A DNA stretch of 40,459 bases from positions 1-40,459 of the forward strand of contig VXPE01000103.1 of the NCBI GenBank assembly GCA_009839745.1, in the 5' to 3' direction. Origin of the DNA: Candidatus Poribacteria bacterium (lineage in GTDB: Bacteria; Poribacteria; WGA-4E; WGA-3G). The notes under the pieces were generated by a model. The model saw only the letters and a program-made list of their open reading frames with translations, had not been told where the DNA came from and did not search any database. A program made the translations under genes and the position numbers. Shown piece after piece: positions 1 through 40,459 of the stretch (positions are counted from its first letter, which is position 1; each line of letters starts with the position of its first letter).

Positions 1-102
1 ACGCTGCAGAAACCGAGAGGGAGGCTTTGGGAAAATAAGGATGCTCGCCAACAGTTGCGAGCGGCGATTTGCCAACTCACCCGCCCCCAAAAAGTGACTT
101 GA
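1..102 (+). CDS. C-terminal end of a truncated upstream gene
   Basis: The window opens inside an open frame that reads 33 codons from base 1 and stops at TGA 100-102. The peptide is basic and helix-prone and ends in RPQKVT. No family can be recognised from so short a tail. The stop codon overlaps the -35 box of the next promoter, which fits a real gene end, but an accidental open frame is possible. Confidence 0.4.
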   Translation, partial: TLQKPRGRLWENKDARQQLRAAICQLTRPQKVT

Positions 103-128
103 CAAAACCTGTCTAAAAATGATAGACT
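99..128 (+). promoter_or_regulatory. sigma-70 type promoter
   Basis: A perfect -35 box TTGACA (99-104) is followed after 18 bases by TAGACT (123-128), a 4/6 match to the -10 consensus. It lies 65 bases upstream of the phosphomannose-isomerase-like gene and probably drives the 193-2691 genes. Confidence 0.6.
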
Positions 129-192
129 GACTTTAAACAAGGGAACCTGAAATCTATGCCCTTAGTTCTTAAAGAAAAAGAAAGGAAGCAAT

Positions 193-1299
193 ATGGCATC
201 ACAAAATGAACTGCGGTCAATGTTAGACGCACCCGTTGGCTTAGCACCAAATACCTACCTACATTTTTATAACGGTGGAAAGCTCCGCGCCGAGTTTATG
301 GGTGAACCCGATCCGAAAGATGATTACTACTCCGAAGAATGGATCTTTTCCACAAACCGGGCAATCACACCCGGCAGAGAGAATCCGCCCGACAAAGGAC
401 TCAGTCGCATCCAACTCCCCGGTGGCGAGACTGTTCTGTTGAAAGCACTGCTGGACGCATTTCCGGAGGAGACACTCGGTAGCGCGCACGTCGACAAATA
501 CGGCACTGAATTGGGTGTACTTCTCAAGATTTTTGATGTCGGTGAAGGGGCACATATCCCTATCCATTGGCATCCAAACCCCGACTTCTCACAGAAACAT
601 CTCAATTCTCCCTTCGGTAAGAACGAAGCGTGGATCCTCATCGGCACGCGTCCGGGCGCGAAGGCGTGGATAGGTTGGAAAGAAGCAATAGACAAGGCAG
701 AATTCCGCCGCCTGATGGAGGCACAAGACGTGCCAACGCTACGGAGTCTGATGCACGTTGTTGAACCGAAGGTCGGCGAAGTCTATTTCTTACGGACACC
801 GATTGTCCATTCGCTCGGCACAGGACTCTGCGTTCTCGAACCACAAGAACCGACCGACTGGAACATCCTCGCGGAATGGGAAGGTTTTCCGTTTGAAAGG
901 GATGATGGGCACCTCGGACTCGGATGGGATCTCGCCGTAGATGCCGCTGAGTTTGATAAATTGGAACTCGACTATCTCAACAACTACATCCGCCGCACAC
1001 CGGAACCCGTCCGAGCGGAAGGCGATAACCGAGAGGATCGGATCGTGCCGGAGGAAGCCTCGAAATTCTTTGGATGCTCGCGTCTAACAGTGAATTCGAC
1101 GCTCAGTATGCCAGCAGACAAAGGGTTTTACGCACTCGTGACTTTGGGCGGCGAAGGCGTGCTACGTGGCGATTTTGAGGATGTCCCGCTCAAACGCGGC
1201 AAATCCGTCTTTATCCCGCGATGCTTGTCCAGTTACGTCATCGTTAGCACGGGTGATACACCCATGGAGATCATCTGTTGTTATCCGCCAAGTCTTTAA
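193..1299 (+). CDS. class I phosphomannose isomerase-like cupin protein
   Basis: The 368-residue protein is a double-cupin of the type I mannose-6-phosphate isomerase kind, which interconverts mannose-6-phosphate and fructose-6-phosphate with a bound metal. The metal site is visible: HWHP at about 125-128, the NEAW glutamate at about 145, and IVHSLG with H206 followed by EPQEPTDW around 216-223, the usual order of ligands in the family. A second cupin half fills the C-terminus. The ATG has an AGGAAG ribosome site 183-188. The next frame overlaps its 3' end by 22 bases, and a sugar isomerase follows, so the cluster probably handles a sugar or sugar acid. The true substrate cannot be read; many such homologues are not genuine ManA. 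Confidence 0.75.
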   Translation: MASQNELRSMLDAPVGLAPNTYLHFYNGGKLRAEFMGEPDPKDDYYSEEWIFSTNRAITPGRENPPDKGLSRIQLPGGETVLLKALLDAFPEETLGSAHVDKYGTELGVLLKIFDVGEGAHIPIHWHPNPDFSQKHLNSPFGKNEAWILIGTRPGAKAWIGWKEAIDKAEFRRLMEAQDVPTLRSLMHVVEPKVGEVYFLRTPIVHSLGTGLCVLEPQEPTDWNILAEWEGFPFERDDGHLGLGWDLAVDAAEFDKLELDYLNNYIRRTPEPVRAEGDNREDRIVPEEASKFFGCSRLTVNSTLSMPADKGFYALVTLGGEGVLRGDFEDVPLKRGKSVFIPRCLSSYVIVSTGDTPMEIICCYPPSL

Positions 1300-1733
1300 A
1301 TTATGAAGCCGGTCCGTCTGCCGACGTTCTCACGAGGGTGCGGGCATTGAAAAATTTGGTCGATGCCGAGGTCTATAAGGACATCGAGCAGATGACGGCG
1401 TATGAGCGGAAGATACACGAAGAACTGCTCCAGAAGTTCCAACGCTTCTATCCCGATCTGGAGCGGTTAATTAATTTTATAGCGATTTCAGATGGATATG
1501 TCGCAGAAGAACGTTCGCCAGAGCGGTTTCTTGAGGTGATTATGCGTCTGGAGAGAGAAGTCTTTGGCACGTCAAAAATCCGGGGACCGCGGGTCGCATC
1601 CGTCCGTGTCGGTGAACCCAAAAATCTCCGAGATTGTTACGATACCTACAAGGCACAGAAAAGAGAAACGGTGGAGCAGATAACCCTTGAACTTGAAGCA
1701 ACGGTTCGGACGTTGGTCACGGGTGTATCCTAA
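1278..1733 (+). CDS. hypothetical helical protein, TTG start
   Basis: This 151-residue frame starts with TTG inside the 3' end of the preceding cupin gene. A GGAG at 1266-1269 sits 8 bases before the TTG, which supports this start and translational coupling. A GTG at 1338 is the alternative. The product is charged and almost entirely helical, has no signal peptide or membrane segment, and I do not recognise it. It ends 43 bases before the sugar phosphate isomerase, so the three genes probably form one transcript. The overlap and the open length argue for a real gene, but its function is unknown. Confidence 0.55.
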   Translation: MLSAKSLNYEAGPSADVLTRVRALKNLVDAEVYKDIEQMTAYERKIHEELLQKFQRFYPDLERLINFIAISDGYVAEERSPERFLEVIMRLEREVFGTSKIRGPRVASVRVGEPKNLRDCYDTYKAQKRETVEQITLELEATVRTLVTGVS

Positions 1734-1776
1734 TTCTGCTGCGCCGCAAGCTAAAATTAAAAGTAAGGAGAGAAAC

Positions 1777-2691
1777 ATGGCAAAAAAATTGTCCATTGGA
1801 AGTTGGGCGTATGCCTTTGGTCCCTATGAAGACAATCCGATTCCGTTTGATACCGTCGTCAAGACGCTCAGCGACCTTGAGTTCGATGGTATTGAAATCG
1901 GAGCATTTAAACCGCATATTGATATTAACGATTACCCGATGAAAAGTGATCGTGATGCTGTCAAAGGATTAATCTCCTATTACGGTTTGGAAGTCTCAGG
2001 ATTAGCCGCCGACTTCTGGTCGCACCCCGGCCCCGCTACGGATGAGGGGCAGGAGGACGACAGATACTACAAGTTGTTCAAAGAGAGTCTCCAACTCGCC
2101 TTGGATCTCGGATCGCCCGCGATTCGTGTGGACACAGTAGATGATCCCGAAGCCGGAATTCCGGGCGTTGAGCCTGAGAAAGCCTGGGATCGGATCGTCT
2201 CCGTCTGGAGACGCTGTGCACAAGTCGCCGAAGATCACGGCGTGTTAATGCTCTGGGAATTTGAACCCGGATTTATGTTCAACAAACCCAGCGACATTGT
2301 CAATATGCCACAAGCAGTGGGGCATTCCAATTTCAAGGTGATGTTCGATACCTGTCACGCACAAATGTGTGCAGTTGTCGGTGCCCGGCAGCCCGGAGAG
2401 CAGGAGACCCTCGGCGATAATGGAGTCATTGACTTGGCGCGTCAACTCAAGGGTCAGATCGGTCACTTCCACCTCATCGATTCCGACAACACGCTCCATG
2501 ACGACGAAACAAGCACACACGCGCCTTTCGGAGATGGTGTGCTCGATTTTGACGCGATTATTCCGGTCATCATGGATGAGACTGGCTACGACGGGGATTG
2601 GTTCTCTATCGATCTCTGTTTCTGGCCCAACGCCTGGGATGTCACGGAAGACGCAAAGAAATTCCTAACCCCGTATTTGGAAAGGTATTAG
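1777..2691 (+). CDS. sugar phosphate isomerase/epimerase (xylose isomerase-like TIM barrel)
   Basis: The 304-residue product belongs to the AP-endonuclease-2/xylose-isomerase-like TIM barrel family (IolE/IolH-like enzymes). Family metal-site segments are present: WEFEPG, then MFDTCHAQ with the Asp and His, HFHLID with a pair of His, and a C-terminal WFSIDLCFWP in which Asp stands where many members have Glu. The frame is open further upstream to 1687, but the start chosen is the ATG at 1777, preceded by a clear AAGGAGAG at 1765-1772. It is the last gene of the apparent operon with the phosphomannose-isomerase-like protein. The exact substrate is unknown; inositol or keto-sugar catabolism are the common roles. 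Confidence 0.8.
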   Translation: MAKKLSIGSWAYAFGPYEDNPIPFDTVVKTLSDLEFDGIEIGAFKPHIDINDYPMKSDRDAVKGLISYYGLEVSGLAADFWSHPGPATDEGQEDDRYYKLFKESLQLALDLGSPAIRVDTVDDPEAGIPGVEPEKAWDRIVSVWRRCAQVAEDHGVLMLWEFEPGFMFNKPSDIVNMPQAVGHSNFKVMFDTCHAQMCAVVGARQPGEQETLGDNGVIDLARQLKGQIGHFHLIDSDNTLHDDETSTHAPFGDGVLDFDAIIPVIMDETGYDGDWFSIDLCFWPNAWDVTEDAKKFLTPYLERY

Positions 2692-2758
2692 GGTTTCTAA
2701 TTTATGGTCACCTGACCTGCACTCCATCATATTACGCGTAAGTTCTTGGTTAAATTGT

Positions 2759-2792
2759 AGTAGGGGCGAGGTCCCCTCGCCCTATAGGCGAG
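2759..2792. repeat. REP-like palindrome with two competing hairpins
   Basis: GGGCGAGG (2764-2771) pairs with CCTCGCCC (2775-2782) over a 3-base loop. The same right arm can pair instead with GGCGAG (2787-2792) across CTATA. Such three-armed GC-rich palindromes are typical of dispersed intergenic repeats. The flanking 2692-2758 and 2793-2914 hold no gene; a weaker CCAAGC/GCTTGG pairing lies about 2803-2840. Confidence 0.55.
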
Positions 2793-2914
2793 TTTAACAA
2801 GACCAAGCCCGTAAGCGGAGCGGAGGGGTTTTTGCTTGGGTGTTTCTTCTAGATCTACGGAGAGGATCGTTGGTCATTCAACGCACCTGACCGACCCGCA
2901 AGGTATAATTAAAA

Positions 2915-3760
2915 ATGCTGAATCTGCGTTCATTAGATCCTCTCATCGAACTTGCCTTTGAAGAGGACATCGGTATCGGTGATATAACAACAGAAGCAAC
3001 AGTGCCGTCCACACAGGAGGGGATAGGAACCCTATTCGCTAAGAGTGACGGCAGTGTCGCAGGACTCCCAGTCGCCGAACGCGTCTTCGCAAAATTAGAT
3101 GAGACCCTGGCGTTTCGTGGGCTTGTCGCTGATGGGGACGCTGTGAAGGCGGGGACACCGATTGCCGAGGTGCAAGGGAGTGCCAAAACCATTCTCATCG
3201 GAGAGCGGACGGCACTCAACTTCCTGCAACGGCTCTCCGGGATAGCAACGCTCACCGCACAATTCGTGGAGGCGGTCGCTGGCTACAACACCAAAATCGT
3301 AGATACCCGGAAGACGGCAGCCGGATGGCGGGCGGTTCAGAAATACGCCGTGCGTGTCGGGGGTGGACAAAACCACCGTTTTGGGCTTTATGACGGCGTA
3401 CTCATCAAGGATAACCACATCGTCGCCGCTGGCGGGATTGGTAACGCCGTTCAGCGTGCGCGACAGGTTGTTCCACACACCGCAAAGATTGAGGTCGAGG
3501 TTGAAACCCTCGACCAGGTCGATGAAGCCTTAGAAGCAGGAGCCGACATCTTGCTCCTTGATAACATGCCTCCGAGGCTTATGAAGGCAGTTGTGCAAGC
3601 GGTAGGAGACCGCGCAGTGACGGAAGCCTCCGGGGGTATTACACTGGACAAAGTAAAAACTGTGGCAGCAGCCGGTGTAGATCTCATCTCTGTCGGGGCA
3701 TTGACGCATTCAGCGATGCCGATGGATATCAGTCTGACGCTGACGCTCATTGCTGGATAA
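2915..3760 (+). CDS. nadC: quinolinate phosphoribosyltransferase (nicotinate-nucleotide pyrophosphorylase)
   Basis: This 281-residue enzyme converts quinolinate and PRPP to nicotinate mononucleotide, CO2 and pyrophosphate in de novo NAD synthesis. The family landmarks are all in place: GERTALN at 96-102, DTRKT at 130-134, KYAVRVGGGQNHR at 143-155, the LIKDNHI lysine at about 165, EVEVETL at 193-199, LLDNM around 214-218, ASGGI at 238-242 and the SVGALTHS phosphate loop near 259-266. Length is normal. The start follows AT-rich sequence with no evident Shine-Dalgarno. nadA and nadB are not in the window, so NAD genes are scattered in this genome. Confidence 0.95.
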   Translation: MLNLRSLDPLIELAFEEDIGIGDITTEATVPSTQEGIGTLFAKSDGSVAGLPVAERVFAKLDETLAFRGLVADGDAVKAGTPIAEVQGSAKTILIGERTALNFLQRLSGIATLTAQFVEAVAGYNTKIVDTRKTAAGWRAVQKYAVRVGGGQNHRFGLYDGVLIKDNHIVAAGGIGNAVQRARQVVPHTAKIEVEVETLDQVDEALEAGADILLLDNMPPRLMKAVVQAVGDRAVTEASGGITLDKVKTVAAAGVDLISVGALTHSAMPMDISLTLTLIAG

Positions 3761-3780
3761 GGGGTTTTTTAACTATGGGA

Positions 3781-3898
3781 CTCTGGGGGCCATTCCATTT
3801 CATGGTCGTTTTCGGTCAAGTCAAAACCCTTTGATCTCCCAGAATGGGTTGGAATTAACCCAAAACCGTTGCGTAATGAAATGGAGCAACGCCCAGAG
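3781..3898. repeat. long imperfect inverted repeat between nadC and the membrane protein gene
   Basis: CTCTGGG (3781-3787) and CCATTTCAT (3795-3803) are matched in reverse by ATGAAATGG (3876-3884) and CCCAGAG (3892-3898). The arms enclose about 72 bases and would make a long, interrupted hairpin. It could be a small non-autonomous element or an mRNA structure; it has no T-run and is not a normal terminator. Confidence 0.5.
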
Positions 3899-3930
3899 TT
3901 AATAGTTTAAATAAGGAGATTTCGCTGGTA

Positions 3931-4965
3931 ATGCAGGAATTCTTGAGCCGCGAAAACGCGGCTCGCGGTGCGCTTTTCTTTCTGCTGTGCACGTTCGCTG
4001 GGTTATTCCTAAGTTTTTTGTGGGGTGGGACGCAAGATATAAAGCAAGTTTTTCGCGAGATGCAGGTTGAGATGCTGCTCGGTGCCTGTCTGTGTATGTT
4101 CGTGGATTGGGTGTTCGGTGCACTCCGCTTCCATATTTTTATTCGAAAAGTCAAACCAGACATCAGATTCCGAGACAGTCTTCGCGCAAACTTAGCAACG
4201 CTCTGTGTTTCCTGTATTACACCCTTCCAGACAGGTGGAGTGGGACATCTCTATATCTACACACGAGCAGGCGTGCCGTTGTCAGCATCGATCACATCGG
4301 GCATCATCTGTTTCCTTTCCACGATAATCACGCTCATGTGCTTTGCAGCGGGTATCGCATGGTTAGATCCCCCTTTTTTACCAAAAGGGATTACGTGGAT
4401 AAGCCTATTCAGTTGTTTCATGTTCGGCTTGGCATTTATCGGATTTCTGCTACTACTTTTCAAGCCAGAGTTTGTTTTTCGTTTTTTTCATTGGCTCTGC
4501 GGTGTTGCACAGCGACGGTTCACGCGTCTCACGCCTATTCTTGAACGTGCTACTTCAAAAGTCGAAGAACTCGTTACTGAACATAAGTCGTTTACGGTAA
4601 TGTTCTTGCGTCACCATAAATGGACATGCGCATTCAGTATTCTCTTAACCTGTGGTTTCTTCGGGGCACGGATCGTTGGGAGTTACATAGTCGTGGCGGC
4701 ACTCAACGGGGAGACGACCCTCTGGGAACTCAGCGTTGTTGGGTTGCTCCTGAATTTCGTCGTGCTCTTTGCACCAAGTCCTGGGGCAAGTGGGGTGGCA
4801 GAGGTTGTAACCCTCGGGTTGATGGAAAATCTGATTCTCAAAGAATTGATACCGCTCTATGTGTTGTTGACGCGATTTTTCGCTATCTATTGTGCTGTGG
4901 TCGTCGGGGGTATTGTCATTGGTTCGCAATTAACAAAGGATTTTAGAAAGCGCACAAAGACATAA
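3931..4965 (+). CDS. flippase-like integral membrane protein (lysylphosphatidylglycerol synthase TM family, UPF0104)
   Basis: The 344-residue protein has about eight hydrophobic segments, beginning at residue 13 and ending near the C-terminus, and shows the family hallmarks PFQTGGVGH (about residues 98-106) and FAPSPGASGVAE near residue 283. These occur in the transmembrane half of MprF and in AglD-like proteins, which move or modify polar lipids or lipid-linked sugars. The soluble lysyl-transferase half of MprF is absent, so lysine transfer is not expected. An AAGGAGA lies about 12 bases before the ATG. It stands alone between nadC and a dehydrogenase. The substrate is unknown. Confidence 0.8.
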   Translation: MQEFLSRENAARGALFFLLCTFAGLFLSFLWGGTQDIKQVFREMQVEMLLGACLCMFVDWVFGALRFHIFIRKVKPDIRFRDSLRANLATLCVSCITPFQTGGVGHLYIYTRAGVPLSASITSGIICFLSTIITLMCFAAGIAWLDPPFLPKGITWISLFSCFMFGLAFIGFLLLLFKPEFVFRFFHWLCGVAQRRFTRLTPILERATSKVEELVTEHKSFTVMFLRHHKWTCAFSILLTCGFFGARIVGSYIVVAALNGETTLWELSVVGLLLNFVVLFAPSPGASGVAEVVTLGLMENLILKELIPLYVLLTRFFAIYCAVVVGGIVIGSQLTKDFRKRTKT

Positions 4966-4967
4966 AT

Positions 4968-5022
4968 CTCTTAACTGACAACTGACAGGATTTTTCTACG
5001 AAAAATCCGATCTGATAACTAC
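4968..5022. repeat. heptamer-flanked hairpin element, copy 1
   Basis: AACTGAC AACTGAC heptamers lead into the perfect 9-bp hairpin GGATTTTTC/GAAAAATCC (4988-4996 and 5000-5008, loop TAC), followed by the degenerate CTGATAACTAC. Similar arrangements occur at 14648-14770, 20560-20728 and 21262-21330. Confidence 0.6.
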
Positions 5023-5038
5023 TAAAAAAAGGAAAGTT

Positions 5039-5956
5039 ATGGAAACTACCACATTGAAAATTGAACCCGCAACAACGAAACTCGGTTGGATTGGGACGGG
5101 TGTAATGGGCCGGTGGATGTGTCAACATCTGATGGACCTCGGATATGGCATGACCGTCTATAACCGGACGAAATCAAAGGCTGATCCGTTACTCGAAGCG
5201 GGGGCGGCATGGGCAGATTCCCCGAGCGACGTTGCAGCTGCCTCCGATATTATCTTCACAATTGTCGGTTTTCCCCCCGATGTCCGTGAAGTTTACCTCG
5301 GTGACAGTGGGATTTTAAAGGGGGCGAAACCCGGAAGTATCATCGTTGATATGACCACGACGGAACCCTCTCTCGCGCAGGAGATTGACGCCGCCGCGCA
5401 GGCACAGGACGTTTCATCCATCGATGCCCCTGTTTCAGGCGGAGATGTCGGTGCGCGAGAGGCGCGTCTCTCTATCATGGTCGGCGGCGATGAGGGTGCT
5501 GTGCAAGCCGTTATGCCCCTCTTCGAGGCGATGGGGGGAAATATCGTCCATCAAGGCGGCGCAGGGGCTGGACAACACACCAAAATGTGCAATCAGATCA
5601 CGATTTCGGGGACAATGATCGGGGTCTGCGAAGGATTAATCTACGGCTACAGAGCTGGATTGGATCTGGAGACGATGCTGTCCTCGATTAGTGGCGGTGC
5701 AGCGGCGTGTTGGTCGCTGGACAATTTAGCCCCACGGGTTCTTCAGCGGAACTTCGACCCTGGCTTCTTTGTAGAGCATTTTATCAAGGATATGAGCATC
5801 GCTTTAGACGAGGCACGCAAGATGAATCTGAGTCTCCCAGGGCTTGCGTTGGTGCATCAACTTTACACAGCTGTTCAGGCACAGGGGCACGGTAGGTTAG
5901 GCACCCAAGCACTGATGCTGGCGTTGGAGCAGATGTCGGGTGTCGAAGTGAACTAA
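5039..5956 (+). CDS. NAD(P)-dependent beta-hydroxyacid dehydrogenase (3-hydroxyisobutyrate dehydrogenase family)
   Basis: A 305-residue two-domain oxidoreductase of the HIBADH / tartronate-semialdehyde reductase family. The Rossmann motif G-T-G-V-M-G is at 19-24, the substrate loop DAPVSGG at 129-135, and the catalytic lysine is K182 in [11 protein letters not shown], with the conserved Asn three residues later. [12 protein letters not shown] near 250-260 is the usual C-terminal helix. An AAAGGAAAG precedes the ATG. It should reduce or oxidise a short beta-hydroxy acid in the cytoplasm; which one is not readable. It has no obvious operon partner. Confidence 0.85.
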
Positions 5957-6155
5957 AATCTCGCTTGTTGACTGTTTCAGTCTGGGTGAACGCGCTTTAA
6001 AATCGTGAATTGCAATTGCCGTTCGATAGGCGCGGTTTGATGAAGTTTAAGTATTTAAATTCGGTAGACTTTCAGAGGTTTCCTCTTGCGGTAGGTGTGA
6101 GCGGTGCTCGCGATTCCCGGGCAGAGTTCACACAAACGATTACCGAATTATTTTT

Positions 6156-6408
6156 TAATCTTCATGTAACCGTGCCTTTTTTGTTTCAAACCGACGTTGT
6201 AAAATATTGCCCAAGTTCAATTTTTTGCATCAGAGCAATTGTTTTGCCCAGTTTAAACGTCTTATATAGATAATGGCGATACCATAGTGCTGTTCTGGAG
6301 GTCATTATGAAATTTCATAGCAAGAATCACAACGGCAATTTGGATACAATCGCGATGTTTATCAAGGAACATGAACGTTTACTTCGATGCATCATCAAGA
6401 CATACATT
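6156..6408 (+). repeat. 253-bp direct repeat, copy 1 (sigma leader and sigma 5' end)
   Basis: This segment recurs at 8407-8659 with an offset of exactly 2251 bases and, as read by eye, one difference (AAGG at 6364-6367 against AGGG in copy 2). It covers the untranslated leader, the ribosome site and the first 34 codons of the sigma gene. The rest of the gap, 5957-6155, has no recognisable gene. Confidence 0.95.
6239..6272 (+). promoter_or_regulatory. candidate promoter of the sigma locus (also present in the second copy)
   Basis: Two overlapping weak sigma-70 readings exist: TTGTTT (6239-6244) with TATATA (6263-6268), or TTGCCC (6244-6249) with TAGATA (6267-6272) at 17 bases. An ECF-type promoter further up, near GTAACC at 6166-6171, is also conceivable because these sigma factors are often autoregulated. 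The same sequence stands before the second lipoprotein at about 8490-8523. Confidence 0.35.
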
Positions 6409-6846
6409 AAAAATGTAGATGATGCCGAGGATGTCTTTCAAGAAGCAACCCTTAAGATCCTTGAACACTTTGAGAAGGGTAAATCTGTGAAACATCCGAA
6501 GGCATGGATGGCCAGGATCGTCAGAAACGAGTGCGTCAATTTCCAGCGTCAAATGGAAAGATACGCAAATAGAAACATAGCCCTGGTACCCTTTATTAAC
6601 CGTGCGGCGTTTGGCGGCGGTATGAGTATCCCCGATGAGCAGCATCAAGCAGTCATTACCCAAGAGATTCTGGATCGGATTGCGGCACTGGGTTCGATCT
6701 ATAGTGATGTAGTGCTGTTATGGATTGATGGATACACCGCTGTTGAGATTTCAGAGAGATTGGGGATTGCCGAAGGCACAGTGAGAACTCGGCTCTGTTA
6801 TATCAGAAAGAAGGTCCGAGAGTACTTGCAGATAGGAAATGCCTAA
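6307..6846 (+). CDS. ECF-family RNA polymerase sigma factor
   Basis: The 179-residue protein has sigma region 2 at about 16-82 (VDDAEDVFQEATLKI, then HPKAWMARIVRNECVNF) and region 4 at about 116-175, with a helix-turn-helix reading YTAVEISERLGIAEGTVRTRL. Regions 1 and 3 are missing, as in extracytoplasmic-function sigmas. GGAGGT before the ATG is a strong ribosome site. No typical zinc-binding anti-sigma protein follows. The next gene, 20 bases on, encodes a single-pass membrane protein that is the best candidate for an anti-sigma-like partner, by position only. The leader and the first 34 codons are duplicated downstream. Confidence 0.92.
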   Translation: MKFHSKNHNGNLDTIAMFIKEHERLLRCIIKTYIKNVDDAEDVFQEATLKILEHFEKGKSVKHPKAWMARIVRNECVNFQRQMERYANRNIALVPFINRAAFGGGMSIPDEQHQAVITQEILDRIAALGSIYSDVVLLWIDGYTAVEISERLGIAEGTVRTRLCYIRKKVREYLQIGNA

Positions 6847-6866
6847 TTCTCTGTGGAGGTGTTTTG

Positions 6867-7517
6867 ATGTTGAAACGAAATTGGCACTGGGCCCTTGGTG
6901 CCCTTATCCTTATTGGTGTTGGTGGCTTTATGTTCTTAAGACCCACAACTTCTCCCGAGCCTATAAAAATCTATAGGACGGTAACACCTGCCCCCAAGCG
7001 TGCTCCTACGACAGAAACGAAGACCGAGAAAACGGACATCGCCTTGCAATACGGGCATCTGCAGGACCATAGCCATGGCGATTCGCATGAGACCGGTCCG
7101 CACTCCCATGCAGCCGAAACAAACACGCACAGTGACGAGTATGACTGGCGAGATGACAGCGTGTTCGATGTTACGCCTCCAAAAAATGATCCGTGGGGCC
7201 AAACTCATCCCGTGAGTGAACCTACCAAGGCTGCGGACGATACCTACCCGCCCCGAGACTGGTATAAAACAGAAGATCCCGAGTTGCGTGCAGAATATCT
7301 TTATGCCCAATTCATCAAACAGTTTGGGGATACGCCTGAAGTTCAAGCCATTGGAGATTATGAGTTAAAAGTCGCCCGTGGTATTCCTCCAACACTCGAG
7401 GAATATACCCATTATCTTGAAGCACACTACCATCTCTTTCCGAATCAACACAACCGACAAACGCTCGACAATTTGCGAAAAGCAATCGCATCAGGAAACG
7501 CAATTATCTTTGAATAA
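6867..7517 (+). CDS. membrane-anchored protein with His-rich segment and one repeated-module domain
   Basis: The 216-residue product has a short basic N-terminus, one membrane helix at about 8-24, a Pro/Thr linker, a histidine-rich stretch at 64-90 (ten His, possible metal binding) and a C-terminal module at about 140-208. That module, K-Q-F-G-D-x-P-E-V followed by Y-L-E-A-H-Y-H-L-F-P and N-R-x-x-L, recurs twice in each of the two following lipoproteins. The ATG at 6867 has GGAGGT at 6854-6859; a TTG at 6864 is also open. It lies 20 bases after the sigma gene and 13 before the first lipoprotein, so one transcript is likely. I do not recognise the family; a sensor or anti-sigma role is inference from position and topology. 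Confidence 0.75.
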   Translation: MLKRNWHWALGALILIGVGGFMFLRPTTSPEPIKIYRTVTPAPKRAPTTETKTEKTDIALQYGHLQDHSHGDSHETGPHSHAAETNTHSDEYDWRDDSVFDVTPPKNDPWGQTHPVSEPTKAADDTYPPRDWYKTEDPELRAEYLYAQFIKQFGDTPEVQAIGDYELKVARGIPPTLEEYTHYLEAHYHLFPNQHNRQTLDNLRKAIASGNAIIFE

Positions 7518-7530
7518 GAGGAGCCCCTTA

Positions 7531-8259
7531 ATGAAAAGCATCTTTTTTTCCCTCATAATCCTTTTTTCGCTCTCTTTCATTCTCAGTTGCGGAGAAACCG
7601 ACAATCCGGCAATAGATAAAACCGAAACATACGAATCCTTTGAATCCGTTTTTCCACTGGCGGAAAATATACCTCTCTCTGACTATCCTGATGGGTGGAT
7701 AAAATTGACAGATGAAGATGTAGCAGAACTTATGGAGGTCGAGATTCCACCAAACTGGTTCAAGATGGACATAGATCCGGAGGCCCGTACTAAATATACC
7801 CACGCTCAACTCCTCAAACAGTTCGGAGACATTCCGCAGGTTAGGTATATCATAGAGTTTGGACGGAATCCGGAGTTTGAGATATCGCGTGAACTCTTTG
7901 TTGCTTATTTTGAAGCACACTATCATCTCTTTCCGACCGAAAACAATCGGCGTGCGCTTGAAGAAGCTCGAAACATCGAAAATCAGCCCCGTCCAGAGTT
8001 TGTAGATGAGGATAAACTAATAGAGAAAGATCCCAAATTATTCATTGAAATTCAGCGAGAACGGTTCATTAAAAATCATGGAGATATTCCAGAAGTACAC
8101 ACCTATCTAGATATTCAGTTAAAATTCTTGTTAGATCAACATGTAACAGATGATGAGCGCTTGGCTTGGCTCAAAGCACAATTCCATCTCTTTCCAACCA
8201 AAAAGAATCGGGATTTACTGAAAAAATATCAAAAAGCAAAAGAGGATGGGGACGAATAA
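7531..8259 (+). CDS. lipoprotein A with two copies of the sigma-locus module
   Basis: A 242-residue protein with a lipoprotein signal ending in FILSC (lipidated Cys at 20). After a linker rich in Asp, Glu and Pro it carries two modules, about 86-149 and 171-238, each with the pattern G-D-I-P-x-V and a later HLFPT-x-x-N-R. The ATG at 7531 follows AAGAGGAG; the frame is open upstream to 7378, but that would run inside the previous gene and bury the lipobox. The paralogue at 8679 is nearly identical through the first module. Function is unknown; the lipid anchor and sigma linkage suggest an envelope component of the regulon. Confidence 0.8.
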   Translation: MKSIFFSLIILFSLSFILSCGETDNPAIDKTETYESFESVFPLAENIPLSDYPDGWIKLTDEDVAELMEVEIPPNWFKMDIDPEARTKYTHAQLLKQFGDIPQVRYIIEFGRNPEFEISRELFVAYFEAHYHLFPTENNRRALEEARNIENQPRPEFVDEDKLIEKDPKLFIEIQRERFIKNHGDIPEVHTYLDIQLKFLLDQHVTDDERLAWLKAQFHLFPTKKNRDLLKKYQKAKEDGDE

Positions 8260-8273
8260 TACTGCTTCTTTTA

Positions 8274-8406
8274 TAGTAGATTTGGCAAATACGTTTACAT
8301 CTTTGTAGCTTATGAGACCGTTAGTTTCCTGTGCCTCCGTGAGACGGGTCTTCCTTCACAAAACCACACAACCATACGAGTGTATAAGTAATTACGGAAT
8401 CTACTA
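8274..8406. mobile_element. MITE-like element, 133 bp, TA target duplication
   Basis: TAGTAGATT (8274-8282) is the exact inverse of AATCTACTA (8398-8406), and the similarity of the arms continues imperfectly for about 35 bases. TA dinucleotides flank both ends (8272-8273 and 8407-8408), the target duplication typical of IS630/Tc1-mariner elements. No coding frame fits inside. Homology of copy 2 to copy 1 begins precisely at the right-hand TA. Confidence 0.75.
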
Positions 8407-8659
8407 TAATCTTCATGTAACCGTGCCTTTTTTGTTTCAAACCGACGTTGTAAAATATTGCCCAAGTTCAATTTTTTGCATCAGAGCAATTGTTTTGCCC
8501 AGTTTAAACGTCTTATATAGATAATGGCGATACCATAGTGCTGTTCTGGAGGTCATTATGAAATTTCATAGCAAGAATCACAACGGCAATTTGGATACAA
8601 TCGCGATGTTTATCAGGGAACATGAACGTTTACTTCGATGCATCATCAAGACATACATT
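8407..8659 (+). repeat. 253-bp direct repeat, copy 2
   Basis: This is the second copy of 6156-6408. It ends at CATACATT and then runs straight into GAATAAGAGGAG, the sequence that in the first copy stands before lipoprotein A (7511-7522). The junction is therefore a duplication followed by deletion of most of the sigma gene and all of the membrane-protein gene. Confidence 0.95.
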
Positions 8660-8665
8660 GAATAA
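8558..8665 (+). pseudogene. 35-codon remnant of the sigma gene
   Basis: The first 34 sigma codons are kept in frame, with the original GGAGGT ribosome site, then one new codon (Glu) and TAA. One codon differs from the parent (K20 to R). Sigma regions 2 and 4 are lost, so no sigma activity is possible. Its stop overlaps the ribosome site of the next gene (ATG 8679), so it may act as a translated leader peptide coupled to lipoprotein B. Confidence 0.85.
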
Positions 8666-8678
8666 GAGGAGTTTCTCA

Positions 8679-9449
8679 ATGAAAAGCATCCTGTCTTTAC
8701 TCACATGCCTCCTTTGCATCTCCTTTATCCTCGGATGCACAGCAGTGGATAATCCGGTAGCCCAGGAAACCGATGAATCCCTGTTTCTATTGGTGGAAAA
8801 CGTTCCCCCCTCAGGCTATCCTGACGGGTGGGTAAAATTGACAGATGAAGATGTCTCAGAACTTATGAATCTGGAGATTCTCCCGAACTGGCACAATATG
8901 AACATCTCTCAAGAATGGAAAAACAAGTATACCCATGCCACACTCCTTAAACAATTTGGAGACATCCCGCAAGTCCGATTTATTATAGAGTTTGGACGGA
9001 ATCCAGGGTTTGAGATATCGCGTGAACTCTTTGTTGCTTATTTTCAAGTACACTACCATCTCTTTCCGACTGAAAACAATCGACGTGCGCTTGAAGAAGC
9101 TCGCAACATCGAAAATCAGCCACGCCCCAAACCTCCAGAAACAGAAATAAAAAGAGTACCAATCACCATAGAACTCGCCGAGGAAATACGTGCAGAACTC
9201 ATCAGGAAACACGGAAATATCCCACAAGTTCACACAGTTGCAAATTTTTACAAAAAAGTGGCACGAAATATATCTATAACATATGACGATTATCTTCCCT
9301 ATCTTGAAGCGCGGTCCCAGCTTGATCCTCAGAATGAACGCATTCGCCAGAAACTTGAAAAATATAAAAAGGCAAAAGTTGAAGGAGTCCCATTCCATCT
9401 TGTAGATGAAACAGGACGAATAATGCTGTTTATTTTCTCATCCCCTTGA
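8679..9449 (+). CDS. lipoprotein B, paralogue of lipoprotein A
   Basis: A 256-residue protein with a lipoprotein signal ending FILGC (Cys 20). Modules lie at about 82-147 and 166-236. The first is almost the same as in lipoprotein A; the second has diverged (HGNIPQV, then LEARSQLDP in place of the HLFP motif). The C-terminus adds about 20 residues ending FIFSSP. The ATG at 8679 with AAGAGGAG matches the start of lipoprotein A; the frame runs upstream to 8622 only through duplicated leader. It arose by tandem duplication and is expressed from the copied sigma leader. Function is unknown. Confidence 0.8.
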   Translation: MKSILSLLTCLLCISFILGCTAVDNPVAQETDESLFLLVENVPPSGYPDGWVKLTDEDVSELMNLEILPNWHNMNISQEWKNKYTHATLLKQFGDIPQVRFIIEFGRNPGFEISRELFVAYFQVHYHLFPTENNRRALEEARNIENQPRPKPPETEIKRVPITIELAEEIRAELIRKHGNIPQVHTVANFYKKVARNISITYDDYLPYLEARSQLDPQNERIRQKLEKYKKAKVEGVPFHLVDETGRIMLFIFSSP

Positions 9450-9558
9450 GAGGGATACGCTCTGATAATGGAGTTATATAGGTGAACATTCTCATCGAAA
9501 AACTTAACGGCTGGCAAACACCAGCGATTTTACACATAGATAACAAAAGGAGAACAAA

Positions 9559-9936
9559 ATGTTGAAAGAATTTTTTGGGGTTTTAAGCTTCCTAATGTTT
9601 GTATGTGCCTTTGCTGTTCCTTTATTGGTGCTGACGGACCCCGCAGTTGGCGATGATAACTACACAATCACTCAACCTTACACAGCGTATTATACTTGTC
9701 CCGATGGCACGCTTCTCTATACGAGGACAGGCACATCTTCAAATACATCAACGGTAAACCATCCTGCAGATATCCTTGAGGAGTATCTCCATTGCTATGA
9801 AGAACAATGGTGGCCTTTTGATACGGTATGTGAGACAGCGTATCGCTATGTGCATGCCTCTCACGGCATGACGTATGTCTATAATGCAAGTCGTGTGTAT
9901 TACTATTACGATGCCAGCCCGGAGGCGTGCCGTTAG
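9559..9936 (+). CDS. small secreted Tyr/Cys-rich protein
   Basis: A 125-residue protein with a hydrophobic N-terminal segment at about 8-26 that can serve as signal peptide. The mature part has five cysteines and many tyrosines, including a run of four near residues 114-117, suggesting disulfide bonds outside the cytoplasm. An AAAAGGAG ribosome site stands 7 bases before the ATG. It follows lipoprotein B after 109 bases and is closed by the terminator at 9987. I do not recognise the family. It may belong to the sigma regulon, by position only. Confidence 0.65.
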   Translation: MLKEFFGVLSFLMFVCAFAVPLLVLTDPAVGDDNYTITQPYTAYYTCPDGTLLYTRTGTSSNTSTVNHPADILEEYLHCYEEQWWPFDTVCETAYRYVHASHGMTYVYNASRVYYYYDASPEACR

Positions 9937-9986
9937 ACACATGTGTATCACGTTAAACATAGCGTTAAAGTTGATAGAGGTTGAAC

Positions 9987-10021
9987 AAAGAAGGGATACG
10001 GTGTAACCGTATCCCTTCTTT
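9987..10021. terminator. bidirectional terminator
   Basis: A perfect 15-bp stem, AAGAAGGGATACGGT (9988-10002) with ACCGTATCCCTTCTT (10006-10020), has the loop GTA and extends one more A-T pair. It separates two converging genes, the small secreted protein and dnaN, and has A/T-rich arm ends that give a U-run in both directions. Confidence 0.9.
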
Positions 10022-10042
10022 CATGGTAAGAACTCCCAGTTT

Positions 10043-11155
10043 TTATGCTGAAGCGGGATCCAGGCGCATGGGCATGATGAGCGAGACATAGTTATCGTCG
10101 CCTACCGGCTTCACAAGAACCGGGTTCAACTCACCTGAAAATTCCAGAGACAAGGACTCCGTTTCGATGTGAGCCAACGCCTCTATCAATAACCGAGCGT
10201 CGAAACCGATCCTGACGCTTCCAGTGCTTGACTCCACCGGCAGTGTTTCGTAGGCTTCCCCTAACTCTGGGGTCTTCGCAGAGACTTGAACCTGTTCAGG
10301 GTCGATTTCTAAGCAGATCGAATAGTTCTTCGGATTCGACAGGAGAGCGACCCGCCGCGTTGCACTTAAGATGCCTTCTTTTGGAACGACGGCTCTGCCT
10401 TCAGTCGATTCGGGAATGATTTTCTCGTATTTCGGGTAATCCCCCTCCACGAGCCGCGTCGTTAAGGTCGCGTTTCCATCGGTAAAGAGGATTTGGTTTT
10501 CAAAAACTGAGATGCTGACCTCTCCAGCATCAGCGAAGGTTCGCGTAATCTCGCGGACAGCTTTCAACGGAACGATGAATCCGTTGGCTTCTCCCGGTGA
10601 GGTGAGAGGCTCGCAGCGCGCCAATGCCAGGCGTTTACCATCCGTGGCGACTATCTCAGTGCCATGCTCCAGAAAATTGAAATAGAGTCCATTCAGGAAG
10701 TAACGCACCTCTTCTGTAGAGGCGGCAAACTCCGTTTTCTGAAGGACATCCCGTAAGGTCTCTCCGCCGATCTTCAAGGCTTCCCCTTCAACTGAAGGGA
10801 GTTGTGGGAATTCTTCATCCGGCAGTCCGATGATTTTGTAAACACCCTCCCCACAGGTAATCTCAACACGGTCGTTTGCTGTCGTTGCCAAGTGTATCGG
10901 TTTGTCCGCAGGTAACTCCTTAACAATATCTCCTAACTTCTTAGCGGAGACGGTGATTGCTCCTTCCTCTGTGATGGTCCCTTCAACCGCCATTCTAATG
11001 CCGACTTCCAGATCCGTTGCCATGCACTCAATCGTGCCGCCGGTGGCATTGATGAGGACATTTGAGAGGATTGGTAGGGTCGTCCGTCCACTTGCGACAC
11101 CTTGCAGGACCTGTAAGGCGTCTAAAAGATCATCCCTTTCAAAAGTTAATTCCAT
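10043..11155 (-). CDS. dnaN: DNA polymerase III beta subunit (sliding clamp)
   Basis: The 370-residue product is the three-domain clamp that holds DNA polymerase III on DNA. Recognisable segments include the opening MELTFERDDLLDAL, LPILSNVLI, AVDG-like EIVATDGKRLALARC near the domain 2 start, FLNGLYFNF and the C-terminal end NYVSLIMPMRLDP. Length is typical. GGAAGGAGAG precedes the ATG. dnaA, recF and gyrB are not adjacent, so dnaN stands apart from the classic origin cluster here. A promoter candidate lies about 265 bases upstream. Confidence 0.97.
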   Translation of the reverse strand: MELTFERDDLLDALQVLQGVASGRTTLPILSNVLINATGGTIECMATDLEVGIRMAVEGTITEEGAITVSAKKLGDIVKELPADKPIHLATTANDRVEITCGEGVYKIIGLPDEEFPQLPSVEGEALKIGGETLRDVLQKTEFAASTEEVRYFLNGLYFNFLEHGTEIVATDGKRLALARCEPLTSPGEANGFIVPLKAVREITRTFADAGEVSISVFENQILFTDGNATLTTRLVEGDYPKYEKIIPESTEGRAVVPKEGILSATRRVALLSNPKNYSICLEIDPEQVQVSAKTPELGEAYETLPVESSTGSVRIGFDARLLIEALAHIETESLSLEFSGELNPVLVKPVGDDNYVSLIMPMRLDPASA

Positions 11156-11401
11156 TCTAAACTCTCCTTCCTAAGTTATGACATAAAAAACATACGTAAA
11201 AGTCGATAGTTTTCTTTACTGATGCTCTGGATGGGGTCCCGTTTGAAATTTGGGGATAATCCCAGCCCTAATTTTTTGTTTGTATTGAATAGAATTGTGA
11301 TGGTGTCAGTAGTGAAACACGGGCATATCATTGTGCGAAAGCCGACCTGTCTCACGAATATTACAAAGAACATTCTCGGAATTTGATTTGCAAGAAAAAC
11401 C

Positions 11402-11430
11402 TTGACAAACTCCTATATTCAGTATAACAT
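11402..11430 (+). promoter_or_regulatory. forward promoter candidate
   Basis: A perfect TTGACA (11402-11407) precedes TAACAT (11425-11430) at 17 bases, or TATAAC (11423-11428) at 15. It points to the DUF6785 gene 200 bases on and overlaps a promoter on the other strand. Confidence 0.5.
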
Positions 11431-11448
11431 ATTTAACGAATATAGCAA
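11421..11448 (-). promoter_or_regulatory. reverse promoter candidate toward dnaN
   Basis: On the minus strand TTGCTA (11443-11448) precedes TATACT (11421-11426) at 16 bases. It shares its -10 bases with the forward promoter, so the two should compete for polymerase. Confidence 0.5.
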
Positions 11449-11629
11449 AGGAAAATTTTCAAACACGGGCTCGCACTTTGCATTTTTTGATAGAGCCGAT
11501 GCACGCTACAATGCCCTGTCTACTCTACAACTCAAGTTCTCCTAACCAAGGTATATATTAAAGCGGTTTAGTTTCGAGGTGTCGCGGTCGAGCAAGAAAT
11601 GAAATCGCTGCCGTTTTTCTCCTGAGAAT

Positions 11630-13561
11630 ATGCACACTACAGATTCGCACGCCTCGCAGACAATCGCAAAACGAGCAGTGCTGATTGGGGCTGTCTTGAT
11701 TATCGCGAATAGCTACTGGATAGCCTATGTCGAAATGATTTGGCATACCGCACATCTGACAACCGTCGCGATGTCCGTCAATGTCATGTTCGGCATTATA
11801 GCGATAACGTTTCTAAACATGATTGTGCGGCGTATCTTTCCACGCGCCGCCCTGCAGCCCCGGGATCTACTTGTCATTTTTAGTATGCTCGCCGTAGGGA
11901 GTGCTTTTTCAGGACATGATTGTATTCCGCGTTTAATGGGACTCATCCCGTATGCGTTTCGCTTTGCTACCCCCGAAAACGATTGGGAGGCACTCCTCTT
12001 TCATTATCTTCCCGAATGGCTTGTCGTGAAAGACCCGAAAGCCGTCAACGATTTCTATGAGGGTGAGGTCAACTTTTTTACAGAGGGTTATGTCCAGTAT
12101 TGGATCGTGCCGATTCTCGCTTGGTCGGTGGTTATTTTCCTGTTGATGTTAATCTTTTTGTGTTTGACCTCCCTGATTCGCAAGCAGTGGATAGAAAATG
12201 AGAAACTCGCGTATCCGATTATTCAAATTCCGCTTGAGATTACCACCAACCGGCGTATCTTCTCAAATCGCTTGCTCTGGCTCGGCTTCGGCATCGCCAT
12301 GGGCATCAACCTACTCAATGGGCTGCAGTTCTTCTACCCTATTCTCCCAGAGATCCCTGTTCGAAAATACGATCTCAATGTTTACTTCACGCAAAAACCC
12401 TGGAGCGCAATGGGTAGCACACCCCTCAGGTTTCATCCCTATATAATTGGCTTCTCCTTTATTTTGCCTTTGGATTTGGCGTTTTCGTGCACCTTTTTCT
12501 ATCTGCTGAAGAAAGTCCAGTTGCTCTTTGGAAGTGCTGTCGGGATTTCAGCGTTACCCGGCTATCCGTTTTTAGGAGAACAGGGTGCCGGGGCATTGCT
12601 GGCATTGCTTGCGATTGCCTGTTGGCATGCGCGGAAACATTTTGCAGATGTGTGGTCACAGGTCATCCGACCCGATCGCGCCGCCTCACGAACAGAGGCG
12701 ATCTCGCATCGCGCCGCCGTCATTACGTTGGGTATATGTCTGCTTCTGTTAGCGGTTTTTTGTGTCCGTAGTGGGATGACGCTATGGGCGTTTGCGATTT
12801 TTATCGGGGTCTATTTAATGATTGTGATGGGGTTAACCCGAATGCGTGCAGAATTGGGACCACCGATCCATGCGATTGGGTATCTGACCCCGCAGTATAT
12901 GATAATTTCACTGCTCGGCACGCGACGTTTGCGGGCGGGCAACCTAACAATGCTCTCGTTGATGAATTGGTTAAGTGGTGCAAGTTATGCCTCCTTTCGG
13001 ACACATCCGATGCCGGATCAGTTGGAGGCGTTTAAACTCGGAGAGCGCACGGGTATCCGAAATCGAACGATGTTTGGCGTATTAGTCATTGCAAGTCTTG
13101 TGGGTATCCTGTCGAGTCTGATTCTCTATCCGTATGCGATTTACAGTGAGGGGGTGGCTGCAGGCTCGGAGCAGATTCATGCCGGTGGTGCGGATACATA
13201 CAACTTCCTTTCTTCGTGGTTAGTGAATCCAAAACCGACGGATTGGCTGGCGACCTCGGTGCTCGGATTCGCCTTCGCTGTGAATGTGGGTATCATCTTT
13301 CTGCGTTCACGTTTTGTGTGGTGTCCGTTGCATCCCGCGGGATATGTTATCGGTGTCGCGCCGGGAACAACGGATGTCATCTGGTTTCCGCTATTTCTGG
13401 CGATGGTAGCAAAGTGGGTAATCTTGCGGCACGGCGGTATCAACGCCTATCGAAAGGCAGTGCCGTTCTTCATCGGATTGGTGTTAGGTGAAGCGTTGAT
13501 GGGGTGTTTTTGGCCCCTGTTAAGTCTTGTGTTGAGATCAGCAGTGTATAGTTGGATTTGA
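11630..13561 (+). CDS. DUF6785/DUF6784 (OPT-like) integral membrane protein
   Basis: The 643-residue protein is highly hydrophobic with about 13 to 15 membrane segments. It matches in layout the large DUF6785/DUF6784 proteins, distantly related to oligopeptide transporters and common in Poribacteria, Planctomycetes and Verrucomicrobia: an N-terminal region with SYW, a first long loop with SGHDCIPRLMGLIPY and FATPENDWE, then YFTQKPWSAMGSTP, and a C-terminal part with RMRAELGPPIHA and WGPL-like end FWPLLSLVLRSAVY. A transport role is inferred; no substrate is known. The ATG at 11630 lacks a strong ribosome site. It appears to be a single-gene unit, followed by a new promoter at 13603. Confidence 0.8.
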   Translation: MHTTDSHASQTIAKRAVLIGAVLIIANSYWIAYVEMIWHTAHLTTVAMSVNVMFGIIAITFLNMIVRRIFPRAALQPRDLLVIFSMLAVGSAFSGHDCIPRLMGLIPYAFRFATPENDWEALLFHYLPEWLVVKDPKAVNDFYEGEVNFFTEGYVQYWIVPILAWSVVIFLLMLIFLCLTSLIRKQWIENEKLAYPIIQIPLEITTNRRIFSNRLLWLGFGIAMGINLLNGLQFFYPILPEIPVRKYDLNVYFTQKPWSAMGSTPLRFHPYIIGFSFILPLDLAFSCTFFYLLKKVQLLFGSAVGISALPGYPFLGEQGAGALLALLAIACWHARKHFADVWSQVIRPDRAASRTEAISHRAAVITLGICLLLLAVFCVRSGMTLWAFAIFIGVYLMIVMGLTRMRAELGPPIHAIGYLTPQYMIISLLGTRRLRAGNLTMLSLMNWLSGASYASFRTHPMPDQLEAFKLGERTGIRNRTMFGVLVIASLVGILSSLILYPYAIYSEGVAAGSEQIHAGGADTYNFLSSWLVNPKPTDWLATSVLGFAFAVNVGIIFLRSRFVWCPLHPAGYVIGVAPGTTDVIWFPLFLAMVAKWVILRHGGINAYRKAVPFFIGLVLGEALMGCFWPLLSLVLRSAVYSWI

Positions 13562-13602
13562 GGGGCGTGTCGGAATCATAGCGAGTTTAATGCCAATTTT
13601 TC

Positions 13603-13631
13603 TTGACATTCGGAAATTTTTGTGCTACCAT
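13603..13631 (+). promoter_or_regulatory. promoter of the ABC exporter cluster
   Basis: TTGACA (13603-13608) and TACCAT (13626-13631) are separated by exactly 17 bases, 77 bases before the ATPase ATG. This also shows that the open frame extending up to 13603 is not the true gene start. Confidence 0.65.
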
Positions 13632-13707
13632 TTTAATAAATATATCCTATTTTTCAAACACATCGGTAACATCTTTTCTCGCCGATTGTTTCTACATTAT
13701 CAAGCGT

Positions 13708-14646
13708 ATGATCGAAGTTAGAGAACTCACAAAATCTTACGGTCCGACAGTTGCTGTCGACCACGTTTCATTTGACGCGCATGCCGGCGAGGTGTTAGGT
13801 TTCCTCGGTCCGAATGGGGCAGGAAAGACAACCACGATGCGTATTCTCACCTGTTATCTCTCTGCGGATGCAGGAAGTGCCACCGTTGCGGGATACGATG
13901 TCTTCGAGGAATCCGTCGAAGTCAGAAAACAGATAGGCTATCTCCCTGAAAGCGCGCCCCTTTATGCCGATATGGGAGTCATTGAATACCTCAATTTTAT
14001 GACGCAGGTGCGGAACCTTCCAAAAAGCCAACGGAAAGATCGGATTCGGGCGGTTATCGACATCTGTGGACTCGAGGACGTTATCCAAAAAGACATCGGT
14101 GAACTCTCAAAAGGCTATCGGCAGCGCGTCGGTCTGGCACAAAGCCTCATCCACGATCCACCTATCCTGATTTTAGATGAACCTACCTCTGGGTTAGACC
14201 CAAGCCAAATCATTGAGATCCGTAACTTAATCAAAAACATCGGGCAAGAGAAATTGGTGCTTTTTAGCACACACATTTTGCCTGAAGTCTCTGCTACCTG
14301 CAGCCGGATTCTAATCATCAACAACGGGAAGATTGTCGCAAACGGGACACCCGAAGAACTCTCCAGTCAAGCGAAAGGCGAAGAAATTGTGCATATCGCC
14401 ATCCGAGGTTCACAGGAATCCATTGAGGCACAACTCAACGAATTAGATTTTGTCTCACAGTGGAATCGTGTTGACACGGACAACGGTATCGTAGGGTATC
14501 AGATCCATGCCTCTCAGGGGAGCGATGCTGCCGAAGCACTTTTTCACGTGGTTGTGAAGAATGGATGGAGCCTTACAGAACTCCGTCAGGAATCCGTGGA
14601 TTTAGAGGATGTCTTCCTGAATTTGACAGACAAGGAACAGGCATAA
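13708..14646 (+). CDS. ABC transporter ATP-binding protein (GldA/CcmA type)
   Basis: A 312-residue ATPase of an ABC-2 type exporter. Walker A GPNGAGKT is at 34-41, the signature LSKGYRQR at 133-140, Walker B with ILILDEPTSGLD at 153-164, and the switch histidine in STHILPE near 190. The C-terminal 90 residues are the variable tail of GldA-like ATPases. The start at ATG 13708 places the ATP domain at the very N-terminus as usual; the longer frame would overlap the promoter. It heads a cluster with permease, GldG-like and DUF4340 proteins that would form one exporter complex at the inner membrane. Confidence 0.92.
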   Translation: MIEVRELTKSYGPTVAVDHVSFDAHAGEVLGFLGPNGAGKTTTMRILTCYLSADAGSATVAGYDVFEESVEVRKQIGYLPESAPLYADMGVIEYLNFMTQVRNLPKSQRKDRIRAVIDICGLEDVIQKDIGELSKGYRQRVGLAQSLIHDPPILILDEPTSGLDPSQIIEIRNLIKNIGQEKLVLFSTHILPEVSATCSRILIINNGKIVANGTPEELSSQAKGEEIVHIAIRGSQESIEAQLNELDFVSQWNRVDTDNGIVGYQIHASQGSDAAEALFHVVVKNGWSLTELRQESVDLEDVFLNLTDKEQA

Positions 14647-14647
14647 T

Positions 14648-14770
14648 TAGTTGTCAGTTGTCAGTTGTCAACCGTCGGTTAAGAGGTTTTCGTTTAACAA
14701 GGGAAATCCGCAGAAATGCCCAAGCAAAAACACCCTCTTGTAACCGATGACCGATAACCGATAACCACTC
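14648..14770. repeat. heptamer-flanked palindrome element, copy 2
   Basis: Three copies of the heptamer AGTTGTC (about 14650-14671) and a GGTTAAGAGG arm are mirrored by CCCTCTTGTAACC and CCGATGA/CCGATAA heptamers (about 14734-14766). The whole 159-bp gap between ATPase and permease genes is made of this element. Confidence 0.6.
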
Positions 14771-14805
14771 TCCTGATAACTAAGGATTTCCATATTTTAA
14801 AAATC

Positions 14806-15522
14806 ATGACGAACATTACAGCTATCCTTAAAAAGGAATTTAGAAGTTATTTCAATTCGCCCATCGCGTATATTTTCATCACATTTTTCCTCGGCATCTC
14901 TGCCTGGCTTTTCTTCAGAGGGTTTTTTCTCGTTAACCAAGCTGAAATGCGCGGTTTTTTCGGGTTAATGCCGTGGATTTTCCTGTTTTTCATCCCCGCT
15001 GTTACGATGAAACTCTGGGCTGAAGAAAAGAAACTCGGCACAGTCGAAATCCTGATGACGTTGCCACTTCGAGATTACGAAGTCGTCATCGGGAAATTCT
15101 TAGCGAGCTTTGCCCTTCTTACGGTAACAGTGTTACTCTCACTCGTTCTGCCGCTTTCGGTTATGTATTTGGGGAATCCAGATGGTGGGACGCTCATCGG
15201 GGGATACATCGGTCTCCTGCTGATGGGTGGGGCATATATATCCGTCGGGCTTTTCGCCTCAACGTTGACTGAAAATCAGATTATTGCGTTTATTTTTGGC
15301 ATCACTGCCTGTTTTGTGTTGCTGATCATCGGTGAGGACATTGTGCTTTTCAATGCCCCGAATTGGTTGTTCCCGATTTTCAGTTATCTGGGTCTCGGTG
15401 CCCATTACAGTAGTATTCTTCGAGGCGTTCTCGATTCCCGAGACATTATCTATTATCTGTCGCTCATCGGTTTTTTTCTCTATTTAAGCACATTGTCGGT
15501 TGAAAGCCGCAAATGGCGTTAA
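14806..15522 (+). CDS. ABC-2 type permease subunit (GldF-like)
   Basis: The 238-residue protein has six predicted membrane spans and the ABC-2 permease features KKEFRSYFNSPIAYIF at the N-terminus and EEKKLGTVEILMTLPLRDYEVVIGKF between spans 2 and 3, the segment that couples to the ATPase. It is the membrane partner of the upstream ATPase. The ATG at 14806 has only a distant AAGGAT. The GldG-like gene follows 20 bases downstream. In Bacteroidetes GldA, GldF and GldG form one transporter; the cargo of this copy is unknown. Confidence 0.9.
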   Translation: MTNITAILKKEFRSYFNSPIAYIFITFFLGISAWLFFRGFFLVNQAEMRGFFGLMPWIFLFFIPAVTMKLWAEEKKLGTVEILMTLPLRDYEVVIGKFLASFALLTVTVLLSLVLPLSVMYLGNPDGGTLIGGYIGLLLMGGAYISVGLFASTLTENQIIAFIFGITACFVLLIIGEDIVLFNAPNWLFPIFSYLGLGAHYSSILRGVLDSRDIIYYLSLIGFFLYLSTLSVESRKWR

Positions 15523-15542
15523 GGAAGGAGGAGACTGTTTTG

Positions 15543-17198
15543 GTGAATAAAAGAATCAAATACGGTGGCAACACCCTCGCTTTTGTCGCAATCATCTTCG
15601 GCATCCTCGCGCTGATTAATTTCCTGTCGACGCGTCGCTTCATTCGCGCCGATCTTACCGAGGACAAGCGTTATACTATCTCGACAGCGACTAAGAATGT
15701 GATCGACACGTTAGACGATATTGTGACGATCACCGCCTACTTTTCCACGAATCCCGCGGAGGTCGCACAAATCCGTCGCGATGTCAGAGATGTCCTCGAT
15801 GAATACAACGCGTTCTCCAAGAGACTCCAAATCGATTTCGTGAATCCTGCCGATTTTGACGATGGACAGAAACAGGAACTCCGTTTCAAGGGGATCCCGG
15901 AAGTCCAAATCAATGTTGTAAAAAAGGATAAAGCGGAAATTGCGAACGTCTATATGGGCATCTCTATCGGTTATAGCGGGAAAGAGGAGATCCTGCCAGT
16001 CGTGCGATCAACCGCTAATTTGGAGTACGAACTGACGTCCACTATTCTCAAAGTTACCACCAAAGAGGCGAAAACGGTAGGGTTTTTGAGCGGACACGGT
16101 GAATTTGACATTGATCATCAAAACCATCAACAGTTCCGCCAACTTTTGGATAAAAGTGCCCAAGGACAATATAATCTCACCGCCGTCAGTCTACAAGATG
16201 GAAAAGCGATTGATAGTAGCGTTTCGACACTGGTTATCGCGGGTGCCCAACAACCCTTGACGGAACGCGATAAATATGAAATAGATCAGTTCATTATGCG
16301 TGGCGGTCGGGTAATCTTTTTAGTCGATCCCATTCAATTACAGCCTGGCACCTTACAAGCTGCTCCATTGAGCACAGGTCTGAATGACCTCTTAGAACAC
16401 TACGGTGTGAAACTTGGGAACAACCTCTTGCTTGATGCCAGATTCCACGACACTGCGCGGTTCCAACAGGGGTTCATGACAGTTATTCAACCGTATCCCT
16501 ATTTTGTTAAAATTGTGAAACCGAATTTCTCAACGGAACACAGTATCACCAATCAGTTGGAGGTGTTGACATTACCATGGACGAGTTCTTTAGAGATGGT
16601 AACAAAGGAAGGGATCACCGCAACGCCGTTGGCAAAGACAAGTGAAGCAGGGCGGAGTATCCAAGGCTATTACAACCTAATGCCGAACGCTCCGATTCCG
16701 CCCAATGCGGAGTCTCAAGTTTATACGGTTGCTGTCGCCTTGGAAGGCAAATTCAAGAGTTTCTATGCCGGTAAAGAAATTCCGCCGGTCCCAACCCAAG
16801 ATGCCGCGGAATCGGGGTTAGAAACCTCTCCTAAAACTGAGGACAGCGAAACGCCTGTCCCAGGGACAGACACAGCGGGACGAATCACCAAAACTGAGAG
16901 TGAACAGACCCAAATTATTGTAGTAGGCACGGCGCAATTTCTCACGCAATTACGTCCCGATGGCGTTAACTTTTTCTTAAACACCGTGGATTGGTTGACC
17001 CTTGGTGATGCGCTCATCGGTATCCGTTCACACACCATTACGGATCGACCCTTGCGTGAGGTTTCTGAAATTGAGAAAAACTTTATTAAGTACCTCTGTA
17101 TTGTGGGGGTTCCCTTGATCGTTATTGTTTTTGGACTCCTTCGATATTTCCTAAAAAGACGAGCAAAACGGTTCGTAGAGACCTACGGGTCTGTATAA
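15543..17198 (+). CDS. GldG-like ABC exporter accessory protein
   Basis: The product (551 residues from GTG 15543) has an N-terminal membrane helix, a large extracytoplasmic region with VGFLSGHGEFD and GRVIFLVDP typical of the ABC-type uncharacterised transport/GldG family, and a C-terminal helix followed by a basic tail (KRRAKRF). The frame is open from an ATG at 15513 that would overlap the permease by 10 bases, but a strong GGAAGGAGGAG at 15522-15532 favours GTG 15543. It lies between permease and DUF4340 genes, the same order as in many exporters of this type. A Pro/Thr/Glu-rich stretch around 415-445 looks like a flexible insert. Confidence 0.85.
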   Translation: MNKRIKYGGNTLAFVAIIFGILALINFLSTRRFIRADLTEDKRYTISTATKNVIDTLDDIVTITAYFSTNPAEVAQIRRDVRDVLDEYNAFSKRLQIDFVNPADFDDGQKQELRFKGIPEVQINVVKKDKAEIANVYMGISIGYSGKEEILPVVRSTANLEYELTSTILKVTTKEAKTVGFLSGHGEFDIDHQNHQQFRQLLDKSAQGQYNLTAVSLQDGKAIDSSVSTLVIAGAQQPLTERDKYEIDQFIMRGGRVIFLVDPIQLQPGTLQAAPLSTGLNDLLEHYGVKLGNNLLLDARFHDTARFQQGFMTVIQPYPYFVKIVKPNFSTEHSITNQLEVLTLPWTSSLEMVTKEGITATPLAKTSEAGRSIQGYYNLMPNAPIPPNAESQVYTVAVALEGKFKSFYAGKEIPPVPTQDAAESGLETSPKTEDSETPVPGTDTAGRITKTESEQTQIIVVGTAQFLTQLRPDGVNFFLNTVDWLTLGDALIGIRSHTITDRPLREVSEIEKNFIKYLCIVGVPLIVIVFGLLRYFLKRRAKRFVETYGSV

Positions 17199-17226
17199 CT
17201 TGCCTTCAGGAGTAATAAATTAAAAA

Positions 17227-18207
17227 ATGAAGACAAAGCAACTCTTTATTTTAGGTGCTATTTTTGTCGTTTTGGCAAGCGTTGTCCTGCTTTTCGAGAA
17301 CCCCTTTGGGCAGAGCGAATATGAGAAAAAAGTTGAGACAGCGATGCCCCTGTTTCCCAATTTCAATGAGGAACAGGTTGTGAAAATAGAAATCACCGCG
17401 ACCGGCGAAACCACAACACTTTCAAAACAGAGTGGCAATTGGGTAGTCGCTTCCATGGATAACTATCCTGCGGATAGCGAAGGGGTAACGGAATTACTCG
17501 CCAAGGTAGCAGAATTTAAAAATACACAACGCGTCTCCAATAACCCAGAAAAGCAGTCAGAATTTGAGGTAGATAACACGGGTGTCGAAGCAAAATTGAT
17601 GGATACGAGCGATAAGGTATTGGCGCATCTGTTTGTGGGGAAAACGACCCCGGGGTTCCTGAGCAGTTACGTCCGTCCTGCCGATGCCAACGAGGTCTAC
17701 GTAGCACAAGGCTATCTCCAATCTGTCTTTGACAAAGGCACACGGACTTGGAAAGATCGGACTATCTTCAATTTTAACAAAGGGATTGTTACACAGTTGA
17801 ACATCGTTTCACCGGAGGAGACCGTCGAACTGCGTCTCGATGTAGAGGGGGCATGGCAGATGCTCAAGCCTGTAGCCGCTGCTGCGAAAGCAACGGAAAT
17901 TGACACACTTCTAACAACTTTCAGCGGGTTGGACACAGACGATTTCGCTGCAGCGACGGACGCCCTTGCAGCATACGGTTTGGACACACCACAATCCACT
18001 ATTTCCGCTGTGCTTAACGATGGCACAATGGCAACCCTACACATTGGGAAAGAGGAAGAGGGTAAACTTTACGTCAAACGCGACGACACGGAGACTGTCT
18101 TCAGGCTCTTCAAGGCGAATGTGGATCAGTTAATAAAGAAATCCGAAACGCTCAAAGCTGAAGAAGCCGCTACAGAAGTTGAGACCGAACAGGGGGGTTT
18201 ACCATGA
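17227..18207 (+). CDS. DUF4340 domain protein
   Basis: A 326-residue protein with an N-terminal membrane anchor (residues 5-23) and repeated beta-rich DUF4340 units, shown by WVVASMDNYPADSEGVTELL, the VGKTTPGFLSSYVR strand pair and a second unit with LHIGKEEEGKLYVKRDDTETVF. DUF4340 genes commonly stand next to GldG-like genes, and here the gap is 28 bases, so it is taken as a further subunit or assembly factor of the exporter. The C-terminus is acidic. Its TGA overlaps the ATG of the next gene (ATGA). Confidence 0.85.
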   Translation: MKTKQLFILGAIFVVLASVVLLFENPFGQSEYEKKVETAMPLFPNFNEEQVVKIEITATGETTTLSKQSGNWVVASMDNYPADSEGVTELLAKVAEFKNTQRVSNNPEKQSEFEVDNTGVEAKLMDTSDKVLAHLFVGKTTPGFLSSYVRPADANEVYVAQGYLQSVFDKGTRTWKDRTIFNFNKGIVTQLNIVSPEETVELRLDVEGAWQMLKPVAAAAKATEIDTLLTTFSGLDTDDFAAATDALAAYGLDTPQSTISAVLNDGTMATLHIGKEEEGKLYVKRDDTETVFRLFKANVDQLIKKSETLKAEEAATEVETEQGGLP

Positions 18208-18941
18208 AGAGATTAGAATTTCTATTTTTGGGAGTAATTACGCTGCTCGCCATAACGCTCACCGGGTGCGAGCCACAAATTTTAGGAACTTTACTACAAT
18301 CGCAGGAGAGTAGGAAAATCCACGTGACGGGGAATGGTTCAGTTGTTGGTGAACCCGATATAGCAACACTAAATTTAGGCGTATCCGTTGAGAAAAAGAC
18401 GGTTGCAGAAGCCCGCGAGGCAGCTGCTGTCGCAATGACAGCGGTCCTAGACGCACTGAAAGCCCGCGGCATCGCTGAAAACGATATTCAAACCGAAAGA
18501 TTTAGCATCTATCCGCAGTATGACTATACGGAGAATGGACGGGTCCTTCGTGGATACAGTGTGAACAACACCGTCAGTGCGAAAGTCCGAGCGTTAGAGA
18601 CTCTCAGTGGCGTCATTGATGCTGCTGCCGAAGCGGGGGGTGACATTGTTGTTGTAAACTCCGTACAATTTATGATTGAAGACACCACACCCTTGCAGAC
18701 ACAAGCGCGTGGCTTAGCAGTAGAAGATGCAGCGGCAAAAGCGCAAACCTTAGCAGACGCGAGCGGTGTTACGCTCGGAAAACCCATCACGATCACCGAG
18801 ACCTCGCACGCTGCAAGCCCCCCAATCGCCTTTGCGAGGGAAGCGGCGTTCGCCGAGGAGAGTGCGCTGAGTTCAACCCCTATTGAAGCCGGTGAACTCA
18901 CCGTCACTGTGAATGTCACGATAGTCTACGAGATTGAGTAG
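18204..18941 (+). CDS. SIMPL-domain (DUF541) lipoprotein
   Basis: A 245-residue lipoprotein: signal ending LTGC with Cys 22, then a SIMPL/DUF541 domain (KIHVTGNGSVVGEPDIATLNLGV, the alternating VNNTVSAKVRALETLSGVIDAAAEAGG segment, and a C-terminal ELTVTVNVTIVYEI strand). E. coli YggE is the best-known relative, linked to oxidative stress; the mechanism is not known. The start overlaps the DUF4340 stop by four bases, so the two are translationally coupled and the protein may serve the same envelope complex. Confidence 0.88.
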   Translation: MKRLEFLFLGVITLLAITLTGCEPQILGTLLQSQESRKIHVTGNGSVVGEPDIATLNLGVSVEKKTVAEAREAAAVAMTAVLDALKARGIAENDIQTERFSIYPQYDYTENGRVLRGYSVNNTVSAKVRALETLSGVIDAAAEAGGDIVVVNSVQFMIEDTTPLQTQARGLAVEDAAAKAQTLADASGVTLGKPITITETSHAASPPIAFAREAAFAEESALSSTPIEAGELTVTVNVTIVYEIE

Positions 18942-18946
18942 GGAGT

Positions 18947-19551
18947 TTAAATTGGTAGGTGGGTCTGAAACACAAGGAATTTTCCATTAAAATGGTGTTG
19001 GAGAACAAAAATTTCCATCTGTGAAAATAACTCTCCACATTCCATTTCCTGAAAGGCTATTTTCATTTTGTCATGCTGTTGGTTCTGCTCGGTGTCACCA
19101 TGACATGGAACGGCAAAGTTCAATGTATTGTCCCCAATTTGGGGATACTGATTCGGGTTCAAAATATTTGCGCCTGCCTTAACCTCGGTCATAATGCGGA
19201 AACGCATCTTTTTGGTAGGGAGAGTATATTATTCCCTGCTTCTTCCATTTGTGTGCGGGTAGTGTTTTCTATACCTTCCGTTAACTTCTTGACATCCTTT
19301 TCACCAGTTGGAATCGTCGAATTAAAAGAGGCAACCGAATAGGTTTTGCTATCTTTGAGCTCAATCAATTCTCCGCCAGTAAACTGAGCATCGCTGTGAT
19401 CGAGTTTGATGGCTAAATCCGGAAATTTTCCTTTGTTGACACAAGAGAGCATTTGTTGATCAAAGGGAAATTCCTCAAGTTGATTTTTTGAGAGAAATTC
19501 CTCTTTTTTCTTGCACAAGTCGGCGAAAAAGTGATAAATAGAGTAAGTCAT
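18947..19551 (-). pseudogene. type II restriction endonuclease, frameshifted
   Basis: The ATG directly follows the methyltransferase TAA with no gap. The first 120 codons (19551-19189) carry a PD-(D/E)xK nuclease site: PDLAIKL with P44-D45 and ELIELKD with E64 and K66. The frame then stops, but a second frame (19207-18947, 86 codons, from MRFRIMTEVKAG) continues the same protein if one base is added in the A5 run at 19209-19213 (minus strand). The joined protein would be about 200 residues. The loss may be a real inactivating deletion, a slippage-regulated switch, or a sequencing error. The recognition site is unknown. Confidence 0.7.
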
Positions 19552-20469
19552 TTATTGATTTGATTCAAGAAAAGCCATCTGTTTAGCAGTGAGTTCGTCA
19601 GAGGATGCGATTTTTCTACTTTGTCCCTGTTCTCCCCAAATTGCTTCTAAATCTGGGGTGCATGCGTAATCCTTGAAAAAGCGTGAGACATCGTCTGATT
19701 TTCTCTGTTCGGCAAGTCTGTTTTGAATAAGCGTAACGTTGTGGGAGTCGAGTTCAATACCTACTGATTTTCGTCCCAATTGTTCCGCCACGACCAGCGT
19801 TGTCCCTGAACCCGCGAACGGGTCTAGGACGACATCACCGGGATTTGTGGAAGAAAGGATAATCCGAAGAAGAAGTTGAATAGGGGTCTGCTGTTTGTGC
19901 AAGCGATTCCCTTCTGCATCTCGCAATGCTTCATCGCCCGCAAAATAACCAGAGGTCAACTCACGAATATCATCCCAGACATCCGTAACAAACATACCGT
20001 TTTCTCGGGCGTGCTTGTAATCTGCAGGCAGTGGTGGATCGATGCGTAGACGATGGAAGACACGCGGCGTTTTACCTTTTGTCGCGAATCCTATAATCTG
20101 ATAGTGCTTACCGAAACGCTTCATCCCCGGCACTGCCGAAGTTTTCTTTTTCCAAATAATCAGATTTTGAAAGGTCCATCCGGTATCTCGTAAGCATTGC
20201 AACACGAATTCTGTATTTTTTTCACGTTGCATGAAATAAAGGGCACCACCCTCCGATGTCAATGCATACACCTTTGCACAGATATCGCCCATCCACCCCC
20301 AATATTCCTCTGGTGGTAAATTATCATCCCAGGCATTGTAAGTCTTATCCTGATTGAAGGGAGGGTCAAGAAAGGAGAGGTCTATTCTCGGCGCGAAATC
20401 TCTCCGATCCAAGGCTGTTGTGCAACTTTCATGAAGCACAATACAGTTTTTTCTGAATGAATTGCTCAT
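19552..20469 (-). CDS. type II DNA methyltransferase (beta class, probably N6-adenine)
   Basis: A 305-residue methyltransferase with catalytic DPPF at 35-38 placed before the AdoMet-binding DPFAGSGTT at 215-223, the beta-class order, followed by VGIELD. DPPF rather than SPPY suggests adenine N6 methylation. The middle holds the GMKRFGKHYQ and VWDDIREL segments common in this class. All motifs are intact, so it should still methylate DNA and protect the host although its partner nuclease gene, starting on the next base after the stop codon, is broken. Confidence 0.92.
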   Translation of the reverse strand: MSNSFRKNCIVLHESCTTALDRRDFAPRIDLSFLDPPFNQDKTYNAWDDNLPPEEYWGWMGDICAKVYALTSEGGALYFMQREKNTEFVLQCLRDTGWTFQNLIIWKKKTSAVPGMKRFGKHYQIIGFATKGKTPRVFHRLRIDPPLPADYKHARENGMFVTDVWDDIRELTSGYFAGDEALRDAEGNRLHKQQTPIQLLLRIILSSTNPGDVVLDPFAGSGTTLVVAEQLGRKSVGIELDSHNVTLIQNRLAEQRKSDDVSRFFKDYACTPDLEAIWGEQGQSRKIASSDELTAKQMAFLESNQ

Positions 20470-20559
20470 AGTGATTCCACGTTTTCGCAGTTAGGATGCG
20501 TCTGAGGGGGAGCTCCACTTTGAATATTCCAGGGCGCGGTCAATTGCTACCAAAAACCT

Positions 20560-20728
20560 CTTAACTGAAAACCGAAAGGATTTTCGCATGAAGTTTAATA
20601 AAATATTTGGGTAATTCTATGTTCCCCAAACCCAGTAGGTGCGGTTTGTAACCGCACCGGGCATTGGTAAAAATTATCCGATTAAATTCTTAATCTGCAT
20701 CAGAAAATCCGAACCGACGACTGACAAC
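20560..20728. repeat. heptamer-flanked inverted repeat enclosing a REP hairpin, copy 3
   Basis: CTTAACTGAAAACCG with GGATTTTCGCAT (about 20562-20590) is mirrored by GCATCAGAAAATCC and CCGACGACTGACAACT (about 20697-20728). Inside sits a perfect 9-bp hairpin GGTGCGGTT/AACCGCACC (20638-20646 and 20650-20658, loop TGT). No gene lies in the 20470-20731 gap. Confidence 0.6.
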
Positions 20729-20731
20729 TAT

Positions 20732-21241
20732 TTAGACCGTATACTGTTTTAGCGTGTCGTCATCTAAATTCTCCAAGACATCTTTCGTGTCGGGTTTTTG
20801 TCCCTGGTCAAGTTCCTGTTCAGAGAATCCTTGCTCAGCAAGCACCTCTTCAACAACATAGATGGGGGCTTCACAGCGGAGTGCAAGCGCGATTGCATCG
20901 CTCGGTCGACAATCCACGTCAATAGCGTTCCCATCGACCTCTAAGGTTATACATGCATAGAAAGTCCGTTCTTCAAAAGCATGTACACACACGGTTGTAA
21001 CTTTAGCCCCAAGCGTTTCAATCATCGTCTTGAGTAAGTCGTGTGTCATCGGTCGCGGAAGTTGCATTTTCTCGATATGCATCTGGATAGCCGCTGCCTC
21101 CGATTCACCGATCCAAATCAGCAATATCCGATTTGAATCTCCCTCTTTCTCCTTCAGGACAACGATTGGTGCTCCAGTGCTCCGATCAATTGAGAGGAAG
21201 TTAACCTTAACCTCAACACGTGCTTGTTTCTCTTTTTCCAT
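20732..21241 (-). CDS. bifunctional nuclease family protein (DUF151)
   Basis: A 169-residue protein of the BFN/DUF151 family, which includes plant and bacterial proteins with reported DNase and RNase activity. Conserved features are IWIGESEAAAIQMHIE, RPMTHDLLKTMIETLGAKV, FYACITLEV and DCRPSDAIALALRCEAPIYV. The acidic C-terminal 35 residues (DLxNLDDD-like) are less conserved. It is the last gene of the flotillin cluster on the minus strand, 93 bases after the flotillin stop, with a repeat element between. Cytoplasmic; the physiological target is unknown. Confidence 0.88.
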   Translation of the reverse strand: MEKEKQARVEVKVNFLSIDRSTGAPIVVLKEKEGDSNRILLIWIGESEAAAIQMHIEKMQLPRPMTHDLLKTMIETLGAKVTTVCVHAFEERTFYACITLEVDGNAIDVDCRPSDAIALALRCEAPIYVVEEVLAEQGFSEQELDQGQKPDTKDVLENLDDDTLKQYTV

Positions 21242-21261
21242 CTGTGCATCCTTTCATATTG

Positions 21262-21330
21262 GCTATCAGCCGTCAGCTTTCGGCTTTCAGAAAGAGACCT
21301 CTTTCCTGACTGCTGACTGCCGACGACTAT
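21262..21330. repeat. heptamer-flanked hairpin element, copy 4
   Basis: Degenerate heptamers TCAGCCG TCAGCTT TCGGCTT lead into the hairpin GAAAGAG/CTCTTTC (about 21290-21305), followed by CTGACTG CTGACTG CCGACGA. It fills most of the gap between flotillin and DUF151 genes. Confidence 0.55.
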
Positions 21331-21334
21331 TCTG

Positions 21335-23176
21335 CTATTCTTCTGAATCCGATTGGGCATTGACTGCCACGTTGGAAGCATAATCGCGAATGGTCTGTGC
21401 AATTCTCTCAGTATCTAAACCGCTGAAACCAACGATTTCTTTCAGCAGAGGCACTGCCGCACCAGCATTCACAATGGAACTGAGGATCCGGTTCATGCCA
21501 TTGCTGCCATTACCATTACCGCCGCCCCCGAGGTCAAGCACACGGATGCTTTCAATACGCTCCGCCGGCTTCATCAGTTCAGTGGTTACTTCAGGTAGGG
21601 ATTCCACGAGTGCTAATATAGCATCACTAACGAGAACTTTTGAATCTGCCTGATTCTTCGCAGCAATCGATGCCTCTTCGCCATTGGCTTTTGCCTGCGC
21701 TTCAACGAGGAATGCCTCTGCAAGAATTCTTTGCGCCTGCGCTTTGACTTCAGCCGCGTCAAGTTCCGCCTTAGCGGTCTCCACAACAGCATAAACTTCC
21801 GCGTCAGTTGCGCGTTCTTTGGCGATGCGTTCTTCGTCCGCCTCCTGTTCCGCACGGATAAGAGCGATTTTACTTTGCCGCTCCGCTTCTTCAACGGCTT
21901 CGGCAGTTAAGACACTCGCCTCGGCTTTTGCTTTTTGCGCGCTAACGTCCAGGAGTTCAATCAATGCCGCTTCACGCTGCTTCTCTTTCATTGAGATCTG
22001 GATTGCGTTTTCGGCTTCTGCCTCTTTTTCTTCGCGTTCTTTCTCAATAAGGACGATTCTGCTGGAAATACCGGTCTCTTCGACCGCACGCTGCTGCTCA
22101 ATCTTGGCTTTTTCAACGGTGAGTTCCCGCTGAACCTGTGCTTCCTCGATCAACTGTTCCTGTTGGACACGAGCAATTTCGACTGCCTGCTTTTGTGCAA
22201 TCTCTGTTTCTTGAACTTGGCGTTCCTGTTCAATCCGCGCAGTATCAAGCCGCTGCTTCTGCAGAATTTCCGTAGACTTTACCACTTCTTCCTGCTTGAT
22301 TCGTGTTTCCTCGATAGCTTGTTGCTGTTCGAGTTTATGGGATTCAATCTCGCGTTCCTGTTCCGCTTTGTTCGTAGAGATTGCTTTCCGCTGCTCTTCT
22401 TGTGCGAACTCAAGCCGTTTCGCAACTTCTAAGGCTTGTGTCTCCGTTTCCTCTTCGCGTTGTTTGATTTCCAGTTCGGCTTTAAGTCGGTTCTCTTCAC
22501 GCTTTACTTGGTTTTCATGTTCAATCCGGGCAGTCTCAGTTTGCCGATCTTCAACCTCTTGCTTGATGGTTTGGATCGCAACGACATCAAAACGGTTGTT
22601 CGCGTCAAGTGCGTCAAGTGGGGTCTGGTCAAGATTGGTGACAGCGACACTTTCTAACTTAAAACCGTTCTGCTCGAGGTCGTCCCGACAGGCTTCCTGA
22701 ACCTGATCAGAAAACTGTTGGCGTTTTTCATGCAATTCCTGTAGATCCATAGTTGCCGCGACGCTTCGGAGGACACCCACAAGTTTGCCTTCAAGGAGTT
22801 TATTCACTTCGGAGGGCGTTAGCGTTTTATCACCAAGACTCGCGACCGCTTTGAGTACATCCTGTTCGTGTGGTTCAATTTTGACATAGAATTCTGCTTC
22901 CAAATCAACCCGTAAACTATCTTTTGTAATGAGCGCGGCTTGTCCCGTTCGTTCAACGGGAAGTTGGAGCGTATTCAGGGAAATCAGTTGGGTCGTGTTC
23001 GTCAATGGATTGATAAGGTTACCACCAAAGACGACCCGCTTTTTACGACCGCCAGAGATGACTAATGCCGAATCTGCTGGTGCTTTTTTGTAGAAGGAGC
23101 GATAGATTAACAGGAAAATGACCAGTAAGGCAATTACGCTACCGACAATAGTGATGAATAAGTTGGCGTCCAACAT
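21335..23176 (-). CDS. flotillin-like SPFH/band 7 protein with long coiled coil
   Basis: A 613-residue flotillin of the YqiK kind: one membrane helix at about 7-27, an SPFH domain at about 30-200 (SALVISGGRKKRVVFGGN, then LRVDLEAEFYVKI and VNKLLEGKLVGVLR), a coiled coil of more than 250 residues built from E/Q/R-rich heptads, and a C-terminal GGGGNGNGSNG linker before the oligomerisation tail. Flotillins scaffold membrane microdomains with NfeD partners, and the NfeD-like gene lies just upstream (108 bases). The coding sequence is repetitive at DNA level in the coiled coil, so copy-number changes are possible. Confidence 0.93.
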   Translation of the reverse strand: MLDANLFITIVGSVIALLVIFLLIYRSFYKKAPADSALVISGGRKKRVVFGGNLINPLTNTTQLISLNTLQLPVERTGQAALITKDSLRVDLEAEFYVKIEPHEQDVLKAVASLGDKTLTPSEVNKLLEGKLVGVLRSVAATMDLQELHEKRQQFSDQVQEACRDDLEQNGFKLESVAVTNLDQTPLDALDANNRFDVVAIQTIKQEVEDRQTETARIEHENQVKREENRLKAELEIKQREEETETQALEVAKRLEFAQEEQRKAISTNKAEQEREIESHKLEQQQAIEETRIKQEEVVKSTEILQKQRLDTARIEQERQVQETEIAQKQAVEIARVQQEQLIEEAQVQRELTVEKAKIEQQRAVEETGISSRIVLIEKEREEKEAEAENAIQISMKEKQREAALIELLDVSAQKAKAEASVLTAEAVEEAERQSKIALIRAEQEADEERIAKERATDAEVYAVVETAKAELDAAEVKAQAQRILAEAFLVEAQAKANGEEASIAAKNQADSKVLVSDAILALVESLPEVTTELMKPAERIESIRVLDLGGGGNGNGSNGMNRILSSIVNAGAAVPLLKEIVGFSGLDTERIAQTIRDYASNVAVNAQSDSEE

Positions 23177-23284
23177 GCTTCAATTCTCCTCTGTATGGTG
23201 TGTCTTTTGCACCTAACGTAGGGACTTTAGGGTAAATGTCAGTTCAATTAATTAAGCGATGTTGCACAGACGCAAAACGCTATA

Positions 23285-23956
23285 TTATCGCAGATCCATT
23301 TCGCTTTTTTTTACATCAAAGATTCGTTTGGTCCCGTCATAATTTATGAGAATGACAGTATCCCCTTTGACAGGCGTGATTCCGTCTGGTTCGACACGGC
23401 AACTGACAGTTAATTCCGGTCCGTCCGGAACTTGGACGCGAGCCGTCCCAAAAGTGGTTGTGATCTGCCCACTAATGACGCGCCCACTTAAACCGAGTAG
23501 TTGGACATCATTGATGGCTTTTTCGCTCTCTGGGAACAATTTTGAAAGCGCGATAGAGATATACCGAGTTCCCAAGAAACAACAGAAAAACGCAATGATA
23601 CACGATATCCAAACTCGATGTGGATTCCCAGGGATGTTGAGAAACGCGTTCGCGATGAGCCCAAAAATTCCCCACGTCACAAATAGCGACATCAGAACAA
23701 TCATCAGAGGGACCCTGCCAACGTTCAGAAACCCAAACACATCCCCAAACGAGGGACCCTGAGAGCCTGTGTCTATATCAGCATCTACATCTGCGTCCGC
23801 GTCGATGTCAGCATCCATATCAACATCTGCGTCCACATCCCCGAAATCCATCGCTCCAGTAACGAGTCGAAAGAGTGCCAGGAGGAACACAATCGCTAAA
23901 GGGGCTGTAAACCAGACGTTATACGAAACGATGAGATAATTCAGGAATTCTATCAT
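23285..23956 (-). CDS. NfeD-like/YqiJ-type membrane protein with OB-fold
   Basis: A 223-residue protein with a first membrane helix (about 14-34), an Asp-rich stretch (37-63) in which Asp alternates with Ala, Val, Ile and Met, two to three more helices and a C-terminal OB-fold (GRVISGQITTTFGTARVQV). This matches YqiJ-like NfeD relatives that pair with flotillins. The ATG at 23956 with AGGGAT before it fits better than the earlier in-frame start at 24007. The Asp-rich loop lies between membrane helices and could bind cations; this is inference from composition. It stands 11 bases after the PH-like gene. Confidence 0.82.
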   Translation of the reverse strand: MIEFLNYLIVSYNVWFTAPLAIVFLLALFRLVTGAMDFGDVDADVDMDADIDADADVDADIDTGSQGPSFGDVFGFLNVGRVPLMIVLMSLFVTWGIFGLIANAFLNIPGNPHRVWISCIIAFFCCFLGTRYISIALSKLFPESEKAINDVQLLGLSGRVISGQITTTFGTARVQVPDGPELTVSCRVEPDGITPVKGDTVILINYDGTKRIFDVKKSEMDLR

Positions 23957-23967
23957 GGCATCCCTTT

Positions 23968-24363
23968 TTATGCTGTGAGTTGCTCGGCGATGCACGCGTA
24001 GGCACATTGTGCTGAACGGACGTTGATATTGTCAATCCAATGAACATTGCGGACAATACTAATTTCAAGTTTTGCTTGGCGAAGGAGCCGATGCTTGAAA
24101 TCCCGAATGAGTTTGACACCACGAATTTCCGTGAATAATAAATTACATCGAACGTTTGCGTAAGAGACAGTGAAACTCCCTATATAGCGTTCATCTAAGA
24201 CCAGCACCCGGCGCGAGGTGATGAAGACATAGTCTGGACACAGTAAGTTGGAGCGACCGAGGACGCACAAGCGGATGTGTTCATCTTCACATATATGCGC
24301 TTGCACAATCTTTTGAATACGAGGGGGCATGTTCGCAAATTCGGTATCCATGTCATTTGGCAA
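23968..24363 (-). CDS. PH-domain-like small protein
   Basis: A 131-residue protein with no signal or membrane segment. Its core, CVLGRSNLLCPDYVFITSRRVLVLDERYIGSFTVSY then a further set of strands and a final helix, looks like the bacterial PH domains of the YokE/bPH type. Recognition is by pattern only. An ATG four codons in is an alternative start. It is the first gene of the minus-strand run into NfeD-like, flotillin and DUF151 genes and may act with that membrane complex. Confidence 0.6.
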   Translation of the reverse strand: MPNDMDTEFANMPPRIQKIVQAHICEDEHIRLCVLGRSNLLCPDYVFITSRRVLVLDERYIGSFTVSYANVRCNLLFTEIRGVKLIRDFKHRLLRQAKLEISIVRNVHWIDNINVRSAQCAYACIAEQLTA

Positions 24364-24403
24364 ACAATATGTAATTGGTAAACACGGAATGACGCGGTAG
24401 AAA

Positions 24404-24755
24404 TGGAGGTGGCGGGAATCGAACCCGCGTCCGAAGGCAGTTTAATAGAGGCTACTACATGCTTATCACAGGATTTAAGATTCGCCGCTCAGACTCTCCT
24501 GTGCAGGATTCATAAGAGGCTATCTCAAAAAGTGTTTCGCGACACACCCCTTTGAGAATGGATGTGTGGCTAGCCCGTATTGCGACGCTTTTGCTTCCCT
24601 GACGGGCAGCAGGTCGGCAAAGCGTAGCTACATTAAGCAGCTAATGCTAATTCTTCATCAGCATTTATAAATGTTCCGCCTGTTTAACGAGGCCTGCGGA
24701 GACCTCGGCATGCAACCTATATCTCATTTACCTTCGTCGAAACCTTTACACCCCC
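24404..24755 (-). ncRNA. ssrA: tmRNA
   Basis: The 5' end GGGGGTGTAAAGGTTTCGACG and the 3' end with GGTTCGATTCCCGCC and CACCTCCA form the tRNA-like domain: GGGGGUG pairs with CACCUCC, and the discriminator is A at 24404. CCA is not encoded. The reading frame ends at 24633-24635 (TAA) and reads GGTFINADEELALAA, so degraded proteins should end in ELALAA; which Gly or later codon is the resume codon is not certain. Several pseudoknot arms follow. It rescues stalled ribosomes with SmpB, whose gene is 41 bases upstream. Confidence 0.95.
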
Positions 24756-24765
24756 AGAAGAGTCG

Positions 24766-24795
24766 TTAACAGTCAGCAAGGTCGCTGAGAGTCAA
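24766..24795 (-). promoter_or_regulatory. candidate tmRNA promoter
   Basis: On the minus strand TTGACT (24790-24795) is followed after 18 bases by TGTTAA (24766-24771), a weak -10, ending 10 bases before the tmRNA 5' end. The position is right; the -10 match is only 3/6. Confidence 0.4.
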
Positions 24796-24796
24796 C

Positions 24797-25258
24797 TCAA
24801 TTGTATGCCCGAATCTCACTCGCCGTCGCTTCACGCTCAAGTTTATCGCGTTTATCGTAAAGTCGCTTACCCATAGCAACGGCTAACTCCAGTTTCACCT
24901 TACCGTTGCTAAAATACGCTCGCGTCGGAACGATCGTCATACCCTTGGAACGGATTGAACGTTCAAGTTTAGTGATCTCTCGCCGATGCAATAAGAGTTT
25001 CCGTTTCCGCTTCGGCTCGTGGTTTTCCATATTCCCATGTTCATAAGGACCGATATGGGCATCGATCAGGAACACCTCACCCTCTGTTATCTGTGCGTAA
25101 CTGTCTGCCAAGTTGAGCCGTCCTGCGCGAATTGATTTCACTTCGGTCCCTTGGAGAACGACACCGGCTTCATACCGATCGCGCAGGTGATAATCATACC
25201 GCGCTTTTCGGTTCACAGTGATCATGGGAGTTGTGGAATTTTTGCCATTTTTCATCAT
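24797..25258 (-). CDS. smpB: SsrA-binding protein SmpB
   Basis: The protein (153 residues from ATG 25258) binds tmRNA and brings it to stalled ribosomes. Diagnostic segments are VNRKARYDYHLRDRYEAGVVLQGTEVKSIR, LNLADSYAQI, HIGPYEHGN, KRKLLLHRREI and the KGMTIVP tail with the basic end KRLYDKRDKLE. The frame stays open to a GTG at 25276, but a good promoter (-10 at 25267-25272) overlaps that stretch, so ATG 25258 or the next ATG at 25255 is more likely; the mRNA would then have a very short leader. It lies directly upstream of ssrA. Confidence 0.93.
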   Translation of the reverse strand: MMKNGKNSTTPMITVNRKARYDYHLRDRYEAGVVLQGTEVKSIRAGRLNLADSYAQITEGEVFLIDAHIGPYEHGNMENHEPKRKRKLLLHRREITKLERSIRSKGMTIVPTRAYFSNGKVKLELAVAMGKRLYDKRDKLEREATASEIRAYN

Positions 25259-25266
25259 GGTTTTTA

Positions 25267-25295
25267 AGTATAACACAGAATTGACTCCTGTGCAA
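25267..25295 (-). promoter_or_regulatory. smpB promoter
   Basis: On the minus strand TTGCAC (25290-25295) and TATACT (25267-25272) are 17 bases apart. A start of transcription about 7 bases further would fall next to ATG 25258. Confidence 0.6.
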
Positions 25296-25470
25296 GGAAA
25301 ACTTCAAGAATCATTCAGTACCGAAAAATCTGAAGTTTTTTCGCAAAATAGGATTTTAGTGGAAAACAGCACACAAATCTGATAAACTATCCTATTAAGA
25401 ACCCTGGTGTTGGGAAAACCGCGGCACACTGCCTCGGTATACCCGCAGAACTCAGGAAAGGAGTCTCTTG

Positions 25471-26790
25471 ATGCCAGAACTTTACGATACCCGGGCACCG
25501 AATCCGCCCTCACGTGCGATATTGGTAGGGATAAAACTCCGAAATACCTTGATGCACGAGACCGAAGAATCGTTGCAAGAACTCCAGCAACTCACAGAGA
25601 CTGCTGGTATTGAGGTGGTTGCTACGACAATTCAACCCCGTAATGTGCCAAATCCAACGTATTTCATTGGTGAAGGGAAGGTTGAAGACGAACTCAAGCC
25701 CCTCGTTGCAGAGTTAGACGCAGACGCAATTATCTTTGATGAGGAGCTATCACCCGCGCAGAATCGGAATCTTGAACGAGCACTTGAGGTCGCCACGATT
25801 GACCGGACAGGACTCATTCTTCAGGTTTTTGCGCAACGCGCACTCACCAAAGAAGCACGCTTACAAGTCGCATTGGCGCAACTCGAATACGCACTCCCAC
25901 GCCTCACTCGGATGTGGACACACCTCTCACGACTTGCGACAGGTGGCGGCGGGGGTAGACACCTCCGGGGTCCCGGTGAAACGCAGCTTGAAATGGATAG
26001 ACGCTGGGTTCGTAGGAACATCGCACATGTGAGAAAGGCACTGGATGCCGTTGAAAAACAGCGTCATGTGCAACGGCGAAATCGGTCCGAAAAAATCAAA
26101 GTATCTCTCGTGGGATATACCAATGCAGGGAAATCAACCCTATTTAACCGACTGACAGGCGAAACCGTTTTGGCTGAAGACAAGTTGTTCGCAACTTTAG
26201 ATTCTACCACGCGGAAGTTGGATTTGCCGCAAAAGCAACAAATTCTGTTGAGCGACACCGTCGGATTTATCAAGAAATTACCACACCAGTTAGTTGCTGC
26301 ATTCAAGGCGACGCTCGAAGAAGTCTTAGAGGCAGATCTTTTGCTACATGTTATTGACATCAGTCATCCAGAAGCAGAGGCACAGATAGCCGCTGTGAAC
26401 GTAGTCCTTGAAGAATTGAAGGCTACCGACATGCCGATGTTCATGGTTTTCAATAAAATCGATAGGCTCAAAAGTGATGATGAGGGTTTGCACATCTTAC
26501 AGTGCCAATATCCCGAGGCACTCCCTATCTCCGCGCAACGCGGCGATGGCGTTCCAGCGTTAATAGAGGCTTTGGCACAGCGTTTTGCCGAACGTGGCAC
26601 GGACATCTCTCTCTCTATTCCTTATACGGAAGGAAAGGCACTCGATTTACTGCATAAGCACGGCATAGTGCTTGATACTGAATACGCAGCGGAAGCCGTT
26701 CATGTCAAGGCACGCTTGCCGAATCGCTATCTTAAATCGGTTTCTCAATTTTTGGTTTCTTCCCCAAACTTTAAGAATGAAAGGCATTGA
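25471..26790 (+). CDS. hflX: ribosome-splitting GTPase HflX
   Basis: The 439-residue protein has the HflX N-terminal domain (NPTYFIGEGKVEDEL, FDEELSPAQNRNLE, RTGLILQVFAQRA), the Gly-rich segment TGGGGGRHLRGPGE, and a TrmE-Era-EngA-YihA class G domain with G1 GYTNAGKST, G3 DTVGF and G4 NKID. HflX binds 50S subunits and splits stalled ribosomes. GGAAAGGAG stands 7 bases before ATG 25471; a TTG at 25468 is less likely. It diverges from smpB, so two ribosome-rescue genes share one 200-bp control region. The tga overlaps the next small gene's region. Confidence 0.95.
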   Translation: MPELYDTRAPNPPSRAILVGIKLRNTLMHETEESLQELQQLTETAGIEVVATTIQPRNVPNPTYFIGEGKVEDELKPLVAELDADAIIFDEELSPAQNRNLERALEVATIDRTGLILQVFAQRALTKEARLQVALAQLEYALPRLTRMWTHLSRLATGGGGGRHLRGPGETQLEMDRRWVRRNIAHVRKALDAVEKQRHVQRRNRSEKIKVSLVGYTNAGKSTLFNRLTGETVLAEDKLFATLDSTTRKLDLPQKQQILLSDTVGFIKKLPHQLVAAFKATLEEVLEADLLLHVIDISHPEAEAQIAAVNVVLEELKATDMPMFMVFNKIDRLKSDDEGLHILQCQYPEALPISAQRGDGVPALIEALAQRFAERGTDISLSIPYTEGKALDLLHKHGIVLDTEYAAEAVHVKARLPNRYLKSVSQFLVSSPNFKNERH

Positions 26791-26792
26791 CG

Positions 26793-27044
26793 ATGCGATG
26801 GCTCGACCAGACGGACATCGGGCACGACTTACAAATCTGTCCAGATTGCGACAGGGAATACGAAGTGCTTGACCAGTTTTTGGGGCATTCGTTGGTGGAT
26901 CGCTCGGACGACAATTTGATTGATACCGTGTTCAACGACGCGTATTATGTAACTATTCGGTGTCCACAGTGTCTCGAAACTCGGCACCTCTGCATACAAT
27001 CTCTAACAGCCACGCAATTTTACATCGAAAAGGAGAAGAAATGA
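26793..27044 (+). CDS. small zinc-ribbon protein
   Basis: An 83-residue soluble protein with two cysteine pairs, ICPDC near residue 16 and RCPQC near residue 56, plus a further Cys, the spacing of a zinc ribbon. It starts three bases after the hflX stop with AAAGG in front (a TTG at 26787 overlapping the stop is the other option) and its own stop overlaps the ATG of the next gene as ATGA. I do not recognise a named family. The tight coupling suggests co-translation with HflX and the isomerase; the role is unknown. Confidence 0.75.
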   Translation: MRWLDQTDIGHDLQICPDCDREYEVLDQFLGHSLVDRSDDNLIDTVFNDAYYVTIRCPQCLETRHLCIQSLTATQFYIEKEKK

Positions 27045-27832
27045 AGATAGGCGTCACCCAAATTATCCTCGGCGGTATGTCCTTGGACGATACACTCTCC
27101 CTCTGTCAAGATGCCGGTTACGATGCCGTTGAACTCATTTTCGGTGAAGGACAAGACACCGACATCAATATGAGCGATACGGAGTTACGCGGCATCGCTG
27201 CCAAGTGTGAGGATGCAGGTATTGAAATCAGTAGTATCACGGCAGGCTACGCCGACCGCGGGAATTTGCTCAGTTTGGATGCCACGCAGCGCGAAAAAGG
27301 CGCAGTCTCTCTCGCCCGCGGGTTGGAAGTCGCTGGTGCCCTCGGGGTCGGTGGGATTTTACTGCATCCTGGACAATTGACTGTTGAGGGGACCTACCAG
27401 CAAGTCTGGGATAACCTCGTGAGTGTCCTGAAGGCACTCGCACCTTCCGCGGAAACACACCAGGTCGCAATCGGGCTTGAGAACGTCTGGAACAAATTCC
27501 TGCTGAGTCCGAAAGAGATGCGCGATATTATAGATGAAATAGACAGCGATTGGGTAGGGACGTATCTCGATACAGCGAATATGATGGCTTATGGTTACCC
27601 GGAACATTGGATCCGTGAACTCGCACATCGTATCAAGCGGGTGCACTTCAAGGATTTCTCTCGCGGCGCACACCAGTTTGTCAATCTCTTAGATGGCGAT
27701 ACGGATTGGCAAGCGGTGATGGAGGCGTTCCGTGCTATCGGGTACGATGGCTATGTTATCCACGAAGTCGGTGGCGATAGAGACGCACAGATTGACCTCG
27801 CGAAGCGGATGCGTGAGATCGTTGCGATGTAA
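27041..27832 (+). CDS. sugar phosphate isomerase/epimerase (hexulose-phosphate isomerase-like)
   Basis: A 263-residue TIM-barrel enzyme related to UlaE/SgbU and IolI: MKIGVTQIIL at the start, then IGLENVWNKFLLSP with the metal-binding Glu, YLDTANMMAYGYPEHW with the Asp, VHFKDF with the His and a final VIHEVGGD with the second Glu. AAAAGGAGAA precedes ATG 27041; the longer open frame to 26960 lies within the zinc-ribbon gene. It shares ATGA with that gene's stop. It probably epimerises or isomerises a keto-sugar phosphate; the substrate is not known. Confidence 0.88.
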   Translation: MKIGVTQIILGGMSLDDTLSLCQDAGYDAVELIFGEGQDTDINMSDTELRGIAAKCEDAGIEISSITAGYADRGNLLSLDATQREKGAVSLARGLEVAGALGVGGILLHPGQLTVEGTYQQVWDNLVSVLKALAPSAETHQVAIGLENVWNKFLLSPKEMRDIIDEIDSDWVGTYLDTANMMAYGYPEHWIRELAHRIKRVHFKDFSRGAHQFVNLLDGDTDWQAVMEAFRAIGYDGYVIHEVGGDRDAQIDLAKRMREIVAM

Positions 27833-27839
27833 CCGGAAC

Positions 27840-27872
27840 AGAAAAGGCGATGGCTCATGAGAAACCATCGCC
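27840..27872 (-). terminator. terminator of the tRNA-Leu transcript
   Basis: GGCGATGG (27846-27853) pairs with CCATCGCC (27865-27872) over an 11-base loop. On the minus strand it is followed by TTTTCTGTT, the layout of an intrinsic terminator, just after the tRNA 3' end. Confidence 0.75.
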
Positions 27873-27875
27873 GTA

Positions 27876-27960
27876 TGCCGGAGGTCGGACTCGAACCGAC
27901 ATGGACCTAGGGCCCGCGGGATTTTGAGTCCCGTGCGTCTACCAATTTCACCACTCCGGC
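27876..27960 (-). tRNA. tRNA-Leu (anticodon CAA)
   Basis: An 85-base class II tRNA. The acceptor GCCGGAG pairs with CTCCGGC, the discriminator is A, and CCA is not encoded. The anticodon loop is CTCAAAA, giving CAA, which reads UUG. The long variable arm (GCGGGCCCTAGGTCCATGT region) and the TGGTGAAATTGGTAGACGC D-arm are typical of leucine tRNAs. The T-arm contains GGTTCGAGTCC. Confidence 0.96.
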
Positions 27961-27982
27961 GATTCTATCAGTGGCAACATAT

Positions 27983-28011
27983 ATTATACTATATTCCCGG
28001 CGGAAAGTCAA
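27983..28011 (-). promoter_or_regulatory. strong promoter of tRNA-Leu
   Basis: On the minus strand TTGACT (28006-28011) and a perfect TATAAT (27983-27988) are exactly 17 bases apart, 23 bases before the tRNA. It also shows that the plus-strand frame opening at 27971 does not start there. Confidence 0.8.
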
Positions 28012-28036
28012 ATTTGCGCCAAATCGTCTGAGACTC

Positions 28037-28888
28037 ATGGCGAACGAACAACGAAATCTCCCATCTCAAAGCAGATTCCAACGCTTCTTTTTCAGCGTGC
28101 AAGCCTTTCTCAATCAAGTGTTGGAAGGCGGGACATGGCAGGTTTTGTGGAATTGGGTGCTTTGGAAAGTTATACCCAAACGCCGACACATTCTCAAACT
28201 GATACGCGAACTCCCACCTCTTGATTCAAATGACTCCTCAGAACTCCGATCCATCCGTGATGAAGTCTTCGCGAAAAGTTGCTTAGACCTACAACACACC
28301 GAAGAAGCACAGATCCTTTTGGACATCCTGAAGCATGCACGCCAACCCCTCGGATGTGAACAAATCTTTTTCGCAGCGATCTATCCAGTTTTGGTGAAAC
28401 GCGATATGGAAGCCATCCCGATTCTGACCGAAGAAGCACATCGGCTTGATGTAGAGATCGGATACCTCGGACACAATGAGGATTATTTTTTTTGGGTGCT
28501 TGAGATTGACGGCGCAAAACCTCTTAACCTTGACACACCCCTCGATCCAAGACTGGAACTGCGAGACGATAAACGCTACGTCGTCTATCCGATCGGTAGC
28601 ACAGGACTTGTTGATACCGACTATGCCGAGTACGCCAGACAGTGGCTCCTCGACTCGCCGCGTTTATCAATGGCACTTCCGTTGCTCGCTGCGGCGTATG
28701 CCGACCAGTGGATCCTTAACGCACGCGTCTACCTTTCACACATTCTCGCAGATTTGAAAAAGCGGAATTATCAGGTTACAGCAATGGCAATACCCGATTT
28801 TGAACGGGCGCGGTTGTCACTTTTACGCCGTCTCTCCCTGGACCGGCTAAGAAAACGTCAATTTCTGTCCGAACGCCGAAATCGGTAA
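28037..28888 (+). CDS. hypothetical protein, unknown family
   Basis: The 283-residue product (start ATG 28037, chosen because the longer frame to 27971 covers the tRNA promoter; no clear ribosome site) is rich in Leu and Arg. It has a hydrophobic aromatic stretch at about 19-50 that could touch the membrane, a helical middle, and a basic tail (RLSLDRLRKRQ). No signal peptide, catalytic motif or known domain is seen. Its last 113 bases overlap the 3' end of the peptidase gene on the other strand. A real gene is likely from its length and codon pattern, but function is unknown. Confidence 0.6.
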   Translation: MANEQRNLPSQSRFQRFFFSVQAFLNQVLEGGTWQVLWNWVLWKVIPKRRHILKLIRELPPLDSNDSSELRSIRDEVFAKSCLDLQHTEEAQILLDILKHARQPLGCEQIFFAAIYPVLVKRDMEAIPILTEEAHRLDVEIGYLGHNEDYFFWVLEIDGAKPLNLDTPLDPRLELRDDKRYVVYPIGSTGLVDTDYAEYARQWLLDSPRLSMALPLLAAAYADQWILNARVYLSHILADLKKRNYQVTAMAIPDFERARLSLLRRLSLDRLRKRQFLSERRNR

Positions 28889-29999
28889 GGTAGATGCCCG
28901 GCTCAATCGAGAAACAGATCCCAGAAATCAAGGCGCGGGCATCGCGCGTCTCTAAGTTATCTAAATTCACACCGTTCCCGTGGATAACCGTGCCGATGTT
29001 GTGTCCCGTGCGGTGAATAAAGAATTCACCGTATCCTTTTTCGGTGATATACCCTCGGACGCAATCGTCCACTTCGTAACCGTGAATCCGTTCATCGGCA
29101 TCCCATTTCTCACGGATGAACCGCACGGCTCTATCCCGTGCCTCCTTGACAATATCGAAGATTTCAACATATCTCGCCGGAACCGTTGTATCCGCATACG
29201 CCACCCATGTTGTATCTGCGAAGACTGCATCCGGATCTTTCTGTTTTGCCCATAAATCGATTAAGATAAAGTCGCCGATTTTAATCTCTTGGGTGTCTGT
29301 TGAAGTCGGGGCATAATGCGGATCGCTGCTCTTGGCGTTCGCAGCCACGATCGGTGGGTAATCCGTAACCAAACCCATCTCATCGAATTGTCCGAGAATC
29401 ACTTGTTGAACGTCATATTCCGTAATTGTTTTTCCGTCACGCAGTTGTGAACCGATCCATTTAAAGGCATAGTCTTTCGCCTGTAGCACGAGGTGTGCGG
29501 ACATCTGATGCCCGGTTGCCTGTGCCTCACTCAGACGCGCTTCCATCCGCTGTGCGAGTTCCGCGGATGTGTGCACCGCAACGCCCATCGAACGAATCCA
29601 CTCCAAAGTGCCGGCATCTACCCGTGAAACATAAGGGATTTCAGCGTTTGGCGAATACTCCATTGCAACGGTTTTGATACCGAAATCTCCGTCTTGCCCC
29701 CCTGATAAGGGGGGTTGGGGGGTTGCAAGCAGTGCACGCATCTTTTCGTTAAGTTCTTCCCAACCCGCGTAAAGCGCGACGGTGCCTTGGACACTTGTGA
29801 AGTTAGATGTCTCAATCTTATGGACCAGCCACCGCGGTTCACCCTGTGCGGGGATGAGGCAGAACCAGCGACGTGTGATGTGTGCTTCTGCCAAGCCTGC
29901 CACGTTCTGTGCAATCGGGTTTATCCCGCGGAAATCGTAGAGGAGCCACGCATCTAATCCTAATGCTGCCAATTCAGCTTGAATCTCTGTTGTTTTCAT
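28776..29999 (-). CDS. M24 family metallopeptidase (Xaa-Pro aminopeptidase-like)
   Basis: A 407-residue pita-bread peptidase. The metal ligands appear in order: DLWAKQKDPDAVFADTTW with two Asp, HRTGHNIG with the His, SIEPGIYL with the Glu and VRTEIDV with the last Glu. The N-terminal third is the creatinase-like domain. ATG 29999 is preceded by AAGGAAAA at 30011-30018; TTG 30008 is an alternative. Family members cleave the N-terminal residue before proline. A palindromic repeat (29697-29722) has been absorbed in frame near residue 98, adding a Pro/Gly-rich loop (PQPPLSGGQ). It follows an antitoxin-like gene directly. Confidence 0.9.
   Translation of the reverse strand: MKTTEIQAELAALGLDAWLLYDFRGINPIAQNVAGLAEAHITRRWFCLIPAQGEPRWLVHKIETSNFTSVQGTVALYAGWEELNEKMRALLATPQPPLSGGQDGDFGIKTVAMEYSPNAEIPYVSRVDAGTLEWIRSMGVAVHTSAELAQRMEARLSEAQATGHQMSAHLVLQAKDYAFKWIGSQLRDGKTITEYDVQQVILGQFDEMGLVTDYPPIVAANAKSSDPHYAPTSTDTQEIKIGDFILIDLWAKQKDPDAVFADTTWVAYADTTVPARYVEIFDIVKEARDRAVRFIREKWDADERIHGYEVDDCVRGYITEKGYGEFFIHRTGHNIGTVIHGNGVNLDNLETRDARALISGICFSIEPGIYLTDFGVRTEIDVFLAGPGRDGVKVTTAPVQNRVLPLL
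29697..29722. repeat. C6/G6 palindromic repeat inside a coding sequence
   Basis: CCCCCC-TGATAA-GGGGGG (29697-29714) is followed by TT and a further G6 (29717-29722). It lies in the peptidase gene and keeps the frame, coding for a short Pro/Gly loop. It looks like a dispersed palindrome of the kind normally found between genes. Confidence 0.65.
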
Positions 30000-30004
30000 A
30001 TCCG

Positions 30005-30211
30005 TCAAAGTTTTCCTTCTCTTTTTAAGTCAGATCGAATTTCTTGATAGTCCCGAAAATCTGTAGCAGTTTCAACCGCTGAATCCATCTCTAAAATGTC
30101 CTCTAAATCCTCAAGGCACTTTATGAGAAAGTGGTATTCTTTCATTGTAAGGACGGCAGCAGTCTTTTCCCCCTTGTCATCAACGATATATTTCGGGTTG
30201 ATAGTTAGCAT
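30005..30211 (-). CDS. antitoxin-like protein (Phd/RelB-type), no toxin adjacent
   Basis: A 68-residue acidic protein opening MLTINPKYIVDDKGEKTAAVLTMKEY, close in pattern to Phd/YefM-like antitoxins that bind DNA with the N-terminus and the toxin with a helical C-terminus (LEDLEDIL..., AVETATDF). No RelE/Doc/PIN-type toxin frame lies next to it; the genes on either side are a peptidase and a 44-residue membrane protein. Either the toxin is lost, or the partner acts from elsewhere. The 48-base gap upstream carries a CTCCT-type ribosome site (AGGAGAGCC on the minus strand). Confidence 0.6.
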   Translation of the reverse strand: MLTINPKYIVDDKGEKTAAVLTMKEYHFLIKCLEDLEDILEMDSAVETATDFRDYQEIRSDLKREGKL

Positions 30212-30259
30212 GAAGGCTCTCCTACTGTAGATATGTCACGCCCGATCAAGATATAACTT

Positions 30260-30394
30260 CTAATCTTCTGCCTCGCGCTTTCTCCTCATATACTCGTCAT
30301 AGTACTTTTTTCGTGTGCTGATGATAGACCAAGTAGCAACACCAACACCCACTATTGCAGCAATTGAACCTATAACGATAAGTACAGCGGTCAT
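30260..30394 (-). CDS. small single-span membrane protein (44 residues)
   Basis: A 44-codon frame from ATG 30394 to TAG 30260. It has one hydrophobic helix (about residues 3-25) followed by a strongly charged tail with KKYYDEYMRRKREAED. GAGGA stands 8 bases before the ATG. Coding pattern, ribosome site and topology agree, so I take it as real although very short. Type I toxins, phage-defence effectors and membrane regulators can look like this; there is no evidence for a particular one. It lies between the antitoxin and the repeat array of the SIR2 locus. Confidence 0.65.
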   Translation of the reverse strand: MTAVLIVIGSIAAIVGVGVATWSIISTRKKYYDEYMRRKREAED

Positions 30395-30450
30395 TTGAGT
30401 GATCCTCAATTAGAATTTCTCTCATAAGTGTTCGGGGTATGAATACCTAA

Positions 30451-30582
30451 GTGCTAACGGGGCGGAATGTGCATAGAACACCGAACCTACGGCTGCCTTA
30501 AAGCCCCAGCGGGGCGAAATGTCTATAGAAAATACAACATCCCTAAACTGTGAGCCCCAGCGGGGCGAAATGTCTGTAGAAA
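30451..30582. repeat. three-unit palindromic repeat array with 51-bp period
   Basis: Two nearly identical 30-bp units (30502-30531 and 30553-30582) and one degenerate unit (30451-30480) start exactly 51 bases apart. The core is GCCCCAGCGGGGC (5-bp stem) followed by GAAATGTCTATAGAAA. The two 21-bp spacers share no sequence. The last unit ends one base before the NTPase stop codon, so NTPase transcripts run into the array. No cas genes are present and the spacers are shorter than in normal CRISPR arrays, so this is a CRISPR-like dispersed repeat, not a called CRISPR. Confidence 0.75.
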
Positions 30583-30583
30583 C

Positions 30584-33500
30584 CTACCGAAAAACCTCAT
30601 CAAGCCGCCAAACGAGTTTAAGCGCGTCCGTCCATCCTATTTTGGCAAAAAGATCTAATAGATTGAGTAGGTCTTCCAAAGCTTCACCGTCGCGCACTTC
30701 ATGTCGGTAATCAGCAAGTACAAGTTCAACGAATTCGACAACCTCCATAACCGCAAGAGTATCAAGATTATAACCAAACCGTTCACTTGATTTTACAACC
30801 TCCGCTGCTAAATGCAAAACCTCTTTGGGATTGCAACCGAGGAAACTCCTTAAAAGTTGCATGAAATAGTGCGCTGTCGGAGCGAACATGATGCCGCTTT
30901 CTGGTTTTTGTGCAAAAGTAATGACCTGTTGCATCAAAGGTTTGACTTCATTGTAGTAATTACGGCGTAAGTCGTCGGAAATTTCCTCAACAGTTTCCTC
31001 AGACTGCTCTCTTTTATAGGCAACAGCAAAATAAAGACGTGTAATAACTTCATTAATCACGTTGTACGTATCATGTAACTTTTTCACATTTTCTTCAGTG
31101 TCATCTTCCTTGACTATACGATATAATCCTTTAATTCTATCAGAAACCAGATCAATCACTTGTCCTAACCATTCAATAGCCCGTTTTGCTCTTCTGCGTC
31201 CTTCATCCCTTTCGAGGTGCTTCGGAAGGACGTAATCTCTTACAACCTCAGACACGGCACGACTCAACGGATTAGCGAACCAGATCGGGTCTTTGAAGTA
31301 TGTATCTTCAATTGTTTTCGATGCCCATGAATTTTGGCGATCAATGATCAACCACATCAACAAAACGATGAACGAATCTGATGGTTCTAATCCTTCTATA
31401 GGTGGCGGTGTATGCTCCAATAGTTTCGCCATGACGCGAGTTGTCTTGTCTTCATTCTCTTTCTCCCTTGCGACCACCTGAGTCAATGTATTATAGAGAT
31501 ACTTTTGCACGACGCGATTTTGTTCATCCACTGATCTATTATCCATAATGTGCCAGAATATTTCAGGTGCTTTGTTATAAACTCGGAACAACTCCATTGC
31601 CGTTACCATCCGAACGGATGGTACAGGATCACTTGCAAGTCTTTCGATTGCATCCAATATTTCCGGATCAGGTTGGTAAAACACAAACCGGAGTAGCCCG
31701 CGAGCTGCTTCATGTCGTGGAAATGGAGAATAACCTGGACCATCGAATTGATCATCGTATTCAGGATTTGGTTTGGGTTCTTCATGTTCTGCCCCTTCTA
31801 AAAGCACTTGTCGGCAAAAAGTAAAGAAATCACTCTCAAGATTGTTAGCAATCCGACCGAGAATTGCCACACAATCGGTTAGATTACGCCAGAGTAAATT
31901 GATTACCTCCTGATCGGCTTCTGTATCACTTTTTAGTTTAGTGTATACCTCCTGTAACTTCGGTAAAATTAACCTAACAGCTTCCTGAGTCGGTGCATCA
32001 TTTAGCCAATCTGAACTGAATTTATTGAGAGGTTCGGACAAGCGTTGTAAATCTTGATTTTCAGGTATAGTTGTGTCAACACCTTGTGTTTGAAGCCACT
32101 TTTCCTCGGTAACGGGGCCCCACGAGGTGCTAAAACTAACCAATGGTCGATTTTCCTGAATATCGTTTTCACGCACCATCTTTTTTCGGATTTGTCTCGC
32201 TTCATCCGTAACCAGCAGATTCTCAGGAATTCGTTCAAGAAGCCGATTTCTTCGATAGACAAGCGCATTGTGTAAATCCTCATCTGTCGCTTCTATCGGA
32301 AGTGCCAAGATACTCTCTTCAATCCGACGAAGTTGGTCTGAGCTAAACTCAGACGCAGCAGCCTCTAAAAACTGACCGAGTTCATAACGGGTATCGTTAC
32401 CTCTCAGGATTGGTTTCGCTATGCACAATTCAAACAAATGCGGCGCGAATATCTTCGGAAATTGTGACGCAGTCCCTAAAAGTCGTTTCCAGAAGAACGC
32501 TACTATCACTTCATCACGAAAAATGTTAAGCAGCGAATCAAGATGCGGAAGTGATTTTTCGGATTCCGTCAATTCTGAAATAAACTTAAATAGCGCATCT
32601 GCCATTTCAATAGGTTCATCAGAGGAATTTCGCGCATCCCATATATAACTGCCATCTTCGATAAAATAAACGGGTTTTCCACGAAAATTGAAGGGCTCTA
32701 TTATATCCTCAAGTTTCACACCTTCTTTAAGGTATCGGGCAACATATTCTCCAACAATAAAAACATTTAAACTTCGGATTACCGATTGTGCTGCCGGGAA
32801 TGGAGTCGCTTGAAGAAAACCAGGAAAATGTTTTATCAACCGATATCGGCACATGCTGTAATCCTGTCTGCGAGTACTTGTCATAGCTAAAACGCCGCTA
32901 CTCAGACTTGTTTTTGCATCGCTGGATTCATTGTGATGGAATACGGTGTGATAAATTGAGTTGACAAATTCAGGATCATGCTTCCAAATTTTGTCAACAT
33001 GTTCAGTCAACCATGACAAGAAGGTTATCGGGAAATGATCCTCCTGCGGTAGTTTAAGAATCTTTTCAAGAAGCATTCGAGATTTTTCAGGCTTCGTATG
33101 ATATGTTTTGGCAACAAGCGGCACCGCCCAATAACCTCCAAGCCGGTCATACCAAGTACTTTTGCCTGCTGTTCTTTTTTCCCATACCCATTCAAGTAAA
33201 TGTCGTCCAATTCGTCCACAAGCATCTACAATCTCTGAATTTTCGGATTCACCTACTCGTTCAAGAATAGCCGAGGTGAGGTTTGCCAAATCCCAGGCAA
33301 AGTCCTCATGCAAGTGCTGCGAAACCTGATCGAAAAAATTGATCCAGAGAGTATCACATTTAATTTTTTGTAGAGTTGGCAGTGCCTGCAGGAGCCGTGT
33401 TACTGCTTCGTTTGCGATTTCTCTCTTTTCAGCGTTCCTTAATTCCTCCAAAAGTGGTTTTAATTGGTCAATTTTGTGTGCTTCATTTGCAATAACACTT

Positions 33501-34648
33501 GTCGGAATCAAACGAGCAACAAGGCGCAAATGTACGGATTGATCACTTGGGAAAATGTGCCAGAAAACTTTCCAAAAACTTGTAGAGTCGTCATAGTACC
33601 AGAGGCGTGTAAAAAAATACGTTAGACTCGGGCGTAGAAAGAGTGGACGGGACGCATCCTCAAGAATAAAATTTTCAAGGTGTTGAGGTTTATCATCAAT
33701 AAGCAGAACGCTAATTGCATAGTCAAAGAGAATATTGTGAGAAAAAGCAATCCGTTGTCTAGAGGAAGATATCTTTGACAGGATTTCATCACTCTGGAGT
33801 TTATCCCAAGCATTTTTTTGCACTAGTTTATCAAGGTCTACATCGTCATAAACGTCATCTACTCTAACACTCAATGAACGTTCGTGAACCATCTTGCCTG
33901 CGATTTGCCGCAGAAGGTGCTCACTGTTTTCGTTCTCAATTCGTCGTTGCCAAAATAGGTCGAGTAATTGGACTTCAGAACGGATCTGACTGAAATCAGG
34001 AACATTCTTTGATGTCTGCATAATCTTTTCCAGCAACCAAAGATTAAAGGGATTTGAGAGAATGTTTTTAAAGTCCTGAGAACCATCATTATAGATAGAT
34101 TTCGGACATCCAATCTGGTCGAACGCTTGTAGAATCTCATCTTTGTTGAAAGATGGAATTGTGAAATGGCGGCATAAGATGTTTTCACTGTGATAGTGGT
34201 TGTCATCAGGATTGCCAAACAGATCTAAGAGTTCTTGTGATTTCTTCGCGTCATAGGTACGGACTGTGACAATGACATTCCAAGATTCCTTGAGCTCACG
34301 AACTGCACGTTGAATCAGGCGTAGAAAATTTTTGCGTGTCCCTTCATCTCGAGCGGCATCAAATGCATCAAACAATAAAATTGCTTTCTGATCCGAAATA
34401 GGGACGGATTTTAACCTCTCAATCAAATCGCCTTCATAAGACAGCTCACTTTGTAAAGTTTCATCAGTGCCATCCGCGAGTTGGTCAATAGGCAAGAAAA
34501 GCACAGGTATTTCGACAGATTCTAAACTGCGAAGGAGTTCTTTTAGTAAGTATGTTTTCCCGATGCCTGGGCTCCCGATAATAATTCCGTTTCCTCGCAA
34601 AGCAAAATCTTGCAAGGCATTAAGTAGTTGCTCTCGCTTAATCCTCAT
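30584..34648 (-). CDS. large STAND/NACHT-like P-loop NTPase, putative defence sensor
   Basis: A 1354-residue protein. The N-terminal NTPase has Walker A GSPGIGKT at 25-32, Walker B AILLFDAFD at 89-97 and a sensor-like TVRTYD near 130. After about residue 230 no further catalytic motif is seen; the remaining 1100 residues are helical, with HEAT-like stretches such as DPVPSVRMVTAMELF, as expected of a recognition region. AAGGAGG stands 7 bases before ATG 34648 (GTG 34651 is also open) and overlaps the 3' end of the SIR2 gene by 11 bases. By analogy with Avs and other STAND defence proteins it would sense an intruder and trigger the SIR2 effector; that is inference. Confidence 0.75.
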   Translation of the reverse strand: MRIKREQLLNALQDFALRGNGIIIGSPGIGKTYLLKELLRSLESVEIPVLFLPIDQLADGTDETLQSELSYEGDLIERLKSVPISDQKAILLFDAFDAARDEGTRKNFLRLIQRAVRELKESWNVIVTVRTYDAKKSQELLDLFGNPDDNHYHSENILCRHFTIPSFNKDEILQAFDQIGCPKSIYNDGSQDFKNILSNPFNLWLLEKIMQTSKNVPDFSQIRSEVQLLDLFWQRRIENENSEHLLRQIAGKMVHERSLSVRVDDVYDDVDLDKLVQKNAWDKLQSDEILSKISSSRQRIAFSHNILFDYAISVLLIDDKPQHLENFILEDASRPLFLRPSLTYFFTRLWYYDDSTSFWKVFWHIFPSDQSVHLRLVARLIPTSVIANEAHKIDQLKPLLEELRNAEKREIANEAVTRLLQALPTLQKIKCDTLWINFFDQVSQHLHEDFAWDLANLTSAILERVGESENSEIVDACGRIGRHLLEWVWEKRTAGKSTWYDRLGGYWAVPLVAKTYHTKPEKSRMLLEKILKLPQEDHFPITFLSWLTEHVDKIWKHDPEFVNSIYHTVFHHNESSDAKTSLSSGVLAMTSTRRQDYSMCRYRLIKHFPGFLQATPFPAAQSVIRSLNVFIVGEYVARYLKEGVKLEDIIEPFNFRGKPVYFIEDGSYIWDARNSSDEPIEMADALFKFISELTESEKSLPHLDSLLNIFRDEVIVAFFWKRLLGTASQFPKIFAPHLFELCIAKPILRGNDTRYELGQFLEAAASEFSSDQLRRIEESILALPIEATDEDLHNALVYRRNRLLERIPENLLVTDEARQIRKKMVRENDIQENRPLVSFSTSWGPVTEEKWLQTQGVDTTIPENQDLQRLSEPLNKFSSDWLNDAPTQEAVRLILPKLQEVYTKLKSDTEADQEVINLLWRNLTDCVAILGRIANNLESDFFTFCRQVLLEGAEHEEPKPNPEYDDQFDGPGYSPFPRHEAARGLLRFVFYQPDPEILDAIERLASDPVPSVRMVTAMELFRVYNKAPEIFWHIMDNRSVDEQNRVVQKYLYNTLTQVVAREKENEDKTTRVMAKLLEHTPPPIEGLEPSDSFIVLLMWLIIDRQNSWASKTIEDTYFKDPIWFANPLSRAVSEVVRDYVLPKHLERDEGRRRAKRAIEWLGQVIDLVSDRIKGLYRIVKEDDTEENVKKLHDTYNVINEVITRLYFAVAYKREQSEETVEEISDDLRRNYYNEVKPLMQQVITFAQKPESGIMFAPTAHYFMQLLRSFLGCNPKEVLHLAAEVVKSSERFGYNLDTLAVMEVVEFVELVLADYRHEVRDGEALEDLLNLLDLFAKIGWTDALKLVWRLDEVFR

Positions 34649-35840
34649 CACCCATCCTCCTTATCATACGTCGGCTCGCTCGTTTAATCCAATTCGATAT
34701 ATCACTCGATCCACTTGAAATGGATTTCGATTCTTCACCTTCGGAATGCTCACTGTCGCCTGATAGATCTTGAGTTTCCTCAATAGATCGATTCTCACTT
34801 TCACATTGTTTTGCAATATCAGCGAAAAGAGGTTCCAAAAGTTTATGTTTTTTTTCAGGAATTTCGTTTTCGAGCACCTCATAAAATACAGTATCAACGC
34901 CATACTTACTTTTGAGCCACTTGGCTTTGTCTTTTGAATCTTTGTTAGTGTCTTCAGTAGAAATGCCCATAACTGCGAAGTGAATAGATTTGTCCCATGC
35001 CCACAAATCAGCACTGACGATTTTTAACATCTCGTTAAAATAGGGGTCCTCCATGCTGAAACCCACAAAAACGACCCTACGAGTTGCTAAAACAGCCCAT
35101 AGTAATTTCCTATGGAATGTCCATCTGTCCTCGTTTCTTTGATCTTCATTAGGTTGCTGATCTTCATTAGGTTGCTCAACGCGTAGCCCATAATTCTTAG
35201 CATAGTCGTTGGAACTCAAAATGATACTCTCTCGATCCCTATATACTCCATGTAGGTGGGCAATCCGTTGCGGTATGTGAGGATCATTACTTCGAGCCAA
35301 TAAGAATTCATGGATGAGCCGAGGTGTATCTCGCCCGATGACCAACGGCATCACATCTATAGGACGAATCTGTTTACCATCTCGTTCTGCCTCAATCTTT
35401 TTGCCGAACAATGCTTCTTCGAGAACAGTATCGTAATTTGTGGTTAAAATGCCTCTGAAAGGAAGATCAACAAGTTTTCTGTGGAATTCATCATAGCCTT
35501 GGGCATTAGGTCGAAACAGTTCATCAAGCAAGGCATAGTATTTACCTATGTCCTCTGTTTTCTCAATGTGTGTTTTGATGTCTTCAGCGTATTCTAACGG
35601 TTTCTCTCCACGCTTTCCTTCGTTTGGCTCAAAACCAGAACCGCATTGGTTGGCTAGCTGTTCTAACTCCTTCAGAAGTCCTTCCCAAAGCACGTAGTTA
35701 ACACGCGCACTACTTCCGGCTCCAACGATAAGGATAGCCTCTCCTGAAGCCACAAGGTTAATCAACTCACGCTTTCGCACTTCGTTTTCGTCTCGTTCCT
35801 CAGGTGTAAAAATTTCGGGTATAATTTCTGGATTGTTCAT
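34638..35840 (-). CDS. SIR2-family protein, putative NAD-depleting effector
   Basis: A 400-residue SIR2-like protein: GAGSS at 40-44 for NAD binding, LTTNYD around 132-137, HLHG at 195-198 with the catalytic-type His, and VGFSMEDPYF at 259-268. This arrangement is that of SIR2_2 domains found in phage defence (Thoeris, DSR, Avs5), which cleave NAD. No zinc-ribbon of deacetylase sirtuins is seen. The C-terminal 60 residues are acidic then basic. An 18-bp tandem duplication at 35141-35176 codes for two copies of QPNEDQ. The gene precedes the NTPase with overlap, so the two are made together. Confidence 0.82.
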   Translation of the reverse strand: MNNPEIIPEIFTPEERDENEVRKRELINLVASGEAILIVGAGSSARVNYVLWEGLLKELEQLANQCGSGFEPNEGKRGEKPLEYAEDIKTHIEKTEDIGKYYALLDELFRPNAQGYDEFHRKLVDLPFRGILTTNYDTVLEEALFGKKIEAERDGKQIRPIDVMPLVIGRDTPRLIHEFLLARSNDPHIPQRIAHLHGVYRDRESIILSSNDYAKNYGLRVEQPNEDQQPNEDQRNEDRWTFHRKLLWAVLATRRVVFVGFSMEDPYFNEMLKIVSADLWAWDKSIHFAVMGISTEDTNKDSKDKAKWLKSKYGVDTVFYEVLENEIPEKKHKLLEPLFADIAKQCESENRSIEETQDLSGDSEHSEGEESKSISSGSSDISNWIKRASRRMIRRMGDED

Positions 35841-36064
35841 GTAAAGAGCGAGAATGATAGCACAAACACTTAGCGGGAAATCCTCTGTAAAAACGTAGGT
35901 TAGGAGACTGCCAAACTTATGAAATGCTATACAAAATTTCCTTCAATGTTAGTTCTAAAATGACATTGTGAGTGAGACGTGCAGAATCTGCAAACCGCGC
36001 GTCACTATAATCAACCTTAACAGAATAATAGCATATTTGACCGAAAGAATCAAGACAAAATGAC

Positions 36065-36093
36065 TTGATTTTCTCTCTCAATCGTGCTATGAT
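36065..36093 (+). promoter_or_regulatory. hsdM promoter
   Basis: TTGATT (36065-36070) and TATGAT (36088-36093) are 17 bases apart, 45 bases before the hsdM ATG. It lies in the 297-bp divergent region 35841-36137 shared with the SIR2 gene; I see no equally clear promoter for the SIR2 direction. Confidence 0.65.
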
Positions 36094-36137
36094 TTTAACC
36101 GATCCAGAAATGATATTATCTTGTTCACGGGGAACCT

Positions 36138-37883
36138 ATGGCAAATTATCAAGAACTCGCGAATCTGGTGTGGAATGTAGCGGATGATGTGCTCCGCGGA
36201 CTTTTCAAACCGCATGAATACGGCGACATCACCCTCCCGTTTCTGGTGCTACGCCGATTGGATTGCATCTTGGATGAGGATGGACGAAAAGAGAAAGCCA
36301 TCAATACCCACAACCAGTTTAAAGACTTGGTACCGGAAGATCAACTCCCACCGATTATTCGGCAAGCGACAGGCAGCGGCTTCTATAACACCTCCCACTA
36401 CGACCTCTCCCGACTATCAGACGACTCAGACAACATACGCCTCAACTTTGAAAACTACATCGGCGGGTTCAGTCAGGACGTGCGCGACATCATCGAAAAC
36501 TTCAATCTTGACGGGTTTATTGAAAGATTGGACAGAAACGATCGACTGTTCATCTTCTGCGACAAGTTCACCGAAATCGACCTGCACCCGGATCAAGTGG
36601 ACAACCATACGATGGGACAGGTCTTTGAGGAACTGCTCCGCCGATTCTCGGAGATGTCCAACGAAACGAGTGGTGAGCACTACACCCCGCGGGATGTCGT
36701 GAAGTTATTGGTCTCCTTGCTATTTGCGGAACACCGTGAAGATCTGGGCGGGCAGGGGGTCATCCGCAGTATCTTCGATCCGTGTTGCGGGACAGGTGGG
36801 ATGTTAACGATTGGCAAGGAATACTTCCGCGAACAGATTAATCCCGATGCCGACATTCGGCTGTTGGGTCAGGAACTCAACGCCCAGACCTACGCCATCT
36901 GCAAGTCGGATATGCTCATCACCGGAGAGGACCCGGACAGCATCCGGCTCGGTTCGAGTCTCTCGGAGGACCAATTTCAAGGGCAACGTTTCGATTACAT
37001 GATAACCAATCCCCCCTTCGGTGTGAGTTGGAAATCCGATGAAGGGGCTGTGAAGGCAGAGGCGCAAACTGCCACCGGCAGGTTTTCAGCGGGGACACCG
37101 CGTATTTCTGATGGAGCGTTGCTGTTCTTGCAACACATGCTCTCCAAGATGGAGGACCGAGGGAGTCGGGTCGAGATCGTCTTTAACGGGTCCCCGCTCT
37201 TCACGGGGGATGCCGGCAGCGGTGAGAGTGAAATCCGACGCTGGATTATTGAAAACGATTGGTTGGAGTGTATTGTCGCCCTGCCTGAAAAGTTGTTTTT
37301 CAACACCAGTATTTCCACGTATATCTGGATCCTAACGAACCGCAAATCGGAGGCGCGACAGGGCAAGATCCAGCTCATCAACGCCATTGATTTCCACGAC
37401 GAGATGAAAAGGAATCTCGGAGACAAGAACGCCCTTATCTCCGATAGCCATATCCGCCACATAATCGAACGCTACACCGACTTTGAAGAGACCGAGCACA
37501 CCAAAATCTATCCGAACGGTTTTTTCGGTTACACGAAGGTGACGGTTGAGAGACCGCTGATTGAAAATCAGAAGATTTTGGGTCAGGAGACGGAGGTTAT
37601 CGTTCGCGACAAAAAGGGGAATCCGAAACCGGATACCCAGCTGCGAGACTACGAGCGCGTTCCGCTCACAGAGGACATTGATGCTTACTACCAACGAGAG
37701 GTCAAACCGCACCTACCGGATAGTTGGATGGACAGGAAGAAGGATAAGGTCGGCTACGAGATTAACTTCAATCGGTATTTCTACCAGTACACGCCACTGC
37801 GCTCGTTGAAGGAAATCACAGACGAATTGTTGGCACTGGAGCGCGAAAGTGAAGGTTTGTTGAATGAGGTGTTGGGATTATGA
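36138..37883 (+). CDS. hsdM: type I restriction-modification methyltransferase subunit (HsdM), orphan
   Basis: A 581-residue N6-adenine methyltransferase. The N-terminal HsdM domain (LWNVADDVLRG-like start, LVLRRLD) is followed by HYTPRDVV at 181-188, AdoMet motif I DPCCGTGG at 214-221 and catalytic NPPF at 291-294. The C-terminal region is complete. HsdM works only with the specificity subunit HsdS, yet no hsdS or hsdR follows; the next gene has its own promoter and is unrelated. It diverges from the SIR2/NTPase genes. It may pair with an HsdS elsewhere, be a remnant, or mark self DNA for the neighbouring system. GGGGAA precedes the ATG. Confidence 0.92.
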   Translation: MANYQELANLVWNVADDVLRGLFKPHEYGDITLPFLVLRRLDCILDEDGRKEKAINTHNQFKDLVPEDQLPPIIRQATGSGFYNTSHYDLSRLSDDSDNIRLNFENYIGGFSQDVRDIIENFNLDGFIERLDRNDRLFIFCDKFTEIDLHPDQVDNHTMGQVFEELLRRFSEMSNETSGEHYTPRDVVKLLVSLLFAEHREDLGGQGVIRSIFDPCCGTGGMLTIGKEYFREQINPDADIRLLGQELNAQTYAICKSDMLITGEDPDSIRLGSSLSEDQFQGQRFDYMITNPPFGVSWKSDEGAVKAEAQTATGRFSAGTPRISDGALLFLQHMLSKMEDRGSRVEIVFNGSPLFTGDAGSGESEIRRWIIENDWLECIVALPEKLFFNTSISTYIWILTNRKSEARQGKIQLINAIDFHDEMKRNLGDKNALISDSHIRHIIERYTDFEETEHTKIYPNGFFGYTKVTVERPLIENQKILGQETEVIVRDKKGNPKPDTQLRDYERVPLTEDIDAYYQREVKPHLPDSWMDRKKDKVGYEINFNRYFYQYTPLRSLKEITDELLALERESEGLLNEVLGL

Positions 37884-37899
37884 GGTTCAGATTTTGGAG

Positions 37900-37928
37900 T
37901 TGACACTTGAGTCCAAATATGTTTTACT
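37900..37928 (+). promoter_or_regulatory. promoter of the coiled-coil membrane protein gene
   Basis: A perfect TTGACA (37900-37905) and TTTACT (37923-37928) are 17 bases apart, 21 bases before the ATG at 37950. It separates this gene from hsdM. Confidence 0.65.
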
Positions 37929-37949
37929 ATTTCCAAAAGGAGACCCCCA

Positions 37950-38348
37950 ATGAAAACTCTCATTTTCTTTTTAATATTTTTTTCGCTGCTTGTGTTGCCA
38001 GCACTTGCCGAATTGACGGATGCAGACCTTGACAAAATCCGCTTGATTGTCAATGCGTCTGTCAATGCGTCCGAGAAGCGGATCAAACAAGACCTCAAAG
38101 CAGAAATTGACAGCACCGAGAAAAACATAAAAGAGTATATTGACCTCAAAATAGACAGCGTAGAAAAACGGTTGTCAACCTACAACTGGGTGATTTACGT
38201 TTTCATGCCGCTTATTGTCGCTGCTATTGGTGTACCTACCGCTATCATGGCATGGCGAAGTGTAAAAGATCGCTCCCTTGAAAGACAGGTGGAGGCACTT
38301 GCACAAGAAATCGAAACGCTGAAGCAACGGCATATCGTCAGTCCTTGA
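37950..38348 (+). CDS. small membrane protein with coiled coil
   Basis: A 132-residue protein with a signal-like N-terminal helix (residues 2-20, ending LPALAE), a charged coiled coil (about 25-72, with repeated K-x-x-I-D-S-x-E-K pattern), a membrane helix at about 77-98, and a second short helical tail (LERQVEALAQEIETLKQR). AAAGGAGA precedes the ATG. I know no function. The layout, coiled coil outside and helix inside, suits an oligomeric envelope protein or a small stress protein. It lies in the decayed accessory zone after hsdM. Confidence 0.7.
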   Translation: MKTLIFFLIFFSLLVLPALAELTDADLDKIRLIVNASVNASEKRIKQDLKAEIDSTEKNIKEYIDLKIDSVEKRLSTYNWVIYVFMPLIVAAIGVPTAIMAWRSVKDRSLERQVEALAQEIETLKQRHIVSP

Positions 38349-38417
38349 TCTCTCTACCAGCAGAGAATATTGAATATGGAAATGAAGTATGAAAAACTAA
38401 TGATGGGAGTTTAGGGC

Positions 38418-38450
38418 TCAGCATTCAGTGAGCAATTGAATCTTAGCCAT
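38418..38450 (-). other. 10-codon mini-ORF with strong ribosome site and upstream hairpin
   Basis: On the minus strand AAAGGAGG (38458-38465) stands 7 bases before ATG 38450, opening MAKIQLLTEC and TGA. Just upstream is a 10-bp hairpin with one G-T pair (38466-38475 with 38485-38494). It could be a leader peptide, the stump of a deleted gene, or chance. Confidence 0.3.
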
Positions 38451-38515
38451 TGTCTTACCTCCTTTCAGGGCTGCATTGTATAGGTGCAGTCCTGTATTTG
38501 AAGTGGTTAATTAAC

Positions 38516-38544
38516 TTGGCAACACGTAGAAAATGTGGTATAAT
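38516..38544 (+). promoter_or_regulatory. strong promoter 1 of a tandem pair
   Basis: TTGGCA (38516-38521, 5/6) and a perfect TATAAT (38539-38544) are 17 bases apart. It is followed by AACGTGAGTTTGA at about 38555, which recurs after promoter 2. Confidence 0.7.
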
Positions 38545-38587
38545 CCCTTAAGATTAACGTGAGTTTGATAATTAATTTCTGATTTTT

Positions 38588-38616
38588 TTGAATAAAGAGA
38601 ACCCCTTTGGTATAAT
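38588..38616 (+). promoter_or_regulatory. strong promoter 2 of a tandem pair
   Basis: TTGAAT (38588-38593) and a perfect TATAAT (38611-38616) are 17 bases apart, 72 bases after promoter 1. GGTATAAT and the following AACGTGAGTTTGA are shared with promoter 1, so the pair may come from a local duplication. No coding gene starts within the next 230 bases. Confidence 0.7.
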
Positions 38617-38640
38617 GAACGTGAGTTTGAAAATAAATCT

Positions 38641-38745
38641 GTAGGTCGGGTAGAGCGGTAAAGACGGACGAAAACCTTCGAAATTCGGACAAATCTGCGG
38701 TTTTCGAGGGCCTTCTTGGGGGCAGAAACCATAGCGAAACCCGAC
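38641..38745 (+). ncRNA. candidate structured small RNA or palindromic repeat
   Basis: GTCGGGT (38645-38651) pairs with ACCCGAC (38739-38745), and inside it CGAAAACC (38669-38676) pairs with GGTTTTCG (38699-38706). The segment starts about 25 bases after promoter 2. It could be transcribed as a folded RNA of about 100 bases, or be a dispersed repeat with such arms. Apart from these items and the mini-ORF, the gap 38349-38854 shows nothing else. Confidence 0.4.
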
Positions 38746-38854
38746 ATGTCACTTTTATCAAACTGGCGTTAATTTTAACAAAGCGGTAAATTAAATCGTT
38801 ATGGCGGGTGATAATTAGAGAACACCTATAATACAACAAAAAAGGAGTACAATA

Positions 38855-39037
38855 ATGTCAAAAGTAAAAGACGATACACAAAACACTGATACAAAGTTGG
38901 AATGAAGTAAAAAGAAATTCCCTAAAGGTGCTTTTGTAAAATTTGAACCATGGATGAATGATATATTACGAAAAGAAGGTTTTTCTGGTAATAAGATAAA
39001 ATCAAATCGATGGTTTGTTTTCGATGTTTATGAATAG
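38855..39037 (+). pseudogene. small gene interrupted by an in-frame TGA
   Basis: AAAAAAGGAG precedes ATG 38855; the frame reads 16 codons (MSKVKDDTQNTDTKLE), hits TGA at 38903-38905 and then continues for 43 further codons in the same frame to TAG 39035-39037, with basic and aromatic residues (FVKFEPWMNDIL, RWFVFDVYE). A TATAAT at 38827-38832 could be the -10 box. The simplest reading is a nonsense mutation in a 60-codon gene. Readthrough is possible but nothing here supports selenocysteine insertion. No family recognised. Confidence 0.5.
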
Positions 39038-39107
39038 GGACAAAACAATAACAACATACCCGCAGAGATCGTCAAAATCTCATAACCAAAACATAAGGAG
39101 AAAAAAA

Positions 39108-39548
39108 ATGAATTTACCTTCCGGTCAAAAACAGAATCAAAGGTATTGGGCTGCATTTTTTCAAAAATTACCCTCTGATAAATTAGGTCTGAAAACACCA
39201 AGCGTCTATGATTCCCACTATAGAGACTTTCACATGGGAATAAAAGGATGCTATATCAGAGCAAGTCAACGCGTCACGCCTCAAACAATCCATGCTGCTT
39301 TTGTCATGAAAGGATCTGCACAAGACTACCTTCATTCACTGAAAGAACAACAGGTAGTGATTGAAAAGGAGCTGGGTGAAAAACTTTATTGGTATGAGGG
39401 GATAAAGGGTGAAACGCAAGGACAGATAAAATTAAAATACTGCGATGTTACCGATGAAACAGACTGGTCCGATCAACATCAATGGTTCGTTAGAAAGTTT
39501 GAAAAATTAGTTGAAGTTTTCCGACCACGTATTGAGAGACAAAATTAG
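39108..39548 (+). CDS. DUF4268-like domain protein
   Basis: A 146-residue protein with the DUF4268 pattern: RYWAAFFQKL at the start, an aromatic/Gly strand region (FHMGIKGCYIRA), then LKEQQVVIEKELGEKLYWYEG and a C-terminal helix with WFVRKFEKLVEVFRPRIE. In other genomes the domain is often fused to nuclease-like N-termini; here it is alone. ATAAGGAGA precedes ATG 39108, which is better than the start at 39015 inside the previous frame. A defence or DNA-related role is possible by family habit only. Confidence 0.65.
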   Translation: MNLPSGQKQNQRYWAAFFQKLPSDKLGLKTPSVYDSHYRDFHMGIKGCYIRASQRVTPQTIHAAFVMKGSAQDYLHSLKEQQVVIEKELGEKLYWYEGIKGETQGQIKLKYCDVTDETDWSDQHQWFVRKFEKLVEVFRPRIERQN

Positions 39549-39658
39549 AAAATGTACCGCCATCGGAAATTTAGACCCTCTCTGTTTAAAGCGGCGGAAG
39601 TTCACATCCTGGGGAACCACTGCAGGGTGCCACAGCAATACAGAAAAGGAGAAAACAC

Positions 39659-40075
39659 ATGTTTCTTTCAAGAAGTATCGTAGCTCTTCTAACGATAGTT
39701 GTGTTTTCATTATCCGCGGTCGCTGCAGATTTTGAGTTTGAATGGATCACAAACGAAACACATCAAGGTCAAGAAACAGCGACACCTGTCGAACCGATCA
39801 AGGTCAACATATTAGGCAAAGAAGTCGAAGTTTTCCACGACAGCTTTGCGTTGAAATTACACGATCTTTACAATGTGTATCTCGATAACTATTCTTGGAC
39901 GAATGAGTATAGTTACGCTTTGCTAAATGCTTTCGAGCAGATCCCATTACCCTATTCGGACACGCTTGAAAGGTCAATGTGGTATATTATTGATGTAGAA
40001 CTTGATAACGACCTGTACTGCCTACGGTTTTTTGGACCACTCCCTAAAGGAACTAAAGTTTGGACAATATTATGA
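39659..40075 (+). CDS. small secreted protein, possibly cut by the adjoining IS
   Basis: A 138-residue protein with a signal peptide (hydrophobic 7-20, cleavage near SAVAA/D) and a mature part with many Asp, Tyr and aromatic residues. AAAAGGAG precedes ATG 39659. The stop TGA (40073-40075) is three bases from the stop of the converging transposase, and the last residues (GPLPKGTKVWTIL) could come from the IS end, so the natural C-terminus may be lost. No family recognised. Confidence 0.6.
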   Translation: MFLSRSIVALLTIVVFSLSAVAADFEFEWITNETHQGQETATPVEPIKVNILGKEVEVFHDSFALKLHDLYNVYLDNYSWTNEYSYALLNAFEQIPLPYSDTLERSMWYIIDVELDNDLYCLRFFGPLPKGTKVWTIL

Positions 40076-40078
40076 TAT

Positions 40079-40459
40079 TCAAGCTGCCTTGTCGAAAGGC
40101 AGTGGGGGTTCTTGTTGTTGAAAGGTCTGCATATTCTGTGAGTTTGTATTTTCAGTGGAACTCGTAGAAAATCCCAACTCCCTGATTTGTGCCTGTAGGT
40201 AAGCGACGCGAAGGCCTTGTGTGAGTTTCTTTGGATGATACCAATGAATGCCAAGAAACTCACAGACGGTCTTGACGTTTATGGGTTTCTCGGTTGGGTG
40301 TGGCAGTGAGAAGATGAGTTTCGTCAAAGACGCTGCGATGAAACTCAGTTGCACAAAGCGATTGATACTTTTTCGAGATTTGACGTGATACCCGCTGAAT
40401 CCGAAGTGCTGTTTTGCGTCTCGAAAAGCGGTTTCAATCAGCCAACGTTGCTGATAGTA
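40079..40459 (-). mobile_element. C-terminal part of an IS4-type DDE transposase (runs off the window)
   Basis: Reading inward from base 40459 the frame is open from the first codon (YYQQRWLIETAFRDAKQ) to TGA 40081-40079. It shows the Y-x2-R-x3-E-x6-K signature that carries the catalytic Glu of IS4-like transposases, followed by HFGF and a His/Gln-rich tail. The N-terminal DDE residues and the far inverted repeat lie outside the window. An ATG at 40354 in the middle of the protein is not a real start. Confidence 0.85.

Follow-up and report, generated by a model that had tools for sequence, protein, structure and literature searches.

What role does an ECF sigma factor play at the head of a set of envelope proteins that share an otherwise undescribed module? 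The question is raised by a 40,459-nt stretch of a Candidatus Poribacteria bacterium (contig VXPE01000103.1 in full, hereafter the window), for which a sequence-only reading had described a sigma gene followed by one membrane-anchored protein and two lipoproteins carrying the module once, twice and twice, and had suggested an envelope signalling or scavenging system. Having checked the open reading frames and their translations, we confirmed the genes for the sigma factor, the transmembrane (TM) protein, lipoprotein 1 (LP1) and lipoprotein 2 (LP2), together with all five modules, at the positions listed here alongside the features of their upstream regions and a downstream gene.

6156..6411, + strand: original copy of a 256-bp duplication, comprising the sigma upstream region and first 35 codons (254/256 identical to 8407-8662)
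6242..6268, + strand: putative ECF promoter before the sigma gene, TTTTGCCC-N8-CGTCTTATATA, common to the sigma relatives at L179, L183, L186 and L187
6307..6846, + strand: ECF sigma factor, 179 aa, regions 2 and 4 (Pfam Sigma70_r2 E 1.2e-12, Sigma70_r4_2 E 3.7e-8; TIGR02937 E 2.3e-20)
6867..7517, + strand: TM-anchored protein with N-terminal helix, PEPIKIY motif, His-rich linker and one module
7248..7499, + strand: module 1, in the TM protein (profile match E 8.1e-40)
7531..8259, + strand: LP1, lipobox ..FILSC, two modules
7744..7989, + strand: module 2, in LP1 (profile match E 3.7e-40)
8020..8256, + strand: module 3, in LP1 (profile match E 1.7e-35)
8407..8662, + strand: duplicate in front of LP2, leaving a 36-codon sigma fragment (8558-8668)
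8493..8519, + strand: second copy of the putative ECF promoter, before LP2, via the 256-bp duplication
8679..9449, + strand: LP2, lipobox ..FILGC, two modules, the second degenerate
8877..9122, + strand: module 4, in LP2 (profile match E 2.1e-38)
9174..9392, + strand: module 5, in LP2, degenerate (profile match E 1.4e-31)
9559..9936, + strand: small secreted protein (SSP), 125 aa, a signal-peptide-like helix followed by beta strands (17-member alignment; AlphaFold pLDDT 81)

The most likely start codons are ATG at 6867 (TM protein), 7531 (LP1) and 8679 (LP2), with 20 nt between the sigma stop and the TM-protein ATG and 13 nt between the TM gene and LP1 on the same strand, so that the first three genes are spaced as a single transcription unit would be. 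Between LP1 and LP2 come a MITE-like repeat and then the 256-bp duplicate, which repeats the sequence upstream of the sigma gene and that gene's first 35 codons. Both LP1 and LP2 are predicted lipoproteins whose lipobox signal peptides can be read directly (MKSIFFSLIILFSLSFILSC and MKSILSLLTCLLCISFILGC), and the envelope signals that had been reported for the three proteins are present in each. Neither the duplication nor the conserved fourth gene at 9559-9936 had figured in the sequence-only reading.

The module holds up as a family of its own. Aligned, the five window copies share invariant G, P, V, L, P, R and L residues, and a profile built from them matches every one (E 1e-31 to 4e-40) and locates more copies on seven further contigs of the same genome. 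The pattern originally proposed for the module survives in its first half, the family-wide core being approximately F-G-D-x-P-x-V and A-x-x-x-L-x-P; its second half fares less well, as the HYH histidines are not conserved across the family and the HLFP motif is missing from the degenerate module 5, which reads YLEARSQLDPQ. No histidine and no invariant catalytic-type residue is conserved in the family alignment, and metal binding through the HYH motif was rejected for want of conservation. No model in Pfam, NCBIfam or PHROGs explains the module or the three proteins, with scattered weak matches in single members only, and 48 module relatives are likewise unaccounted for by any Pfam or NCBIfam family, which bears out, for these libraries, the earlier description of the module as undescribed. 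A pattern-based scan of 84,980 species returned 43 loci, all titled Poribacteria; profile searches of 85 Poribacteria genomes gave matches in 51, nearly all in the window's own family and with up to 23 matches per genome, and none were found in viral contigs or plasmids. With scans whose sensitivity toward distant relatives outside Poribacteria is limited, the domain is apparently confined to this one uncultivated symbiont phylum.

Structure prediction gives the module a helical build. An AlphaFold model of the two-module region of LP1 (mean pLDDT 88.9, pTM 0.53) has four helices per module, and Foldseek comparison of this model with the PDB gave no match at E 0.001 (best E 0.33), the weak matches comprising designed repeats and several TPR proteins (Bub1, NrfG, BepA and BamD among the helical-repeat matches). 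The module resembles TPR and other helical-repeat domains in its all-helical prediction, with two hairpins per module, an A-x-x-x-L-x-P helix end and tandem use; it differs in being a 65-80 residue unit of four helices, whereas TPR is a 34-residue unit, and in lacking a significant fold match. A profile match to a known domain such as a TPR or SH3 variant had been named among the findings that would undo the claim, and TPR_6 matched just one of the 48 members, at E 0.19; the predicted resemblance to TPR is thus weak. The SSP is modelled as an N-terminal helix plus five strands (pLDDT 81, pTM 0.42), again with no Foldseek match at E 0.001, and we assign no fold name to either the lipoprotein or the SSP.

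Surveying the architecture of 89 non-redundant loci, we distinguish two kinds. In TM-led clusters the first gene encodes a protein with a single module, in most cases TM-anchored, and a lipoprotein with one or two modules often comes next; lipoprotein-only loci consist of one or two lipoproteins, each with a pair of modules. The TM proteins tend to be organised alike, the helix being followed by an EPIKIYK-type motif, in many cases by a His-rich stretch, then by YDWRDD, DPWKQ and finally the module, and two proteins of this type (L190, L202) have no module. The SSP adjoins 28/58 TM-led clusters and 0/34 lipoprotein-only loci; its 17-member alignment has invariant H68, P69, H99, H102 and C124. 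Some module cassettes are directly followed by STT3-like membrane proteins (L123:7313-9718, L054, L074, L111 and L150), a family assignment that is weak, the best PDB profile match being yeast STT3 at E 0.18, and one by a PMT_2 membrane glycosyltransferase-like protein (L052:6993-8729). The window cassette has neither type of enzyme.

Regulatory genes separate the two kinds of locus. Counting sigma-54 activators and ECF or larger sigma factors within 2.5 kb upstream, we found a regulator in 20/51 TM-led cassettes compared with 1/28 lipoprotein-only loci (Fisher p 4e-4); 14 of the 20 are sigma-54 activators and six are sigma factors, and more than half of the TM-led clusters have no regulator within that distance. 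Because the seven genomes examined for background contain 12-24 matches to activators and 36-102 to sigma region 2 apiece, both linkages exceed chance, the activators far (binomial ~1e-18) and the sigma factors moderately (p 0.003), on background rates that are rough and loci that are not fully independent. Most module loci, including the closest syntenic locus (L032), have no ECF neighbour. The description of an “ECF sigma locus” therefore applies to the window, where the sigma gene is spaced with the cassette, and not to the family at large, where profile matches with no sigma linkage, named in advance as evidence against the claim, count against it in part; what recurs ahead of TM-led cassettes is a transcription regulator of their own, of one kind or another and usually a sigma-54 activator. 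On the TM-protein tree, regulator types require at least 14 changes and do not cluster (shuffled mean 15.0).

The sister loci resemble known activator-controlled operons in their order of activator, −24/−12 type site and cassette. Scoring sites at 20 or more of 23.5 against the −24/−12 consensus, we found them upstream of 10/14 activator-linked clusters versus 7/42 other TM-led clusters, with 4/56 in a reverse-strand control; the one activator tested has no receiver domain. The window locus differs from these operons in having neither an activator nor, at that threshold, a site, and sigma-54 control of its cassette was rejected on the latter ground. Elsewhere, at L202:7505, L203:7308 and L204:6354, activators are followed by sigma-54-like promoters and small Cys-containing secreted proteins with no module, and the wider class of cassettes therefore exceeds the module family.

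What drives the window cassette is most plausibly its own sigma factor. It belongs to the ECF group in having regions 2 and 4 above curated cut-offs (Sigma70_r2 47.9 bits, Sigma70_r4_2 33.3 bits; TIGR02937) and no region 3. Eleven genomes of the genus contain relatives of it at 46-57% identity; some are partial, and several are truncated or split between frames, as is the one at L187, which is split between two frames and has an SSP-like and a TM-module gene as neighbours. Others (L180:7312-9801, L189:4201-6614) stand near a small Cys-rich protein, and L180, the one tested, also near a cytochrome c554 / GILT-DsbA protein. Poribacteria further encode many proteins of ~1000 residues with an N-terminal ECF-like sigma domain and a long C-terminal extension (L065:2776-5730, L049:2497-5379; many frames of 900-1070 aa).

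An upstream pattern, TTTTGNNC-N8-CGYCTTATATA, is common to the window and four sigma relatives, and with up to two mismatches the putative promoter has two matches in the window, against 0.03 expected. Across 38 genomes, with one mismatch allowed, there are 10 matches, among which two are those in the window, four, all exact, precede the sigma relatives used to derive the pattern, and two precede activator genes at the same site downstream of a dehydrogenase gene (exact in G048, one mismatch in G082). As the backwards control gave 17 matches, these raw counts carry no weight, and the case for a promoter rests on its position immediately before sigma genes, on the exact occurrence at the equivalent site in G048, and on the duplication. 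The last of these has its junction at GAATAAGAGGAG, found before both lipoprotein genes, and its two copies are 254/256 identical, compared with 88% and 76% identity across the two alignable blocks of the LP1 and LP2 genes; the upstream copy is therefore younger than the lipoprotein duplication, or was later homogenised. The MITE-like element (8271-8409) has 29-nt terminal inverted repeats that are 79% complementary, pieces resembling it occur on many other contigs of the same genome, and its right end is the exact start of the duplicated region. The presence of the motif before the sigma gene and, by duplication, before LP2 suggests that the window sigma drives both units.

The chromosomal site itself appears to be a place of exchange. 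At the site downstream of a 3-hydroxyisobutyrate-dehydrogenase-like gene, the window (5039-11155), L032, L190 and L201 each hold a different cassette, and dnaN lies downstream of the site in both the window and L032. At this site L032 has TM, lipoprotein and small secreted genes with no sigma gene; L190 has an activator, a degenerate sigma gene, a transposase and a module-less TM protein; and L201 combines an activator and a sigma-54-like site with a different TM protein.

Our preferred reading, to which we give an even chance, is that the locus is an exchangeable, often regulator-driven and Poribacteria-specific envelope cassette, with the window sigma driving two units and the helical modules acting as interaction domains. 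The computed gene content, family distribution, regulator linkage, upstream motif, duplication and helical prediction would fit a scheme of co-transcription and autoregulation in which the sigma factor most likely activates its own operon (sigma, TM protein and LP1) from the motif at 6242-6268, and would also activate a second unit (LP2 and perhaps the SSP) from the recently copied motif at 8493-8519. The products would assemble in the envelope, an inner-membrane protein reaching into the periplasm by its His-rich linker joining tandem-module lipoproteins and a small secreted beta protein. Since the module is repeated and helical, is common to membrane and lipid-anchored partners and has no conserved catalytic-type residues, we infer that it serves as a protein-interaction domain of TPR-like build; its contacts may be between the modules of the TM protein and lipoproteins, or it may hold the secreted protein. 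The sigma factor is not essential to the cassette, since the closest syntenic locus has none.

Other readings must be weighed against this one. ECF genes are usually followed directly by a gene for a single-pass membrane protein in sigma/anti-sigma systems, a layout that the window shares, as it does a motif compatible with autoregulation; the TM protein would then hold the sigma factor and release it upon a periplasmic signal sensed by the modules. However, this protein departs from that model in starting MLKRNWHW, about eight residues that run straight into the helix, in matching no anti-sigma family in Pfam or NCBIfam, and in being retained in related cassettes without any sigma gene. An anti-sigma role was rejected because the protein has no cytoplasmic part, and signalling in this sense, one half of the function originally suggested, is highly unlikely. 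For the other half, scavenging, we find no evidence, as no receptor, transporter or enzyme is consistently linked. Least probable of all is a chance neighbourhood, in which the sigma gene landed by an unrelated lipoprotein operon: the rarity of ECF genes at module loci, the placement of the same sigma family before quite different gene sets and the abundance of region-2 matches per genome would all allow it, but operon-like spacing, the copying of the sigma upstream region in front of LP2, the second such sigma at L187 and the general enrichment of regulators ahead of TM-led clusters argue against coincidence.

Periplasmic metal binding, by which the His-rich TM linker and the His/Cys secreted protein would bind a transition metal on a scaffold of modules, is a serious rival because of those linkers, 12/49 of which contain at least seven His in 30 residues compared with 4/740 other genes; the three invariant His and one invariant Cys of the SSP point the same way. 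We nevertheless think it rather unlikely, given that the module has no conserved His, many linkers are not His-rich (median 4 His in 30) and no metal transporter is consistently linked. Doubtful to a greater degree is the idea that the membrane and lipoprotein parts serve the export, modification or display of the SSP. Its recurrence beside TM-led clusters, the STT3-like or PMT-like proteins after several cassettes and the position of sigma relatives before Cys-rich small proteins are in keeping with this, against which stand the weakness of the STT3 assignment and the lack of such an enzyme in the window cassette. N-glycosylation of the SSP, an idea drawn from the STT3-like neighbours, was dropped because the number of N-x-S/T sequons, 16 against 13.9 expected, shows no enrichment (p 0.31).

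In the open full-text literature we found no paper combining “ECF sigma factor” with “Poribacteria”, or Poribacteria with sigma factor and lipoprotein, and only a passing mention of Poribacteria with sigma-54. What is new in the regulator-driven cassette proposed here is a protein domain tied to candidate promoters that are open to direct test. More tentatively, these loci could be lineage-specific, exchangeable envelope assemblies whose building blocks are a new helical domain and a small His/Cys secreted protein; copies would be wired to different regulators and exchanged for one another at chromosomal sites, perhaps in connection with life in sponges. Envelope cassettes that recur with different regulators and with a specific small secreted partner give a concrete starting point for studying how these abundant sponge symbionts control their cell surface.
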